A DNA stretch of 64,000 nt from Salegentibacter sp. (GTDB taxonomy: Bacteria > Bacteroidota > Bacteroidia > Flavobacteriales > Flavobacteriaceae): assembly GCA_024635795.1 (NCBI GenBank), contig JAGXIH010000013.1, positions 157,566 to 221,565 on the forward strand. The letters are read 5' to 3'. Of this stretch, positions 1 through 64,000 are shown piece after piece. Below the pieces are notes generated by a model that did no database searches, had not been told where the DNA came from, and saw nothing but the letters and a program-made list of their open reading frames with translations. How positions within the stretch are numbered: the stretch's first letter is position 1; each line of letters opens with the position of its first letter. The position numbers were made by a program, and so were the translations under genes.

Positions 1-1525
1 GCTTGATATTTTTAATTAGCTGATAGTTCTTTGGACCGATCATCATCCCGATAAATTCTGCTCTCACCCTACCGTCTCCGTGTTCTCCGCTTAGGGAGCC
101 ATTATACTTTTTCACAAGTTTTGCCACATCCTCGGTGATCTGCCGGAACAGCTTTACATCTTCAGACCTTTTAAGGTTTAGAATTGGCCTTAAATGTATT
201 TCCCCGGCCCCGGCGTGGGCATAATACACCGCGTCCTGCCCGTAGTTTTTCATGATCTGTCCAAACTCCGAGATATAATCGGCCAGGTGTGGCAGGGCTA
301 CCGCCGTATCTTCTATACAGGCCACGGCTTTCTTGTCACCAATAATATTTCCCAGCAATCCCAGGCCTGCCTTTCGTAATTCCAGGGCCAGTTCTATCTG
401 CTCGTCAAAAAGCACAGGTAAGGCATAGCTCAAACCTGAATTATCAAGGGTTTCCAGCAATGCTTTGGTTTGCTTTTGTAATTCTTCCTGGGAATTTGCC
501 CGCATTTCCAACATAAGGATAGCCTGTGGGTCTCCTTCAATAAAAAAACGGTTCTCCTTGTATTTCAGGTTTTGTTTGGTGCAATCCAGGATCACCTTAT
601 CCATCATCTCGCAGGTGAAGAGAGAATGTTCCATCGCGGGAACTACCGCCTGCATACAGGCATCTATACTCGAAAAATGCGCAGCGATCATTGCGGTATG
701 AGGTGGCTGCAGCGCGTCTAATTGCAGGGTGATCTCGGTGGTAAAGGCAAGGGTTCCTTCGCTTCCGCTTAAAAGCCGGCATAGGTTAATTGGATCTGTT
801 GTTTCTGAAAAGACTTCAGAATAGATGAGTTCATCCACCGCATAACCGGTATTTCTACGGTGTAATTCTTTGGGTGGAAATTTTTCAATGATTTCCTTTC
901 TGGCTTCTGCAGGAGATAATTCAGCATAGATCTTTTGGTAAATCTCTCCTTCCAGATTTTTCAGTTTATGCTTTTGCTGAAATTCTTCTGCAGAAATTTC
1001 CCTGAATTCGGCTCCACTCCCATCGCTGAGCAAAACCTTCATAGAAACTACTTTGTCACGGGTAGTGCCATATTTTATGGAGGTGGTTCCGCTGGAATTA
1101 TTTCCAACCATTCCACCAATCATACAACGATTGGAGGTTGAAGTGTTCGGCCCGAAAAACAAGCCGTGTTCAGCCAGAACACGATTCAGATCATCTCTTA
1201 TAACCCCGGGTAGCACCCTAACCGTTTTTTCCTGAAGGTCTATCTCTATTATATCGGTGAAATGCTTTGAAACATCTACTACAATGCCATCCCCTACGCA
1301 CTGGCCGGCGAGGGAAGTTCCTGCGGTTCTGGGGATAAGGGAAGTTTTGTTTTCCCTGGCAAAATTGATAAGTCGTTTAAGGTCTTGCTCGTTTTTAGGG
1401 TAACAAACGGCCAAAGGCAGCTCCCGGTAGACCGAAGCATCGGTAGCATAGATTGACCGCCATAATTCATCGTAATATAACTGACCGTCAATTTCCTGTG
1501 AAAGTTGTTGCAATTTTTTTTCCAT
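1..1525 (-). CDS. FAD-linked oxidase (GlcD/D-lactate dehydrogenase type), N-terminal part, truncated by window edge
   Basis: This gene is absent from the supplied ORF track because it has no stop inside the window. I translated it by hand from the ATG at 1525, and the frame stays open to base 2 (508 codons). It starts MEKKLQQLSQEIDGQLYYDE. The PCMH-type FAD-binding motifs are clear: PRTAGTSLAGQCVG near residue 70, then a GPNTSTSNRCMIGGMVGNNS segment. The right end of the FAD-oxidase C domain is also recognisable (EFIGMMIGPKNYQLIKNIK). Family knowledge: such proteins oxidise 2-hydroxy acids (glycolate, D-lactate, 2-hydroxyglutarate). In Bacteroidota they are often about 970 aa, with a C-terminal Fe-S/CCG domain that would lie left of base 1. 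The substrate cannot be told from what is visible. It is transcribed away from the barrel protein at 1659. Confidence 0.88.
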   Translation of the reverse strand, partial: MEKKLQQLSQEIDGQLYYDELWRSIYATDASVYRELPLAVCYPKNEQDLKRLINFARENKTSLIPRTAGTSLAGQCVGDGIVVDVSKHFTDIIEIDLQEKTVRVLPGVIRDDLNRVLAEHGLFFGPNTSTSNRCMIGGMVGNNSSGTTSIKYGTTRDKVVSMKVLLSDGSGAEFREISAEEFQQKHKLKNLEGEIYQKIYAELSPAEARKEIIEKFPPKELHRRNTGYAVDELIYSEVFSETTDPINLCRLLSGSEGTLAFTTEITLQLDALQPPHTAMIAAHFSSIDACMQAVVPAMEHSLFTCEMMDKVILDCTKQNLKYKENRFFIEGDPQAILMLEMRANSQEELQKQTKALLETLDNSGLSYALPVLFDEQIELALELRKAGLGLLGNIIGDKKAVACIEDTAVALPHLADYISEFGQIMKNYGQDAVYYAHAGAGEIHLRPILNLKRSEDVKLFRQITEDVAKLVKKYNGSLSGEHGDGRVRAEFIGMMIGPKNYQLIKNIK

Positions 1526-1631
1526 AGTAAGCCGCTAAAAATACATAAATAAGCTTAAATACTTAACAGATTTTTATGTAATATTAACAATAGATTGGGC
1601 TAGCAAGGCGTTAACATACTCATTTAACAAT

Positions 1632-1639
1632 TAAATTTG
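1632..1639 (+). promoter_or_regulatory. Probable -7 promoter box (TAAATTTG) for the barrel gene
   Basis: TAAATTTG matches the Bacteroidota sigma-A -7 consensus TAnnTTTG and lies 20 bp before the start codon of the outer-membrane barrel gene. No good TTTG -33 box sits at the expected spacing, so this is a weak call. Confidence 0.35.
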
Positions 1640-1658
1640 CACAACGAATCTAAAAACT

Positions 1659-2165
1659 ATGAATATGAAAAAACTAATTTTAATAGCCGTTTTTGCTATT
1701 GGAGCAACTTTCCTTAGCGAAACACAGGCTCAAAGTATTTCTGAAAATGCACTGGGGTTAAGACTTGGTGGTGGAGACGGGATTGGTCCTGAAATTTCAT
1801 ACCAAAGAGCCCTTGGAGGAAACAATCGTTTGGAACTAGATTTAGGATGGCGTACTCACGATCGCTATGATGCTTTTAAACTTTCCGGCTTATACCAATG
1901 GGTTTGGAATATTGATGGTGGTTTTAACTGGTATGCCGGTCTTGGTGGTGGCGTTGGAAGTGTAGGTGTAAATGACGAATGGCGTGATCGTTATCCAAAT
2001 GATGGTGCGTTTCTATTCGTAGCCGGAGATATAGGGATAGAATATAATTTTGATATTCCGTTATTGTTGTCTCTGGATTTCAGACCAGAAATCGGTTTTA
2101 ACGACTATAATATAACAAATGATCTTTCTCCGGATATCGCTCTGGGAATAAGATACCAGTTCTAA
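1659..2165 (+). CDS. Small outer-membrane beta-barrel protein
   Basis: 168 aa. A Sec signal peptide (MNMKKLILIAVFAIGATFLS, cleavage near TQAQ) is followed by a glycine- and aromatic-rich sequence of alternating strands that ends in YQF, a typical outer-membrane terminal aromatic for BAM recognition. Short Gly-rich turns (LGGGDGIGPE, GLGGGVGSVG) fit an 8-stranded OmpA/OmpW-like barrel. Family knowledge gives no more precise role, so I infer only an outer-membrane location. The gene stands alone, with a TAnnTTTG box upstream and a shared terminator downstream. The start could be the first or second Met (1659 or 1665); both keep the signal peptide. Confidence 0.8.
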   Translation: MNMKKLILIAVFAIGATFLSETQAQSISENALGLRLGGGDGIGPEISYQRALGGNNRLELDLGWRTHDRYDAFKLSGLYQWVWNIDGGFNWYAGLGGGVGSVGVNDEWRDRYPNDGAFLFVAGDIGIEYNFDIPLLLSLDFRPEIGFNDYNITNDLSPDIALGIRYQF

Positions 2166-2188
2166 AAACAGATCTTTATAAAAACTAG

Positions 2189-2221
2189 AAAAAGTGGAAG
2201 TAAACCTTCCACTTTTTTTTA
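2189..2221. terminator. Bidirectional intrinsic terminator
   Basis: Perfect 7-bp stem GTGGAAG/CTTCCAC with a 5-nt loop, A-rich on the left and a run of eight T on the right. It sits between the converging barrel gene and bshA, so it can end transcription from both sides. Confidence 0.8.
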
Positions 2222-3349
2222 TTTCTCTTTTAAAGCTTTTTCATAGATCGCCTCGTACATAGGAACGATTTTGTTGATATCAAATTTAGCGGCAGTTCTT
2301 ACTGCGCCTCTTTTAAACTCCTTGAGTCGCTTTTCGTCGCTTAGGATATACAAAGCATTTTTGGCCATATCTTCTATATCGCCAACATCGCTTAAATAAC
2401 CAGACACCCCCTCAATATTTACTTCTGATAGTCCGCCTGTATTGGAAGAAATAACAGGAACCGAATGTACCATAGCTTCCAGGGCTGCTAATCCAAAGCT
2501 TTCGGTTTTTGAAGGTAATAGAAACAGATCTGAAAAACATAGAATTTTATCGATCTCGTGGCTTTGTCCAACAAACAGAACTTTATCCCCAATCCCCAGT
2601 TCTATGGCCATATTTTCGGCCATTTCTTTTTCCGGGCCTTCCCCTACCATCATTAACTTTGCCTTAATCTTCTTCTGAATTTCAAAAAATATTTTTATCA
2701 CATCATCGATGCGCTTAACTTTTCTGAAATTACTGATGTGAGTAATAATTTTTTCGTCTTCTCCGGCCATCATAGTACGTTGACAATCCGTAAAAGAGAA
2801 GCGTTCACATTTGGTAAGGTCTATAAAATTGGGGATAACTTCAATCTCCTTACGGATTTTGAATGAGTTGAAAGTGTCTGTCCTTAAACTTTCTGAAACC
2901 GAAGTTACCACATCACTATTATTTATACTAAAAGTAACTGCAGGTTTATAAAAAGGGTGATTTCCCACAAGAGTAATATCCGTGCCGTGAAGGGTAGTAA
3001 CCATTGGAAGCTCTATTCCTTCTTCAGCAAGCATCTTCTTAGCCATATAGCCTGCATACGCATGTGGAATGGCATAATGAACGTGTAAAACATCAATCCC
3101 ATGAAGTTTTACCATATTCACCAACTTGCTGCTCAAGGCAAGTTCATATGGCTGATAATGGAAAAGAGGGTATTCGGGGACGTGGACTTCATGAAATCTA
3201 ACATTGCTGGATAACTGATCCAGTCTCACTGGTTGGCTGTAAGTAATAAAATGAACTTCGTGACCACGCCTGGATAGTGCAAGACCTAACTCGGTGGCTA
3301 CTACCCCACTCCCACCAAAAGTAGGGTAACAAACAATGCCTATTTTCAT
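2219..3349 (-). CDS. bshA: N-acetyl-alpha-D-glucosaminyl L-malate synthase BshA
   Basis: 376 aa GT4 glycosyltransferase. It carries the BshA N-terminal signature (MKIGIVCYPTFGGSGVVATE, GGSG at 12-15) and the EX7E motif (TESFGLAALEAM, E283 to E291). Family role: it transfers GlcNAc from UDP-GlcNAc to L-malate, the first step of bacillithiol synthesis in the cytoplasm. It is the last gene of the minus-strand operon that begins with the amidase, 42 bp after the GH3 fusion gene. No bshB or bshC is visible nearby. A PIG-L deacetylase at 43.3 kb could supply BshB-type activity, but that is speculation. Confidence 0.93.
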   Translation of the reverse strand: MKIGIVCYPTFGGSGVVATELGLALSRRGHEVHFITYSQPVRLDQLSSNVRFHEVHVPEYPLFHYQPYELALSSKLVNMVKLHGIDVLHVHYAIPHAYAGYMAKKMLAEEGIELPMVTTLHGTDITLVGNHPFYKPAVTFSINNSDVVTSVSESLRTDTFNSFKIRKEIEVIPNFIDLTKCERFSFTDCQRTMMAGEDEKIITHISNFRKVKRIDDVIKIFFEIQKKIKAKLMMVGEGPEKEMAENMAIELGIGDKVLFVGQSHEIDKILCFSDLFLLPSKTESFGLAALEAMVHSVPVISSNTGGLSEVNIEGVSGYLSDVGDIEDMAKNALYILSDEKRLKEFKRGAVRTAAKFDINKIVPMYEAIYEKALKEK

Positions 3350-3391
3350 TAAAATTTTATTTAAATATAAACATATTCATTTTGTGACCCA

Positions 3392-6319
3392 TTAAAAATC
3401 AATGGCATCATAGATCACTTCCTGAATTTTTGATCGTACATCTTCCCTTATTAATTTTCTGTTATTAGAATCGGGGAAGGTCCTGTTAGACAAAAATACG
3501 TATACAATCTCTTCTTCAGGGTCTGCCCAGGCAAAAGTTCCGGTAAAGCCTGAATGTCCAAAACTTGACATGGAAACGCAATTACAGGTTGGACCGGAAG
3601 TTTGCAGTTGTGGTTTGTCGAAACCAACACCGCGCCTTACATTTTCTTCACAATAATAGCAAGTGTTAAATTTACCTACGGTTTCTTCTTTAAAGTATTT
3701 CTCACCGCCGTAGACTCCATCATAAAGGAAAACATGCATCATTTTAGCAACATCGTTTGCTGTACTAAAAAGCCCGGCGTGTCCACCAATCCCACCTTGC
3801 ATTGCTGCGCCCTGATCATGAACATAGCCACGAACCACCTGGCCGCGCCAAAGTTTATCGTTTTCGGTAGGAACTATCTGCTCTTTTGGAAATTTCGTTA
3901 ATGGAAGATAACCTGTATAATTTGCTCCTAAAGGTTTATATAAGTTTTCCTGTGTAATGCTGTGTAAAGTGGTCTGGTAATAAGCTTCGAGATAATACTT
4001 TAGCATATAAAAAGGAAGATCACTGTATTTGTACTGTTGCCGGGGTTCCAATTTGCTTTCTTTTATAATATCCAAAATCGTATCCTGAATATCATTACGA
4101 ATATACATTTCTTCTGCTACAGTAGTATTGAAATCTGCTGATGGTGTTTTCGAATAATAAACTGTAGAGGGCTTTCGCGTCACTTTGTCAATAGTTGGTA
4201 CATAAAATGGCAACCATGCTTTTAACCCGGCATAATGCATAAGCATATCCTGAAGTGTGATATGTCCCTTATTTGAGCCTTTAAAAAGTGGAAGCAATTC
4301 ATCCAGGCGGGTATTGAAATTCACAATCCCTTCTTCTTCCTGTTGCATTATAAGCGGAAGGGTTGCGAGAATTTTGGTTAAGGAAGCCAGGTCATAGAGC
4401 GAAGTGTCACTAACCGGAATATTTTTTTCATAGGTATGATGCCCGAAATTCCTCTGGTAAACTACCTTTCCCTTTCTGGCAACAAGGATTTGGGCGCCCG
4501 GTGTCATTCTCTTATCGATGGCATCTTTTATAATACTATCTATTTTCTGAAGTTTATGGGAATTAAGTCCTACATTTTCAGGTTGACCGTAAGACATCCG
4601 GTTAAGACCTTTGGTCTGGAATCCCGTCCCTACAGGATATTCAGTTCCCAGGCTCACGGGGAGTAAACCCTTTGCCTTTATCCCTCCAAAAATTACCTGA
4701 GCCAATTTTTGCTGGGCAATTTTATTGTTTTGATACCCAATTAAAATTCCCTCCAGATTTTGTGTAGGTAAGGGAGTTAATGCATAAGGCCGGGTAAACA
4801 GACCTAAGACGGTGGTATTTCTGCTGGCAATTTCGTGAATCCATTCAATTTCCCGTGCTGAGAATTTGTAACCTGCCCAGGGGTTCACATCAGGTTTATG
4901 AAAACCAATTACTACATAATTGTATTCCTTTAGTTTTTTCAACAAAGCTGATATTGTGGTAGCACTAACCCAGTCTACCTTTGCATATTTTCGCATTTGG
5001 GCCAAAAACTCACTACCATCGGCATCTCCAAAATTCACATAAGCAATTTTCTTTTTTTCAAGGTTTTTGACAGGAACTACCGCTTTATTGTTTTTAATAA
5101 GCGTAAGCGAATTTTCAACCAAAGTTTCAAAAAGCGCACTGTCCTTAACGGTATTTAATTCTTCATAGATATAACCGGGATTTACTGGCTTATAATCATT
5201 TAAACCAACCTTGTATTTGGCTAAGAGAATCTTCTTTACCGAGTGTGCCAGTCTGGGCTCAGAGATGGTTCCTTTTATATAAGCATTAGTAAAGGTTTCT
5301 ATGGCTTTAGGCACATCTTTAGACATTAGCAAAATATCATTTCCTGCGAGAAAAGCGGCAAGATCTATTTCTCCGGTAGTCTGATAATCTGCTGCTCCTT
5401 TCATATTAAGCGCATCGGTAAAAATAAGGCCGTTAAAACCCATTTGATCTTTGAGCAGATCAGAAATAATATTTTTGCTTAAAGAAGACGGCAGGTTTTC
5501 CCTGTCTTCTAGTTCAGGAACATTTAAATGAGCTACCATCACGCTGGAAAGCCCTTCCCTGATTAAATCATAATATGGATAAAGTTCTACCTCTTTGATC
5601 CTTTCTTCTGAAAAACTTATTGTGGGAAGAGTTTTATGCGAATCTGAATCGGTATCACCGTGTCCAGGAAAATGTTTTGCGCTGGAAAGCACACCCGCCT
5701 TGTGTAGGCCTTTCATGAAAGCGACAGATTTTTCCGCAACATTTTCTTTTTCTTCCCCAAAACTTCTATTCCCGATTATCGGGTTATTAGGGTTGGTGTT
5801 GATGTCTACTACAGGAGCAAAGTTTATATGCACTCCCATTCTTTTACTATGTCTACCAATAGCTGCCCCGGCAGATTCAATTAGTTTGTTGTCTTTAATG
5901 GCTCCCAGGGTCATATTCCACGGAAGGGCAAATGTAGAATCAAGGCGCATAGATAGGCCCCATTCGGCATCCATTCCTATAAGTAGAGGAAAATCTGATA
6001 ATTCCTGAAATTCGTTGTGAATACTGATCTGTCTTTTCGGGCCTCCTTTAGAAAAAATGAGCCCACCTATCTTGTTTTCTTTGATAAGCTTTCGGGTCCT
6101 GTTCAGTTCTCTTTCTGAAGCACTCGAGAAAACATCAACCATAAATAGTTGTCCAATTTTTTCATCAAGGCTCATTTGAGCGTACACGCTATCTACCCAT
6201 TTTCGTTGCACTTCAGCATCATCGGCCAGTAAAGGATGTGTATTCTGTCCGAATGAATTAAAGCTAATAAAAACGAGAAAGAAAAATAGAAAACGAATCT
6301 GACCTCCAAAATTTATCAT
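3392..6319 (-). CDS. GH3 beta-N-acetylhexosaminidase fused to a serine hydrolase (beta-lactamase-like) domain
   Basis: I place the start at 6319 (975 aa), not at 6364 as in the ORF track. That ATG overlaps the TGA of the upstream gene in an ATGA arrangement and leads straight into a signal peptide (MINFGGQIRFLFFFLVFISF). Domain 1 is glycoside hydrolase family 3: the NagZ-type KHFPGHGDTDSDSH motif (about 215) and the nucleophile region IFTDALNMKGA (Asp about 302). Domain 2 is a penicillin-binding/class C beta-lactamase fold: SxxK in LASLTK (Ser about 646) and a YSD tyrosine motif in QYKYSDL. Family knowledge: this Bacteroidota fusion is thought to act on peptidoglycan fragments in the periplasm. 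The operon also holds an N-acetylmuramoyl-alanine amidase, which supports a wall-turnover role. Confidence 0.9.
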   Translation of the reverse strand: MINFGGQIRFLFFFLVFISFNSFGQNTHPLLADDAEVQRKWVDSVYAQMSLDEKIGQLFMVDVFSSASERELNRTRKLIKENKIGGLIFSKGGPKRQISIHNEFQELSDFPLLIGMDAEWGLSMRLDSTFALPWNMTLGAIKDNKLIESAGAAIGRHSKRMGVHINFAPVVDINTNPNNPIIGNRSFGEEKENVAEKSVAFMKGLHKAGVLSSAKHFPGHGDTDSDSHKTLPTISFSEERIKEVELYPYYDLIREGLSSVMVAHLNVPELEDRENLPSSLSKNIISDLLKDQMGFNGLIFTDALNMKGAADYQTTGEIDLAAFLAGNDILLMSKDVPKAIETFTNAYIKGTISEPRLAHSVKKILLAKYKVGLNDYKPVNPGYIYEELNTVKDSALFETLVENSLTLIKNNKAVVPVKNLEKKKIAYVNFGDADGSEFLAQMRKYAKVDWVSATTISALLKKLKEYNYVVIGFHKPDVNPWAGYKFSAREIEWIHEIASRNTTVLGLFTRPYALTPLPTQNLEGILIGYQNNKIAQQKLAQVIFGGIKAKGLLPVSLGTEYPVGTGFQTKGLNRMSYGQPENVGLNSHKLQKIDSIIKDAIDKRMTPGAQILVARKGKVVYQRNFGHHTYEKNIPVSDTSLYDLASLTKILATLPLIMQQEEEGIVNFNTRLDELLPLFKGSNKGHITLQDMLMHYAGLKAWLPFYVPTIDKVTRKPSTVYYSKTPSADFNTTVAEEMYIRNDIQDTILDIIKESKLEPRQQYKYSDLPFYMLKYYLEAYYQTTLHSITQENLYKPLGANYTGYLPLTKFPKEQIVPTENDKLWRGQVVRGYVHDQGAAMQGGIGGHAGLFSTANDVAKMMHVFLYDGVYGGEKYFKEETVGKFNTCYYCEENVRRGVGFDKPQLQTSGPTCNCVSMSSFGHSGFTGTFAWADPEEEIVYVFLSNRTFPDSNNRKLIREDVRSKIQEVIYDAIDF

Positions 6320-6801
6320 TTTAAAAATCTGTTGTGCCAGCTTTCTGAAGCAGGTACTTCCCAATTAGAAAGATATTCTGCCTTGTTATTAACGAGGTTG
6401 TTGAAAACAATAGTATTTGGAGAAACCGATTTGTTTTTGGCCATTTTCCTAAAATCAATCAGGGTCTTATAGGCCACAAATTCTCCTTGTTTATAAGAAA
6501 CGTTCATTTTATCCAGGAGATCAACATTGTAGTCTTTTTCCAGTTGTTGGATAAAAGTAACTGATGCATCTATCGAGCAGCCTGAAGCAGGATTAACCTG
6601 TTGGTCCAGCCCAATAGTAATAAAACGTTTGTATTTAATATCATAACCTGCTTTAAGTTCTGAACCGTGCACTGTCCATTGGGTTAGAAAGTCGTCTAAC
6701 CTGGCTTTTATTTCTTCTAATTCTTCCTGGGTAAAAGACCGGTTGGCCTGATAAACCCATACACGGGCAGAGTCTGGCAGATTTTCAAAGGGTACTAACA
6801 T
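6316..6801 (-). CDS. Conserved Flavobacteriaceae protein of unknown function
   Basis: 161 aa, no signal peptide or membrane segment. It begins MLVPFENLPDSARVWVYQAN. From memory, relatives with this N-terminus are sometimes labelled 'ABC transporter ATPase', but I see no Walker A, signature or Walker B motif, so that label is not supported. The sequence looks like a compact soluble alpha/beta domain with one notable Cys in PASGCSID. It overlaps the GH3 fusion gene by 4 bp (ATGA), so the two are probably translationally coupled. Confidence 0.75.
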   Translation of the reverse strand: MLVPFENLPDSARVWVYQANRSFTQEELEEIKARLDDFLTQWTVHGSELKAGYDIKYKRFITIGLDQQVNPASGCSIDASVTFIQQLEKDYNVDLLDKMNVSYKQGEFVAYKTLIDFRKMAKNKSVSPNTIVFNNLVNNKAEYLSNWEVPASESWHNRFLK

Positions 6802-6886
6802 TTGCTGTAAATTTAGGTGATCACAAAACTAATTGATTTCCTTGTTGGAATTCAAATATAGTACCAGTATTTAGTGTTAAAATCTC

Positions 6887-7678
6887 CTATAAATCTTCAG
6901 CGGAAGCGATAAGTTCGGCCACGTCCATTACTGCAATGTCGTCTTCCTGATTTTTACTTTTTACGCCATCGGTCATCATGGTATTACAAAATGGGCAACC
7001 TGCGGCTATAACTTCAGGCTTCACTTCTAAAGCCTGCTCGGTTCTTTCGATATTTACATCTTTATTGCCTGGTTCAGGTTCCTTGAACATCTGTCCGCCT
7101 CCTGCGCCACAGCATAAGCCTTCACTCTTGCATTTTTTCATCTCAATGAGTTCTACCTCGAGTTTACGAAGTAAATCGCGTGGTGCTTCATATTCTCCAT
7201 TTCCACGTCCCAAATAACAGGGGTCGTGAAAAGTGATGCGCTTACCTTTAAATTTTCCGCCTTCCACTTTTAACCTACCTTCTTCAAGGAGTGATTTCAG
7301 GAACTGAGTATGGTGCACTACCTCGTAGTTTCCTCCCAGGGCGGGATATTCGTTTTTGATCGTATTAAAGCAATGAGGGCAGGCAGTTACTATCTTTTTT
7401 ATTTCATAGCCGTTAAGCACTTCAATATTGGTCGCAGCCTGCATTTGGAATAAAAATTCATTTCCGGCACGTTTTGCCGGATCTCCGGTACAGCTTTCTT
7501 CAGTACCCAGAACCGCAAAATCTACTCCGGCGTTATGCAGCAATTTTACAAAAGCTTTGGTTATTTTTTTTGCACGATCATCAAAACTTCCGGCACATCC
7601 CACCCAAAAAAGAACTTCGGGTTTCTTGCCTTCCGCCATATATTCGGCCATTGTAGGTACCTTTAGTGCTTCTGCCAT
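6887..7678 (-). CDS. CCG-domain (Fe-S)-binding protein, HdrB/LutA-like
   Basis: 263 aa, cytoplasmic. It shows two CCG-type cysteine-rich motifs: TACPHCFNTIKNEY in the middle and EGLCCGAGGGQMF with AAGCPFCNTMM near the C-terminus. Family knowledge: these domains bind an unusual 4Fe-4S centre or zinc and occur in HdrB, LutA/GlcF and DsrK-like subunits. It lies 42 bp downstream of the membrane Fe-S protein (7721-9064) and is probably its partner in a quinone-linked electron-transfer complex. The electron donor is unknown. Confidence 0.88.
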   Translation of the reverse strand: MAEALKVPTMAEYMAEGKKPEVLFWVGCAGSFDDRAKKITKAFVKLLHNAGVDFAVLGTEESCTGDPAKRAGNEFLFQMQAATNIEVLNGYEIKKIVTACPHCFNTIKNEYPALGGNYEVVHHTQFLKSLLEEGRLKVEGGKFKGKRITFHDPCYLGRGNGEYEAPRDLLRKLEVELIEMKKCKSEGLCCGAGGGQMFKEPEPGNKDVNIERTEQALEVKPEVIAAGCPFCNTMMTDGVKSKNQEDDIAVMDVAELIASAEDL

Positions 7679-7720
7679 AATTGTATAATTTTATTCAGAA
7701 ATTTTTCTTCTTGATTAGTC

Positions 7721-9064
7721 TTAATTCTCATTAGCCCAGTTAAGGCGATCCTGTTGATTATAGGGCCAGGGCGCACCATTATTTTCAATATTTGTCATCG
7801 ATATCCCTAATTCATTAGGAGCGGCACTTTCTTCCATTACAAGGTAACGGCGCATATCAAGGATAATTGATAATGGATCTATCCCAATAGGGCAAGCCTC
7901 CACACAGGCATTACAGGTGGTACAGGCCCAAAGTTCTTCCCGAAGAATATAATCGTCCAGCAATTGCTTGCCATCATCTTCGAATTTTCCATTTTTATTT
8001 ATAATCTCTCCTATTTCCTCTACCCTATCGCGGGTATCCATCATAATTTTTCGCGGAGATAATTTCTTACCCGTTAGATTTGCAGGACATTCCGAAGTAC
8101 ATCTACCACATTCAGTACAGGTGTAGGCATTGAGTAATTGCACCCTGTTGAGATCCATCACATCTGAGGCACCAAATTTTTCGGGTTCAGCAGCATCTCC
8201 TTCGTCTTCAGCAGGCGCGGCAAAAGGATCGGCATCGGGATCCATCATAAGTTTCACCTCGTTGGTCACGGCTTCAAGGTTATCCATTTCTCCTTTAGGC
8301 TGAAGTTTGGAATAATAAACATTAGGGAAAGCCAGAAGTATGTGTAAATGTTTTGAATAATATAGATAATTAAGAAAGATCAAAATTCCCAGGATATGAA
8401 GCCACCAGGCCGCCCTTTCAATAATGATAAGCGTGGCATTAGCCATTCCGTCAAAAATGGGCAGTAAAAACTGGCTCACCGGGAAGGCACCTACAACACC
8501 CGCTTCCTGCGAATAGTGTGCAACACCGTTTAGCTGAAGCTGATAATCTGTGGCATTCATCACCAAAAACAGGAGCATAAGCACCATTTCGAAATAGAGA
8601 ATATAGTTGGCATCATTCTTAGGCCATCCTTTTAATTCCCTGCTTAAAAACCTGTAAATATTGCTGATGTTCCTTCGGGTCCAGAAAATTATCACTCCAA
8701 TAAAAACCAGGAGCGCAAGAATTTCAAAAGATCCAATGAGGAAGTTATAGAACCCACCCATAAAAGACAGTATACGGTGTGTGCCAAACAGACCATCAAT
8801 AATGATCTCCAATACTTCAATATTGATAATAATAAAACCAACATATACTATAACATGAAGAATTCCGGCAATTGGTCGTTTTACCATCTTACTCTGCCCC
8901 AATGCTATTCTGGACATTTTTACCCAGCGTTCTCCGGAACGGTCGGTGCGGTCTATTTCTTTTCCTAATTTAATATTGCGGATGAGGCGTTTTACATTTC
9001 TGGTAAAAAACCAAATACCGGCCACAAGGGCCAGTAGGAATAAAATCTGGGAAATAATTTGCAT
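7721..9064 (-). CDS. Membrane (Fe-S) protein with NarI/HdrE-like cytochrome domain and 4Fe-4S dicluster
   Basis: 447 aa. The N-terminal half has about five membrane segments (residues 3-20, 66-90, 103-127, 155-173, 215-235) resembling a NarI/HdrE b-type module. The C-terminal half has two 4Fe-4S motifs: CTECGRCTSECP (Cys 316, 319, 322, 326) and CTTCNACVEACP (Cys 381, 384, 387, 391). Between them lies an acidic Ala/Glu/Asp linker (280-295). I infer a membrane-bound oxidoreductase that passes electrons between the quinone pool and the CCG protein encoded next. The start ATG is 10 bp from the MCE gene stop, within the same operon. Confidence 0.88.
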   Translation of the reverse strand: MQIISQILFLLALVAGIWFFTRNVKRLIRNIKLGKEIDRTDRSGERWVKMSRIALGQSKMVKRPIAGILHVIVYVGFIIINIEVLEIIIDGLFGTHRILSFMGGFYNFLIGSFEILALLVFIGVIIFWTRRNISNIYRFLSRELKGWPKNDANYILYFEMVLMLLFLVMNATDYQLQLNGVAHYSQEAGVVGAFPVSQFLLPIFDGMANATLIIIERAAWWLHILGILIFLNYLYYSKHLHILLAFPNVYYSKLQPKGEMDNLEAVTNEVKLMMDPDADPFAAPAEDEGDAAEPEKFGASDVMDLNRVQLLNAYTCTECGRCTSECPANLTGKKLSPRKIMMDTRDRVEEIGEIINKNGKFEDDGKQLLDDYILREELWACTTCNACVEACPIGIDPLSIILDMRRYLVMEESAAPNELGISMTNIENNGAPWPYNQQDRLNWANEN

Positions 9065-9074
9065 AACAGGTTGG

Positions 9075-10025
9075 TTATTTTAATGAATCCTGCGGCTGCT
9101 CATAAGGTCCCGGTTTTTTTCCAAAGACAGAGAAGTGAACATAACGCTTAGGATTCAGTTTTATATCTTGTAATAATTGTTCCAGCTCTTTTGTTGCCCT
9201 GTTAAGATTATCGTATACCTTATCGTCATTAAGCAATTTTCCTGCAGTTCCATGGCCATTGTTCAGGTTAGTGGATATCTGTTCAAAATCGGCGACCACG
9301 CTTTCAATATCATTGGTGATCTTACCTATATTCATTGTTGATAGTGTATCAGAGAATTTATTGAAATTGGTAGACATTTCATCCAGGTTTGTAAAAGTCC
9401 GGTCTAATTTAGGTGAATTGGTTTTCACCAGGCCTTCCAGTTCAAAAGCAGTTCCTTTAAAAGAGCGGGCTGTTTCTCCCAGATCATTAAAGGTGCTTCT
9501 GATATTGTTACGGGTACTATCATCCATTATCTCGTTAAAGGCGGTTAGCAAAGAATCGGCGCTAACAATGGAACTTTCGATCTTTTCCTGAAGCGGGGCT
9601 AGTTTTTCATTTACCAATTCCATGATTCCCTCTTCCACATCACTTTTTAAGATATCTCCGGATTCAGCCATCTCAGGATCCTCATAATTTGGGATGATAG
9701 CCAGAGATTTATTACCAAGGATGCTACCTCCGTAAACTTCGGCAATACTGGATTTAGAAAACTTAAAATCATTTTCTACGGTAAAGGTTACCCGGATCAA
9801 TCCAGACTGGTCCACAAAATCAATATTAGTGATCTGGCCCACTTTGAGACCGTTTATAGTCACGGGCGAGGAAGGAGATAAGCCTTCTACATCATCATAC
9901 ATGGCGTAAAAGGTCCTGCTCGAATCGAGAAGATTTTTTCCTTTCAGAAAACTGTAACCAAATATCAGGAGAATGATAGCTGTAATAGCTAAAAGGGCAG
10001 TTTTTACCTCACGTGTAAATTTCAA
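9075..10025 (-). CDS. MlaD-family MCE domain protein
   Basis: 316 aa. One N-terminal membrane anchor (about 10-27), then a single MCE domain (about 35-115, with GLSPSSPVTINGLKVGQI) and a long helical region (about 130-290). This is the MlaD/Mce layout of a periplasmic lipid-binding substrate protein for an MlaFEDB-type ABC transporter, whose other genes are not here. The start codon is TTG (LEKFT-type alternatives are absent; no in-frame ATG precedes the anchor). It follows the amidase gene, which suggests a shared role in envelope maintenance. Confidence 0.87.
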   Translation of the reverse strand: MKFTREVKTALLAITAIILLIFGYSFLKGKNLLDSSRTFYAMYDDVEGLSPSSPVTINGLKVGQITNIDFVDQSGLIRVTFTVENDFKFSKSSIAEVYGGSILGNKSLAIIPNYEDPEMAESGDILKSDVEEGIMELVNEKLAPLQEKIESSIVSADSLLTAFNEIMDDSTRNNIRSTFNDLGETARSFKGTAFELEGLVKTNSPKLDRTFTNLDEMSTNFNKFSDTLSTMNIGKITNDIESVVADFEQISTNLNNGHGTAGKLLNDDKVYDNLNRATKELEQLLQDIKLNPKRYVHFSVFGKKPGPYEQPQDSLK

Positions 10026-10080
10026 GAGCTAATTTTTTTTTGAATATGCACAAATTTAGAAATAAAAATAGAAGATAGCT

Positions 10081-11184
10081 CTAATTGACCTCAGATTTTA
10101 GCGCCTCATTAACCGTAATCTTTTTATCATCCCTAAATGCGACAATAAAACTGGAAGGATATCCCTTCTGTTTTGCTTCTCTATGCAATTCCTGAATTCT
10201 CATATAATTGGAGGTGTCTCCATAATAGTATTTAAAAAGCCTATCCTCTTTTTTACGGGTTACATTCCTAAGCCCCTTGAAGTTGTAGGGTTTTGTATCC
10301 AGTTTAGTGCTTCCGGCTGCCAGTTGAACTTTAAAAGTAATACCTTCATAATAATCTGAAGATTCAGCACTTCCAAATTCCCGGTCTGAAATACTTTCCA
10401 GGGTGTTTAGATTAATGTTTTCAGCGTACTTGATTATAGCATCCACAATAGCATTAGAAAGTTTTTCCTGCCCATTCCTACTATTTAAATAGGGGCCTTC
10501 ATGATTATTGGTCAAAAATCCGGTTTCGATTAATACGCTCGGCATAACCGCATTTTTCAATACAAGAAAACCAGCTTGCTTTACGCCACGATTTTTACGT
10601 TTTAGTTTATGGGTGAAATTTTTCTGAATAAAATCAGCCAAAAGGATGCTTTGATTAAGATACTCTTCCTGCATAAGTGCCATCCCTATATAGGATTCAG
10701 GAGAATTGGGATCAAAACCATCGTAGGTGATCTCATAATCCTCCTCGAGGAAGATCACAGAGTTCTCTTTTTTGGCAACCTCAAAGTTTTCCTGAGATTT
10801 ATGGAGTCCCAGCACGAAAGTTTCGGTACCGTAGGCTTGTGAGTTATGAGCATTTAAGTGTACCGAAACAAAAAGATCGGCGTTTGCTTCGTTGGCAATT
10901 TTGGCTCTCTGGTTTAGCTCGATAAAAACATCACTTTTTCGGGTGTAGATAACCTCTATATCCCCTCGTTTTTCAAGGGCTTTCCCTACCTGCAACACAA
11001 TATTTAAGGCAATTTCTTTTTCCCTGAATCCATTACCGCGGTTTCCGGGATCTTTTCCGCCGTGGCCTGCATCAAGTACAACCACAAAACGATCCCTCGG
11101 TGGCTTTTCGGTTTCAAAAGCATAAAGGTAAGATGCTGGCAGAAGAAAAATTAATACGAAAAGTTTAAGTAGGTTCGTTCTCAT
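10081..11184 (-). CDS. N-acetylmuramoyl-L-alanine amidase (Amidase_3)
   Basis: 367 aa from the ATG at 11184. The ORF track starts 5 codons earlier at a TTG, which is less likely because the ATG opens a clean signal peptide (MRTNLLKLFVLIFLLPASYL). The Amidase_3 zinc-site motifs are visible: VVLDAGHGGKDPGN (His), a Glu in REKEIALN, SVHLNAH and the catalytic Glu region VLIETGFLTN. A C-terminal segment (about 275-365) resembles a SPOR-like domain (FKVQLAAGS). Role: cleaves the amide bond between MurNAc and the stem peptide during septum splitting. It is the first gene of the minus-strand operon that runs to bshA and is divergent from the LptD-like gene. Confidence 0.92.
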   Translation of the reverse strand: MRTNLLKLFVLIFLLPASYLYAFETEKPPRDRFVVVLDAGHGGKDPGNRGNGFREKEIALNIVLQVGKALEKRGDIEVIYTRKSDVFIELNQRAKIANEANADLFVSVHLNAHNSQAYGTETFVLGLHKSQENFEVAKKENSVIFLEEDYEITYDGFDPNSPESYIGMALMQEEYLNQSILLADFIQKNFTHKLKRKNRGVKQAGFLVLKNAVMPSVLIETGFLTNNHEGPYLNSRNGQEKLSNAIVDAIIKYAENINLNTLESISDREFGSAESSDYYEGITFKVQLAAGSTKLDTKPYNFKGLRNVTRKKEDRLFKYYYGDTSNYMRIQELHREAKQKGYPSSFIVAFRDDKKITVNEALKSEVN

Positions 11185-11321
11185 AAATACGTAACGCAAA
11201 GTTTGGGGTGAATATTTTAATTACTATTTTTCCTTAAATCTCAAATCCAAGCTGAAAAAATATATGTAATTTTGAATTCGCAAAAAGCGAGCCATTCCTT
11301 ACAAAAATAGCATTTAAAGCA

Positions 11322-14036
11322 TTGCAACCAACTATACAAAATATACTTTTTTGCTCTATTTTTTTTCTTTTTCCGGGTATGATTGCAGCCCAGGAAATCG
11401 GGAAACAAGACGGAATAGAGATTGAAGCCCAGCGCGATACCCTGGTTTCAGTTGGAGATTCGCTTCCTCTTGCTCAAAGCATAAAATCGCTCGATACTAT
11501 TATTGGAGATTCTATAGTTCAGGATACCATAAAACCGCAGGGAAATCAACTTATCACCGATGTAATCACCTATACGGCCAAAGATTATATGCGGATTAGT
11601 CAGAAAGAAAACAGAATGTATCTTTATAATGAAGCCATGATCACTTATGAAGATATGGTTATAAATGCGGGGCTAATTGTTATTGATAATAATAAAAATG
11701 AAGTTTACGCCTATGGCATCCCCGACTCTACCGGGACATACTCGCAAAAACCGGTGTTCACCCAGGCAAACCAAACGGTAGAACCCGATTCAATTCGCTT
11801 TAATTTTGATACTGAAAGAGCTCTGATTTATAATTCCAGGACTCAGCAAGCGTCCTTTAATGTACTGGGAGAAGTTACCAAGCGGGAAAATGATTCGGTT
11901 TATTTTATGAAGAATGTTAGATTTACTACTTCTGAAGATGTAGAAAACCCCGATTATTTTTTCTATGCCCGGCGGATTAAATTAGTCCCGGATAAAAAGA
12001 TAGTTTCAGGGCTCGTAAATATGTATATCGCCGATGTTCCCACGCCTCTGGGATTGCCTTTTGGATATTTCCCTATGACCGATGAGGAAACCTCGGGCTT
12101 TATCCTTCCCAGTTTTGGAGATAGCCGTAGAGGATATTTTCTGCAAAACGGAGGTTATTATTTTGCAATTAGCGATTATGTAGACCTTATGGTTTTGGGA
12201 GCCTATTATACCAACGGTAGTTATGAGCTAAGCACAGCATCCAATTACGCAAAACGATATAGATACCGAGGTAATTTCAGATTAAGGTATGAGAACCAGC
12301 TGGATAGTGAACGTGGCTTTCCCGATTATGCTGAAAGAACGCAATATAACATACAGTGGACCCACAATCAGGATGCAAAAGCAAATCCCAATTCACGATT
12401 TTCTGCATCGGTTAACCTTGGGAGTAGCACCTATTACAAAGAATCTGCAAATCAAGGGAATACAGGGAATTTCTTAAACAATACTTTAAGTTCTTCGGTG
12501 TCTTACAGTAAAACCTTTGAAGGAGAGCCTCAGGTTAATTTAAGCGTTGCGGCCAGGCATTCTCAGAATACCAATACGCAAAGTATTAATATGAGTTTGC
12601 CAACCGCGCAGTTGAGTATGTCCAGAATCTATCCCTTCGCCCCTAAGACGGGTGCAAAAAAGGGATTTATTGAAAATATCAATTTTCAGTATAATTTTAG
12701 GGGAGAAAATCAGATCCAGACTACAGATTCGCTCTTTTTTCAACCAGAAATGTTTGAGGGGATGAATTTTGGTGCAAAGCATACCATCCCGGTTTCCACC
12801 AACTTTAAGGTATTTAAATATTTAAGCGCAAGTGTAAATGCCAATTACGATGAAAACTGGGTCTTCAAAACCTTTGAGCGATCCTGGGATGATGTAGCCA
12901 ATGAAGAAGTTATCGATACCATTAATAAATTCGATTCATACCGAACTTATAATTTCAGCACCAATATAGGAACTACAATTTACGGTTTAAAAAACTTCGG
13001 TAAAGACAAAAAGATACAGGCTATACGCCACGTTATGCGCCCTAATATAAGTTATAATATTAATCCTGCCTTCGATCAATATTACGATAGCTATGAGCGT
13101 ATTAATCCGGCAAACCCACTGGAAACCAACATGGTTGATTATTCCCGTTTTCAGGGAACGCTCTACGGGGCTCCGGGAAGAAGGTTTTCAAGTTCTATTG
13201 GTTTAAGCCTAAGCAATACCCTGGAAGCCAAAATTCGCTCTAAAGACAGCACTGCAACGGAGCCCGAAAAGATCACCCTGCTTAATAACTTTTCTTTAAA
13301 TACCTCTTATAATCTTGCGGGAGACTCCCTGCGCTTATCTCCTATTTCTTTTCGTGGAGGCATTCCTATTATTCGAAATAAACTGGATATAAATGTGGCC
13401 GGGAATATAGATATCTATGCGTTGGACAATAACAACCGAAGAATAGATAAGCTGAATATTAATAATGGTGGAAGTCTCTTCCGGTTTACCAATGCCAATA
13501 TAAGTTTCGGGTATTCCTTTTCCAGTAAGGATTTTGAAGATGATGGCGAAGAAGGTGATGAACTGGATAATGAAACTTACAGAAATGGTGGTCGTCGTGA
13601 TGATCTCTTCGGAAAAGGAACGGACTTGGACGGGCGGTTCTATGATGAAGATGATTCTGAAGACGAAAGCCGCGACGAACGTGACGACAGTTGGTACAAT
13701 TATAAGATTCCTTGGGACCTGCGGCTATCCTACACCATGACTTATAACAACAGTGCCAGGCAAAATGAGATCACCTCTCATTCCATAATGTTTTCGGGAG
13801 ACGTGGAAATTTCCCCAAAATGGACGGTAGGTGGTTCGTCAGGGTTCGACTTAAAGGAACAAGGATTCACCTATACGCAGTTGCGTTTTCAACGAGACCT
13901 TGATAGCTGGAGAATGAGTTTTAACTGGGTACCTTTTAGCGAACGTAGTTCATGGTACTTTTTTATAGGAATAAAATCATCTATCTTAAGCGATATTAAA
14001 TATGATAAGCGACGGGAGCCAGACCGCCAGCTTTAA
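11322..14036 (+). CDS. LptD-like LPS-assembly outer-membrane protein (OstA-type)
   Basis: 904 aa. The start is TTG (11322), which gives a convincing signal peptide (MQPTIQNILFCSIFFLFPGM, then IAAQ). The first ATG would cut that signal off. Residues about 65-230 form an OstA/LptA-like beta-jellyroll (KDYMRISQKENRMYLYNEA, PVFTQANQTVEPDSI). The rest is a long barrel with a typical LptD patch (GFILPSFGDSRRGYFLQNGG). An unusually acidic insert lies near residues 735-795, rich in Asp/Glu (DFEDDGEEGDELDNE). Role by family: with LptE it inserts LPS into the outer leaflet. The next gene, ridA, is 12 bp downstream. Confidence 0.85.
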   Translation: MQPTIQNILFCSIFFLFPGMIAAQEIGKQDGIEIEAQRDTLVSVGDSLPLAQSIKSLDTIIGDSIVQDTIKPQGNQLITDVITYTAKDYMRISQKENRMYLYNEAMITYEDMVINAGLIVIDNNKNEVYAYGIPDSTGTYSQKPVFTQANQTVEPDSIRFNFDTERALIYNSRTQQASFNVLGEVTKRENDSVYFMKNVRFTTSEDVENPDYFFYARRIKLVPDKKIVSGLVNMYIADVPTPLGLPFGYFPMTDEETSGFILPSFGDSRRGYFLQNGGYYFAISDYVDLMVLGAYYTNGSYELSTASNYAKRYRYRGNFRLRYENQLDSERGFPDYAERTQYNIQWTHNQDAKANPNSRFSASVNLGSSTYYKESANQGNTGNFLNNTLSSSVSYSKTFEGEPQVNLSVAARHSQNTNTQSINMSLPTAQLSMSRIYPFAPKTGAKKGFIENINFQYNFRGENQIQTTDSLFFQPEMFEGMNFGAKHTIPVSTNFKVFKYLSASVNANYDENWVFKTFERSWDDVANEEVIDTINKFDSYRTYNFSTNIGTTIYGLKNFGKDKKIQAIRHVMRPNISYNINPAFDQYYDSYERINPANPLETNMVDYSRFQGTLYGAPGRRFSSSIGLSLSNTLEAKIRSKDSTATEPEKITLLNNFSLNTSYNLAGDSLRLSPISFRGGIPIIRNKLDINVAGNIDIYALDNNNRRIDKLNINNGGSLFRFTNANISFGYSFSSKDFEDDGEEGDELDNETYRNGGRRDDLFGKGTDLDGRFYDEDDSEDESRDERDDSWYNYKIPWDLRLSYTMTYNNSARQNEITSHSIMFSGDVEISPKWTVGGSSGFDLKEQGFTYTQLRFQRDLDSWRMSFNWVPFSERSSWYFFIGIKSSILSDIKYDKRREPDRQL

Positions 14037-14048
14037 AAATAATACTTC

Positions 14049-14432
14049 ATGAAAAAGATTATCAGAACAAAAAATGCACCGGCTCCTATAGGGCCATATA
14101 ATCAGGCGGTAATGAGCGGGAATATGCTTTTTGTTTCGGGACAAATCGCTATTAACCCTGAAACCGGAGAACTGGAAACATCAGATCTCAAAAGAGAAAC
14201 CAGTCTTGTGATGGAAAATCTTAGAGCCATCCTTAAGGAAGCAGGTTTAAGTTTCGAAAACGTAATTAAAACCTCCATTTTCATAAGTGATATGAATAAT
14301 TTCGCCCAAATAAATGAGGTCTATGCTAAGTATTTTGATGCAGAGACCGCCCCTGCCAGGGAGACTGTGGAAGTGGCAAACCTGCCAAAATTCGTAAACG
14401 TGGAGATAAGCGCTATCGCTGTGAAGTTTTAA
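14049..14432 (+). CDS. ridA: RidA family 2-iminobutanoate/2-iminopropanoate deaminase
   Basis: 127 aa, the normal RidA length. Motifs: APAPIGPYNQAV near the N-terminus, LFVSGQIAINPETGE, and the C-terminal PARETVEVANLPKFVNVEI with the substrate-binding Arg. Role: hydrolyses reactive enamine/imine intermediates released by PLP enzymes in the cytoplasm. It lies 12 bp after the LptD-like gene and is probably co-transcribed with it, a genomic rather than functional link. Confidence 0.94.
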   Translation: MKKIIRTKNAPAPIGPYNQAVMSGNMLFVSGQIAINPETGELETSDLKRETSLVMENLRAILKEAGLSFENVIKTSIFISDMNNFAQINEVYAKYFDAETAPARETVEVANLPKFVNVEISAIAVKF

Positions 14433-14457
14433 ATACTCTTACCCGAAGGAAACCAAA

Positions 14458-14826
14458 TTAAATTCCCTGAATAAGCAATTTTGCGGTGGCCGGATTAGTT
14501 GCCAGCGGAATATTATGGACGTCACAAATACGCATAAGCATGAAAATATCTGGTTCATGAGGGTGTTTGTCCATAGGATCCCTAAAGAAAATCACCATTT
14601 GGATCTGCCCTTCTGCAACTTTGGCAGCTATTTGGGCATCCCCGCCTATAGGCCCGGATAGTAATTTTTCTACTTCAAATCCGGCTGTTTCGGTTTTTGC
14701 ACCGGTTGTTCCCGTTGCGATGAGATGAATTTCCTTGGATTGCAGAATTTCCCGGTTTTCATTTAAAAATTGAACCATTTCAGCTTTCTTCCCGTTATGG
14801 GCTATTATTGCTATTGTTTTCTTCAT
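14458..14826 (-). CDS. mgsA: Methylglyoxal synthase
   Basis: 122 aa. Recognised by IAHNGKKAEMV (phosphate loop), SGPIGGDAQIAA with the catalytic Asp, and a C-terminal DVHNIPLATNPATAKLLI. Role: converts dihydroxyacetone phosphate to methylglyoxal, a bypass that relieves sugar-phosphate stress. It follows pfkA by 1 bp on the same strand, so glycolytic commitment and the overflow bypass share one transcript. Confidence 0.95.
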   Translation of the reverse strand: MKKTIAIIAHNGKKAEMVQFLNENREILQSKEIHLIATGTTGAKTETAGFEVEKLLSGPIGGDAQIAAKVAEGQIQMVIFFRDPMDKHPHEPDIFMLMRICDVHNIPLATNPATAKLLIQGI

Positions 14827-14827
14827 T

Positions 14828-15814
14828 TTAAGTGGAAAGGATATCGGAGATTCTTAGCAATTCTTTATTAATAGTTGGCTTGTCTTTTAAGGCCTTATCC
14901 AGATCGCAGGCTTCAATTCGGTTATTCATCATCCCCACCATTACATTATGCTGACCGTCCAGAAGTAATTCCACCGCTTTTACACACATCCTACTGGCCA
15001 AAACCCTGTCAAAGCAGGTGGGACTACCCCCACGTTGAATATGCCCTAATACGGTTACTTTAGCATCATAGTACGGAAGGTTTTCCTTTACATATTCTGC
15101 AAGTTCAAATACATTTTTTCCGATCTTGTCCCCTTCTGAAACTACCACGATACTGGAAGTCTTACCTGAGCGCCTACTTCTTTCGAGGGAATTTAATAAT
15201 CTATCGAGACCTAAATTCTCTTCAGGAATAAGGATTTCCTCTGCACCCGCTCCAATTCCACTGTTAAGAGCGATAAAACCGGCATCCCGGCCCATAACTT
15301 CCACAAAGAATAACCTATTATGAGAGCTAGCGGTATCTCTTATTTTGTCTATGGCCTCCACTACAGTATTCAAAGCAGTATCGTAGCCAATGGTATATTG
15401 AGTTCCAAAAATATCGTTATCTATCGTACCGGGCACTCCCAGTACCGGGATGCCATGTTCTTTGAAAAGCACCTGTCCACCTCTAAATGTCCCATCTCCA
15501 CCGATAAGAACCATTGCGTCTATACCAAGTTTTTTAATATTAGCTGCTGCTTTTGCCCTGCCTTCTTCAGTTAAAAATTCTTTGGAACGCGCAGATTGCA
15601 GAATAGTGCCCCCAAGTTGGATAATATTTCGCACACTACGCGCATTAAGTTCCAGATAATCATCCTCAATCATTCCCTGAAAGCCTCTTTTAAAACCAAA
15701 GCATTCTACATGATAATATGCGCAGGCCCGGGTTACAGCACGTATGGCAGCATTCATCCCGGGAGAATCTCCCCCGGAGGTCATTAATCCTATTCTTTTT
15801 ATTCTTGGTGGCAT
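14828..15814 (-). CDS. pfkA: ATP-dependent 6-phosphofructokinase
   Basis: 328 aa, the usual bacterial PfkA length. Motifs: MTSGGDSPGMNAAIR (ATP site), LIGGDGTFRGG, PGTIDNDIFGTQYT with the catalytic TIDND, and GHIQRGGSPTCFDRVLASR. The Gly in the GGDGT loop points to ATP rather than pyrophosphate as donor. Role: fructose-6-phosphate to fructose-1,6-bisphosphate. First gene of a two-gene operon with mgsA. Confidence 0.96.
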   Translation of the reverse strand: MPPRIKRIGLMTSGGDSPGMNAAIRAVTRACAYYHVECFGFKRGFQGMIEDDYLELNARSVRNIIQLGGTILQSARSKEFLTEEGRAKAAANIKKLGIDAMVLIGGDGTFRGGQVLFKEHGIPVLGVPGTIDNDIFGTQYTIGYDTALNTVVEAIDKIRDTASSHNRLFFVEVMGRDAGFIALNSGIGAGAEEILIPEENLGLDRLLNSLERSRRSGKTSSIVVVSEGDKIGKNVFELAEYVKENLPYYDAKVTVLGHIQRGGSPTCFDRVLASRMCVKAVELLLDGQHNVMVGMMNNRIEACDLDKALKDKPTINKELLRISDILST

Positions 15815-15958
15815 CTTCTTTTATTTAACATTATAAATCTACGAACAAAGGCTTAAATAGCCGCGCCTGCACAAAATTTAATTTATGGCCAACAAATGAA
15901 CAAATAGCAATCTTAAAATAAAAATGAATTTATTTCATCCGGTCAAATTCCTGCCAAT

Positions 15959-18900
15959 TTAATTGAAGCGTTCCTCCGGGAAGTTTATGTAATCTGGCGC
16001 GATAGATTTTGGCGATTTCTCCTGTCCTTCCTCTTCTTCAGATTTTATATTTTCCTTATTCAGAATTTTTCGTATCATTTCCTTAAAAGTATCAAAATCA
16101 ACTGAATAGGAAATTCCAATTCCCTGGGTGAAGCCAATCTCCTCTCCAATGAACTGGATATTGTTTTCACGATTAAAAACTTTTGCTCTCAGCGACCCGT
16201 CTTCATTCAGAAGAAAATCTATTTGAAGATCCCCCACAATTATCGACTCGGTAACACCTCCAATAGGAACCCCCACCTGTCCGTTTATAATTACCCGGTC
16301 ACTAATTTGTGTAGAAAGGGTTAGACCAAATCTATCTACTTTTTGCTGATCTGGAGTACGGTCGCCCTGAACATAGTTCACGCCCACCTGAAATTTCCCA
16401 TCCTCATCTGCAAAAATATCGTTTACTATACTTGAAGCTCTTTCTGCCAGGGTTCCTGTGATGGCATTTTGACGTAAGCCAAACTCACTATAAAAAGAGC
16501 CCTGGGTAACCAGGAATAGGGCCTGTAATTCCCTACTCGCCCTGTCATCCATACGGTATTCCAATTCTGAACGTACCACGGAGCTGGCGTTGGGAAATTC
16601 AATTTCAAAGGTAATATCGGGTTGAATAATCTCTCCCTGAAGATCTATGATCACTTCTACCGGTATTTTTCTGTTTATACTGGGGTTTTCAAGGAGTACC
16701 GCAGGGTTGGCATTAAGCTCGTAAATGGCACGAACATCAAGCTGAGCCCGGGCCGGATTACCATCCCAGTTAATACTTCCGCCAGATTCCACTTTAAAAA
16801 CTTTTTGAACTAAACCAGCATACTTAAAGTTGTAAACCCCTTCGTAGGCCACAAAATCACCCCACATATTGAATTTTCCATTGGTGTTGATTTCCAACAA
16901 AAGGTTCCCTGCACCGCGGCCGCGAAGCGTACTTCCGCTGGTTTGGTCTACCACAACTTCCACTTCAGCATCACTGGTGACATCAAGATCAAACACCATT
17001 TCCATACCTTTCACCTCCCTGGTGACGATTTTTTCGCCGGCCAATCGGGCTGCTTTTTCCTCAGGACTAAGGAAATAGATATAGGAATTATCTCCGGCCG
17101 ATTCGGTTTCATTTAAAGGAATTTTAAAAACAGTACCTCTTTCGGTGGCGGCATTTACTTCAATAACCAGTTCATCGGTAGGTCCTTTAATACTCGCTTC
17201 CCCACTAATAAAAGCTGTTCCATAGTACAGAGCATCTTCACTGGCGTCTGTATCAAGGACCAAAAGCCTGTCTGTAGTGACATCCAGATTAAGCATCCAT
17301 TCCCGGAAATTGCGATGTCTTATATAACCATCAAGAGTTCCGCGAGTACCATATTTAGTGTCCACTAATTCAATTTGATCAAAATTGAATTGTTGTTCGG
17401 TAAGGTTAATCGTGGCTTCATCCCTGAAATCAAAATCCACATTCAGATAAGGAATTCTAAGACCTGCATCTATAAGACTTAGTTGCCCTGAAAATTCGGG
17501 ATTCTTGTAATTCCCTGAAACCCCAGCGCTTCCTGAAGCGAAACCTCTAATATTACTGATAACTTCCCCTCCCAGCGGACTGAAAGCTGCCATATTTAGG
17601 CGATTAAGGTCCACATCGAGATCAATCCTGGGTTCCTGGCCACTTACATCAATATTTCCCAGGGCCGAAAGTGATTCGAACTCTTTTTTCCTAAGAGTTG
17701 CATTGACATTATAATTGGTAAGGTCTTCATTTCCTTCTACATCAATCACAAGGTTCCCCAGGAGGTTGTCATTCACATCCAGGGAATCAATGCGTAAAGA
17801 GGTATTCGGATAATAGGCGCCATCCTCCTGTAACAAGTCCAGTTTTCCGTTCAGGACACCTGCCAGTCGTAGGCTATCGATTTGCGGAGTGATCTTCCCG
17901 ATATCCACATCGTCAAATTCCATACTGAAATTTTTATAAGTTGAATCCCGAAGCACCCCGCTTAGTCTTATTTCCTCATTCTGATGGCTCATCACCAGAG
18001 AATCAATGGTGATGTTTTTAAAATTATTATCAAAGACTATTTTGTTGCTCTTATTCCGGTCTTCATTGATGTACCAAATATTTTCCCTGAAACGGATATC
18101 AGATCGCTGGATTCCCACCACCGATTTATTATTTTCGTTTATAGTATGGAAAAGGTTGATGTTAAATACATCGTCATTTTTCTTTCCTCCCTGGAATTCT
18201 GAGCGGATAAAAAGCGTGTCCCTTTGAGTTACATTAATAAAGCTGAATTCTGAAAAATTATAAAATTCAGTAGAAACGCTATCTGACTCAAAGTAGGTAT
18301 TATAAATGGGGTTGGTGTTATCTACCTGCAGGTTCACGTTTTCCAACATATTTCCGAAGAGATCTATCCTGGGCGATCTGAAGGTGATCTTGAATTCAGA
18401 TTCGTCTGATTCCACTCTACCGCGAATAAAAGTATTTGGGGCCAAGATTATTTTGGGGTAGAAAACCTCTATGATCTTGTTGTAAATATCAAAATCGAAT
18501 TCCATAAACTGGTTGCTCGTAATAGTTTCGGGCTCGTAGTTGGTATAAATACTTCCCAGGGAGTTTTTAAACAGGTCAACGATTTCATCTACCTGGAAGA
18601 TTCCCTCCACCTGCCCGCTTATCACATCGGGAGAATTAATTCCTATAGTCCTCACCTGTCCTTCAAAACTGGAAACTATACTGAAATCATCAAAATAATA
18701 AAGGTCATTTTGATTCTGGTACGAGGTATTAAGCAGCAGTATCTCCCCAAAGGCATTATCTATTGTGGTACCCTTCATATTCATAATTACATCTCCCTTA
18801 AAAATGGAAAGACTATCCCTGGTTACCAGGTTGAGTTTATTCAGGTTTGCATATCTTACCGCAGCCTCAAAATCATATACGTTTATTTCTTCCGAAAGGT

Positions 18901-20365
18901 CTGCAAGACCATTAAATTCCATTTTTAAATTGGGGTCGTTGGCCATAAGCAAACCATTAAATAAGGGTTGGCGCATATCGCCAATTACCCGGATATTCGA
19001 ATAGCTGTAATTATTGAATTCGAACTGGGAGATCTGGCCTTTCAGGCGGGCACTTAAACTTTCCTGGTCGAAGCCTATCCCGTCTACATTTAAGTTAAAA
19101 CTGGTTTTCCCCAGATTTTCGTTGTTGAGCAATCTTCCTAAATTGAACTCTTTCAGAATCAGGTTACCTTTATACTCTGCCAATTTAACATTGTTGAAAT
19201 TATTAAGTGTAAAGAAAGCCTCGGCATCCCCCAGTTGGGTAGTAATGTCAATATCGGCATCCAGGGAGTTTTTGGTAAGAATAGCATCACCCATTATCCT
19301 GATATTTCCAAAATCCCGAATGTTTTCCGGTAATTTTCCACGAAGGTCCCCTGGCAACAAATTCACCAGATCATAATAGTTCGAGGTGAACTCATTAAAA
19401 TTACCTGTAATTCTAAGGTTCTCTTCTGGAGTTGAGAAGGCACCTTCTATCCTCACCCGGCCATCCACACGGCTCCGGTCCATTCCTTTTAGATCCAGAT
19501 CCTCCAGATAGAAATCATTGAGTGACCCACTGAATTTAGTATCAAAAACCAGTAACTGGTCTTCTCCAAAACTATCGTAAAATACTTTTAAATCTGAACT
19601 GGACACAACAGTTTCCTCAAAATCACCGCTTATCTGCACCTCGTTGGTAAAATCGGAAAAGCCGTCCAGAGTATAATTCAGTTTTAGATCGGCCTTAATC
19701 AGGGAATGTGGGGTTTGCAGGATGAAATCGTCAAGGACCATTCCGGTTGGCGTGTAGGTAAGATCAGTACTTAAGTGATTTATATTAAGGCCCCGTTTTT
19801 CTTTACCTCGTATATTAGTAATTTGAGTGCTTATTTTACCGCCATCAATCTTAAAGTCCTTTGCAAGAATTGCTAAATTGTCGAGGATGATTATTTCAGG
19901 ATTATCAAGATTTTCATCTGTAAAGCTGTAATGACCATTAAGGACTTCCATCGAGCTGACATCCATTCTGAAGACCGTTGAATCCCCGGTGGGTTCTTTT
20001 TTTAATTTATCGAGAAAGATAGCTAGATTGTCCTTATCCTCATTAGCGTATTTTTTCATTTTGAGTCTAAAAACGTCCAGCTGAGTAAACCCTAAAGAAG
20101 GATTTCCTCCTATTATATTGGAGAGACTTAAAACTGATGTGCGAAGCTGCCGGGCGTGCATGAGCGTATCGCCGTGGTGGTCTTCCACGAAAATTCCATT
20201 GAGCTTAACTTTACCAAAATATCCTAAACTTACCCTTTCCACCGATACATTCACATCGTTGTTTTCTTTAAGGGATTTGGTTATCCTCCCGGCCACCGAA
20301 GTTTGAACAGCCGGAATGGAAAAAATAATAAGAAGTAGAATAAAAAATAAAACCAGCGCAACCAC
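15959..20365 (-). CDS. tamB: Translocation/assembly module TamB homologue
   Basis: 1468 aa. One N-terminal membrane segment (VALVLFFILLLIIF) is followed by a very long beta-strand-rich AsmA/TamB body and the C-terminal DUF490/TamB domain (about 1050-1440, with DLQGEIIQPDITFEIEFP and VNDIFADEDGKFQVGVNY). TamB-like proteins bridge the periplasm and take part in lipid transport and barrel assembly. The start is uncertain: the track uses GTG at 20365. Thirteen upstream in-frame codons (KRIKKFWKILTRT), a good cytoplasmic positive leader, run back to a stop with no ATG, GTG or TTG. Translation may therefore begin at a rare codon, or there may be a sequence error. Confidence 0.9.
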   Translation of the reverse strand: MVALVLFFILLLIIFSIPAVQTSVAGRITKSLKENNDVNVSVERVSLGYFGKVKLNGIFVEDHHGDTLMHARQLRTSVLSLSNIIGGNPSLGFTQLDVFRLKMKKYANEDKDNLAIFLDKLKKEPTGDSTVFRMDVSSMEVLNGHYSFTDENLDNPEIIILDNLAILAKDFKIDGGKISTQITNIRGKEKRGLNINHLSTDLTYTPTGMVLDDFILQTPHSLIKADLKLNYTLDGFSDFTNEVQISGDFEETVVSSSDLKVFYDSFGEDQLLVFDTKFSGSLNDFYLEDLDLKGMDRSRVDGRVRIEGAFSTPEENLRITGNFNEFTSNYYDLVNLLPGDLRGKLPENIRDFGNIRIMGDAILTKNSLDADIDITTQLGDAEAFFTLNNFNNVKLAEYKGNLILKEFNLGRLLNNENLGKTSFNLNVDGIGFDQESLSARLKGQISQFEFNNYSYSNIRVIGDMRQPLFNGLLMANDPNLKMEFNGLADLSEEINVYDFEAAVRYANLNKLNLVTRDSLSIFKGDVIMNMKGTTIDNAFGEILLLNTSYQNQNDLYYFDDFSIVSSFEGQVRTIGINSPDVISGQVEGIFQVDEIVDLFKNSLGSIYTNYEPETITSNQFMEFDFDIYNKIIEVFYPKIILAPNTFIRGRVESDESEFKITFRSPRIDLFGNMLENVNLQVDNTNPIYNTYFESDSVSTEFYNFSEFSFINVTQRDTLFIRSEFQGGKKNDDVFNINLFHTINENNKSVVGIQRSDIRFRENIWYINEDRNKSNKIVFDNNFKNITIDSLVMSHQNEEIRLSGVLRDSTYKNFSMEFDDVDIGKITPQIDSLRLAGVLNGKLDLLQEDGAYYPNTSLRIDSLDVNDNLLGNLVIDVEGNEDLTNYNVNATLRKKEFESLSALGNIDVSGQEPRIDLDVDLNRLNMAAFSPLGGEVISNIRGFASGSAGVSGNYKNPEFSGQLSLIDAGLRIPYLNVDFDFRDEATINLTEQQFNFDQIELVDTKYGTRGTLDGYIRHRNFREWMLNLDVTTDRLLVLDTDASEDALYYGTAFISGEASIKGPTDELVIEVNAATERGTVFKIPLNETESAGDNSYIYFLSPEEKAARLAGEKIVTREVKGMEMVFDLDVTSDAEVEVVVDQTSGSTLRGRGAGNLLLEINTNGKFNMWGDFVAYEGVYNFKYAGLVQKVFKVESGGSINWDGNPARAQLDVRAIYELNANPAVLLENPSINRKIPVEVIIDLQGEIIQPDITFEIEFPNASSVVRSELEYRMDDRASRELQALFLVTQGSFYSEFGLRQNAITGTLAERASSIVNDIFADEDGKFQVGVNYVQGDRTPDQQKVDRFGLTLSTQISDRVIINGQVGVPIGGVTESIIVGDLQIDFLLNEDGSLRAKVFNRENNIQFIGEEIGFTQGIGISYSVDFDTFKEMIRKILNKENIKSEEEEGQEKSPKSIAPDYINFPEERFN

Positions 20366-20412
20366 GGTTCTAGTTAATATTTTCCAGAATTTTTTGATAC
20401 GCTTTTATGTTT

Positions 20413-20420
20413 TAACTTTG
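20413..20420 (+). promoter_or_regulatory. Probable -7 box TAACTTTG upstream of tsaD
   Basis: TAACTTTG fits TAnnTTTG and lies 38 bp before the tsaD start in the 93-bp divergent tamB-tsaD gap. A TTTG at 20393-20396 is a possible -33 element, but its 16-nt spacing is shorter than usual. Confidence 0.45.
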
Positions 20421-20458
20421 TAAACAATATTAACAATTTCTATGCCCCTTATTTCTTA

Positions 20459-21481
20459 ATGGCTTCACAAAATATTTACATTTTAGGGATCGAATCTTCC
20501 TGCGACGACACGGCTGCGGCCATACTTCATAACGGTAAAATTTTATCTAATGTTGTAGCCACACAAGAGGTCCACAAGCAGTATGGCGGGGTTGTTCCCG
20601 AACTCGCCTCCAGGGCGCACCAGCAAAATATTGTGCCGGTGATCCATCAGGCCATAACTCAGGCAAATATCGTTAAAAAAGATATAAATGCAATCGCTTT
20701 TACACGCGGTCCCGGACTTATGGGATCTTTGCTTGTTGGAACCTCCTTCGCAAAATCTTTGGCAATGGGTCTTGGCATCCCTCTTATTGACGTAAATCAT
20801 ATGCAGGCCCACATTTTAGCCCATTTTATTGAGGAAGATGCCTTTGAAAAACCCGAGTTTCCTTTCCTTGCCCTAACAATAAGCGGAGGCCACACCCAAA
20901 TCGTAAAAGTCTCCGATTATTTCCAGATGGAAGTTATTGGCGAAACAATCGATGATGCGGTGGGCGAAGCCTTCGATAAAAGTGCAAAAATCTTAGGCTT
21001 GCCCTACCCCGGTGGTCCTCTTATAGACAAATATGCACAATCCGGTAATCCAAAAGCATTCAAATTTCCAAAACCTAAAGTGCCGGAGCTGAATTTTAGC
21101 TTTAGCGGATTTAAAACTGCGGTACTCTATTTTATCCAAAGAGAAACCAAAAACAATCCTGAATTTGTAAAAGAGAACCTGGAAGATATTTGCGCCTCCA
21201 TTCAGTATTCTATCGTGGGGATTTTGATGGATAAGCTGAAAAAGGCCGTAAAACAAACCGGGATAAACCATATTGCCATTGCCGGTGGGGTTTCGGCCAA
21301 TAGTGGAATCAGGAATGCCCTGATGGAAGCCGAAAAGAACCTCGGGTGGAAATGCCATATTCCAAAATTTGAATACACAACAGATAATGCTGCGATGATC
21401 GCCATTGCAGGGCATTATAAATATCTTGAAAAAGATTTCGCCGATTTCTCGGTCACAGCTCAGGCGCGCTATAAATTTTAA
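20459..21481 (+). CDS. tsaD: tRNA N6-adenosine threonylcarbamoyltransferase TsaD
   Basis: 340 aa, normal length. N-terminal ILGIESSCDDTAAAI, the iron-binding His pair in NHMQAHILAH (His114, His118), GPGLMGSLLVG, SGGHTQ and the C-terminal GGVSANSGIR are all present. Role: with TsaB, TsaC and TsaE it installs t6A at position 37 of ANN-decoding tRNAs. It is divergent from tamB and is followed by rsmE after 3 bp; the two genes probably form an RNA-modification operon. Confidence 0.97.
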   Translation: MASQNIYILGIESSCDDTAAAILHNGKILSNVVATQEVHKQYGGVVPELASRAHQQNIVPVIHQAITQANIVKKDINAIAFTRGPGLMGSLLVGTSFAKSLAMGLGIPLIDVNHMQAHILAHFIEEDAFEKPEFPFLALTISGGHTQIVKVSDYFQMEVIGETIDDAVGEAFDKSAKILGLPYPGGPLIDKYAQSGNPKAFKFPKPKVPELNFSFSGFKTAVLYFIQRETKNNPEFVKENLEDICASIQYSIVGILMDKLKKAVKQTGINHIAIAGGVSANSGIRNALMEAEKNLGWKCHIPKFEYTTDNAAMIAIAGHYKYLEKDFADFSVTAQARYKF

Positions 21482-21484
21482 GTT

Positions 21485-22195
21485 ATGCAGCTCTTCTATA
21501 ATCCTGAAATCGTCGAAAACCAGAAAGACATTGAATTTCCCCGGGATGAAAGTAAACACATCGTCAAGGTCTTAAGGAAAAATGCCGGAGATGTCCTGGA
21601 GGTCACAAACGGGCGTGGATTCCTGTTTTCAGTAAGAATAACCGATGCCAACCCTAACCGATGTAAAGCAGAAATTATCGCTTCAGAAAAAGAAAAGCCA
21701 GATGATTGGTATCTTCACCTTGCCGTGGCTCCTACAAAGATGAACGATCGCTACGAATGGTTTCTTGAGAAAGCTACAGAAATTTGCCTGCACGAGGTCA
21801 CCCCTGTTATTTGCGATCACAGCGAAAGAAAGCATGTGAAGCTTAATCGCTTTGAGAGAGTTTTGCAAAGCGCTATGAAACAATCGCTGCATTTAAGCCT
21901 TCCGCAGTTAAACGAAACCGAAAAACTGGAAGATTTTCTTAAAAAAAAATTTTCAGGGCAAAAGTTTATCGCACATTGCCAAGAGGGAATGGAACGATTT
22001 CAGTTAAAAGATAAAGTTTTGACTTCTTCTGAAGTAACCATATTAATAGGTCCTGAGGGAGACTTTTCTCCAGAAGAGATTAAACTAGCCCTTAAAAATG
22101 GCTGGCAGCCGGTAAGTCTTGGCAATAGCCGCTTAAGAACCGAAACCGCTGCCATTGTAGCTTGCCATACGATTGCCCTTGCAAATCAAGAATAG
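21485..22195 (+). CDS. rsmE: 16S rRNA (uracil(1498)-N(3))-methyltransferase RsmE
   Basis: 236 aa. SPOUT-fold features: an N-terminal PUA-like part (RDESKHIVKVLRKNAGD) and the knot motifs LIGPEGDFSPEEI and SLGNSRLRTETAAI. Role: m3U1498 of 16S rRNA, SAM-dependent, in the decoding centre. Tight spacing behind tsaD implies co-transcription. Confidence 0.95.
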   Translation: MQLFYNPEIVENQKDIEFPRDESKHIVKVLRKNAGDVLEVTNGRGFLFSVRITDANPNRCKAEIIASEKEKPDDWYLHLAVAPTKMNDRYEWFLEKATEICLHEVTPVICDHSERKHVKLNRFERVLQSAMKQSLHLSLPQLNETEKLEDFLKKKFSGQKFIAHCQEGMERFQLKDKVLTSSEVTILIGPEGDFSPEEIKLALKNGWQPVSLGNSRLRTETAAIVACHTIALANQE

Positions 22196-22244
22196 CTCAA
22201 CACAAATAATTATTTTATATTTTTACCAAAATCCAAAATTATCT

Positions 22245-22889
22245 ATGAAGATTTGGTTTGGTGTTTTTCTAATGGTTTTAAGTGTTTCTGCGGTATATCC
22301 TCAGAAAATCGCGCTTCTTAAATATGATGGCGGGGGCGATTGGTATGCCAACCCTACTGCCCTTCCCAACCTTATTAAATTCAGCAATGAAAATGCTAAA
22401 ACTTCCGTTGATCCTAAACCGGAAAGTGTAACCCCGGGAAGTACAGATATATTTCAATATCCATTTATTCATATGACAGGCCATGGGAATGTTTATTTTA
22501 GCGATGCAGATGCTGAAAACTTAAGAAATTATCTCTTAAGCGGCGGCTTTTTACATATTGATGATAATTATGGGATGGAGCCTTATCTGCGGGAAGCTTT
22601 AAAAAAAGTATTCCCAGACAGGGAATTACAGGAATTAAGCAGTGCACACCCTGTTTTTAATCAGGTATATAATTTCCCTGAAGGTTTGCCGAAAATTCAC
22701 GAACACGATAATAAACCGCCACAGGCCCTGGGGATTTTTGAAGAAAAACGTTTGGTGCTTTTGTTTACAGTCGAGAGCGACCTTGGTGATGGCTGGGAAA
22801 GCCCTGAGGTACATAATGATCCGGAAGAAGTTCGTCTTAAAGCCTTAAAAATGGGGGCTAACATTCTTAAATATGCTTTCGAAAATTGA
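22245..22889 (+). CDS. DUF4159 domain secreted protein
   Basis: 214 aa from the ATG at 22245. The track start at 22173 overlaps rsmE and lacks a signal, while 22245 opens MKIWFGVFLMVLSVSAVYPQ, a signal peptide. The body matches the DUF4159 pattern seen in Bacteroidota: LLKYDGGGDWYANPTALPN, then FIHMTGHGNVYFSD and GGFLHIDDNYG, resembling a glutamine-amidotransferase-like/ThuA-like fold. The function is unknown; a periplasmic location is inferred. It ends in a TGATG overlap with the next methyltransferase gene, so the cluster tsaD-rsmE-DUF4159-spoU looks like one operon. Confidence 0.85.
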   Translation: MKIWFGVFLMVLSVSAVYPQKIALLKYDGGGDWYANPTALPNLIKFSNENAKTSVDPKPESVTPGSTDIFQYPFIHMTGHGNVYFSDADAENLRNYLLSGGFLHIDDNYGMEPYLREALKKVFPDRELQELSSAHPVFNQVYNFPEGLPKIHEHDNKPPQALGIFEEKRLVLLFTVESDLGDGWESPEVHNDPEEVRLKALKMGANILKYAFEN

Positions 22890-23407
22890 TGCAGCTCATT
22901 CACGAACAGACTAAATTTCCAAAAAAGAAGTTTCCCATTGTCCTTTTACTGGATAATATAACCGATGAGGCAAATATTGGCAGTATCTTCAGGCTGGCAG
23001 ATGCTTTTAATGTCGAAAAGATAATATTCACAGGCACGCCCCCAAACCTTCAAAGCAACCGTCTAAAAAAAACTGCAAGAAGCACCCATCAAAGAATGCT
23101 TTTCGAGATAAAAGAAGACAGTCTTCAGGTTGCTGAAAATTTGAAATCACAGGGATATTTGCTTTATGCTCTTGAAATAACTTCAGACAGCCTCCCAATT
23201 GATGATTTTGACTATCAGCCCGGAAATCCTATTTGTATTATTCTTGGTAATGAAGTTTCAGGAATTGCAGAAGAATTGCTAAAAATCACAGATAAAAGAC
23301 TGCATATCAATATGTATGGGGAAAATAGCAGTATGAATGTGGCGCAGGCAGCGGGAATTGCACTTTACGAAATAACAAAAACAATCATTGCTTTCAACAA
23401 GAAATAA
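22889..23407 (+). CDS. TrmH/SpoU family RNA 2'-O-methyltransferase
   Basis: 172 aa from the ATG at 22889, which overlaps the upstream TGA. The track uses the preceding TTG. SPOUT signatures: LLLDNITDEANIGSIFRLADA (motif 1), IILGNEVSGI (motif 2) and MYGENSSMNVAQAAGIALYE (motif 3). It is compact and lacks the N-terminal L30e-like extension of TrmH/RlmB, so the exact tRNA or rRNA target cannot be given. Confidence 0.92.
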   Translation: MQLIHEQTKFPKKKFPIVLLLDNITDEANIGSIFRLADAFNVEKIIFTGTPPNLQSNRLKKTARSTHQRMLFEIKEDSLQVAENLKSQGYLLYALEITSDSLPIDDFDYQPGNPICIILGNEVSGIAEELLKITDKRLHINMYGENSSMNVAQAAGIALYEITKTIIAFNKK

Positions 23408-23419
23408 TATATTTACCCT

Positions 23420-24508
23420 GTGAATTCAAAAGCGATTACATTAGGAATATTACGTGCAGCCGGGATTATGGTAGGTATTATCCTCCTACTTTATCTACTG
23501 TACCAGATTCAGTCAGTTCTAATTTATATAGCCATTGCGGGAGTAATTTCCCTGATTGGCCGGCCTGTTGTTTTATTTTTAAAACACCGGCTTCTAATCC
23601 CTAATAAGTTGGCGGTTATCTTTGTGCTACTCCTTGTGCTCTCTATACTCGTGGGGATTGTATTCGTATTCGTTCCAATTGTTATTGAACAGAGTCAGCA
23701 CCTGGGACAGATCGATATTGAAGCCTTCCGAAGTGATCTTAATGAGCTAAATCAAGAGATCAATGATTACCTGGGCGTAGAAGAAATCAATATAATTGAA
23801 GGTTTAAGCCAAAGTGAATTCTTTCGGGATTTTGATATAGGTGGAATTCCAAGATTTTTAAACAATGTCTTCGGAATATTAGGCGCAGTTTTGATAGCCA
23901 TCTTCTCGGTGATCTTCATTTCGTTCTTCCTTCTAAAGGATAGTAGATTAATGTTGAATTCTATCCTGGTTTTCGCCAACCGCGGAGAAGAAAAGAAGTT
24001 CCAAAGAATTTTTAATAAGATCAAGATCTTGCTTTCACGCTACTTTGTAGGGCTTTTTTTACAGATAACAGTTTTATTTATTTTATACACCATTTTACTA
24101 ACCGTTTTTGAGATCAACAACCCTGTGGCAATAGCTTTTATTTGCGCATTTTTAAACCTTATCCCCTACCTGGGGCCGATTTTCGCCGGGATCTTAATGG
24201 GCTTATTCGTGATCTCCAGTTTTCTGGGAGCCGATTTCACTACCATTATTTTGCCCAGGCTTGGTTATGTAATGTTGGGTTATGGAATTTCCCAGGTGAT
24301 AGATAATTTTATATCCCAGCCTATGATCTTTGGCGCGAGTGTACGTTCGCATCCTCTTGAGATATTTCTTATCATTCTTATTTCCGGTTTACTTTTCGGT
24401 ATTTCGGGAATGGTAGTGGCTGTGCCTGTTTACACCGCCCTGAAAGTTATCGCCAAGGAATCTCTTAGTGAATATAAAATTGTAAAAAGACTTACCCGCG
24501 ATCTTTAA
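23420..24508 (+). CDS. AI-2E family transporter (PerM/YdiK-type)
   Basis: 362 aa with about eight hydrophobic segments: a helical pair at 10-55, one at 65-90, a soluble loop (95-145), then helices near 150-175, 205-235, 238-275 and 300-345. The C-terminal signature QPMIFGASVRSHPLEIFLIIL and GISGMVVAVPVYTALKVI is typical. Family members export diverse solutes; the substrate is unknown and the AI-2 name should not be taken literally. The start is GTG at 23420, 12 bp after the methyltransferase stop. Confidence 0.9.
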   Translation: MNSKAITLGILRAAGIMVGIILLLYLLYQIQSVLIYIAIAGVISLIGRPVVLFLKHRLLIPNKLAVIFVLLLVLSILVGIVFVFVPIVIEQSQHLGQIDIEAFRSDLNELNQEINDYLGVEEINIIEGLSQSEFFRDFDIGGIPRFLNNVFGILGAVLIAIFSVIFISFFLLKDSRLMLNSILVFANRGEEKKFQRIFNKIKILLSRYFVGLFLQITVLFILYTILLTVFEINNPVAIAFICAFLNLIPYLGPIFAGILMGLFVISSFLGADFTTIILPRLGYVMLGYGISQVIDNFISQPMIFGASVRSHPLEIFLIILISGLLFGISGMVVAVPVYTALKVIAKESLSEYKIVKRLTRDL

Positions 24509-24518
24509 ATCTCTTGCT

Positions 24519-25694
24519 TTGAATGAAGCGCTCTTAAAACCGGAAATTCAAAAATTTATCAGGGAAAACCTGAAAACCGACCTTACCGGGCTTGTACTAA
24601 AAGGGAGCCCGTTTCCCGGGGTTTCATCCGCCGAAATAGCCATGCAGATTTCAGGTTTAAAGACCGCCAAAAAAAAACTTCCTACCTGGTTTGAGACCCA
24701 AAATATTTATTATTCGCCTAAATTAAACCTGGAACAAACTTCTTCGGAGATCACCGCAAAATATAAGGCTTCTCTCATACGGGGCGACCGACTTATAGAC
24801 CTTACCGGTGGTTTTGGTATCGATGATCATTTTTTTGCTGAAAGTTTTAAAGAAGTGGTCTATTGCGAATTAAATGAAGAACTCGCAGAGATTGCAAGAC
24901 ATAATTTCAAGCAGCTTAAAAAAGATAACATCCAGATTATTCCAGGAGATAGTATAAAAACACTGGAAATCAGCGATAAAAATTTTGAGGTGATCTATGC
25001 CGATCCCGCCCGCCGGGATGACCACGGCGGAAAAGTCTTTAGACTCGCAGATTGCCTCCCAGATATACCCTCTAACTTGGACCTACTATTCAATAAAACT
25101 GATAGAATTTTAATTAAAACCTCCCCGCTTCTGGATCTTACGGCAGGTTTAGCAGAATTAAAATACGTATCAGCGATTCATATCGTGGCGGTAAATAATG
25201 AGGTGAAGGAACTTCTTTGGTTTATGTATAAAGGTTTTTCAGGGTCTCCTCAGATTAAAACCATCAATTTTAATAAAAATCAGCAGGAAGAATTTTCAGG
25301 AAGTATAGAAAACAGACCTGAAATAAATTTCAGCCTTCCTAAAAAATACCTTTATGAGCCAAATGCTGCCATAATGAAAAGCGGTCTATTTGAACTTTTA
25401 GCCGAAAAAACCGGGACCTTCAAACTGCATAAGAATTCGCATTTATTTACTTCAGAGGAAGTAAAAGAATTCCCTGGAAGAAATTTTGAAATAACTGATA
25501 TAAAACACTTTAGGCCTTCCTCACTAAAAAAAGAGTTCAAGGGTAAAAAAGCAAATATCACCACCCGAAATTTTCCTGAAAGCGTTGCAGGTTTACGCAA
25601 ACTTCTCAGGATCAAAGACGGTGGGGAGCGCTATCTTTTCTTCACCACTAACCTGGATGATAAAAAGATTGTTCTGGATTGTCGTAAGGTTTAA
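24519..25694 (+). CDS. Class I SAM-dependent methyltransferase with THUMP-like C-terminal domain
   Basis: 391 aa, TTG start at 24519. A methyltransferase motif I reads LIDLTGGFGIDDHFFAE (about 90-107). The motif IV position carries YADPARRD, a DPxx variant seen in RNA/DNA-base methyltransferases. Residues from about 310 on (PSSLKKEFKGKKANITTRNF) match the THUMP-like domain found behind such methyltransferases in Bacteroidota. An RNA target is inferred from the domain and from the upstream RNA-modification genes. It is separated from the AI-2E gene by only 10 bp. Confidence 0.85.
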   Translation: MNEALLKPEIQKFIRENLKTDLTGLVLKGSPFPGVSSAEIAMQISGLKTAKKKLPTWFETQNIYYSPKLNLEQTSSEITAKYKASLIRGDRLIDLTGGFGIDDHFFAESFKEVVYCELNEELAEIARHNFKQLKKDNIQIIPGDSIKTLEISDKNFEVIYADPARRDDHGGKVFRLADCLPDIPSNLDLLFNKTDRILIKTSPLLDLTAGLAELKYVSAIHIVAVNNEVKELLWFMYKGFSGSPQIKTINFNKNQQEEFSGSIENRPEINFSLPKKYLYEPNAAIMKSGLFELLAEKTGTFKLHKNSHLFTSEEVKEFPGRNFEITDIKHFRPSSLKKEFKGKKANITTRNFPESVAGLRKLLRIKDGGERYLFFTTNLDDKKIVLDCRKV

Positions 25695-25726
25695 TGCTTT
25701 AAATTGAATCCTGATTAACCAGCGCG

Positions 25727-26929
25727 CTATGGCTTAACCACCTGTTGCTGCTTTGTAACCGAGAACATTAAATAAAATACTGCCCATAGAATTAGCGCAA
25801 TTACTCCAGCCAGGGCAAAACTTCCAACTATGTACTGCCAGAAGCCCTGGATCAAATCTGTAGCCGAGTCAAAATCTTCCGGACGTAATTCCCATCTAAA
25901 GCCTCTTCCGGTAATAAAAGATCCCATCTGGTAACTGGCGTAAACGATTAATGGTATCAGAGGCGGAATACTTATATTAGAAAATAAGAAGGCTACCACT
26001 TTATTCAGCTTGAAAACTGCTGCCAGGGTGAAAACTAACAGGGTATGAAATCCCCAGAGAGGAGAAATCCCAACAAATACTCCCAATGCTATGGCTGCAG
26101 CTTTTTTATGGGCCGGTTCCTCGCTTTTGATAATGTTTTCTTTCCAAAAGCGCCTAAAGCCTTTTCTTCTGAAATCGGCATAAGTATTTCTGGGGTGAAT
26201 ATAGAAGAAACTTACCAACACAAACCAGATATAAAGCAGAGTGATTCGGGTAATATCCCAGAAAGGCCTAAAATGGGTTACCCGATTTTTTTCCTCGTAG
26301 AAAACTTTAATAGGGATGTTTTTAACTTTCACCTTGCGCCAGGCCGCTTTCACTATAACCTCGATCTCCAATTCAAACTTTTTAGTATAAAGCTTGATCT
26401 CGTTTATAGTTTTGAGGGGATATAAGCGGTAACCACTTTGAGTATCTGTTAAATTGATTCCGGTAACAACCAGAAACCAGAAACTAGAAAATTTATTACC
26501 TAAAGTGCTTTTCCCTGGAATCCCATCCTGGGTCATATTTCGATCTCCAACCAAAAGGATTTCGGTGCCGGGTTTCTTATTTTCAAGTTCACTTAGAAAA
26601 ATATCCAGATCATCGGGATAGTGTTGCCCATCAGAATCTATTGTCACCGCATAATCATAACCAAGCTCCTGAGCAATGCTGAAGCCTTGTTTTAAAGCTT
26701 CGCCTTTACCCTGATTTTGTTCAAAATGGTGAATATTTATTTCAGAAAAATTCCGAAGGATTTGTCGTGTGGAGTCAGTAGAACCATCATTAACCACTAC
26801 CAGATTGGAAGTATAAAGCAGCAGATCCTGCAGGACACTCGCCAGCGTTTTTTCATTGTTGTAAGTCGGAATAAGGATGCAGCAATTAAGTTCCTCAAAT
26901 CTGGATTGGTATATAGGTGTGCTACTCAA
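25727..26929 (-). CDS. Glycosyltransferase family 2 fused to DUF2062
   Basis: 400 aa, TTG start. Residues 15-230 form a GT2 domain of the dolichyl-phosphate-mannose-synthase type (CCILIPTYNNEKTLASVL, TIDSDGQHYPDDLD with the DxD-like motif). Residues about 270-395 form DUF2062 with three membrane helices (KKAAAIALGVFVGISPLWGF, SNISIPPLIPLIVYASYQ). It sits at the membrane and probably transfers a sugar to a lipid carrier. It follows two hotdog dehydratases on the same strand, the company it keeps near aryl-polyene/flexirubin pigment genes, but no ketosynthase or acyl carrier protein is present. Confidence 0.88.
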   Translation of the reverse strand: MSSTPIYQSRFEELNCCILIPTYNNEKTLASVLQDLLLYTSNLVVVNDGSTDSTRQILRNFSEINIHHFEQNQGKGEALKQGFSIAQELGYDYAVTIDSDGQHYPDDLDIFLSELENKKPGTEILLVGDRNMTQDGIPGKSTLGNKFSSFWFLVVTGINLTDTQSGYRLYPLKTINEIKLYTKKFELEIEVIVKAAWRKVKVKNIPIKVFYEEKNRVTHFRPFWDITRITLLYIWFVLVSFFYIHPRNTYADFRRKGFRRFWKENIIKSEEPAHKKAAAIALGVFVGISPLWGFHTLLVFTLAAVFKLNKVVAFLFSNISIPPLIPLIVYASYQMGSFITGRGFRWELRPEDFDSATDLIQGFWQYIVGSFALAGVIALILWAVFYLMFSVTKQQQVVKP

Positions 26930-26956
26930 ATCTATTTTATTTTTCGGCGAAAGTAA

Positions 26957-27322
26957 TTAAATTAATTTGTATACAGCGTTGATTTTTAACGAAATACCCT
27001 CATTTGTTTTAGCTATTCCCTTAAGCCTGATTTCTTGGTTAATATCCTCAAAATGATACTCCAGGAACAATTCGTCATGGATCTTAGGATCCACCACGGC
27101 CATAAATTTTATATTATTTGCATTTTTTAATTGCAGCGATTTCTCCAATCGACGCTCAGCATCCTCTTTGAACAACTGTATTAAGATAACTCCGGGGGTC
27201 ACGGGGCGGTTTGGAAAATGACCATCATATACCTGGTGGTCTTTATTGATTTTTATGTGGGTAATCCATTTTCCACCTTCTTCCTTTGAAGATTCCACCG
27301 AATAAAAGTCTTTTAAAAGCAT
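26957..27322 (-). CDS. FabZ/ApeI-like hotdog-fold 3-hydroxyacyl-ACP dehydratase
   Basis: 121 aa. The hotdog signature DGHFPNRPVTPGVILIQLF keeps the catalytic His and the Glu-like position further on (EDAERR). Shorter than FabZ, it resembles the ApeI-type dehydratases of aryl-polyene clusters. Role: dehydration of a 3-hydroxyacyl-ACP intermediate, inferred. It lies between the ApeP-like gene (102 bp upstream) and the GT2 gene (27 bp downstream). Confidence 0.82.
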   Translation of the reverse strand: MLLKDFYSVESSKEEGGKWITHIKINKDHQVYDGHFPNRPVTPGVILIQLFKEDAERRLEKSLQLKNANNIKFMAVVDPKIHDELFLEYHFEDINQEIRLKGIAKTNEGISLKINAVYKLI

Positions 27323-27423
27323 CTGTTCTTTTTGGATATTCGTACTAAAATATATAGAAAAATAGGATTAAAAAGCCCGGGGGCCTATAAATTTGGACCT
27401 ACACTGAAATCTTCAAAATTCAA

Positions 27424-27879
27424 TTAATCTACCGTGACGGTTTTCATTTCAGAAGTTGCAAGTAATTTTCCACTCTCATCCTCTGTTCGTGCGCCTACCG
27501 AAGTAACATTCTTAAATTCCTGCAGGATTTCCACATAGGTAGTGAGAGTGCTTCCGGCCTTTGGCAACTCAAAGATCTCCACCGATTTGATCGAACCTAT
27601 AAAACCTGTCTTCGGTTTGTCCAGTCCCGCTAAAAAACCCTGATAACCTCTCCAAAGTGACATACTTTGAGCCATGTGCTCAATAAGCCCGGGTTCAGAG
27701 AAAACACCATTCTCCACCAGAATATTATCCTTCGGAATAACAAAACCGGTCTTTCCGGTGCTTTCGGTATATTCGAGGAGACGGTCTACCATTACAAAAG
27801 GTGGTTTCTGCGGAATTAATTCAAGAATACGTTCAATTTCAAGTATGGGTTCTTTGAGTAAACTTTGTTTCATAGACAT
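27424..27879 (-). CDS. ApeP-like hotdog-fold protein (aryl polyene/flexirubin dehydratase family)
   Basis: 151 aa. IPQKPPFVMVDRLLEYTEST is the classic FabZ/ApeP opening (IPxRxPFLLVDR), and GLIEHMAQSMSLWRGYQGFL replaces the FabZ catalytic-Glu helix with Glu-His. The FabZ His loop is not evident, as in ApeP. The start may be 27879 or 27873. It is the first gene of a three-gene set with the ApeI-like and GT2-DUF2062 genes. The rest of a pigment cluster is missing from the window. Confidence 0.8.
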   Translation of the reverse strand: MSMKQSLLKEPILEIERILELIPQKPPFVMVDRLLEYTESTGKTGFVIPKDNILVENGVFSEPGLIEHMAQSMSLWRGYQGFLAGLDKPKTGFIGSIKSVEIFELPKAGSTLTTYVEILQEFKNVTSVGARTEDESGKLLATSEMKTVTVD

Positions 27880-28142
27880 TTCTATAGCTGATTTATACAG
27901 GTAGATTCAAGCAAGGCTAATTTATTAAAAAATTAAAGATAAGCTTTTAGCAGGGTTTTGTCGGGTTTGATCCTGCGATCCGTTTAATTACTGCTCCTTA
28001 TTGAAAATAATTACAGGAAAATTTCCGGTCAAAAATATTAAGGGAGACCTATAAAAATTCAAATATTTTTTTGCTTAAAATTCTGATGCAAAAGTGATTA
28101 ATAAAATGCTATATTTTTATTGCATGTTTTAGCCCTAAAAAG

Positions 28143-28174
28143 TTTGGAAGCTACCTAAGTAAAAGTTACATTTG
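28143..28174 (+). promoter_or_regulatory. Promoter of tRNA-Ser (TTTG-N20-TACATTTG)
   Basis: TTTG at 28143-28146 and TACATTTG at 28167-28174 with a 20-nt spacer fit the Bacteroidota sigma-A promoter. The downstream initial sequence GCAACCGCAAAA is shared word for word with the tRNA-Arg promoter at 54.2 kb. The rest of the 329-bp gap from 27880 shows no gene, only AT-rich sequence. Confidence 0.72.
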
Positions 28175-28208
28175 CAACCGCAAAATAATTGCGACGTTCA
28201 TAAATATT

Positions 28209-28290
28209 GGAGAGGTGGCAGAGTGGTAATGCAGCAGCCTGCTAAGCTGTCATCCTTTTGGATGCCCGGGTTCGAATCCCGGTCTCTCCG
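28209..28290 (+). tRNA. tRNA-Ser (anticodon GCT)
   Basis: 82 nt including the discriminator G; CCA is not encoded. The acceptor stem GGAGAGG/TCTCTCC closes. The anticodon loop CTGCTAAG reads GCT for AGC/AGU serine codons. A long variable arm (TCATCCTTTTGGATG) marks it as type II, and the T arm GGGTTCGAATCCC is standard. Confidence 0.95.
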
Positions 28291-28417
28291 CAAGATTTTT
28301 AGTCTGTGGATTATCTATTCTCCTTTTCAACAGAAAAGACAGGGATAGATTTCCTCCGCTTCCCGACTGCTTCAGTGTATTTTGGAACGGAAAAGGCTAA
28401 AAATTGAGTTGAAAATA

Positions 28418-28515
28418 CCACGCAAGTTGTTTTCTCCGGGTGTAGCCCTTCGACATGTCTCTTTCGAGACTTGCTCAGGACAGGCTCTACCTCCTTATCG
28501 CGCCGATCGCGATTC
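28418..28515 (+). repeat. Degenerate tRNA-Pro-like copy 1 carrying a hairpin insertion
   Basis: ACGCAAGTTGTTTTC followed by CGGGTGTAGC mirrors the sequence that leads into the true tRNA-Pro (ACGTAAGTTGTACTTC, CGGGGTGTAGC). After GTAGC comes CCTTCGACATGTCTC...CTCAGGACAGGC, then CTTATCGCGCC, matching GTTATCGCGCC of the tRNA D arm. I read it as a tRNA-Pro 5' half split by a foreign element of about 45 bp. It cannot fold as a tRNA. Confidence 0.5.
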
Positions 28516-28521
28516 AAAAAT

Positions 28522-28575
28522 TTTCGGGGTGTAGCCCTGACCTTCGTCAGGATGAACTCCGCCCGGTTCCCGGTC
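28522..28575 (+). repeat. Degenerate tRNA-Pro-like copy 2 carrying a different hairpin
   Basis: TTCGGGGTGTAGC is identical to the 5' end of the true tRNA-Pro at 28634-28646. It is then interrupted by CCTGACCTTCGTCAGG (a 6-bp stem with TTCG-type loop) and GATGAACTCC, and resumes with GCCCGGTT as in the tRNA D arm. Confidence 0.5.
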
Positions 28576-28635
28576 TATTTTAAAAGACTTGGAACCAAAA
28601 ACTTGAAACATTGTACTACAACGTAAGTTGTACTT

Positions 28636-28710
28636 CGGGGTGTAGCGTAGCCCGGTTATCGCGCCTGCTTTGGGAGCAGGAGGCCGCAGGTTCGAATCCT
28701 GCCACCCCGA
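28636..28710 (+). tRNA. tRNA-Pro (anticodon TGG)
   Basis: 75 nt with discriminator A. Acceptor CGGGGTG/CACCCCG, anticodon stem CTGCT/AGCAG with TGG in the loop, T arm CAGGTTCGAATCCTG. No own TAnnTTTG box is evident directly upstream, so it may be read from the tRNA-Ser promoter or from an unrecognised one. A strong terminator follows at once. Confidence 0.95.
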
Positions 28711-28711
28711 C

Positions 28712-28747
28712 AAAAAAAAGCCCTGCACAGAAGTGCGGGGCTTTTTT
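28712..28747 (+). terminator. Intrinsic terminator after tRNA-Pro
   Basis: Stem GCCCTGCAC/GTGCGGGGC (one G-T pair), loop AGAA, flanked by eight A and six T. It begins two bases after the tRNA. Confidence 0.85.
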
Positions 28748-28755
28748 GTTGCTTC

Positions 28756-28877
28756 AAGGCGAAAGCTTGCTTTCAGGCCGAAGAGGCAACAAAAAAGACC
28801 AAGCAGGCGATAGCCTGTGGGCTTTCCTTTGTCACTTCCCCCACTCAGGATCACCGACCAGAGGGAGGTAATCCTCC
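28756..28877 (+). repeat. Structured intergenic repeat, copy 1 of 3
   Basis: About 122 bp with three parts: hairpin GAAAGCTTGCTTTC, a terminator-like hairpin AAAAAAGACC..CAGGCGATAGCCTG..GGCTTT, and a third stem around AGGATCAC...GTAATCCT. No protein is encoded. Copies 2 and 3 follow in direct order; the first stem differs in sequence between copies but still pairs. Confidence 0.75.
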
Positions 28878-28887
28878 TGTAAAAATT

Positions 28888-29008
28888 AAGGCGTGAGCTT
28901 GCTCACAAGCCGCAAGAACAACAAAAAAGAACCGACAGGCATTAGCCTGAGGGCTTTTCTTTGTCACTTCCCCCACTCAGGATTACGGACCAGAGGGAGG
29001 TAATCCTG
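28888..29008 (+). repeat. Structured intergenic repeat, copy 2 of 3
   Basis: Offset 132 bp from copy 1. The first stem is GTGAGCTTGCTCAC (pairing kept, bases changed). The middle hairpin is CAGGCATTAGCCTG. The third stem is a perfect 9-bp pair CAGGATTAC/GTAATCCTG around a 12-nt loop containing CAGAGGGAG. The block TTTGTCACTTCCCCCACTCA is identical to copy 1. Confidence 0.78.
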
Positions 29009-29059
29009 AAGTTGAAGCTGGAAGTAAGAATCACGAATTGCTTCCAAGTAAATAATAGA

Positions 29060-29189
29060 AGGCCCTGAACTTAAACCCGCCCACAAGCAGCAAGACCAAC
29101 AAAAAAGACCTGGCAGGCGTGAGTCGGCTTTTCTTTGTTATTTCTCATTTCTCCATCCAGAATCATCGACTGCAGGGAGGTAATTCTCA
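29060..29189 (+). repeat. Structured intergenic repeat, copy 3 of 3 (diverged)
   Basis: Most diverged copy. The CAACAAAAAAGACC core and CAGGGAGGTAAT are kept. The third stem changes from AGGAT/ATCCT to AGAAT/ATTCT, a paired change. The first stem is lost. From 29190 to the permease gene stop at 29375 I see nothing further. Confidence 0.65.
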
Positions 29190-29374
29190 TATTTTTTCAA
29201 GGAAAAAGTGACCTATTCGGTTACCTAAAACAAAGGCGACGAAATCAAAAACTGTTATAAAATGCTCTGATTTCTTTATCAGTATTTCTCTGAGCCTACA
29301 CAGGGAATAAATTCAGGTATTAGAGTATGAGGTTTACATACAAACGCCTTCCTGTTGCTGTAATCTTAGATCCA

Positions 29375-31597
29375 TTATTTTTTACTTATAAATATCAATG
29401 CCGTATCTGTTTTTTCAGCCAGGGAAAGTGCCAGATGTCCAAATGCTTTCTGATGTTTCCCAGCTTTGCCCAGTCCCATTATTACCAGATCATGCCCCGC
29501 AGCCTGTTTGATAAGTTCTGATTCCACGTCATCATTTGGTATGATACGCACCTCGGTCTTTCCTGGAATTATGCGGCTCGCAAAACGTGAAAGCCTCAAA
29601 TTATTCTTTTGAAGCGTTTCCCGGGGGGTATTTGAAGGAAGGACTTGTATAAATGTTATTTCAGGCTGAGAAGCCCGCCACAGGCTGGCAGCAACTCGTG
29701 CCCGGAGTGGGTCATGACTTCCAAAACCGGCTACCGGAATTAGGATTTTACGCGCTTCAGTAATTTTCCATCCGCTGTAAGGCTGCCGGAATACAACCAC
29801 ATCCGCCTTCACGTGTTTCACCAGTTTTTCCAAATTTTGAAGGGTTGGTAAATCGTTTAAATCACTCAATCCCAACAACAAACTCCCGCAATTGTGTTCC
29901 TTGGCCACCCGTTCAATCTCTTCCCATGGATGGTCTGCGATAGTGGTGAGTGTTTCCGGGCGCAAGCCTGCTTCAAAAGAGGCTTTGAGTGCATACTGTG
30001 TAACATCCCGGCTCGATAAAAGTCGTTTCTCAAGATCATCCTGTTCAGTGCTTGGGATAACGATCGAATGAAGCAGGATCCGTCCTATTACCGGCGGTGC
30101 CAGTGCATTCGCCAGAAAAACCATGGATTCCGCATTTGCAGGATTTGAAATTGGGAGCAGCACGAGAGGACTTAATCCTCTTAACCGGACCAGATCGGGA
30201 TCCAGGGCATGTTCAGACGCTTCAATAGCCCGGGCTTTATTTACAAAAAAGGATACAAAAAGGACGGCACCTATAACGAGCCATAACAGTGCAATAAATC
30301 CGGCAGCCGGCACCACAATGGCCTGAAATATTGCCAATCCTAAACAAGTGACTATTCCCACGATTGGAAGGGTGGGAAAAAAAGGCGCCCTGAATGTTTC
30401 ACTCTCTTTATATCCGCGATTTCGCATTAAGATCATGATGAGATGTGCCAGTGCAAAAGTGATGAGAAAGATTAAACTGGAAGCCGCACCGGCCGCCGCC
30501 AAATCTGGCAGGATCAAAACAAGAAGTGCTACAATTCCACAGGTAACCCATATCGAGGTTACAGGCGTACCGAATTTCTCATCAATATTTGACAGGTGAT
30601 GGTTTAAGGTTCGGTCTTTTGCCATTCTTAGTGAAATTCGTGAAGCTGCAAAGAGGTTGGCCTGTAAAGCTGATAACATAGAAAAGATACCCGCTACCAA
30701 AACCAGCCAGAACCCAAATGCTCCCAGATAATTTTGTGCAGCAACGGCCAAAACGGTTTCAGGGTTTTCCCTGCTCATTTCTGTTATTGACTCCCCCGGC
30801 AACACGCCTACGGTCGACATTAAAAAAAGTAATGGCAAATAAACTGCGAGGCCTACCACAAGTGTTCCTACCATTGCCTTAGGGATTGTTTTTTCCGGAT
30901 TTTTAATTTCACCTGCGGCAGAACCAATTAAATCAAATCCCTGGAGGGCGATAAATGTATAACCCATTGCTGCGATCACTCCGCTGAATCCACCGGAGAA
31001 AAAGGGATCGAGGCTTTGTTTTATCTGACTGAATGGCGTTTGCACAAAAACAGCGAGTCCGCCAGCTATGAGCACGGCGAATACCGCAAGTTTACCAATA
31101 TTGATAACGGCACCGCCATCACCGGAACTTCTGGTAAGGCTAAAGGCGAAGTAACCTATGGCGGCTATGGCCAGCAAAACGGGGAGCATACCGAACTCCA
31201 GGATTCCGCGGAGACCTTCTGACGGAATTTGCTGAAGTGCAAACAGAGCAAAGGCCCCAAATCCAAGGGCATACAGAACTGCCGCAACCAGTGAGGCAAA
31301 CCAAACGATCCACCCCACCCCAAATGCGACCTGAAGAGATAGTGCCTTCTTAGCATAGGTATAGGTACCGCCCGACTGCGGATTCGCCGAAGCCATTTCA
31401 GCAAAACTGAGAGCAGTAATAAAGGCTATTAAGCCATTTAGGGTAAAGGCCAGGATTGCTGAAGGCCCGCTGACCGCAAAGGCCACCCCGGCCAGGGCCA
31501 AGATTCCGCCCCCAACCATGGCTCCCACCCCAATGCCTAACGCCCCTAAAAATCCGATTGTGCGTGTCGTTACTGACGAGGATGGATCTGGATTCAT
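29375..31597 (-). CDS. APC-family amino acid permease fused to universal-stress-protein domains
   Basis: 740 aa. Residues 10-440 form an APC permease with about 12 membrane helices (GFLGALGIGVGAMVGGGILA, FAEMASANPQSGGTYTYAKK, GFDLIGSAAGEIKNPEKTIP). The soluble tail (about 460-740) has two USP-like alpha/beta repeats (ILLHSIVIPSTEQ, ILIPVAGFGSHD, DLVIMGLGKAG). Likely a cation-coupled amino acid or polyamine transporter at the inner membrane with nucleotide-binding regulation; the substrate is unknown. By eye the gene is clearly GC-richer than its surroundings and sits just beyond tRNA genes and repeats, so acquisition by transfer is plausible. Confidence 0.9.
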   Translation of the reverse strand: MNPDPSSSVTTRTIGFLGALGIGVGAMVGGGILALAGVAFAVSGPSAILAFTLNGLIAFITALSFAEMASANPQSGGTYTYAKKALSLQVAFGVGWIVWFASLVAAVLYALGFGAFALFALQQIPSEGLRGILEFGMLPVLLAIAAIGYFAFSLTRSSGDGGAVINIGKLAVFAVLIAGGLAVFVQTPFSQIKQSLDPFFSGGFSGVIAAMGYTFIALQGFDLIGSAAGEIKNPEKTIPKAMVGTLVVGLAVYLPLLFLMSTVGVLPGESITEMSRENPETVLAVAAQNYLGAFGFWLVLVAGIFSMLSALQANLFAASRISLRMAKDRTLNHHLSNIDEKFGTPVTSIWVTCGIVALLVLILPDLAAAGAASSLIFLITFALAHLIMILMRNRGYKESETFRAPFFPTLPIVGIVTCLGLAIFQAIVVPAAGFIALLWLVIGAVLFVSFFVNKARAIEASEHALDPDLVRLRGLSPLVLLPISNPANAESMVFLANALAPPVIGRILLHSIVIPSTEQDDLEKRLLSSRDVTQYALKASFEAGLRPETLTTIADHPWEEIERVAKEHNCGSLLLGLSDLNDLPTLQNLEKLVKHVKADVVVFRQPYSGWKITEARKILIPVAGFGSHDPLRARVAASLWRASQPEITFIQVLPSNTPRETLQKNNLRLSRFASRIIPGKTEVRIIPNDDVESELIKQAAGHDLVIMGLGKAGKHQKAFGHLALSLAEKTDTALIFISKK

Positions 31598-31752
31598 GTT
31601 GAATTCTAATTTTGGAAAATAAATTTAATCAAAAATGTCAACGAATTATAAAATATCGTTGTAGTCCGGTAAAAATTAAAACAATTGCCTTAATCCTTGC
31701 AATAACCTGACTTATATAATATTTCGCTCCTCTTTTCGATGACAAACTTTTC

Positions 31753-31856
31753 TTTTCTACCAATATACCGTCCCGATGGGACTAAAAACAGCTCTGTTAG
31801 GAGCAAAATATCAGTAGAAAAATAGGTGTTTGCGTTTTTTTAAGCCCCATAGGGGC
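31753..31856. repeat. Three-hairpin intergenic repeat (REP-like)
   Basis: Outer arms TTTTCTAC (31753-31760) and GTAGAAAA (31814-31821) enclose two palindromes, GTCCCGATGGGAC and GCTCTGTTAGGAGC. A third, GCCCCATAGGGGC, lies at 31844-31856. I recall similar CCGTCCC..GGGAC and GCCCC..GGGGC modules as dispersed repeats in Bacteroidota genomes. The remainder of 31598-32280 is AT-rich with no recognisable gene. Confidence 0.7.
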
Positions 31857-32280
31857 GGAACATGACAGGCATTCTATTTTTATCGGACAATAGTACTAAA
31901 ATATCTAAGTAAGACCAGAATATAAATAACATTCAAATATCAATAATAGGAGCATTTACTTTGACGAAGGACAGTTAAGTTCTTGATTGATAATTATAAT
32001 AGCGGAAACCTTGGAAGATATAAGAAATTATAAAGAAATAATTTTTCAATTTTTCCTTATAGGTATTATGGGAGGGGCAAATTAACCTTGCCAAAAGTAG
32101 TGGTTATGAAAACTGTTTATATATTTTTTTAGTGTTTTTATCAAACTGGGGATTTACAATTATGGATAACCTGTCTTCTTGAGTTTGTTGGTCAACAAAC
32201 ATGCCTTTTAAAAGTGTTGAACGCCACTAGTAATTCAATCGGTGATATGCCAAATTCAGAATATGCATGAAAACCTGGTT

Positions 32281-33918
32281 TCAAAGATTTAAGTCCCTGT
32301 ACATTTTCTCAAACTGCCGGATGCTTTCATCGGTTCCGACTACAATAACATCATCCTGATCCCGGAATTTAAACTCATGAGGATCTATGGCAGAAATTTT
32401 TTTTCCTTCCCTGATTACGGTGAGTATAGTGCAGCCCGTTTCAGCCCGTACATTGCTTTTGGCCAGGGTAGTTCCCGACAAATTTCCGGCGGGCAATTGG
32501 ACGAGGTTAATCTGTTTTTCAGCGGCTAATGATGTTTCGTCTTCAAATATACTGGAGGCAAGCATCCGGCCGCTCACTGTTGCAAGAGACTGAACATAAT
32601 CGGCACCTGCATCATACAGTTTTTTCACATTTTCAATATTATTGGCCCGCACTATAATGTGAGTTTTACTGTTCATACTTCTCGCCAATAGCGTGGCAAA
32701 CAGAGCTATTGTATCGTCCTGAATGGTAATAATCATGGCAGATGCATCATTAATTCCAGCCTCTTGAAGTGTTTCAGGTTCCCGGATATCACCGACAATG
32801 TTTACACCTTCTTCATTACGAATATCAATAACCTTTAACTCTACGCTCTTCGTCTCCAGGATACTAAAAGCAGCTTTCCCCGATACACCGTACCCGACGA
32901 TTAATACTTTATTCCGGGCGAAATGCCGGATTGTGGCTTCGGCCTTTTTACTGAGTTTCGCAAGTTCATCCCTGTCACCGGCAACAAGTAACCGTATTTT
33001 TGATTTCAAAATCAGGTCAGGGGATACCGGGCTTTGAAACTCATCGTTCTTCCATGCACCGATAATATTTATCGGATATTTATCCAGCAAATGAGCTTCA
33101 CCGATAGATTTATTACAAAGTTCACTTCCTTCCTCTATATCAATTTCGATCAGCTCAATGGTATTATCAATTTCCACACTGTCATTGATTGAAATGGCAG
33201 GAACCTGGACAGCAAGGCTTTTTCCAATTAATTGTCTTGGTGAAATGGTACTATCAGCCCCGGCCAGTTTATGGTATGTTTCCATCTCTTCATCTTCAAG
33301 AACCGCAATTGTTTTTACAGATTTATTGATATTTCTGATAGAAAAAATGATGCTTATATTTTTGTCGGTGGTTGAATTAAGTACAACAACCTTTGCATGT
33401 TTTAAACCGGCAGCTTCCAGTGTGGATTCCGACTCGGGGTTGCCTTTCATTACCTCTAATCCGGAACCAAAAAGATCTTTTGCTGTTTCCTCACCCGATT
33501 CTATAATTACATAATCCTGGTTTCGGGATGTAAGCTCTTTAATCAATACTTCGGCGTGAGTGGAATAGGAACATATAATTATATGATTTTTTTTAGTGAC
33601 TTTGGTTGGTGGGGATTTTTCGATTGCACCCTTTAAAAAAGGGAGAAAAAAAACAGGGAAAGCCACAAAAACAAGTACCACACCGGTCAGATTCATAATG
33701 AGCACAAAATAATTTAAGAAGTCACTTTCCCAGGGTGAAAAACCTCCATAACCACTTGTTGTCAAAGATTCCACAACAACCTGTAACGACTGTGCAAAAG
33801 TCACATCACGATTTTCAAAAAAAAGCATGGACCATAAAAAGATCTCTGCATATATTACAATTATTGAAGCAACAATGAGAGTTGCGAATACAATTCTTTT
33901 TTTCAGGTCTTTATGCAT
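32281..33918 (-). CDS. Two-TM potassium channel with tandem RCK (TrkA-N/TrkA-C) domains
   Basis: 545 aa. Two membrane helices (about 10-33 and 67-92) flank a pore loop ending TTSGYGGFSPW (53-63). The filter GYG is kept, but the usual TVGYGD is TSGYGG. Two Rossmann RCK modules follow: NHIIICSYSTHAEVLIKEL (from about 111) and KVLIVGYGVSGKAAFSILE (from about 343), each trailed by a TrkA-C-like part. Role: ligand-gated K+ flux across the inner membrane, inferred. It is separate from the KtrAB-type uptake genes at 59 kb and lies in the accessory stretch between the tRNA-Pro repeats and the intron relic. Confidence 0.88.
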   Translation of the reverse strand: MHKDLKKRIVFATLIVASIIVIYAEIFLWSMLFFENRDVTFAQSLQVVVESLTTSGYGGFSPWESDFLNYFVLIMNLTGVVLVFVAFPVFFLPFLKGAIEKSPPTKVTKKNHIIICSYSTHAEVLIKELTSRNQDYVIIESGEETAKDLFGSGLEVMKGNPESESTLEAAGLKHAKVVVLNSTTDKNISIIFSIRNINKSVKTIAVLEDEEMETYHKLAGADSTISPRQLIGKSLAVQVPAISINDSVEIDNTIELIEIDIEEGSELCNKSIGEAHLLDKYPINIIGAWKNDEFQSPVSPDLILKSKIRLLVAGDRDELAKLSKKAEATIRHFARNKVLIVGYGVSGKAAFSILETKSVELKVIDIRNEEGVNIVGDIREPETLQEAGINDASAMIITIQDDTIALFATLLARSMNSKTHIIVRANNIENVKKLYDAGADYVQSLATVSGRMLASSIFEDETSLAAEKQINLVQLPAGNLSGTTLAKSNVRAETGCTILTVIREGKKISAIDPHEFKFRDQDDVIVVGTDESIRQFEKMYRDLNL

Positions 33919-34008
33919 ATGCAGACGATTTGTTAAAAGAACTGTTTTATTTTTTTATCAAAATCTGCCCGCCTGTTTGCCGGTAGGCAAGCTGGATCTA
34001 AGCTAAGG

Positions 34009-34167
34009 TTATGCTGTGTCATTTTCCATTTGGTTTATTCTCTTGAGTTCATTTTGATTTTGTATTTCTACGGGTAGTTTTCTAGAGTGGTACCATTCCA
34101 GACTTCTGCTTCCTTGTTTCCAAAAGATATTATCACGGAAATTTCTGTTCCATATTACTAAGGTTTA
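34009..34167 (-). pseudogene. C-terminal fragment of an unknown gene (no start codon)
   Basis: On the minus strand an open frame of about 52 codons with protein-like composition (FWKQGSRSLEWYHSRKLPVE) runs to a TAA at 34009. It is preceded by an in-frame stop and has no usable start. It reads like the tail of a real protein I do not recognise. It lies directly downstream, in the same orientation, of the group II intron relic. Confidence 0.35.
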
Positions 34168-34223
34168 AGATAAGTAAAATAGTCCGATTTGAGAAATAAT
34201 ACATGCAGCACAACGGCCCACAG

Positions 34224-34289
34224 GTCAAGTAGGCACAGGGAGTTTTACCCCGACCCTCTCATCCCGGCCGGGAGACTTGAGAGTCTGGC
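34224..34289 (-). mobile_element. Relic of a group II intron 3' end (domain V/VI region)
   Basis: Read on the minus strand, GATGAGAGGGTCGGGGTAAA, then ACTCCCTGTGCCTACTTGAC, resembles the conserved tail of bacterial group II introns (GTGAGAGG..GGGGTGAAACTCCC..CCTACTCGAC). Upstream, CTCTCAAGTCTCCCGGCCGG has the shape of a domain V remnant. No reverse transcriptase is nearby, so it is a fragment. The rest of 33919-34803 has a CCTGTTTGCCGGTAGGC palindrome near 33972 but no intact gene. Confidence 0.5.
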
Positions 34290-34613
34290 AAAAAAAGAGG
34301 TGCTTCATCTTTTCTTTGAAGAGCGTAACATCGTTCTCAAGGAAGAATCCTCCCGGTTTTAATCTCGAAGGGTTTTCATAAAGAAGTAACTATTCAAGAC
34401 TTTCTTCTGTCCAATTTTTTGCTATAAAGAATGAATCAAACCTAAATGTTGTGGACTAGGCAAAAATATCTGAAAATTCCTACAAGTCGTTTTCCGAAGA
34501 AGGCCTTTATCAAGAATTTAAGTTATTGGGCTAAAGTATTTTGCAGCGCCTCTTTTTCTTCTTATCTTGGTAAGACCATAACATAAGTAGGTTAAGTTCA
34601 TGGTAGATTTGGG

Positions 34614-34649
34614 GCAAAAAAAGGTGGATGAACAATCCGCCTTTTTTTA
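34614..34649. terminator. Orphan intrinsic terminator-like hairpin
   Basis: GGTGGAT/ATCCGCC with loop GAACA, flanked by seven A and seven T. No gene on the + strand ends before it, so it may mark the end of a lost gene or an unannotated RNA, or shield the histidine kinase promoter. Confidence 0.6.
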
Positions 34650-34765
34650 TGTCCAATTTTCTGGATTCTGAATCAGAAAAGAAGGATTTGAAACCGGTTG
34701 AATATGCTACAACAATTTTAAAAATTTTCTTAAAGTTCTAAGCTTTAATCCATAGCTGTTTTAAG

Positions 34766-34798
34766 TTTGTAATTTGTTAATGGTTTGCCTTATATTTG
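34766..34798 (+). promoter_or_regulatory. Promoter of the histidine kinase gene (TTTG-N21-TATATTTG)
   Basis: TTTG at 34766-34769 and TATATTTG at 34791-34798. The predicted transcription start falls at or next to the ATG at 34804, which supports that start over the upstream 34774 codon and suggests a nearly leaderless mRNA. Confidence 0.55.
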
Positions 34799-34803
34799 TC
34801 CCT

Positions 34804-35904
34804 ATGACTGAGACACCTAGAACTGATGCCCGGAAATTGCGAAAGCTCGATTTTGACCTTTCAAATTACTTTTCTAATACTATAATTCCCCAGCTGTTCG
34901 TAGACGCAGATCTCATTTTAAGGATTTTCACCCCACCTGCTATGAAGCAGTTTTCCCTGACGTATGATCACGTGGGCATGAAGATTACAGACATCAAAGA
35001 CAATTTACGATATCCCTATGTTGTTGAAGATATTCAGGACGTAATAGTTAATACCAACAGGAATCTCGAAAAAGAAGTGCAGACCACCGATGGCCGCTGG
35101 TTCCAGATGAACATTGTACCTTATATAGAGCACGAGCAGGATGTCATTAATGGAGTGATCATCACTTTTGTGGACATCACAAAGCGATTGAAGGCCTTGA
35201 GAGAACTGGAAAAACTGAATTCGCAATACGAGACCCTCAAATACGCCTTATCACACGACATAAGGCAACCCATTTCAACCATCACTTTGATCGCCGACGG
35301 TTTATCAATGGCCTATGAAAAAAACGATACAAGGCAGTTCAAGAAATGGATCCATACCCTAAAAGAATCCTCAAAAAGCCTGGATGCCATGGTTGAGGAT
35401 TTTGCTTCAGGTAAGGTGGAAGAGAATGGGGAATTTTCCGAAGAGACGGCCCTGAACATTGAAGAGATCTGCTATGACATACTTACCGCTCTTAAGGGAG
35501 ATATCAGGGAGAAAAAAATAAAAATTTCTACCGATTTGAGGGTAAAGGAAATCACCTTTCCCAGAAGCAGCCTGAGAAGCGTGTTCTACAACCTTATTTA
35601 TAACGCCGTTAAATTTAGTGATCCCAAAAAAAATTCAGAGATTAAAATATCCACAGCTGAAGTGAAAGGTTTTGTGATCCTGTGTGTACAGGATAATGGA
35701 TTGGGTATAGCCCTAAAAGATCAAAGGCGGGTATTTAAAAAATCTTCAAGATTATCTGAGAAGATCCAGGGAACCGGGATGGGGCTCTATGTGGTGAAAA
35801 AAATGATCGAGGAAAATAAGGGCCGCATAAAACTCGAGAGCACAGAGGGAGAAGGAGCCACCTTTAGTGTTTTCTTTAAAAGCCGGTCTGATCTGGCTGT
35901 TTAG
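34804..35904 (+). CDS. Orphan sensor histidine kinase with CheB/CheR-type PAS domain
   Basis: 366 aa from the ATG at 34804. No membrane segment. Residues about 25-125 form a PAS domain of the kind found in CheB-CheR hybrids (LRIFTPPAMKQFSL, TTDGRWFQMNIVPY). A HisKA segment follows with phosphoacceptor His in ALSHDIRQPIST (His151), then a HATPase with N box FYNLIYNAVKFSD, G1 QDNGLGIAL and G2 GTGMGLYVVKKM. It is soluble, so it senses a cytoplasmic signal. No response regulator is adjacent; the partner is unknown. Confidence 0.88.
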   Translation: MTETPRTDARKLRKLDFDLSNYFSNTIIPQLFVDADLILRIFTPPAMKQFSLTYDHVGMKITDIKDNLRYPYVVEDIQDVIVNTNRNLEKEVQTTDGRWFQMNIVPYIEHEQDVINGVIITFVDITKRLKALRELEKLNSQYETLKYALSHDIRQPISTITLIADGLSMAYEKNDTRQFKKWIHTLKESSKSLDAMVEDFASGKVEENGEFSEETALNIEEICYDILTALKGDIREKKIKISTDLRVKEITFPRSSLRSVFYNLIYNAVKFSDPKKNSEIKISTAEVKGFVILCVQDNGLGIALKDQRRVFKKSSRLSEKIQGTGMGLYVVKKMIEENKGRIKLESTEGEGATFSVFFKSRSDLAV

Positions 35905-36230
35905 ATTAGCTTTCAATAAATTGCGGTCTCCTGTTACGCCACCTGCTTTAACCGAGAAACGTAAAAAAAGCACTGATTTTCTGGTATAACGGAGATGGCT
36001 AATTAATCCTGTCACCCCCGATTAAATCAAGCCTTGTACTATAGTGTATAGCTTTTATTTGTCACTATCCTTTTTAATTCCAACCTCTTCCCTCCTATCT
36101 AAAGTATTTACAACTATAAAATTAGATTTTTATAAAACCTCTTTATTTTTCCATAAAGGCATAGCCTTCAATGACTTTCCTCATATTTTTCCAGCGGATT
36201 TTTGATTTAATTTGAGAAAGATTTGATCCT
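35905..36230. other. Intergenic region with no recognisable feature
   Basis: 326 bp between the histidine kinase and the efflux adaptor. I see no ORF, tRNA, hairpin with T-run or clear TAnnTTTG promoter here. Confidence 0.6.
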
Positions 36231-37313
36231 ATGAAAGCTGCTTTAATAATATCTGCTTTTCTGATTTTTTTCTCGTGTTCAAAGCCAGTTGAGAAAATCA
36301 CACCCCAAAGGGCCAATTTGGTAGAATCTGTATATTCTTCTGTTGTTATTCAACCTGACAGTCTTTATAGGGCTTATGCCACTGTAATTGGTATTCTAGA
36401 TCAAAACCTTGTTGAAGAAGGTGACCGGGTGGAAGCTGAAACTCCTATTATTCAGCTCATTAATATTGCTCCTGAATTAAGAATGGAGAATGCAAAACTT
36501 AGTTTTAAGCAAGCCCAGGATAATTACAGTGGGACATCTGCATTACTCAAATCATTGGAAAAAGAAATTGAATCGGCCAGGTTAAACCTGCGAAACGATT
36601 CTATTAATTACCTCCGACAAAAAAGATTATGGGAGCAGAACATAGGATCGAAGCTGGATTACGAAAACAGAAAGCTTGCCTATGAGCTTTCCAGTAATAA
36701 ACTGCAGGTATTAAAAGAAGAATATGATCGTACCAGGAACGATTTATCCATTCAGGTGCGACAGGCCTTAAATAATTATAAGTCTTCAGAATTCACTTCC
36801 GGAGAGTTCACCGTCACCAGCAAAATTAATGGAGTTGTATATGCTCTTTATAAGGAACCGGGTGAGATCGTAAATACCGTAGAGCCATTAGCCCTTATAG
36901 GAAGTGCGAATAATTTTGTGATAGAGCTCCTGGTAGATGAAATGGATATCGTTAAAGTGGAAGAAGGGCAAAGAACTTTCGTCACTTTAGAAGCATATGG
37001 CTCCCGGGTTTTCGAGGCAAATATTAAAAAAATTTACCCGGCCAAGGATGAGAGTACTCAGACCTTTAAAATTGAAGCTGAATTTTTAAAAGATCCTCCT
37101 AAATTATTTCCGGGACTGGTTGGCGAAGCAAATATTGTTGTTGCTGAAAAAGAAGATGCCTTAATCATTCCAAAGGAGTATCTGCTGGATGAAAACCGGG
37201 TTCTAACCGAAGACGGACCGGTAAAGATTGTTACCGGAATCCAGGACATGGAGCACATAGAGATCATTTCTGGTATAGATGAAAATGAACCTGTTTACAA
37301 ACCGGAACAATGA
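36231..37313 (+). CDS. HlyD/DevB-type periplasmic adaptor lipoprotein
   Basis: 360 aa. A lipoprotein signal ends at LIFFSC (Cys16). A biotinyl-lipoyl half (GILDQNLVEEGDRVEAETPI), a coiled-coil hairpin (about 85-185) and a beta-barrel part (FVIELLVDEMDIVKVEEGQR) follow the membrane-fusion protein layout. It is the first gene of a three-gene operon with an FtsX-type permease and an ATPase, in the adaptor-permease-ATPase order of DevBCA exporters. The substrate is unknown. It overlaps the permease gene by 4 bp (ATGA). Confidence 0.9.
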   Translation: MKAALIISAFLIFFSCSKPVEKITPQRANLVESVYSSVVIQPDSLYRAYATVIGILDQNLVEEGDRVEAETPIIQLINIAPELRMENAKLSFKQAQDNYSGTSALLKSLEKEIESARLNLRNDSINYLRQKRLWEQNIGSKLDYENRKLAYELSSNKLQVLKEEYDRTRNDLSIQVRQALNNYKSSEFTSGEFTVTSKINGVVYALYKEPGEIVNTVEPLALIGSANNFVIELLVDEMDIVKVEEGQRTFVTLEAYGSRVFEANIKKIYPAKDESTQTFKIEAEFLKDPPKLFPGLVGEANIVVAEKEDALIIPKEYLLDENRVLTEDGPVKIVTGIQDMEHIEIISGIDENEPVYKPEQ

Positions 37314-38572
37314 GATCCTGGAAAGTAATATTGGAAATTGCAAGGACCCATCTTTTCACCAAACTGAAATCTACGGTTACAGCTTCAATTGGAGTAACCT
37401 TTGGAATAGCAGCTTATATAACCCTGGTGAGTTTTATGACAGGCCTTAATTCCATGCTGGACGATCTTATTTTAAACCAGGTTCCTCATATACATCTCTA
37501 CAACGAAATAAAACCCAGCGAAAATCAACCTATCAGTCTTTACAATGAATTTGAGGATGCCATTCCAATCATTCATTCCATTAAACCCAGGCAAAACCAA
37601 AGGAAGATCCATAATGCGCTACCAATTTTGAATGATCTGGAAAAGAATAAAAACGTGAAGGGAGCAAGCCCGCAATTACAGGCCCAGATCTTCTATCTCT
37701 CAGGAACCATTGAATTAGGGGGGAATTTGACGGGAGTAGATATTATGAAAGAATCTAAACTCTCCAACATTCAGGATTATATTACCCAGGGGAGCATCCT
37801 GGATTTAAAGAATACTCAAAATGGCATCCTCCTTGGCTCCGGTATAGCTGAAAAAATGTCTCTTTCGATTGGGAGAAAAATAATGGTAAGCACCGCCCAA
37901 GGTGATCGTTTCCAGTTAAAAGTGGTGGGTATCTACCAAAGCGGTATAGCCGAAATTGATAATATACAAAGTTTTGCCAACCTGAAAACAGTACAAAGGA
38001 TCTTAGGTGAGGCTGAAAATTATATCACCGATATTAATATAAAACTAAATGATATCACCCAGGCTCCTGCCCTGGCCAAAGTCCTGGAAAGGAAATATAA
38101 TGTTTCGGCTAAAGATATAAATGAAATAAATGCCCAGTTTGAAACGGGAACCAACGTTAGGAATCTCATCACCTATGCAGTATCTATTACCCTCCTAATA
38201 GTTGCGGGTTTTGGAATCTATAATATTCAGAATATGCTTATTTATGAAAAGATGAATGATATTGCAATTCTGAAGGCAATTGGTTTTTCGGGGATAGATG
38301 TACAATTCATTTTTCTGAGTCAGGCCGCATTTATCGGAATATCCGGAGGAATTCTGGGGCTTATCCTTGGGTTGGGACTGACTAATTTTATAGATAATGT
38401 TCCCTTTGAAACCGAGGCTTTGCCCACCATAACTACTTATCCTGTTAATTATAACCCAGCGAATTATATAATCGGATTCTTTTTTGCGCTTTTATCCACC
38501 TTTATCGCAGCGTATTTTCCTTCTAAAAAAGCAAAAAATATAGATCCGGTCCAAATAATACGGGGAAATTGA
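37310..38572 (+). CDS. FtsX/MacB-like ABC transporter permease (DevC-like)
   Basis: 420 aa. Four membrane helices: one at about 22-45, then three at about 285-308, 332-357 and 380-405, with a large periplasmic domain between the first two. This is the MacB/FtsX type VII topology. The helix pair around LIYEKMNDIAILKAIGFSG is the conserved coupling region. It works with the preceding adaptor and the next ATPase to drive export or mechanotransmission across the envelope. Confidence 0.9.
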   Translation: MRSWKVILEIARTHLFTKLKSTVTASIGVTFGIAAYITLVSFMTGLNSMLDDLILNQVPHIHLYNEIKPSENQPISLYNEFEDAIPIIHSIKPRQNQRKIHNALPILNDLEKNKNVKGASPQLQAQIFYLSGTIELGGNLTGVDIMKESKLSNIQDYITQGSILDLKNTQNGILLGSGIAEKMSLSIGRKIMVSTAQGDRFQLKVVGIYQSGIAEIDNIQSFANLKTVQRILGEAENYITDINIKLNDITQAPALAKVLERKYNVSAKDINEINAQFETGTNVRNLITYAVSITLLIVAGFGIYNIQNMLIYEKMNDIAILKAIGFSGIDVQFIFLSQAAFIGISGGILGLILGLGLTNFIDNVPFETEALPTITTYPVNYNPANYIIGFFFALLSTFIAAYFPSKKAKNIDPVQIIRGN

Positions 38573-38579
38573 AATTATT

Positions 38580-39254
38580 ATGAGTTTAATTCTGGAAACA
38601 AAAAATATCAATAAATACTTCGGAAAGGCAAAACCCTTCCATGTACTTAAAGATATAAGCATGGGTATCAAACAAGGTGAATTTGCCAGTATTATGGGTA
38701 AGTCGGGATCTGGGAAATCTACTTTGTTGTATATCCTTTCTACTATGGATACCGATTACACCGGAGAGCTTTTCCTCCAGGATGAACTTGTAACAGGAAA
38801 ATCGCAGCCTGAGTTATCTCATATCAGGAACGAAAAGATAGGATTCATATTTCAGTTTCACTATCTCTTGCCGGAGTTCAGTGTGCTGGAGAACGTGATG
38901 CTTCCTGCTAAAAAATTAGGACTCAAAACTCCGGAGGAAATCAGGGAAGAGGCCATGGATTTACTTAAAAAACTAAATATTGGTCACCTGGATTCTCAAA
39001 AAGCTTCAAAAATTTCAGGGGGTGAAAAACAAAGGGTAGCTGTTGCCCGCGCTCTTATAAATGAACCAATTCTTCTTATCGGCGATGAACCAACCGGAAA
39101 CCTGGATAGTTATAATTCAGAAAATTTGTTCCAGATTTTGAAAACTTTAAAAGACGATAAAGGCCTTTCCCTGCTTATGGTAACTCATGATGAAGATCTT
39201 GCCAAAAGAACTGACCGCACGATCTACCTCGAGGATGGCCGTATTATCGATTAA
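38580..39254 (+). CDS. ABC transporter ATP-binding protein (LolD/MacB/DevA type)
   Basis: 224 aa. Walker A GKSGSGKST, Q-loop FQFHYLL, signature ISGGEKQR, Walker B ILLIGDEPTGNLDS and switch His MVTHDEDLAKR are complete. It lies 7 bp after the permease and completes the exporter. The LolD-like sequence alone does not prove lipoprotein release, since the neighbouring genes are DevBC-like. Confidence 0.95.
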   Translation: MSLILETKNINKYFGKAKPFHVLKDISMGIKQGEFASIMGKSGSGKSTLLYILSTMDTDYTGELFLQDELVTGKSQPELSHIRNEKIGFIFQFHYLLPEFSVLENVMLPAKKLGLKTPEEIREEAMDLLKKLNIGHLDSQKASKISGGEKQRVAVARALINEPILLIGDEPTGNLDSYNSENLFQILKTLKDDKGLSLLMVTHDEDLAKRTDRTIYLEDGRIID

Positions 39255-39414
39255 ACTTTTGAACAAGACTTCAAAAGTTGATTTTTATTCAAAATATTAC
39301 TGACTTTCCATGAAAAAAATATTTGATTTCAATTTAAAACTTCCTGTTAATTGATCTCCCAAAACGCACTAATTCACTATCTTTAATCGTACTATCCCTT
39401 TTAAATTCAATATA

Positions 39415-40875
39415 ATGAGTGTTTCAGTTATTCGAAAAGATGTGGAGTTTCTTCCAGATTCGAGCAGAATTCTGGCCCGGTTTTTTAGAGGCGGCGATTT
39501 AAGAACCCAAAAACTGGTATCCAGGGTACTTGCCCTGGAGGAGACCGAAGTTCAACTCGCCCTGGAACAAACCCTGCGGGATTTTGCCCACAGACATAGA
39601 AATATTTCCCGGGTATTTTATAGGCATTGCAAAAATATCCAGGGGATAATTGAAAAGATGGAAGTAGACTTCGATCAATTATCTGAAGAACAAAAATTAT
39701 TGATAGGCGCCTACTGTACTATGGAATATTCCATCGAATCTGCGGCTTTCTTTAACCCTTCCATTATGGAAGATTTTGATCAAACTATGCTCGAACCCGG
39801 TGAGAAAAGGGTTATTTTATCCTTTCGGGCAACAGGAGAAGGGCACATCTCCTCTATTGTTTTCAGAAGGGCTATTATTGACGAGAATTGCAATATGAAA
39901 CTCCGTAAAATTGGAGAAGATATTGATATGCCGGAGATCTCTCATAAAAAACTCTATGATAAAGAACGCTTTATCAAGAAGCTAAAAGAAATGAAAATCC
40001 CCGAAAAGTATTCCATGACTATTATGGAGCATCTCCCTGAAAAATTTGAATATTATACCTTAAAAGAATCAGTGGCTCAGGTTTTGAATAACAAACGCAT
40101 AAAAGCAGAAAAGCGACTGGCTTTAGAGGAGATCACCTGGCTGGTCGATTCATTCTATGATCTTAAATTCCATCACGATTCAGATCTTACCGAAAGGGTT
40201 ATTTTCCCGATATCTGCTTCAGAGAGCCGGGGAATTGAGGATGCTCGCTTTGTTCGCTTTCAGGATGTGAATGATACTTCTAAAGTTTACGCTACCTATA
40301 CGGCCTATAATGGACATACAATTCTTCCAAAACTCGTCTCTACTAACGATTTTTATACCTTCAGAATTATGCCTCTTCATGGGAAAGGTGCAAAAGATAA
40401 GAACCTGGCTTTCTTTCCCAGAAAAGTTAATGGTAAATATGCTATGCTTTCCCGGGTTGATGGGGTAAATAATTACATAATGTTTTCTGAAAGGCCAACT
40501 TTGTGGAATGACCCTATTAAAATTCAGGAACCAAAATATCCCTGGGAATTCACCCAAATAGGAAACTGTGGGTCTCCCATCTGGACCGAAGAAGGTTGGC
40601 TCATTTTAACCCATGGTGTTGGTACTATGCGCCGGTACTGTATTGGTGCATCCCTTTTCGATCTGGATGATCCCACTAAAGAAATCGGAAGGCTGAAGGA
40701 GCCTTTACTTACTCCTTTAGAAAGTGAACGTGATGGGTATGTGCCTAATGTGGTATATTCCTGCGGATCTATAATTCACAACCATCACCTGATCCTGCCT
40801 TATGCCGTATCAGATTATTCTTCCACCTACGCCGCGGTGAACATGGATGAGTTGTTTTCAGAATTAAAAAAATAA
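39415..40875 (+). CDS. GH130 family beta-mannoside phosphorylase/hydrolase-like enzyme, long form
   Basis: 486 aa. The C-terminal 270 residues have the GH130 five-bladed propeller motifs: SASESRGIEDARFVRF, GHTILPKLVSTNDF, NCGSPIWTEEGWLILTHGVG and DGYVPNVVYSCG. The N-terminal 200 residues are an additional helical region that shorter GH130 enzymes lack. Known GH130 members phosphorolyse or hydrolyse beta-mannosides; the substrate of this long type is uncertain. It converges on a minus-strand operon (GH100-like, GT4, PIG-L) with only 16 bp between stops, so the four genes look like one carbohydrate locus. Confidence 0.87.
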   Translation: MSVSVIRKDVEFLPDSSRILARFFRGGDLRTQKLVSRVLALEETEVQLALEQTLRDFAHRHRNISRVFYRHCKNIQGIIEKMEVDFDQLSEEQKLLIGAYCTMEYSIESAAFFNPSIMEDFDQTMLEPGEKRVILSFRATGEGHISSIVFRRAIIDENCNMKLRKIGEDIDMPEISHKKLYDKERFIKKLKEMKIPEKYSMTIMEHLPEKFEYYTLKESVAQVLNNKRIKAEKRLALEEITWLVDSFYDLKFHHDSDLTERVIFPISASESRGIEDARFVRFQDVNDTSKVYATYTAYNGHTILPKLVSTNDFYTFRIMPLHGKGAKDKNLAFFPRKVNGKYAMLSRVDGVNNYIMFSERPTLWNDPIKIQEPKYPWEFTQIGNCGSPIWTEEGWLILTHGVGTMRRYCIGASLFDLDDPTKEIGRLKEPLLTPLESERDGYVPNVVYSCGSIIHNHHLILPYAVSDYSSTYAAVNMDELFSELKK

Positions 40876-40891
40876 TTAAGTTTTATTCAGG

Positions 40892-42082
40892 TTAATCTTC
40901 GTCTAATACGGGTCTTTTTCTCATCTCGTCAAAAAAGTCGGTTTTCCTGGTGGACACACAATGGGCCGCATAGAGATATAATGCTGCACTCCAGGTCTGC
41001 CAGTCCTGTCCTTTGGGCGTTCCATCCTGTGCCTTTAGCCATTCATTAAAGCCAAATTCCAACTCCGGATCTCTGGACATAGATATTATACGGGTTAGTT
41101 CCAGCAGTTTTTTTTCTGCAAGAGCAAATTTTCCTGCGGCAACAAGGGCAGCTATATAAATTCCATCTATAAATGGCCAGTTCCCACCATTATGATAATC
41201 TCCCGGAAGATTAAAAGAGCTATATCTCTCGTGCCAGTCAAGGTCCCGGGGTTTAATGAATGGAAAAAAGTTTGGGGGAAGGTCCACTGCCAGATCCCCA
41301 CTTAATTTCATAGCTTCGCATTCTTTTTCGATCCAGTTAATCATTCGTCGTGCTCTGGACGGAGAACTTAAACCGGAGAGAATGGCCAGACTGTTTCCCA
41401 ATAGATCAAAGCGTTCACTTCTCAATATCTTGTAAGACCATAAAGCATAATAGGGTTTGTTCTTTAACACCAAACCTTCGTGCACATAATGGTGCATTTT
41501 TTCTGCGGTGATGGCAAATCTGTCCATTTCCTTGCGAACCGAATCTGCTCTTTCATTATAACCTAACATCCTCAGGTAGCTGTAAACCAAGGTGTTTACA
41601 AAAAGGCCATATCCCAAAACCCATTGTTCGTCCCGCCAGTCACTTGTAGGTTGCTGGGCTACAAGATATTGATCTGCGGGACTTTGGTATTCCATCCACA
41701 GAAGAGCTTTTTCTACGGGTTCCTTCAGAAAATCGGGTTCTTTTAGGAGTTTCCTGTAAATCCCCACCCCGAGTAAAAATAAGGGCGTGGTATCACTTGC
41801 TCCTCTGTCTTCTTTGTCGTTAGCCAAAGAAGGAATATGTCCTTTTCCAGACTGCGTTTCAGAAAGTTTTTCCAATACCTTTTGGTAACTGGCAATCAAT
41901 TCAGAGTTACCGCTCACAGCAACGCCAAAAATCGCAAGCATCAGGTCCCTGGTATATGGCTCGGGATAGCCCCAGGCTGCTGTTCTGGGAAGTCCATGCT
42001 TTGTTCCCCTTGAATTATTAAGCAGAACCTCCAATGCTGCTTTTTTAGCCGCAGCTATTATATTTTGATTTTCAGCATTCAT
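40892..42082 (-). CDS. (alpha/alpha)6-barrel glycosidase resembling GH100 invertases
   Basis: 396 aa from the ATG at 42082; the track uses a TTG three codons earlier. Motifs: EPYTRDLMLAIFG, SDTTPLFLLGVGIYR, a DWRDEQW segment (about 148), GNSLAILSGLSS, DYHNGGNWPFIDGIY (about 295) and FNEWLKAQDG with QTWSAALYLYA. These line up with the neutral/alkaline invertase (GH100) signatures YHNGGSWP and QTWSIAGYL. No signal peptide, so cytoplasmic. The substrate could be sucrose-like or a mannosyl compound. It follows the GT4 gene by 2 bp. Confidence 0.72.
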   Translation of the reverse strand: MNAENQNIIAAAKKAALEVLLNNSRGTKHGLPRTAAWGYPEPYTRDLMLAIFGVAVSGNSELIASYQKVLEKLSETQSGKGHIPSLANDKEDRGASDTTPLFLLGVGIYRKLLKEPDFLKEPVEKALLWMEYQSPADQYLVAQQPTSDWRDEQWVLGYGLFVNTLVYSYLRMLGYNERADSVRKEMDRFAITAEKMHHYVHEGLVLKNKPYYALWSYKILRSERFDLLGNSLAILSGLSSPSRARRMINWIEKECEAMKLSGDLAVDLPPNFFPFIKPRDLDWHERYSSFNLPGDYHNGGNWPFIDGIYIAALVAAGKFALAEKKLLELTRIISMSRDPELEFGFNEWLKAQDGTPKGQDWQTWSAALYLYAAHCVSTRKTDFFDEMRKRPVLDED

Positions 42083-42093
42083 CTTTTTCAATT

Positions 42094-43236
42094 TTAATCG
42101 ATTCCCAGCTTATTCTGAATTATCTGTACAAATCTTTTTGCAACTATTCTATAATCAAAATTATTGACCACATGTTCACGGGCTGCTTCCCCCATATTTT
42201 GGCGTAACTCGGGATCATTCATTAACTGAAGCAGATACTTAGCAATATCCTGAACATTGGCCCGGTAATCTACAGTCCGCGGAGAATCAAAGCTCACCTT
42301 ATGATTCTTCTTAAATCCGGATTCCTTACCTAAGATCACCTCATTAACCACGTTTTGTTTTGCGATTTCTGCAAGGAAAGCTGTTTTATTATGGATCAGG
42401 GTATCGAGCATTCCCATCGCTTTTAAACTTATAACCGGTTTGCCACAGGCACCGGCCTCTACTTGAGGCATGCCAAAACCTTCGAGCCGTGAAGGGGCCG
42501 CATAAATATCACAGGCTCCTATCAGGTAAGGCATAAAATTTCGGGAGGTTGTGTTGGTGGCATAATAGATATTCTTTTCTATCCCCAGCTGCTGAGCCAG
42601 TTCCAGATCCAAGAGGTTCTGAACCTTTGTTCTTGGTTGGGGCCATACCTTACACACATATTTCCAATCGGGTGCCTGAGTATCAATTATGGCCAGGGCC
42701 TGCATAACTTCCTGTGCTCCTTTTGAAGCGGCATCGCCTCCAACGGTAAGAATCATGATCTGGTCTGGAGATATTCCCAGAGAGTCTCTTACTGCCTGAA
42801 TTTTAGGATCATCTTTCTTATGAGAAGTGAAAGTAGTTGTATCACAGCCTACCGGAAGCACTTCAATATTATCGGGTTTGATTCCATCGCGGACATACAT
42901 CTCCTTAACCCAGTTAGAGGTCACAAGAATAAGTGGCAACTCGTTGAGGATTTCCTGATAATTTGCTATATATCCATCGGCTACTAACCAGGGGACGGGC
43001 TGAATGCCATATCGTTGCGGATGCAGAATAAGATGCGGGGTGTGCCCCCAATACCCTACTCCCACCACAATATCAGGTTTAAACCAACGATAATACCATT
43101 CCTTCTCTTGCACCGATTCAAAATGAACCGCGTGGACATCGACACCCATTTCAAGAAGGCCTTTGTACAATAAATCCCCCTGGGTGGCCAAACCTCCCGG
43201 AGATGGCGGGTAATCATAGAGTACCAGTACTTTCAT
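42094..43236 (-). CDS. GT4 family glycosyltransferase
   Basis: 380 aa GT-B enzyme. N-terminal KVLVLYDYPPSPGGLATQGD contains the Gly-rich loop. The C-terminal donor site is CDIYAAPSRLEGFGMPQVEAGACG with EX7E spacing (EGFGMPQVE). Retaining transfer from a nucleotide sugar is expected; donor and acceptor are unknown. It lies between the PIG-L deacetylase (23 bp upstream) and the GH100-like gene (2 bp downstream), an arrangement reminiscent of GT4/deacetylase pairs in thiol or GPI pathways but here with glycosidases. Confidence 0.88.
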   Translation of the reverse strand: MKVLVLYDYPPSPGGLATQGDLLYKGLLEMGVDVHAVHFESVQEKEWYYRWFKPDIVVGVGYWGHTPHLILHPQRYGIQPVPWLVADGYIANYQEILNELPLILVTSNWVKEMYVRDGIKPDNIEVLPVGCDTTTFTSHKKDDPKIQAVRDSLGISPDQIMILTVGGDAASKGAQEVMQALAIIDTQAPDWKYVCKVWPQPRTKVQNLLDLELAQQLGIEKNIYYATNTTSRNFMPYLIGACDIYAAPSRLEGFGMPQVEAGACGKPVISLKAMGMLDTLIHNKTAFLAEIAKQNVVNEVILGKESGFKKNHKVSFDSPRTVDYRANVQDIAKYLLQLMNDPELRQNMGEAAREHVVNNFDYRIVAKRFVQIIQNKLGID

Positions 43237-43259
43237 ATCACTTTAGTTTAACAATAATA

Positions 43260-43913
43260 TTAGCTTTTTGATTGGGATCTTTTCAACCATTTAAGGGCAT
43301 CCCCTGGCTTTTTGAATCTCCAGAAAGCTTCGGTCTTTGGTGTTGTCTCTGCCTCAAAACCTCCGGGTTCGAAGCCATAGATTTCTGTGATAAATTTAAA
43401 TTTCATTTTCCAGGTCTTCTCAGGCAGAGGCTCTAGAAATGAAGCACTTTCAATGACTTTTGGAAAGTACATCTTCCCTCCGTCTTCATATGCAAATGTC
43501 CACAGCTCTGTTGTCTTAATCTCGTTTTTGTTCCAAAGGCTGATAACCGCCCTCCCCGTTTCCTCATGACGTCTATGCCTTGTATATTCCCCTGAAGGAT
43601 CGTGTGTAATCACCAGATCAAAACTTTGTGAAGGCAAAAGTTCGAGAATTATTTTCATTACCTCTTGGTCCTCCAGCGGAACCTGTCCCGGGCCATCATC
43701 CATATCCCCCATGGCACCATTTGCATTCAGCATTTTCAGCACCTTGTAAAATTTAGGAGCCCTGTCGGGGTCTAATTTTCTACAAAGGGAAATTATATGC
43801 CAGTTGTGGTCTGGGTGCATAAGGATAAGGCCTCCGCACCATAGCGTTTCGTCATCGGGATGCGCCACAATAACCACCACCTTTCGCCCCGGAATATCTA
43901 AGATCGAATTCAT
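43260..43913 (-). CDS. PIG-L family zinc N-deacetylase
   Basis: 217 aa from the ATG at 43913; the track start at 43964 is a TTG. It carries VIVAHPDDETLWCGG (zinc-binding AHPDDE) and THDPSGEYTRHRRHEETG (third ligand HxxH). The family removes N-acetyl groups from GlcNAc-containing conjugates (PIG-L, MshB, BshB). It is the first gene of the three-gene minus-strand operon. It could be the BshB partner of bshA at 2.2 kb, or act on a product of the adjacent GT4. Confidence 0.88.
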   Translation of the reverse strand: MNSILDIPGRKVVVIVAHPDDETLWCGGLILMHPDHNWHIISLCRKLDPDRAPKFYKVLKMLNANGAMGDMDDGPGQVPLEDQEVMKIILELLPSQSFDLVITHDPSGEYTRHRRHEETGRAVISLWNKNEIKTTELWTFAYEDGGKMYFPKVIESASFLEPLPEKTWKMKFKFITEIYGFEPGGFEAETTPKTEAFWRFKKPGDALKWLKRSQSKS

Positions 43914-44101
43914 ATCTCCCCCATCAGAAATATTAAAATTACCGGCAAATTCTTTGGATAACAATGATATATATCAAGAGAAACGATTTATTTTGAAAGG
44001 AAATTGGTAACCAGAAATTACTGTAATATCCTGATATATATTATTTTATGAAGTAGAAATTAATAGTAAATTCAGGTTATTAATTCTAAAATACCAATAT
44101 C

Positions 44102-44599
44102 ATGAAAAAGCTATTAATAAGTCTGTTTGTACTGGGATTTACCTTCCAATCTTCTGCCCAGATCACAGAATTGCCGGAAATTGAACTGGTTGCCGTGAAT
44201 TATAAATATCTGGATGCAGCCGGGGATGAGGATGTAGCCATTCCTGTGAAGCAACTTCAGCGGCAGGTGGCCGAGTATGATGTTAGAAAGGCCGATTTTT
44301 ATTCCGACGAATATGACTTTTATACCGTAAACTTCTTTATTCCCCAGGGTAAGATCCTGGCTTCCTATGACAAGGATGGTAATTTATTGCGTACCGCTGA
44401 AAAGTTTAAAAATGTCGCCTTGCCCCAGGCTGTAAGTAATGCAATTGCGAAACGCTTTCCCAACTGGAATATGGCCGAAGATGTGTACCAGGTAAACTAT
44501 CATGAAAGTGGTAATGTTAAGAAACGATATAAGGTCCTTCTTAAAAACGGTGACAAACGAATGCGGATCAAAATCGATGAAAAAGGAAATTTCCTTTAA
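44102..44599 (+). CDS. Secreted PepSY-like protein
   Basis: 165 aa. Signal peptide MKKLLISLFVLGFTFQSSAQ. The C-terminal half (ASYDKDGNLLRTAEKFKNVA, then LPQAVSNAIAKRFPNW and YKVLLKNGDKRMRIKID) matches the PepSY-like/BLIP-like beta repeat common in Bacteroidota periplasmic proteins. The function is unknown. Single gene with its own terminator. Confidence 0.8.
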   Translation: MKKLLISLFVLGFTFQSSAQITELPEIELVAVNYKYLDAAGDEDVAIPVKQLQRQVAEYDVRKADFYSDEYDFYTVNFFIPQGKILASYDKDGNLLRTAEKFKNVALPQAVSNAIAKRFPNWNMAEDVYQVNYHESGNVKKRYKVLLKNGDKRMRIKIDEKGNFL

Positions 44600-44619
44600 A
44601 ATGAAGTTTTAAAAAAACC

Positions 44620-44646
44620 AATAAGAGCGGCAAAACCGCTCTTATT
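44620..44646. terminator. Bidirectional intrinsic terminator
   Basis: Perfect 11-bp stem AATAAGAGCGG/CCGCTCTTATT with loop CAAAA between the converging PepSY-like gene and surE. Confidence 0.88.
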
Positions 44647-44664
44647 TTCTTGATATATAAAAAA

Positions 44665-45396
44665 TCACTTGGTTTTGTCCCTGCTTTGAAGGTATTTTGC
44701 ATCTGTAAGATCCAGGATCATAGGCGTTATACTGGTTTTTCCCTGTTTAACAGCCCAGCGATCAGAACCTTCATCTTCAGGTTCAATGGGTACAACGGTA
44801 AACCAATAATGTTGTCTTCCCATAGGATCTTTATTTGCGATAACCTTACCGTCATAATGCCTCACAGATTGCGAGGTCCAAAGGATTTCACCATCGGGAA
44901 AACGTGGGAAATTGATATTTAGAAGTTCCCGGTCTTCCTTATCGATCACTTCATCAAAAGCCTTTTTCACAAAAGGTTCAAGAGCTTCAAAATCGGGTTC
45001 ACTATCCCCTACTGAAACGCTAAAAGCAATTCCTCGTATTCCAAAAAGAACGGCCTGCCTGGCGGCAGAAAGCGTCCCGGAGTGCCAGGCCGAATTTCCA
45101 ATATTGGAACCTATATTAATTCCGGAAACCACCAGATCTATATCTTCCATAAGGTGAGTACCCAGGGCCACACAGTCGGCGGGGGTGCCGCTTACCCTGT
45201 AAGCTTCAATTCCCTCAAAATGTATAGGTGAGGTTTTATAGGTTATCGGTTTGCCCGAGGTTATCGCCTGCCCCATCGACGATTGTTCCACATCTGGGGC
45301 CATCACAATCACCTCTCCGTAATTTAAAGCTACCCTGGCCAGGCAGGATAAGCCGGGGCTGTATATACCATCATCATTAGTGACCAAAATTTTCAT
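44665..45396 (-). CDS. surE: 5'/3'-nucleotidase SurE
   Basis: 243 aa. MKILVTNDDGIYSPGL holds the metal-binding Asp pair; VVSGINIGSNIG and SGTLSAARQAVLFG are the other SurE signatures. Role: dephosphorylates nucleoside monophosphates and short polyphosphates in the cytoplasm, linked to stationary-phase survival. Monocistronic, converging on the PepSY-like gene. Confidence 0.95.
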   Translation of the reverse strand: MKILVTNDDGIYSPGLSCLARVALNYGEVIVMAPDVEQSSMGQAITSGKPITYKTSPIHFEGIEAYRVSGTPADCVALGTHLMEDIDLVVSGINIGSNIGNSAWHSGTLSAARQAVLFGIRGIAFSVSVGDSEPDFEALEPFVKKAFDEVIDKEDRELLNINFPRFPDGEILWTSQSVRHYDGKVIANKDPMGRQHYWFTVVPIEPEDEGSDRWAVKQGKTSITPMILDLTDAKYLQSRDKTK

Positions 45397-45604
45397 AGCT
45401 TAAATTTCAAAGGTTTATAAAATTTAATTTACGAAAATATATACGGCTTAATGTCCCTAATAAAGTACAGAGTCCAAAAATTATCATTATTTTAATAGAG
45501 TTGCGGATTTCATTTATAAAGCTTTTAAACCTAAATCATAACTTATCGTTAAGTGGAACAGAAACCTTACTTCTGTATTTTAAATTTGAAGGAAAGTTAA
45601 AATC

Positions 45605-46552
45605 ATGAAGAAAGCTCAAATTATACATAATCCCACAGCAGGAAATGCTGCTTATACCAAAGATGAGGTTATTGAGCTGGTAAAAATGGCTGGCTTTACA
45701 ACAAAGTATGTTTCTACCGATGATGAAGAATGGGAAACCTTCAGCAAAAATGAAATGGATGTGATCTTCCTGGCCGGAGGAGATGGTACTGTTCGAAAAC
45801 TCGCCTCGGTCCTGATTGAGAAAGAGATGTGTGACAGGCATATCCCAATTTACCTTTTACCTCTCGGTACTGCCAATAATATCGCCACCAGCCTTGGAAT
45901 TTTTAAAAAACTGAATACTGCATATTCAAATAAGGAGAAAGAAATTCAGAAATTCACCTGTGGTAAGCTAAAGGGTATAAACGATGAGAATTTTTTCCTG
46001 GAGGGCGTGGGCTTTGGGGTGTTCCCTGAGTTGATCCGGCAAATGAAAGATACAGGGAAGGATGATGAAACCTCCGATGAAAAACTGAAACGCACTTTAA
46101 GAGTTCTACTGGAAATATTGAAAGACTACAAGGCACAAAAGGCTAAGATCAAAGCCGATGGTTTAAAGATCAAAGGGACTTTCCTCCTTGTGGAATTAAT
46201 GAATATTCAATATATAGGTCCGAACCTTGAATTTGCTCCAAATGCCAATGTTGAAGATAATTTTCTGGACCTGGTGCTCATCCCTGAAGAAAAAAGGAAA
46301 GCTTTTGCAGAATATGTGGAGAGCCTGGTTAACGGAAATTCAGAATTCTGCGATATTAGAGATTTCATAAAGGTCCTTCGCGTTAAAAAGCTAAAGATAA
46401 AATGGGGGGGTTCAAAACTACACGTAGATGATAACCTTATTGAAGATTACGATGGAAAAAAGATCAAGATGAAAATGAATTCAAAAACTCTTGAATTTTT
46501 TACCAACAGCCCGGTCTATAAGGAAATATTAAAGGGCAAATTGGAAGCTTAA
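45605..46552 (+). CDS. Diacylglycerol kinase-family lipid kinase (YegS/DgkB-like)
   Basis: 315 aa. DAGK catalytic motifs: IIHNPTAGNAAY, FLAGGDGTVRKLASVL and LPLGTANNIATSLGI. A beta-sandwich C-terminal half (GTFLLVELMNIQYIGPNLEF) completes the fold. Role: phosphorylates a lipid, probably diacylglycerol or a sphingoid/ceramide type; Bacteroidota make both, so I do not choose. It converges on nadB with 7 bp between stops. Confidence 0.9.
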   Translation: MKKAQIIHNPTAGNAAYTKDEVIELVKMAGFTTKYVSTDDEEWETFSKNEMDVIFLAGGDGTVRKLASVLIEKEMCDRHIPIYLLPLGTANNIATSLGIFKKLNTAYSNKEKEIQKFTCGKLKGINDENFFLEGVGFGVFPELIRQMKDTGKDDETSDEKLKRTLRVLLEILKDYKAQKAKIKADGLKIKGTFLLVELMNIQYIGPNLEFAPNANVEDNFLDLVLIPEEKRKAFAEYVESLVNGNSEFCDIRDFIKVLRVKKLKIKWGGSKLHVDDNLIEDYDGKKIKMKMNSKTLEFFTNSPVYKEILKGKLEA

Positions 46553-46559
46553 TCGCCAA

Positions 46560-48083
46560 CTAATTCTTCCTATTTTTGGATAAGCTCTGAAACCGCGATA
46601 TCGATTCTTCCAGAATTAAAATTGCTACATCTGCCATATTTTTTAATTCGTAGAATGCGACAGAAGGCTTTTCCTCATCCTCAATTTCCTTTTTTAACTG
46701 AAGCAACTTCTTCAGCGCGCTTTCTTTAAATTTTTTGTTGGTTCCCTGAACTGCCTCATATCCCATTAATTCATTTAACCTGTTAAGTTTCCTTTCAATA
46801 GAAACACTATCATGGGATATTTCATTAGTCTCAGATTCAAAAGTTCCGAAACCAGACAATTCTATATGATCTATTTCCTTAACTACATTTTCAAAAGCCT
46901 GGTGAGAATAAACCAAGGCCTCCAGAAGGGAATTGGATGCAAGACGGTTAGCGCCGTGGAGCCCGGTATACGCACATTCCCCTGAAGCATACAAGTTCTT
47001 AATCGAGGATCTCGCAAAAGAATCTACTTCAATTCCTCCACATTGATAATGGGCAGCAGGAACAACAGGGATAAGCTCATTTTCAGGCTTGATTCCTACG
47101 GAATTACAATAGGAAACTATGGTGGGGAAGTGCTTCTCAAAGTCTTTAGAGTAAAGGTGGCTGCAATCCAAAAACACGAATTCTTCCCTGGATTCTGCCA
47201 ATTCCTTAACGATCGCAGAAGAAACTATATCTCTGGTAGCGAGTTCGCCCCGGGAATCATATTTAAATAGAAATCGTTGGCCGGCTTTATTCACAACATA
47301 AGCTCCAAAACCCCTTACCGCTTCTGAAATGAGAAATAAGGGATGTTTATCAGGTTCATATAATGCCGTAGGATGAAACTGAATAAAATCCATATCCTTT
47401 ATTCCGGCTCCTGCTCTATTGGCAATGGCCACACCATCGGCGGTAGCAACAGATGGATTTGTGGTATTCCTGAAAATCATCCCGCTTCCCCCTGTGGCCA
47501 GAAATATGATCCTGGCTTGAATTGCGATTAGTCTGTTTCTGTTTTTATCAATGGCTTTTACCCCTATGCATTTAGTTTGTTCCTTCTCCTCTATCGTTAA
47601 AAGATCGGTAACAAAATAATGATCCTGAATACTGATATTTGGTAAAACTGCCACTTTTTTCAAAAGCGTTGTTTCCATCTCCAGACCGGTTAAGTCCCGA
47701 TGATGAACTATTCTTGCCTGGGAGTGGCCACCCTCAAGTCCAAGAGCAAGTTCGCCATTGTTATTCTTATCAAATGAAGCTCCCCACTCCATTAGCTCTT
47801 CCAGACGAGCCGGGGCCTGCGACACTACCATTTCTACAACTTTTTTGTTGCTCTGGCCCTTTCCGGCCTTCATCGTATCTTCAATATGCTGATCGAAACT
47901 ATCTTTAAGTTTATTCAACACAACGGCTATTCCCCCCTGTGCCCGGGCGGTGTTACTCTCCTCACCGGCATTTTTAGTAAGGATCAAAACCGAAAGATCA
48001 GGCCGGCTTTCCGCAATTTTAATCGCAAAGGAGAGTCCGGCAATCCCTGAACCAATAATAAGGACATCGCTTACTTTTTTCAT
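46560..48083 (-). CDS. nadB: L-aspartate oxidase NadB
   Basis: 507 aa. FAD Rossmann motif LIIGSGIAGLSFAIK, NTARAQGGIAVVL, substrate region HHRDLTGLEMET, and the C-terminal SGECAYTGLHGANRLASNSL. Role: oxidises L-aspartate to iminoaspartate, the first step of de novo NAD synthesis. It starts 1 bp after nadA, giving an nadAB operon; nadC is not in the window. Confidence 0.96.
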   Translation of the reverse strand: MKKVSDVLIIGSGIAGLSFAIKIAESRPDLSVLILTKNAGEESNTARAQGGIAVVLNKLKDSFDQHIEDTMKAGKGQSNKKVVEMVVSQAPARLEELMEWGASFDKNNNGELALGLEGGHSQARIVHHRDLTGLEMETTLLKKVAVLPNISIQDHYFVTDLLTIEEKEQTKCIGVKAIDKNRNRLIAIQARIIFLATGGSGMIFRNTTNPSVATADGVAIANRAGAGIKDMDFIQFHPTALYEPDKHPLFLISEAVRGFGAYVVNKAGQRFLFKYDSRGELATRDIVSSAIVKELAESREEFVFLDCSHLYSKDFEKHFPTIVSYCNSVGIKPENELIPVVPAAHYQCGGIEVDSFARSSIKNLYASGECAYTGLHGANRLASNSLLEALVYSHQAFENVVKEIDHIELSGFGTFESETNEISHDSVSIERKLNRLNELMGYEAVQGTNKKFKESALKKLLQLKKEIEDEEKPSVAFYELKNMADVAILILEESISRFQSLSKNRKN

Positions 48084-48084
48084 C

Positions 48085-49035
48085 CTATTGAGATAATTCC
48101 ATCATACGTTTTATTGGCTTGTGAGCTTTCTCCATAAGATCTTCTTCCAGCAGGATTTCAGGAGTTTCATTTTTCAAACACTTATATAGTTTTTCCAGGG
48201 TGTTCATCTTCATAAAGGCGCATTCGCTGCAAGCACAGGAATTATCTTCCTTGGCCGGAGCAGGAATTAGTTCTTTTTGTGGTACATCCTTTTGCATCTC
48301 GTACAGGATTCCCGCTTCAGTGGCTACGATAAAACTGTTCTTCGGACTTTCCTTCACATAATTGAGCATTCCCGAAGTAGAACCAATATAACTTGCAGTT
48401 TTCAGAATATGTGTCTCAGATTCCGGATGAGCGATGATCTCTGCCTGCGGGTTTTCCTTGTGAAGTGCTATTAATTTATCCAGCGAAAATGCTTCATGAA
48501 CAATACAGGCACCATCCCATAAAAGCATTTCCCTCCCGGTTTTTTCTATCAGATATTTTCCCAGGTTCTTATCGGGTGCGAAAATGATCTCTTTCTCCTT
48601 CGGAATGGAATTGATCACCTTTTCGGCATTTGAGGAGGTACAAACAATATCGCTTAAAGCCTTGATCTCTGCAGAACAGTTTATATAAGTTACCACCACG
48701 TGGTCGGGATATTTTGCTTTAAGTTCCCCAAAAGTATCAGGGGGACAACTATCTGCCAGCGAACATCCCGCCTGAAGATCGGGTAAAAGAACTTTTCGGG
48801 ATGGGTTGAGGATCTTAGCGGTTTCGGCCATAAAATGTACGCCCGCAAAAACTATTATATCCGCTTCAGTTTGGGCCGCTTTTTTAGCTAGTTCCAGGCT
48901 ATCGCCTACAAAATCTGCTATTTGCTGAATTTCCGGTTCCTGGTAGTAATGCGCCAGGATTACGGCATTTTTTTTCTTTCTGAGCATATTGATCTTCTCC
49001 TGTAATTCGGCAGTATTCGGTTTGAAAACGTTCAT
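48085..49035 (-). CDS. nadA: Quinolinate synthase NadA
   Basis: 316 aa from the ATG at 49035; the track's 49050 start is TTG. Motifs: AVILAHYYQEPEIQQIADFVGDS, DLQAGCSLADSCP, VCTSSNAEKVI and CACSECAFMKMNTLEKLYKC, supplying the three conserved Cys of the 4Fe-4S cluster. Role: condenses iminoaspartate with dihydroxyacetone phosphate to quinolinate. First gene of nadAB. Confidence 0.96.
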   Translation of the reverse strand: MNVFKPNTAELQEKINMLRKKKNAVILAHYYQEPEIQQIADFVGDSLELAKKAAQTEADIIVFAGVHFMAETAKILNPSRKVLLPDLQAGCSLADSCPPDTFGELKAKYPDHVVVTYINCSAEIKALSDIVCTSSNAEKVINSIPKEKEIIFAPDKNLGKYLIEKTGREMLLWDGACIVHEAFSLDKLIALHKENPQAEIIAHPESETHILKTASYIGSTSGMLNYVKESPKNSFIVATEAGILYEMQKDVPQKELIPAPAKEDNSCACSECAFMKMNTLEKLYKCLKNETPEILLEEDLMEKAHKPIKRMMELSQ

Positions 49036-49313
49036 GGGTATATTTTGCAAACAAAGCTACAGGCATTGGCGAAGGTATTTTATGATTGTAATCAGTATTT
49101 AAAAAGAACTCCCGCTATTTTCACTCCAGTTTAAGCTTATTTTAGCGAAGCTTTAATAGTGATCGGGGCGCATTCTTCGTAAATTTAAGTAAGATGAAAC
49201 CAGCAAGCTGCTGGACTCAAAAAGGGCAACACACAGGCACTTGATTACAAGCATGTCCCTGTTTCCCATACTGGGATTAAAATTATAAACAGATCAAAAA
49301 CAGGCCCATCATA

Positions 49314-49520
49314 TTGCTTATAATCACAAGTATCATCCTGGTACTGGTCACTGTTTTGTCCTATTTTAACGTTCAATTTCCTTTAGTATTCTATTTGACA
49401 ATAATCGGGCAGGCTTTATTGATCTACACAGTATATAGCGTACTTACCAATAATTATAAAACCACCAAGACCTTTGATGACTGGTATGAAGACCACCCAA
49501 TAGGTGATGAAGAATTGTAG
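49314..49520 (+). CDS. Small membrane protein of unknown function
   Basis: 68 aa with two hydrophobic helices (about 1-20 and 24-45) and an acidic tail ending DWYEDHPIGDEEL. The TTG start is the only usable start; the frame is open nine codons further up (KQIKNRPI) without ATG, so the true N-terminus may be longer. It lies alone between nadA and deoC. Not recognised. Confidence 0.5.
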   Translation: MLIITSIILVLVTVLSYFNVQFPLVFYLTIIGQALLIYTVYSVLTNNYKTTKTFDDWYEDHPIGDEEL

Positions 49521-49604
49521 GCCAAATAAAATATAACCTGATACTCATCATACCGTACATCTTTATAAAAACCCTAAATTTGCTGTAAAGACTAATAAAT
49601 TTAT

Positions 49605-50243
49605 ATGGAATTCAACCAGTATATAGACCATACCCTACTTAAACCCACAGCAACCCCTTCAGACATAAAAAAACTTTGCACAGAAGCCGTTCAATATAAG
49701 TTTTACGCGGTTTGTGTAAATGGCTGTTATGTAGAAACCGCTAAAAAAGCAATAGAAAGTTCAGATGTAAAAGTCGCTGCGGTAATAGGTTTTCCACTTG
49801 GGGCTTCAACTACCGCATCAAAGGTTTTTGAAGCTGAAGATTGTGTAAAAAAAGGTGCCGATGAGATTGATATGGTGATCAATATCGGGATGCTGAAAAG
49901 CGGGAACCTGAAATACGTTGAAGAAGAGATCGCCGCTATAAAAAAGGCTATTGGAGATAAAATCCTGAAAGTAATTATTGAAACCTGTTTTCTTACCGAT
50001 GAGGAGAAAACACTGGCTTGTCGTGCGGCCCTAAGGGCAAAGGCCGATTTCGTAAAAACTTCTACAGGTTTTGGCCCTGGAGGCGCTACTCCTGAAGATA
50101 TCGAAATTATGAAAGATGTTGTTGGTGATAAATTGCAGATCAAAGCTTCCGGAGGGATCAAGGATACCAAAACCGCCAGGAAATATATCAAATTAGGTGT
50201 TTCCCGCCTCGGTACCTCTTCCGGAATTGCTTTAATCAGTTAA
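49605..50243 (+). CDS. deoC: Deoxyribose-phosphate aldolase
   Basis: 212 aa. IDHTLLKPTATPSDIKKLC, VIGFPLGASTTASKVFEAE, KVIIETCFLTDEEK with the Schiff-base-region Lys, and FVKTSTGFGPGGATPEDI are all present. Role: cleaves 2-deoxyribose-5-phosphate to acetaldehyde and glyceraldehyde-3-phosphate. deoD follows after 13 bp; a nucleoside-salvage operon. Confidence 0.96.
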   Translation: MEFNQYIDHTLLKPTATPSDIKKLCTEAVQYKFYAVCVNGCYVETAKKAIESSDVKVAAVIGFPLGASTTASKVFEAEDCVKKGADEIDMVINIGMLKSGNLKYVEEEIAAIKKAIGDKILKVIIETCFLTDEEKTLACRAALRAKADFVKTSTGFGPGGATPEDIEIMKDVVGDKLQIKASGGIKDTKTARKYIKLGVSRLGTSSGIALIS

Positions 50244-50256
50244 ATATTAGAATTAG

Positions 50257-50955
50257 ATGAGTGTACATATACAAGCTAAAAAAGGAGAAATTGCTGACAC
50301 TGTTTTAATGCCCGGAGATCCGCTGCGGGCTAAATGGATCGCTGAGACTTTTTTAGAAGATCCTTTTCTTTATAATTCGGTTAGAGGAATGTATGGCTAT
50401 ACAGGAACTTATAAAGGCAAAAAAGTATCGGTGCAGGCTTCCGGAATGGGAATTCCTTCGGCTTTGATCTACTGCAACGAACTTATCACAGACTACGGAG
50501 CAAAAAAACTTATAAGGGTAGGCTCTGCCGGTTCATATCAAAAAAACTTAAAGGTAAATGAAGTGGTGATCGCGATGGCCGCCTCTTCCAATTCTGGTTT
50601 TAACCGTGCAAAATTCCCTCACGCCGACTTCGCCCCTACTGCAGATTTTGAGCTTTTTATGAAGGCTGTAAAATATGCTGAAGAAAACCAGATTAAATTC
50701 CGAGCCGGAAATGTATTTTCTTCTGATGTATTCTACGAAGACAATCCGCAGGAATATGAAAAATGGGCAAAATACGGCGTTTTATGTGTAGAAATGGAAA
50801 CCGCCGGCCTCTACACCGTGGCCGCCAGGCATAAGGTACAGGCCCTTTCGGTATTGACAATTTCAGATTCCCTGGTGACCGGGGAGCACCTCCCCGCTGA
50901 AGATCGCGAGCGTAGTTTTAGCCGAATGGTGGAGATCGCGCTGGCTACTGTTTAA
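50257..50955 (+). CDS. deoD: Purine-nucleoside phosphorylase DeoD-type
   Basis: 232 aa, the hexameric DeoD length. MPGDPLRAKWIAETFLEDP, RVGSAGSYQ and VEMETAGLYTVAA (substrate Glu) with TISDSLVTGE are typical. Role: phosphorolysis of purine (deoxy)nucleosides. With deoC it forms a salvage pathway that feeds deoxyribose-1-phosphate toward glycolysis (a phosphopentomutase would be needed elsewhere). Confidence 0.96.
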   Translation: MSVHIQAKKGEIADTVLMPGDPLRAKWIAETFLEDPFLYNSVRGMYGYTGTYKGKKVSVQASGMGIPSALIYCNELITDYGAKKLIRVGSAGSYQKNLKVNEVVIAMAASSNSGFNRAKFPHADFAPTADFELFMKAVKYAEENQIKFRAGNVFSSDVFYEDNPQEYEKWAKYGVLCVEMETAGLYTVAARHKVQALSVLTISDSLVTGEHLPAEDRERSFSRMVEIALATV

Positions 50956-51016
50956 AACTATTCAGGAATACTTCTGCAGAATTTTTTCTAACTTGAACTA
51001 TCTAATATCCTTTCTC

Positions 51017-51898
51017 ATGAAGTATTTCTTTTTTATCTCTTTTCTGATCTTTTCAGCATCTGTTTTCTCTCAAAACACAACTCAAATCCTTAAACAGCAG
51101 ATCGATTCGGTATTTGCTGAAACCCAGGGAGATTTTGCACTTGCATTTAAAGAACTTTCCGAAGAGAAAAGAACGATCTTCATTGATGAACATGAAAATT
51201 TTCATGCTGCCAGCACTATGAAAACCCCGGTAATGATCGAGGTTTTTAAACAAGCTGAAGCAGGAAAGTTTTCTCTTGATGATTCCCTTCTGATAAAAAA
51301 TGAATTTAAGAGCATTCTGGACGGCAGCGGCTATAGTCTTAAGCTTGGCCGGGACAGCGGCGAACATTTATACAGCCTGATTGGGAAGAAGCGACGCATA
51401 AAAGACCTTGTGATCGATATGATTAGCCAGAGCAGTAACCTGGCGACTAATATCATTATAGAACTCGTAGATGCTGAAAACGTCAATAAAAGTATGCGCG
51501 AGCTTGGTGCCAAAAATATCAATGTGCTTCGAGGCGTTGAAGATATGAAGGCCTATGAGGCCGGCCTGAGCAACTCCACCACTGCCTATGATCTTATGCT
51601 GATTTTTGAAGCCCTGGCCAATGGACAGGCGGTAAATCCAAAAGCCGATAAGGAGATGCTGGAAATTCTAAGGCTTCAGCAACATACCGATCTTATTCCG
51701 GCCTTGCTTCCGAAAGATGTAAAAATAGCCAACAAAACCGGCTGGATCACCGGCGTGCATCACGATTCGGCCCTTGTGGAATTACCTGATGGAAGAAGGT
51801 ATGTGCTGGTTTTGCTTTCTAAGAATATGGAAGATATGAAGGCCGGCACCCGAATGCTTGCGGGCATATCAAAAATGATATACGATCTTTTTCAATAA
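51017..51898 (+). CDS. Class A beta-lactamase-like serine hydrolase
   Basis: 293 aa from the ATG at 51017; the track starts 8 codons earlier at TTG. Signal peptide MKYFFFISFLIFSASVFSQ. Active-site motifs: HAASTMKTPV (SxxK, Ser66), SQSSNLATN in the SDN position (Ser-Ser-Asn) and IANKTGWITG (KTG). The omega-loop Glu166 equivalent is not evident, so true beta-lactamase activity is doubtful. Periplasmic. Confidence 0.85.
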   Translation: MKYFFFISFLIFSASVFSQNTTQILKQQIDSVFAETQGDFALAFKELSEEKRTIFIDEHENFHAASTMKTPVMIEVFKQAEAGKFSLDDSLLIKNEFKSILDGSGYSLKLGRDSGEHLYSLIGKKRRIKDLVIDMISQSSNLATNIIIELVDAENVNKSMRELGAKNINVLRGVEDMKAYEAGLSNSTTAYDLMLIFEALANGQAVNPKADKEMLEILRLQQHTDLIPALLPKDVKIANKTGWITGVHHDSALVELPDGRRYVLVLLSKNMEDMKAGTRMLAGISKMIYDLFQ

Positions 51899-51918
51899 TC
51901 CTTAAATCTAAAATTATA

Positions 51919-52914
51919 ATGAATACCTACACAGCAAACGAAAGCCGATATGAAAAAATGCAATACCGTCGCTGTGGGAAAAGCGGTATCCTACTCCCCT
52001 TGCTTTCCCTTGGCTTATGGCATAACTTTGGGAACAATGCCAACCAGGACAATGCCCGTCGCCTTTTAAGAGCGGGCTTTGATAACGGAATTACACACTT
52101 TGATCTTGCCAATAATTACGGACCACCTTATGGCTCAGCTGAAAGAAATTTCGGGAAGATCTTTGCCGAAGATTTCAAACAATACCGTGATGAGCTTATT
52201 ATTTCTACCAAAGCCGGCTGGGATATGTGGCCTGGGCCTTACGGAAATTTTGGTTCCAGAAAATATCTTATCGCCAGCCTGGATCAGTCGCTAAAAAGAA
52301 TGGGGCTCGATTATGTTGATATTTTTTACCATCACCGCCCCGATCCCGATACGCCCCTTGAGGAAACTATGGGCGCTTTAGACCAGATCGTAAGACAAGG
52401 AAAGGCTTTGTATGTGGGAATTTCCCAGTACCCGGCTAAAGATACCACCAGGGCTGCCAAAATCCTTAGAGCACAGGGCACCCCATTCATCATTCATCAG
52501 CCCCGTTATAATATGATGGACCGCTGGGTGGAAAATGGACTGATGAATACTCTGGAACACGAAGGCATTGGAAGTATTGTTTTTTCACCGCTGGAACAGG
52601 GGATATTAACTTCAAAATACCTTGATGGTATCCCTGAAGACAGCCGCGCCGCTACCGAAGGAACTTATTTAGATAAAACCCAGATCACTCCCAAAGTAGT
52701 AGAGCAGATACAGGAATTAAACAAACTGGCTGAAAAACGCGAACAAAGCCTGGCTCAAATGGCTGTGTCCTGGTTGTTGAAGGATACGAGGGTAACTTCG
52801 GTTCTGGTAGGCGTGAGTAAAGTTTCCCAGTTAGAGGATAATATTAACGCTTTACATAACCTGGAATTTAGTTCGGAGGAATTAAAGACGATCGACAGGA
52901 TCCTTGGTTTCTAG
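51919..52914 (+). CDS. Aldo/keto reductase, YghZ/L-glyceraldehyde-3-phosphate reductase type
   Basis: 331 aa TIM barrel. MQYRRCGKSGILLPLLSLGL, the catalytic tetrad context FDLANNYGPPYGSAE (Asp, Tyr), TKAGWDMWPGPYG (Lys) and DIFYHHRPDPDTP (His) are clear. The YghZ-specific GPYGNFGSRKYLIASLDQSL is present. Role: NADPH-dependent reduction of L-glyceraldehyde-3-phosphate and other aldehydes, including methylglyoxal, which pairs loosely with the mgsA gene upstream in the window. Confidence 0.92.
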   Translation: MNTYTANESRYEKMQYRRCGKSGILLPLLSLGLWHNFGNNANQDNARRLLRAGFDNGITHFDLANNYGPPYGSAERNFGKIFAEDFKQYRDELIISTKAGWDMWPGPYGNFGSRKYLIASLDQSLKRMGLDYVDIFYHHRPDPDTPLEETMGALDQIVRQGKALYVGISQYPAKDTTRAAKILRAQGTPFIIHQPRYNMMDRWVENGLMNTLEHEGIGSIVFSPLEQGILTSKYLDGIPEDSRAATEGTYLDKTQITPKVVEQIQELNKLAEKREQSLAQMAVSWLLKDTRVTSVLVGVSKVSQLEDNINALHNLEFSSEELKTIDRILGF

Positions 52915-52944
52915 TATTACATAAACTTTAAAATTTCATTTTGG

Positions 52945-52990
52945 GCGCAGTCGGAAATACTATTATTGATTCAATATATTTCGACTGCGC
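52945..52990. repeat. Long inverted repeat between converging genes
   Basis: GCGCAGTCGGAAATA and TATTTCGACTGCGC form a nearly perfect 14-15 bp stem around a 17-nt loop. It has no T-run. It shares the TTCGACTGCGC word with common flavobacterial intergenic repeats, so a dispersed repeat is more likely than a simple terminator. Confidence 0.65.
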
Positions 52991-53055
52991 TAAATGTGAC
53001 AATGGAAGATCCTGAGCCATTCAGACAGACTCTTCAGAATAAATATTTAAAAATT

Positions 53056-54027
53056 CTAATTGATAAAAACTTCGAGTAGTTCACAGGCCTCGGCCTGGAG
53101 AATCACTTTTTTGTTTTTGGCAGGAATAAGCAGGCTTTCGCCCTGGTCAAGTTTTTCACTATGCCCATTTGTAGCAATTTCAACGCTACCACTAACACAC
53201 ATATAGATCACAAAAGAATCCAGAGCGCTATAGTCTTTACTTACCTTTCCCCCTACCGGAAGGTAATTGGTCGTGAAATATTTACAACTTGCTATCTCAG
53301 AAGAATGATTTTTCTTCTTCTCATAACTGAGTTTGAAATCGTCCCTTTTTTCAAAAACTATTGCGTCAATGGCCAGTGCTGTATGTAACTCTCTACCCTT
53401 CCCCTGGTCGTCTACCCTGTCCCAGTCATAAATGCGGTAAGTAATATCTGATGTTTGCTGAATTTCGGCCAGTAAAACCCCGGCGCCAATAGCATGCACC
53501 TTTCCGGTATTAATAAAGAAACTGTCTCCTTTCTTAACCTTTTCAAAATTAAGTACCTCGGTAATAGTTCCTTCCTCCAGGTGTTTTATATAGTCTTCTT
53601 TAGAAATGCTTTCCTTGAAGCCAATATTAATATTTGCACCCTCATCGGCCTGCATGATGTACCACATTTCTGTTTTACCAAAGGAATTATGCCGTTGCTG
53701 TGCCAGTTCATCGTTAGGATGCAGTTGTACCGAAAGTTCGGTCCTGGCATCTATATATTTTATTAGAAGGGGGAATTCATTGCCGAAGCGTTCGTAGATG
53801 TGATTCCCCACGAGTTTCCCGTGATATTTTTCCAGCAGGTCGTTCAGGGATTTTCCTTTTAAAGATCCGTTAGCCACCAGGGAAACATCCTCCTTAACTC
53901 CTGAGATTTCCCAACTCTCTCCTAAATTCTCAAGGCTACTGTCTTTATTTAAAATTGTTTTGAGCTTATTGCCTCCCCAAATTTTCTCTTTTAAAATTGG
54001 TCTGAACTTTAAGGGATAATCTAACAT
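53056..54027 (-). CDS. manA: Class I mannose-6-phosphate isomerase
   Basis: 323 aa. FRPILKEKIWGGNKLK, the zinc-site motif SVQLHPNDELAQQ, GKTEMWYIM and INTGKVHAIGAGVLLAEIQQ mark the short bacterial ManA. Role: fructose-6-phosphate to mannose-6-phosphate for GDP-mannose and glycan synthesis. Monocistronic. Confidence 0.94.
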   Translation of the reverse strand: MLDYPLKFRPILKEKIWGGNKLKTILNKDSSLENLGESWEISGVKEDVSLVANGSLKGKSLNDLLEKYHGKLVGNHIYERFGNEFPLLIKYIDARTELSVQLHPNDELAQQRHNSFGKTEMWYIMQADEGANINIGFKESISKEDYIKHLEEGTITEVLNFEKVKKGDSFFINTGKVHAIGAGVLLAEIQQTSDITYRIYDWDRVDDQGKGRELHTALAIDAIVFEKRDDFKLSYEKKKNHSSEIASCKYFTTNYLPVGGKVSKDYSALDSFVIYMCVSGSVEIATNGHSEKLDQGESLLIPAKNKKVILQAEACELLEVFIN

Positions 54028-54168
54028 GGTTTTGACTTTGGTGGGTTAAAAGCGATGTAAATATAATCAATATTAATGATGCTGGAAAATGGATGAAAAC
54101 CTTTAAAATCCTAATTCTTTCAGCTTAACTTACTTAGGAGCCAAATGCAGAATTTTAAATAAAAAACA

Positions 54169-54198
54169 TTGTTTTATTTACAAAGAGGTTTATATTTG
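54169..54198 (+). promoter_or_regulatory. Promoter of tRNA-Arg (TTG-N19-TATATTTG)
   Basis: TTG at 54169-54171, TATATTTG at 54191-54198, then GCAACCGCAAAA, identical to the start region of the tRNA-Ser promoter at 28.2 kb. Confidence 0.72.
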
Positions 54199-54214
54199 CA
54201 ACCGCAAAAACAAT

Positions 54215-54288
<74 letters not shown>

Positions 54289-54311
54289 CTTTTTGAGAAC
54301 ACCACAAAAGC

Positions 54312-54340
54312 AAAACCCTTTGATCTTCAAGGGGTTTTTT
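54312..54340 (+). terminator. Terminator of tRNA-Arg
   Basis: AAACCCTTTGA/TCAAGGGGTTT stem with a TCT loop followed by six T. Between here and 54830 there is no intact gene; a start-less frame of about 55 codons (ELDFAAGGIPYIAVLNKHK) near 54540-54700 is not identifiable. Confidence 0.8.
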
Positions 54341-54831
54341 GTTTTATATGACTCATGCGTACCCCTGCCCTTCCCGCTAAATCACCACAATTAAACCACT
54401 CAAAAAATCCATCAAGCCCGGACCTAAATCGAATAAACCGGATGGCACTCCAAACAGACGAAGAGGTTAATATGATGTTGATAGATTCTTTCAGGAATTC
54501 CTACAAATTATAAATCTAATTCCTATATTGTTAAAAATTTAACAAGCAGAGTCCAAATGAATTGGATTTTGCAGCAGGCGGCATCCCCTACATTGCCGTT
54601 TTAAATAAGCACAAGCCCATTTCTGCATGCAGACGGAACAAGAAATTAATCCTGGGAACCTATCTATACTCAAGCCTCGCAAGGCACTTCATAAAACTTT
54701 TTTAAAGGTAAAGGCCTTTGTCCTTAAAGTGGAGATCGGCCGGCTTGGGTTACGAGCTATTGGGTCAGGAAATTACTTTTTATCCCGGGAGAAGTTAGGT
54801 TGAAAGATTATAGAATAAGTTATATAACGAG

Positions 54832-56256
54832 TTAGCAAAAATTACAAATCAAGAGATAGCATTAAATGAAAAATAATTTGAACTCGCCCTTTGCAATATT
54901 TTCAATTTTAGGAATTGCAATTTTATTATTAGGAATTTTAATTGGATTTATTGTAAAAAGCCCTGTTTCTGATACTATAAATATGAATCCTAACATTATA
55001 GTTAAGGATTCAATAGATTTTGAAAAATTAAATAATAGTAGTTATAAAGAAGCTGCTCTTGTTTTTGAAAAATCCGTTGAGAGCACAATTGATAAAGAGT
55101 TTGATAGAACTATTAATTATTTAAATTTCACGATTGCTCTTTTTGCAGGTTTTCTCACAATTACTTTAGTAGCATTTGGATTTTTCACTATCAGAAAAAT
55201 GGCTGAAGCTAAAGAAATGTTGGATAAGATTATTGCTGCTCCAGATTTAGTAATGCAAAAGTATCATGATAATCAATTAAATGAATTATTACCAAAATTA
55301 TTATCGTCAGATAATAGAGAAAAATCAGATGCAATTCAAAGCATATATTCTAACACTCAATTAGATGAGGAAAAACATTTTGATATTCTATCTAACGCAA
55401 TTGACCGAGAATATCAGTATTCTAATTCTTATACATATTTAAACGTTTTCAATCTATTTGATTCTATGTCACGTTTAAATTATTCTAAAACAATTTTAAA
55501 AGGATTCGAACTTTTCGAAAACAATCACAAGGATAGTACGATGCAATTTGTTGTACCTCGAATAATGGAAAGTAAGGAAAGAGGTCATAAAGAAAGATTT
55601 CTAAATTTATTATGTTCAGAAGATAATAGTTTAGTCAACGATTTAATTAAAAATATTGATCATTTCGAAAATTTTGATAAAGAAATGATTATTTACTTAT
55701 CAAAAAATGCCTCAATACAAATAACATTTCGAATTATAAACTCAATTAATCAAAAAAACAATCAATTAATTAACTATAGGGATTTAATCTCTGAGTTAGA
55801 CAAAAAAGTATTTACCTACAATTATTTTCATCAATTCATCAATCTTTTGAGGCAGCAAAATCAATTAGATAAAGAGATTATTATTGAATTAGTAGATAAA
55901 ATAATTGAAAGTAATGAAACCAATATTGACTATTTTTCTAATATCATTAGAACAATTATTAATTCCTCATTATTAGAAAGTGAAAAAGTTTTTATAATCA
56001 AAACATTGCACGAAAAGTATTCATCTACGTACAACATCTCAGATATTTTAAGGAAAATTAAAAATGAGAATAATCTGAATTTTTTAAATATGGAACTTCA
56101 ATTCAAAAATGCAGGTTTATTGTAACTTTTGCTAACATCGGTTACGAGCAAATTGCGGGCAATTAGGTGAAAAGTACTATTTTAGAGACCAAGTAAAACC
56201 AACTAAGCCGACAAGAACGCGTCCCTACTCCACGCCACTTGCCGTAACCAAGACCG
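54832..56256 (+). mobile_element. Integron-like gene cassette (AT-rich orphan gene with its own attC-like site)
   Basis: The unit begins inside GTTAGCA (54831-54837) and ends at the G of GTTGTGC (56256-56262). The GTTAGCAAAA at its start is the exact reverse complement of TTTTGCTAAC (56127-56136), directly after the gene's stop. This is what a cassette shows: its first bases complete the R' site that pairs with R'' of its attC once circularised. GGTTACGAGC occurs both before the cassette (54748) and in its attC (56140). No integrase is seen. Confidence 0.6.
54866..56125 (+). CDS. AT-rich two-TM protein of unknown function (cassette gene)
   Basis: 419 aa. One hydrophobic helix at about 10-29 and a second at about 88-110, separated by a polar stretch with a coiled-coil tendency. 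The rest (120-419) is a soluble, highly helical, Asn/Lys/Ile-rich domain resembling helical repeats (FNLFDSMSRLNYSKTILKG, IMESKERGHKERFLNLLC). I do not recognise a family. Base composition is markedly more AT-rich than neighbouring genes, which indicates transfer. The stop codon lies 4 bp before the R''-like site of the attC-like element. Confidence 0.75.
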   Translation: MKNNLNSPFAIFSILGIAILLLGILIGFIVKSPVSDTINMNPNIIVKDSIDFEKLNNSSYKEAALVFEKSVESTIDKEFDRTINYLNFTIALFAGFLTITLVAFGFFTIRKMAEAKEMLDKIIAAPDLVMQKYHDNQLNELLPKLLSSDNREKSDAIQSIYSNTQLDEEKHFDILSNAIDREYQYSNSYTYLNVFNLFDSMSRLNYSKTILKGFELFENNHKDSTMQFVVPRIMESKERGHKERFLNLLCSEDNSLVNDLIKNIDHFENFDKEMIIYLSKNASIQITFRIINSINQKNNQLINYRDLISELDKKVFTYNYFHQFINLLRQQNQLDKEIIIELVDKIIESNETNIDYFSNIIRTIINSSLLESEKVFIIKTLHEKYSSTYNISDILRKIKNENNLNFLNMELQFKNAGLL

Positions 56257-56262
56257 TTGTGC
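56130..56262 (+). repeat. attC-like recombination site
   Basis: 133 bp: R''-like TGCTAAC, then GGTTACGAGCAA paired with TTGCCGTAACC (one unpaired A in the left arm, like the extrahelical base of attC), and R'-like GTTGTGC at the right end. The length lies in the known attC range (about 57-141 bp). The 276 bp that follow to 56537 hold only a 24-codon frame at 56380 (MLDNGYEMTKNEDGTFHLKA), probably a remnant. Confidence 0.6.
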
Positions 56263-56537
56263 ACAATTTCCACGTTGTTCTGGTCTTCTTGTATGTACTT
56301 TAAGTGATATTTATAAATTTAATTTCTACAAATAAAAAAATTTAATGAGCTTTTCACAAAGAATAGGAAAAACCCTATGCTGGATAATGGTTATGAAATG
56401 ACGAAAAATGAAGATGGGACTTTTCATCTAAAAGCAGTGGATTGTGATTAACCTATTCCGACTGAAATTCACCTAAATCCTCAAAGTTCCCTGATTAGCT
56501 TATCTTGTAATAAATTAAAAATCATATAACAAAGTCT

Positions 56538-56915
56538 ATGAGCCTTTTAAATAAAATACTGGGGAATGCTTCTAATGTCTCTTTAGAAGAGCTAAACGAA
56601 AAATACAAGCGCTTATTAACCGAAAACGAAGAAATAGAATTGGGATTTTCTCTGCTTCGTGATGTTTTTATGTTTACCAACAAACGCCTGATCCTAATCG
56701 ATATTCAGGGCTTAACCGGTAGAAAGCAGGAATACCTGTCGCTCCCTTACAAACATATTTCTAGGTTCTCCCTGGAAACCGCCGGTACTTTCGACCTCGA
56801 TGCCGAACTAAAGATCTGGATTTCCAGTGAAAACACCCCTACCGTGAGTAAAAGGTTCAATAAGAGTATAGATATCTACGGCGTACAGAGATACCTGGCC
56901 GGAAAGGTATTGTAA
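56538..56915 (+). CDS. Bacterial PH-domain protein
   Basis: 125 aa. Matches the bPH domain: an N-terminal helix (LEELNEKYKRLLTENEEIEL), FSLLRDVFMFTNKRLILIDI, and SLPYKHISRFSLETAGTFDL, ending in VQRYLAGKVL. Cytoplasmic; function unknown in this family. It is composed like the chromosomal core, so the cassette insertion ends before it. Confidence 0.87.
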   Translation: MSLLNKILGNASNVSLEELNEKYKRLLTENEEIELGFSLLRDVFMFTNKRLILIDIQGLTGRKQEYLSLPYKHISRFSLETAGTFDLDAELKIWISSENTPTVSKRFNKSIDIYGVQRYLAGKVL

Positions 56916-57026
56916 ATTTAAAGGTCCAATAGAGACCTGGCTATCAATTCTATTTACAGGTAATTCCCTCATAATTATAATGCGTAAATAACTACTTTTA
57001 TATTTGCCAGGACAACAAGCGCCTTA

Positions 57027-58109
57027 TTGGAATTTTATAAAAAAATAAATGAGAACCAGCCTATCCAATACCTTATTGGAATTGGCACTATTATCTTGGT
57101 TTCGCTTCTTTCATATCTTTTTATTGATATTATTGGTTACCAGGTTGTAGCGCTTATTCTTCTGCTTGCTGTTTCTATCCTGGCGATGTTCTTCGAAATT
57201 TACCCCATAGTCACTGTAGCTGTTTTAAGTGCATTGATCTGGAATTTCTTCTTTATTCAACCCCAATACACTTTTAAGATCAGCACTCCCGAAGACGCGC
57301 TTTTCTTCTTAATGTATTTTATGATAGCCGTGATGAATGCTGTTTTTACCACAAAGATCAGGAAAGCCGAAGCCGCGACCCGAAAACGAAAAGAGAGAGG
57401 TAAAACCCTGGAATTATACAACACCATGCTGAATTCACTTTCCCATGAATTAAAAACCCCAATAGCAGCCATTATAGGATCTGTTGATACCTTGAAGGAA
57501 AATTCAGTAAAACTATCTCAGCAGAATAAAAATGAACTTTACTCCGAAATTGAAATTGCCGGAAACAGGCTAAACCGACAGGTGAAAAACCTGCTTAATA
57601 TGAGCCGACTGGAGAGTGATTCCATACAACTACAATTGAACTGGTATGATATAAATGAATTAATCCATGGGGTGATTCAAGTCAATAAGCCTGATTCTGC
57701 TAATCATAAAATCCTTTTTAAACCTGGTGACGACCTTCCCCTTTTCCGGTTAGATGCTGCTTTGGTAGAGCAAATATTACATAATATTCTGCATAATGCG
57801 CTTCAGTATACCCCTACCCGATCGCTCATTGAAATCGAGGTCTCTCATACTTCATTAGACTGTGTTATTGAAATAGCCGACAATGGGAAGGGTTTTCCGG
57901 AGGATACATTAGATAGGGTATTTGATAAATTTTACCGTTTACCGAATTCGGCCATCGGTGGCACAGGACTTGGACTTTCTATCGCCCTGGGATTTGCCAG
58001 GGCCCATAATGGAACTATTCAATTAAAAAACCGACCTTCGGGGGGCGCGATATTTACAATAAGAATACCTGCCGCCATGACCGATCCAAAAAGATATCAG
58101 AATGAATAA
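57027..58109 (+). CDS. KdpD-like sensor histidine kinase (DUF4118) lacking the USP half
   Basis: 360 aa, TTG start. Four membrane helices (15-35, 38-58, 60-76, 90-110) form the DUF4118 sensor domain. HisKA has SLSHELKTPIAAII (His140), and the HATPase has ILHNILHNALQYTP, DNGKGFP and GGTGLGLSIALGF. Classical KdpD has an additional N-terminal KdpD/USP region that is missing here, a short form also known in other Bacteroidota. It overlaps the response regulator by 8 bp, and potassium uptake genes follow, which supports K+ or turgor sensing. Confidence 0.9.
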   Translation: MEFYKKINENQPIQYLIGIGTIILVSLLSYLFIDIIGYQVVALILLLAVSILAMFFEIYPIVTVAVLSALIWNFFFIQPQYTFKISTPEDALFFLMYFMIAVMNAVFTTKIRKAEAATRKRKERGKTLELYNTMLNSLSHELKTPIAAIIGSVDTLKENSVKLSQQNKNELYSEIEIAGNRLNRQVKNLLNMSRLESDSIQLQLNWYDINELIHGVIQVNKPDSANHKILFKPGDDLPLFRLDAALVEQILHNILHNALQYTPTRSLIEIEVSHTSLDCVIEIADNGKGFPEDTLDRVFDKFYRLPNSAIGGTGLGLSIALGFARAHNGTIQLKNRPSGGAIFTIRIPAAMTDPKRYQNE

Positions 58110-58779
58110 TGCTGAAATACTTGTTATTGATGATGAACCTCAAATCAGGAAACTGCTCAAGATTTCCCTGGAAAGCAATGATTATAAAGTCACCTTAGCA
58201 GAAACCGGCACTGAAGGCCTGCATCTTGCAGCGAACCACACTCCTGATCTTATCATCCTTGATTTGGGTCTACCCGATAAAAACGGTCATGAATTATTAA
58301 AGGAATTACGGGAGTGGTATGAAAAATCCATCATTATTCTTTCGGTACAGGATGAAGAGACCGATATCATTAAATGCCTGGATAATGGTGCTACCGATTA
58401 TCTTACTAAACCCTTTAGAACAGGAGAACTACTGGCCAGAATAAGATCATCCCTCAGAATTAACCAGAATACGGATTTAAAACCAAGAATTTTTGCCAAT
58501 GATCTTGAGATCGATCTTTCTGCAAGACTGGTTGAAAAAGATAAAAAACCCGTTAAATTAACCTCTACCGAATACAATTTAATAGCGCTCCTGGCAAAAA
58601 ACCAGGGGAGAGTTCTCACCCATCAGTTTATACTTAAGAAGGTTTGGGGAGTGGGCTCCCAGAACGAAACCCAATACCTTCGGGTTTTTATTGCTCAGCT
58701 TCGTAAAAAACTGGAAAAAAATCCAAATGTCCCTGTTCATATTATAACCGAAAGTGGCGTAGGCTATCGTTTTGTCTAA
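58102..58779 (+). CDS. KdpE-like response regulator (OmpR/PhoB family)
   Basis: 225 aa. Receiver domain with acidic pocket IDDEPQ, phospho-Asp54 in LIILDLGLPD and TKPFRTGELLARI; OmpR-type winged helix from about 130 (KLTSTEYNLIALLAKNQGRV, RVFIAQLRKKLE). A direct repeat that could be its operator lies immediately after its stop codon, before the potassium uptake genes. Confidence 0.92.
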   Translation: MNNAEILVIDDEPQIRKLLKISLESNDYKVTLAETGTEGLHLAANHTPDLIILDLGLPDKNGHELLKELREWYEKSIIILSVQDEETDIIKCLDNGATDYLTKPFRTGELLARIRSSLRINQNTDLKPRIFANDLEIDLSARLVEKDKKPVKLTSTEYNLIALLAKNQGRVLTHQFILKKVWGVGSQNETQYLRVFIAQLRKKLEKNPNVPVHIITESGVGYRFV

Positions 58780-58847
58780 TCTTTATAAAATCTTTATGTC
58801 TTTGCCCTAAATTTTATATTCTTTTTATACCTTGAGTCCTAACTTTG
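58780..58847 (+). promoter_or_regulatory. Promoter with PhoB/KdpE-like direct-repeat operator for the potassium uptake genes
   Basis: TCTTTAT at 58780-58786 and 58791-58797 form a direct repeat with an 11-bp period, as bound by OmpR/PhoB-type regulators. TTCTTTTTATAC further on is a looser third copy. TAACTTTG at 58840-58847 is the -7 box. The site lies between the regulator gene and the small ORF/trkH. Confidence 0.5.
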
Positions 58848-58876
58848 CAAGTCAATCAACTAAACCAACATCATGG

Positions 58877-59005
58877 ATGGCTAAGCGGAAAGATAGCTCA
58901 GGAGAAACTAAAAATGAGTTTAATTCTCACCTAAAATGGCCGGCGATAATTATGGGAATTTTAATTGTAGTATTAATAGTTAGCCTCAATTATTGTTCCC
59001 GATAA
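58877..59005 (+). CDS. 42-aa single-helix membrane peptide before trkH (missing from ORF track)
   Basis: The ATG at 58877 encodes MAKRKDSSGETKNEFNSHLK, then a single helix WPAIIMGILIVVLIVSLNYC, ending CSR. A positive N-terminus and one membrane span of about 20 residues resemble small transporter-associated subunits such as KdpF. It starts 29 bp after the -7 box and ends 21 bp before trkH, so it should be translated from the same mRNA. Role unknown. Confidence 0.6.
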   Translation: MAKRKDSSGETKNEFNSHLKWPAIIMGILIVVLIVSLNYCSR

Positions 59006-59026
59006 GGTATTAAATTCTTCCTCTTA

Positions 59027-60814
59027 ATGTTATCATTTTTAAATTCGTTTCAGTCCAATGTAAAAGTGGAAAGTAGACTCAGGAAATTCTCAGGTTTCTT
59101 AAGTTTGATGGGAATAGGTTTAGCCATTTTCGATCTGGGCTTTACCCATGGAGAAGGAGAAAAGGCCATACTTAAGGAACTCTATTATTTTATCATAGGA
59201 ATAGGCCTGGTTATTATACTCTTCAGGAAATTCATAGCCAGGGAAAAACCTCCTAAAAAAGTAGTACTATTTGACTGGCTGTTAAGCATAGCTTTTCTGC
59301 TCCTGCTCTTTGTCAGGAATGAATTTATAGTAGAAAATTTTGAGTTTTTAAAGTTCTTTAATAAGATGGGATGGCTTTACCTGGCCATATTCCTGTATTT
59401 CCTCCGCGAGATTTTTTCCTTTCGGATGAATTTCAAAAAGGAATATCTTAACCCCGCCCAACTCTTTGTAATTAGCTTTATGCTAATTATTTTCCTGGGG
59501 ACACTTTTTCTATTGCTCCCAAAAGCCACCCATTCAGGCATTTCCCTGGTTGATGCACTTTTTACAGCTACCAGCGCGGTTTGTGTCACCGGGCTTATCG
59601 TCGTAGACACCGGGACCTTTTTTACAGGCTTCGGGCAGAGTGTCATCATGATCTTAATTCAGTTGGGAGGCCTTGGGATAATGACCTTCGCGAGTTATTT
59701 TAGTTATTTTTTCCGCGGAAATACCTCTTATGCTAATCAGCTTATGCTGAAAGATATCAGCAATTCAGATAAAATAGGTGAAGTTTTCGAAATCTTAAAA
59801 AAAATTCTTTTGCTCACCTTTGGGATCGAAGCAATAGGAGCACTCCTGATCTATCTAAATCTGGACAGGAGTCTTTTCAGCTCGGTTCCCGATCAAATAT
59901 TCTTTTCGGTGTTCCACAGTATTTCCGGCTTTTGTAACGCCGGCTTCTCTACCCTGGAGAACAGTCTTTACGAACCGGGGTTCCGGTTTAATTATCCCTT
60001 GCATCTCATCATCGCAGCATTGTTTATTCTTGGCGGTATTGGCTTCCCTATCCTGCTTAACATGTATAAATATCTCCGGTATTATTTTTTAAGAAAATTT
60101 CAAAAATTTAAAGATCCCAGACAGGCGAATTATTTACCCTGGGTGCTTAACCTTAATTCACGGATCATACTTCTCACTACTTTGATTTTACTAATTAGCG
60201 GTACGGTGGTATTCTATATATTTGAATATAACAATACCCTGGCAGAACACGGCCCATTCGGAAAAATAGTGACCGCATTCTTTGGGGCCGCTACCCCCAG
60301 AACCGCCGGTTTTAACTCGGTAGATACCTCGGCACTTCATTTCTCCACCTTAATGATCGTATTTCTACTGATGTGGATAGGTGCTTCCCCGGCATCAACA
60401 GGAGGGGGAATAAAAACCAGTACTATCGCTTTGGCTTCGCTCAATTTCTTTAGCCTTGCCCGCGGAAAAGATAGGATTGAGGCTTACCACCGTGAAATTT
60501 CTACCCTTTCAGTAAGACGTGCTTTTGCCATTATATCCTTATCCCTGTTGGTTATTGGCGCATCCATTTTTCTGATCGCGACTTTAGAAGGAGATAAAAA
60601 TATTACCGATATCACTTTTGAAGCATTTTCAGCATACAGTACGGTAGGATTGAGCATGGGAATTACCGCGGGCCTTAGTAGTTATTCCAAGTTGGTAATA
60701 ATTGCCACTATGTTTATAGGAAGGGTCGGTATGCTTACGGTACTTATTGCGATGCTTAGAAACATAAAAAATCTTAATTACCGGTATCCTTCAGAAGAGA
60801 TATTGATCAACTAA
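59027..60814 (+). CDS. TrkH/KtrB family potassium transporter
   Basis: 595 aa. The four pore-loop motifs of the family are visible: ATSAVCVTGL, SISGFCNAGFS, ATPRTAGFNS and AYSTVGLSMG. An N-terminal extension (about 1-140) adds four hydrophobic helices before the core, longer than typical KtrB. Role: K+ (or Na+-coupled K+) uptake across the inner membrane. Followed by trkA/ktrA after 11 bp. Confidence 0.93.
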   Translation: MLSFLNSFQSNVKVESRLRKFSGFLSLMGIGLAIFDLGFTHGEGEKAILKELYYFIIGIGLVIILFRKFIAREKPPKKVVLFDWLLSIAFLLLLFVRNEFIVENFEFLKFFNKMGWLYLAIFLYFLREIFSFRMNFKKEYLNPAQLFVISFMLIIFLGTLFLLLPKATHSGISLVDALFTATSAVCVTGLIVVDTGTFFTGFGQSVIMILIQLGGLGIMTFASYFSYFFRGNTSYANQLMLKDISNSDKIGEVFEILKKILLLTFGIEAIGALLIYLNLDRSLFSSVPDQIFFSVFHSISGFCNAGFSTLENSLYEPGFRFNYPLHLIIAALFILGGIGFPILLNMYKYLRYYFLRKFQKFKDPRQANYLPWVLNLNSRIILLTTLILLISGTVVFYIFEYNNTLAEHGPFGKIVTAFFGAATPRTAGFNSVDTSALHFSTLMIVFLLMWIGASPASTGGGIKTSTIALASLNFFSLARGKDRIEAYHREISTLSVRRAFAIISLSLLVIGASIFLIATLEGDKNITDITFEAFSAYSTVGLSMGITAGLSSYSKLVIIATMFIGRVGMLTVLIAMLRNIKNLNYRYPSEEILIN

Positions 60815-60825
60815 AATTTTAGAAT

Positions 60826-61524
60826 ATGAAATATATAATAATAGGATTAGGAAATTTTGGCGCATCCCTGGCTGAGAAACTGACTTCCATGGGCAATGAA
60901 GTGATTGGAGTAGACAATAACATGGATCGCGTTGAAGCCATAAAGGAGAAGATCACTCATGCGATAAGCCTGGATGCGACAGAATTTAACGCGGTGACCA
61001 ACTTACCGCTTAAAGATACCGATGTAGTAATAGTTGGAATAGGTGAAGATCTGGGAGCCAACATTATGGCTACGGCCTTAATGAAACAACTTAAAGTAAA
61101 AAGGTTGATAAGCAGGGCTGTATCATCCTTACAGGAAATGGTTCTCGAAGCTATGGGTGTAGAAGAGATCATTCACCCCGAAGAGGAAACCGCAGAGCGT
61201 TGGTCTAAAAAACTCAATCTTGAAGGGGTAATAGATTCTTTTGAAGTAACCGGAGAGTATAGTATCGTTGAGACCGAGGTCCCAAAGGAGTATGATGGAC
61301 GAACCCTGGAAGAGGTAGGTTTAAAGCGTGATTTTAATATCATTGTGCTTACTACCATTAAAATTTCCGGAGAAAAAAATGAAATTGGGGCCAATAAAAA
61401 TGTCTCTTCGGTACAGGGAGTGGCTTCAGCACAAACCAAATTACATTATGGTGATGTGATGGTATTGTACGGCAATAACCGCGATATAAAAAAGCTGCTA
61501 AAGGAGGTCAAAGCAAAAAAATAA
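60826..61524 (+). CDS. TrkA/KtrA family RCK regulatory subunit
   Basis: 232 aa. One RCK unit: KYIIIGLGNFGASLAEKL and VIGVDNNMDRVE (NAD/ATP-binding Rossmann), then a TrkA-C part (about 140-225). It gates the TrkH-type channel encoded just upstream according to nucleotide status. Single RCK length points to KtrA rather than two-unit TrkA. Confidence 0.93.
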   Translation: MKYIIIGLGNFGASLAEKLTSMGNEVIGVDNNMDRVEAIKEKITHAISLDATEFNAVTNLPLKDTDVVIVGIGEDLGANIMATALMKQLKVKRLISRAVSSLQEMVLEAMGVEEIIHPEEETAERWSKKLNLEGVIDSFEVTGEYSIVETEVPKEYDGRTLEEVGLKRDFNIIVLTTIKISGEKNEIGANKNVSSVQGVASAQTKLHYGDVMVLYGNNRDIKKLLKEVKAKK

Positions 61525-61833
61525 AAATGATCGAAACCCGAAGGGCGAGAGTTTGACCTGCTGAAAATGAGAATTTTGGTTCCCGTTTCTTTTTCTTTAT
61601 TTGAATGAAATAAGAATGCCCACTTCCGTGTTTGGGGCTGCTGGAAATGGCGGATTCTTGAGTTTCGCGAAATAAACATAAATTGATGTTATTCCATATG
61701 GGGGATTTCCCCTATTTTTAACCAAATATTTTTTCTCTTTATGAAGAAATTCCGGAAATAATTGTTTCGGGAACCGATTGCCGGGGTGTTTTTATATTCC
61801 CAGTTTTGAATATTCTTCCAAGCAGGTATTCGT
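61525..61833. other. Intergenic region with no recognisable gene
   Basis: 309 bp between converging genes. Short ORFs here are not protein-like. No clear terminator stem with a T-run was found. Confidence 0.5.
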
Positions 61834-62871
61834 TTAATTGCAGTAAATTATTTCACGTATAATCACGCTGTTCAAAGTACCATCCAGCCTTTCTCTCTTA
61901 ATTACCCAATTCCCACGATTATCGTTTTCTGTTTCACTTGTCCTCATACTTGTTGAACCGGAGTATTGGCCACTGTAATCCCATACGATTATTTTGGACT
62001 CTTTATGGGTTTTTAAAGCGCTAAGCGTGTCCTTTTCTTCATTAAATCTGTATTCGTTAGAATTTGTAGAATCTGCATATTTCCTGGCAATAGTTCTTTC
62101 AGATAAATATCCCATTCTACTGTACTCTTCTTTTATTTCAGTCTTAACCCCAGGCTGAGTTACCGCTTTGGAAATTTCATCCAATTCTCCATTTGAATAT
62201 TTTTGGCTTATTAAAGTATCTCCTGCCCTATGGTATTCATAAGTTATTGAGTCGTTAGGATAAAGTGTTTTTTCATCCTTAGTCCCCGTTATACTTTTTC
62301 CGATGATGATCCCATACCCATTTTTAGTATTTACCTTAATCTGCTCGATTAACCTATCAGCTTCATCATATTTAAAAACACTGTAGGTCCTTAAAGTATC
62401 TCTCCTATAATGTTCCTGCCGAATTACCAGGCTATCTCTAAAACTGTTCCTATAGGATTCATTTTTATTGTTATTGAAATAGAAATTAGTGGAATCAGGA
62501 TATTGGGATGTATTTGAAAAATACTGAACGATCTTAAATTTTTTATCGTAGTGATTTTTTCTTTTCAGCATGGTTATTCTCCCCAGGGAGTCATAAACAA
62601 TGGTTTGAGATGGGGTTGAATCATTTTCAGTATAGCTTATTCGTTTAGTCAATTTAGCATTATTAAATACAGCCAGATATTCCCTGTTGATGGTATCTAA
62701 TTCCATCCGGTTTTTCTTGAAATAAGAAGATTTAACTCTGATACTATCTACACAAGCCTGGTAATCTAAAGCACGAGCAGGAACAACATAACGGTTAATT
62801 GGATTTTGTTGTGAATATATGCTGAAGGATATTAATAGGAAAAGTAAAAAAGTTTTAATTTCAATCTTCAT
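61834..62871 (-). CDS. Secreted protein with YD/RHS-like repeats, unknown function
   Basis: 345 aa. Signal peptide MKIEIKTFLLFLLISFSIYS. The body shows irregular YD-type strands (IVYDSLGRITMLKRKNHYDK, FKYDEADRLIEQIKVNTK, REEYSRMGYLSERTI-like), as in small toxin/YD-repeat-like or MORN-like surface proteins of Bacteroidota. No clear polymorphic toxin domain. Located beside the attC-like repeats, so it may itself be an older cassette passenger, but I found no matching boundary. Confidence 0.65.
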   Translation of the reverse strand: MKIEIKTFLLFLLISFSIYSQQNPINRYVVPARALDYQACVDSIRVKSSYFKKNRMELDTINREYLAVFNNAKLTKRISYTENDSTPSQTIVYDSLGRITMLKRKNHYDKKFKIVQYFSNTSQYPDSTNFYFNNNKNESYRNSFRDSLVIRQEHYRRDTLRTYSVFKYDEADRLIEQIKVNTKNGYGIIIGKSITGTKDEKTLYPNDSITYEYHRAGDTLISQKYSNGELDEISKAVTQPGVKTEIKEEYSRMGYLSERTIARKYADSTNSNEYRFNEEKDTLSALKTHKESKIIVWDYSGQYSGSTSMRTSETENDNRGNWVIKRERLDGTLNSVIIREIIYCN

Positions 62872-62944
62872 AGAAATGCTTAATAATGCTCTTTAAAACT
62901 TAAATATAAAAAAATCTCCTGGTTTTCAATAGGATTCCACCTTG

Positions 62945-63073
62945 TTCCGGATTATCCCGTTAGGTTCCGACCGAAGGGAACAGCGCAGCACAATCCGCTA
63001 AGCTAGCGAGCCCGAAGTTTCGATTTGAGACAGGTTTGAGCATTGCTTTTCATAGGATACATTATTGTAGCAC
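62945..63073 (-). repeat. attC-like repeat A (3' end of cassette 2, degenerate distal end)
   Basis: On the minus strand it begins GTGCTACAA one base after the stop codon of the 161-aa gene, then TATCC ... GGGATA arms and an 88-bp core (62963-63050). That core is about 85% identical by eye to the core of repeat B (GGTTCC.ACCGAAGGGAACAG, then CGCAGCACAATCCGCT). The expected GTT-type right end is not found, so the site looks decayed. Confidence 0.55.
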
Positions 63074-63074
63074 G

Positions 63075-63560
63075 TTATTTATATTCATATTTATTCCGCC
63101 AAACATTTTCTCCTTTTAAAAACGTAAGCAGTATTTCAGTCATTTGGTCAACCGTTTCTAGTGGCTTTGCCATTAGTATATGGTCATCATCTGTCACAAA
63201 TCCAGATGCTAAACCGTCATCTCTTAAACTTCCACCCACGTCCAAAGCTTTATATCCATTACCATTTTCGTCTTCTAATTGCACAATGTGAAATTCATTC
63301 CAATTAATTGATTTCATAGTGCTTTTTATTATTTCCGCTGTCGCTTTTTCAGATATAGTTTTTGTGTTTTCTCCGTAGTCATAAGTGACAACAAGTTTTA
63401 AATCTCGTTTTTCTTGTCGGATTTCACTATTCGGTAATTCAGTCCTATTTTCAGCAATTTCGAGTGTGCTGGATTTCTGTTTTGTATTCCAAATAATCAA
63501 AATAATTATCCCGATTAAAGCTAAAACTCCTAAGATTATGTAGGTATTCATTCTTTTCAT
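63075..63560 (-). CDS. Single-TM protein of unknown function (cassette gene)
   Basis: 161 aa. N-terminal membrane helix (YIILGVLALIGIIILIIW), a polar linker and a small alpha/beta domain (DLKLVVTYDYGENTKTISEK, NWNEFHIVQLEDENGNGYKA). I do not recognise a family. It starts 28 bp inside a boundary TTGTAGCAC and ends directly at GTGCTACAA, its reverse complement, the cassette hallmark. The alternate start is Met4 (63551). Confidence 0.72.
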   Translation of the reverse strand: MKRMNTYIILGVLALIGIIILIIWNTKQKSSTLEIAENRTELPNSEIRQEKRDLKLVVTYDYGENTKTISEKATAEIIKSTMKSINWNEFHIVQLEDENGNGYKALDVGGSLRDDGLASGFVTDDDHILMAKPLETVDQMTEILLTFLKGENVWRNKYEYK

Positions 63561-63581
63561 TTGATTTTTTTTGATAATGTG

Positions 63582-63725
63582 CTACAACGTCCCGTATAAA
63601 AACAGAGCGGGCGAACTTGATTGTCCGCAGGTTCCAACCGAAGGGAACAGCGCAGCACAATCCGCTGAGCAAGCAAGCACAGATTTCGATTAAAGACAGG
63701 TTCAAGCATTGCTTTTATATGTTGT
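63582..63725 (-). repeat. attC-like repeat B, interrupted at its R'' core by a group II intron
   Basis: On the minus strand: ACAAC (63725-63721), ATAAAA paired with TTTTTAT, the shared core (63716-63630) and the right end GTTGTAGC (63588-63581). ACAAC pairs with GTTGT of the right end. The sequence on the other side of ACAAC is replaced by the intron that starts at 63726. Confidence 0.55.
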
Positions 63726-64000
63726 GTGTGCCCAGCATGGGCATCTCTTAATATATCGAAGATATATTATTAATCTAGAGGGTGCAAGTCCCTTATGGGC
63801 AGGGGTGACGCCCTGAACCATTAGTAAGCCGCAAGGTTGCCAACTGTGAAGTTGGGACTAAAGGAAGCGGGACTACAAACCCTGGTACTGACGAACAGGA
63901 ACCGGATATGAGGCTGCAAGGTTGGATGAGCAAGCACATCATTGTGATGTCCTAAACATTTCTTTCGAAATGAATACCGAAGTAGTAGATCCGGCAGGAA
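63726..64000 (+). mobile_element. Group II intron, 5' part (domain I onward), truncated by window edge
   Basis: Starts GTGTGCCCAGCATGGGC (a GUGYG-type 5' end) and contains GAGGGTGCAAGTCCC, GGGGTGACGCCCTGAACC, TAGTAAGCCGCAAGG and AGGAAGCGGGACTACAAACC, all familiar blocks of bacterial group II intron domain I. The reverse transcriptase/maturase ORF and the 3' end should lie right of base 64000. Insertion is immediately after TTGT in the + strand, the strand opposite to the cassette gene. Confidence 0.8.

Follow-up and report, generated by a model that had tools for sequence, protein, structure and literature searches.

A group IIC intron at an attC-like cassette site, and signs of a Bacteroidota lineage of such introns in an integron-like system

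The end of the analysed stretch of DNA (64,000 nucleotides; hereafter the window) very probably carries a group IIC intron belonging to a lineage spread across Bacteroidota, whose members would insert after the second base of an R''-type core (GT/T, the slash marking the junction), in the folded strand of attC-like sites. Judged from sequence, this is an independent IIC-attC-like lineage, which resides within an integron-like system that is not of the IntI type.

RESULTS AND DISCUSSION

Position and boundaries of the intron

The 5′ part of the group IIC intron (start GTGTGCCCAGCATGGGC; positions 63726–64000, + strand) is truncated by the contig end, the last base of the window being base 221565, and the last one, of contig C21 of the source genome (G000; 1.98 Mb, an estimated 62% complete). 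The intron 5′ end, GTGTGCCC, was found at position 63726, immediately 3′ of TTGT at 63722–63725, in agreement with the coordinates given in the preliminary description. Two further statements made there also proved accurate: the intron lies opposite to the cassette gene (intron on the + strand, cassette ORF on the − strand), and the pairing arms ACAAC and GTTGT of repeat B are present (63584–63588 and 63721–63725). The 5′ exon ends in GTTGT (63721–63725, + strand), the first half of a split R''-type core, with TTGT/ as the putative IBS1. NTGT precedes the junction in 52 of 53 related introns, and the form TTGT in 23 of the 53.

The Rfam family RF02001 (group-II-D1D4-3) matched positions 63840–64000 with 94.9 bits (gathering score, 32), and the match runs into the window end. 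Because the window stops at the contig end, the 3′ end was read in related introns and in further copies within the source genome. The boundaries, GTGTG...CGA[CT], agree with the group II consensus (GUGYG at the start, RAY at the end). In the single complete copy of the source genome (L007:16789-17446; 658 nt, without an ORF) RF02001 scored 89.8 bits. Matches to domains V/VI reached 33.5 and 39.3 bits, slightly below the gathering score of 40.

The hairpin preceding the intron

A covariance model (R1), trained on other intron-occupied sites, matched the window at 63575–63725, ending exactly before the first base of the intron. This match defines the whole attC-like element B on the intron-carrying + strand, which is the equivalent of the attC bottom strand. 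With 22.9 bits (E 0.025 over 208 kb), element B is a weak copy of the hairpin. Its 5′ arm (63579–63609, + strand) consists of the core GTGCTACAAC(G) at 63579–63589, a 6-nt spacer and the L-box half TATAAAA (63595–63601), and its 3′ arm (63706–63725, + strand; GCATTGCTTTTATATGTTGT) contains the L-box half TTTTATA (63713–63719); the two halves constitute the second arm pair of the element.

At the sites of the clade, the final 26 bases of the 5′ exon form pairs with a distal arm that mostly lies 113–116 or 170–178 nt further upstream, and the score of this pairing was 23.8, versus 15.0 ± 3.0 when the arms were exchanged. In an alignment of 17 sites, 11 of the 16 pairs of the stem showed changes on both sides with pairing retained, and two G.U pairs were conserved (in 13 and 15 of the 17 sequences). 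Since these wobbles can pair on one strand only, the structure of the site belongs to the single intron strand, as is the case for the bottom strand of attC. For the window site, chance is excluded by its family, that is by 5′ exons ending in TGT (49 of 51 loci), by the distal-arm pairing and by the covariation of the stem.

The site combines features of two kinds: (i) those of attC, namely an imperfect inverted repeat with R and L boxes and a structure kept on the bottom strand, and (ii) those expected for class C introns, namely a hairpin replacing IBS2 and short putative IBS1 and IBS3.

Cassettes and their core mates

Upstream of element B lies repeat A (62940–63074, + strand), which has a degenerate left arm, a 3′ arm at 63040–63074 and an unoccupied core, ATTGTAGCACG, at 63064–63074. 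Between the cores of repeat A (TTGTAGCAC) and repeat B (GTGCTACAA) we located a mobile gene cassette (63065–63588, − strand) with an ORF of 161 aa (63075–63560, − strand, opposite to the intron strand) that belongs to no Pfam family. The cores of the two repeats, ATTGTAGCAC and GTTGTAGCAC, agree in 9 of 10 positions when compared by eye. The cassette recurs in three other genera (G019, G050 and G016) with 77–86% identity and with different flanks; in G019 the similarity stops at the cores, in the other two close to them. This cassette core is unoccupied in the window, in G019 and in G016, and in G050 it is split by an intron of the same family as the window copy (/TGTAGCACGTTATTTATATTC). A Fic-gene cassette provides a second pair of this kind, being occupied on contig C17 of the source genome (GT/TGCACCCAG) and empty in G044 (GT/TGTGCCCAG).

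In an integron array the opening core of a cassette and its closing R'' core are mates, and no match is required between both cores of a single site. The right core of every site was set against three kinds of left core: that of the following site, that of the site itself, and those of unrelated loci. Matches at 9–10 of 10 nt were found with the next site in 25 of 39 cases, versus 1 of 39 with the own site and 1.9% with unrelated loci. At the level of sequence, this core-mate pattern is a signature of integron-type cassettes. We infer a crossover at G/TT, in which the start core and the cassette's own R'' would act as mates, as they do in attC.

The preliminary description had placed the intron precisely within such a core. 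This is borne out by the 3′ exons of related introns and of other copies in the source genome: when the intron is removed, occupied sites restore GT/TNNNNNNN, and the joined core, GTTNNNNNNN, matches the opening core of the same cassette at 9–10 of 10 nt in 8 of 11 sites. On contig C13 of the source genome the 3′ exon likewise restores a matching core. Restoration failed at position 2804 of L096, where a second group II intron lies at the 3′ junction. In the case of the complete copy L007, the 3′ exon agrees with the next detected core at only 6 of 10 nt, and the 3′ exon on contig C23 had no core mate in the stretch examined. The cores fit GTTR in 37 of 43 cases and GTTRRRY in 5 of 43.

Several cores share GCCTGTTGCACAA directly after TGT or GT (L095:3307, 10495, 13632 and 14224, and L057), and CGGCCGAAGGCAATTCGCCAC precedes several left cores (the left flanks of 8080, 11704, 13495 and 14901 in L095). 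These sequences possibly represent another family of mobile ends, or a cassette type, that uses the same core.

Array recombinases and the host system

At its 5′ end, the array on contig C13 carries a gene for a tyrosine recombinase of 389 aa. Close homologues of this protein were found on the 5′ side of arrays, at a distance of 0.8–5.1 kb, in 9 of 9 full-length cases with sequence there (the source genome included), a count that leaves out two homologues at contig ends. The chance of such a placement is 0.5–2.3% per case, and the Xer paralogues lie far from the arrays. A 140-aa recombinase fragment in G080 is not close to any site.

The array recombinases scored best with NF040815 (XerA-like) and remained below the IntI cut-off. 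Of the IntI-specific additional region, a domain regarded as defining for IntI (PMC9668308), about 40 residues are missing in these proteins. Nothing above the cut-off of TIGR02249 was detected in 149 genomes; the model alone is uninformative, as every tyrosine recombinase scores with it.

The host system thus fails two strict definitions of an integron, yet in its sequence it behaves as one. Because the recombinase lacks the IntI domain and few cores are GTTRRRY, we refer to the sites as attC-like and to the system as integron-like. Accordingly, the attC reading of the preliminary description holds for the attC-like hairpin and the core mates, and does not hold for textbook attC, given the GTTRRRY count and the absence of the IntI domain from the recombinase. 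Like integrons with IntI and attC, and like CALINs, the Bacteroidota arrays consist of tandem one-gene cassettes in one orientation, with a folded-strand site bearing R and L boxes; further shared features are the signature of core exchange and the placement of a tyrosine recombinase 5′ of the cassettes. They differ from these systems in the recombinase described above and in the core, which is GTTRNNN rather than GTTRRRY, with complementarity of up to 10 nt.

Could the palindromes be replicated REP-like repeats, used by chance and having no role as recombination sites? The many sites per genome, their conserved interior sequence, the scarcity of GTTRRRY cores and the failure to find an IntI above the cut-off would all fit such an origin. 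We nevertheless hold it to be very unlikely, since copying of whole repeats is not expected to produce cores that pair across the cassette (25 of 39) and hardly ever within the repeat (1 of 39). Moreover, cassettes recur between cores with unrelated flanks, and an Xer-like recombinase lies at the 5′ end of nine arrays.

Three observations concern individual arrays. The array-side recombinase of L094 (6776-7945) has approximately 90 additional N-terminal residues before the SAM-like domain, which are absent from the 272-aa version in L095. In L095 (G001) a reverse transcriptase of 345 aa, with a YADD motif and a retron-like appearance, is encoded at 15048-16085, where it separates the array recombinase from the first cassette site. 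G071 carries 34 attC-like sites in a CALIN-like arrangement (G071:C1:1459070-1493562); no close homologue of the array recombinase was found in this genome, the best match (2e-26) being Xer-like.

Maturases of the related introns

The maturases of the related introns consist of RVT_1 and GIIM only, without an endonuclease domain. Their nearest solved structure is the GsI-IIC reverse transcriptase (316 bits, versus 119 for LtrA), and this similarity to PDB entries, together with a tree that has only three non-C outgroups and a weak root, places them in class C. From a scan of 84,980 species genomes the best 80 loci were retained; in the tree, 51 maturases of the Bacteroidota type form one clade (SH-aLRT 100). 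The clade is essentially confined to Bacteroidota, as two members come from metagenome-assembled genomes labelled Actinomycetota and Cyanobacteriota, on short contigs that may reflect binning errors. The suggestion that Bacteroidota possess a lineage of attC-targeting introns of their own was thereby upheld.

Introns of the S.ma.I2 type served as the IIC-attC set for comparison (plasmid copies beside intI1 cassettes, Klebsiella arr-2, Salmonella aadA6 and Serratia aadB). The resemblance noted earlier to the placement of these introns was confirmed: the junction occupies the same core position as in L108 and L109. The two groups share a class C maturase, insertion at TTGT/T of the R'' core on the bottom strand of attC, and an orientation antisense to the cassette genes. 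The identical insertion point and orientation would be expected had the known proteobacterial IIC-attC lineage moved into Bacteroidota. Such a transfer is quite improbable, since the maturases of the two groups are only about 35% identical, and the Bacteroidota maturases are equally far (36–37%) from those of terminator-inserting class C introns. A single clade uniting the Bacteroidota and IIC-attC maturases was also rejected (AU p=0.012, in a quick tree with groups set after the sites had been viewed). The IIC-attC maturases are placed with Bacillus and proteobacterial terminator introns, and those of Bacteroidota fall outside their lineage. The host sites differ as well: those of Bacteroidota are longer (the left arm usually lies about 113 or 175 nt upstream), their cores are rarely GTTRRRY, and the IBS1 is NTGT, versus mostly TTGT in IIC-attC introns.

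The second set comprised terminator-inserting introns of the O.i., B.h.I1 and GsI-IIC type from Bacillus, Clostridium, Hallella and Chitinophagales. Like these introns, the Bacteroidota lineage is of class C, lacks the endonuclease domain and has an upstream hairpin, a short IBS1 and a T at position +1. According to another reading, the window intron would be an ordinary class C intron that accepts any hairpin, its attC-like context being incidental because such repeats are common. Sister class C introns, some of them in Bacteroidota, do sit behind terminator hairpins, and IIC introns in general require only a hairpin and a short IBS1 (PMC7923331, PMC4424553). The sites themselves make this reading extremely unlikely. 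Among the 51 clade loci with a usable 5′ exon, this exon ends in TGT in 49, versus 1 of 25 class C introns from outside the clade; the latter lie behind terminators, and their 5′ exons mostly end in TTTA or similar. In the Bacteroidota clade the hairpin is mostly formed with the distal arm and there is no T-run terminator, whereas the terminator-inserting introns follow a compact hairpin with a T-run (median of −18.9 kcal/mol for the last 40 nt, versus −5.1 in the clade). In addition, the position of the junction within the core is constant, and 8 of the 11 checkable 3′ exons continue the core.

We infer two origins of attC targeting by group IIC introns from a tree with few outgroups and a weak root. 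In the open-access literature we found no description of group II introns in attC sites of Bacteroidota.

Proposed mode of insertion

Class C introns lacking an endonuclease insert behind hairpins and use replication strands as primers (PMC4424553); for IIC-attC introns the insertion site is TTGT/T in R'' (PMC7923331). By analogy, the RNA of the Bacteroidota intron and a class C maturase would recognise the hairpin on the exposed strand together with NTGT/T (IBS1/IBS3), and the intron would reverse splice into this strand behind the hairpin. As the maturase is without an endonuclease, the inserted intron would be copied with the nascent replication strand as primer. The resulting intron would be antisense to the cassette gene and would interrupt the core in the DNA, so that exchange at this arm should be blocked; splicing would restore the core only in RNA.

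Targeting of cassette sites by group IIC introns may have two or more origins, and the folded site itself would then be an attractive target. The introns also offer a marker, readable from sequence, of cassette arrays in a phylum whose surveys yielded hardly any integrons; IntegronFinder 2.0 reported a single complete integron for Bacteroidetes, that of Salinibacter (PMC9024848). On balance, we favour the view that Bacteroidota harbour a widespread integron-like system missed by current attC and IntI models. It would have 10-nt GTTN7 core mates, single-strand hairpins with conserved G.T wobbles and XerA-like recombinases without the IntI domain as movers, and a class C intron lineage would have adapted to it convergently, its insertions marking the recombination core. 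It thereby becomes testable whether an integron can operate with recombinases that lack the additional domain of IntI.

Intron copies and adjoining elements

Matches to the intron were obtained in 39 of 149 genomes of the same family. In almost all of the fetched copies the 5′ exon is a right hairpin arm ending in NTGT/, and almost all 3′ exons start with T (a T at +1 in 49 of 52 related introns); a few members (L118, L140 and L149) have atypical exons.

Besides the window copy, the source genome contains two further intron 5′ ends and three 3′ ends, and the window copy is 89–96% identical to the others. A reverse transcriptase was not found in this genome, which, at 62% completeness, is weak evidence of absence. 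As the complete copy also lacks an ORF, the maturase is probably supplied in trans, from the missing part of the genome or from elsewhere.

The ends of contigs C21, C17, C23 and C13 all lie inside an attC-site intron. The near-identity of the intron copies accounts for these assembly breaks, and some of the cassette regions at the four ends probably adjoin one another in the genome; joining the 5′ and 3′ half-introns by the core signature was unsuccessful.

At two loci, L055 (3151-4501) and L056 (G125), which have different 5′ exons, the attC-site intron is joined precisely at its 3′ junction by a second group II intron (start GTGTGCTGTGAGG) with its own reverse transcriptase, and L070 may be similar. 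This second intron is a tandem or nested element that may home to the 3′ end of the IIC intron.
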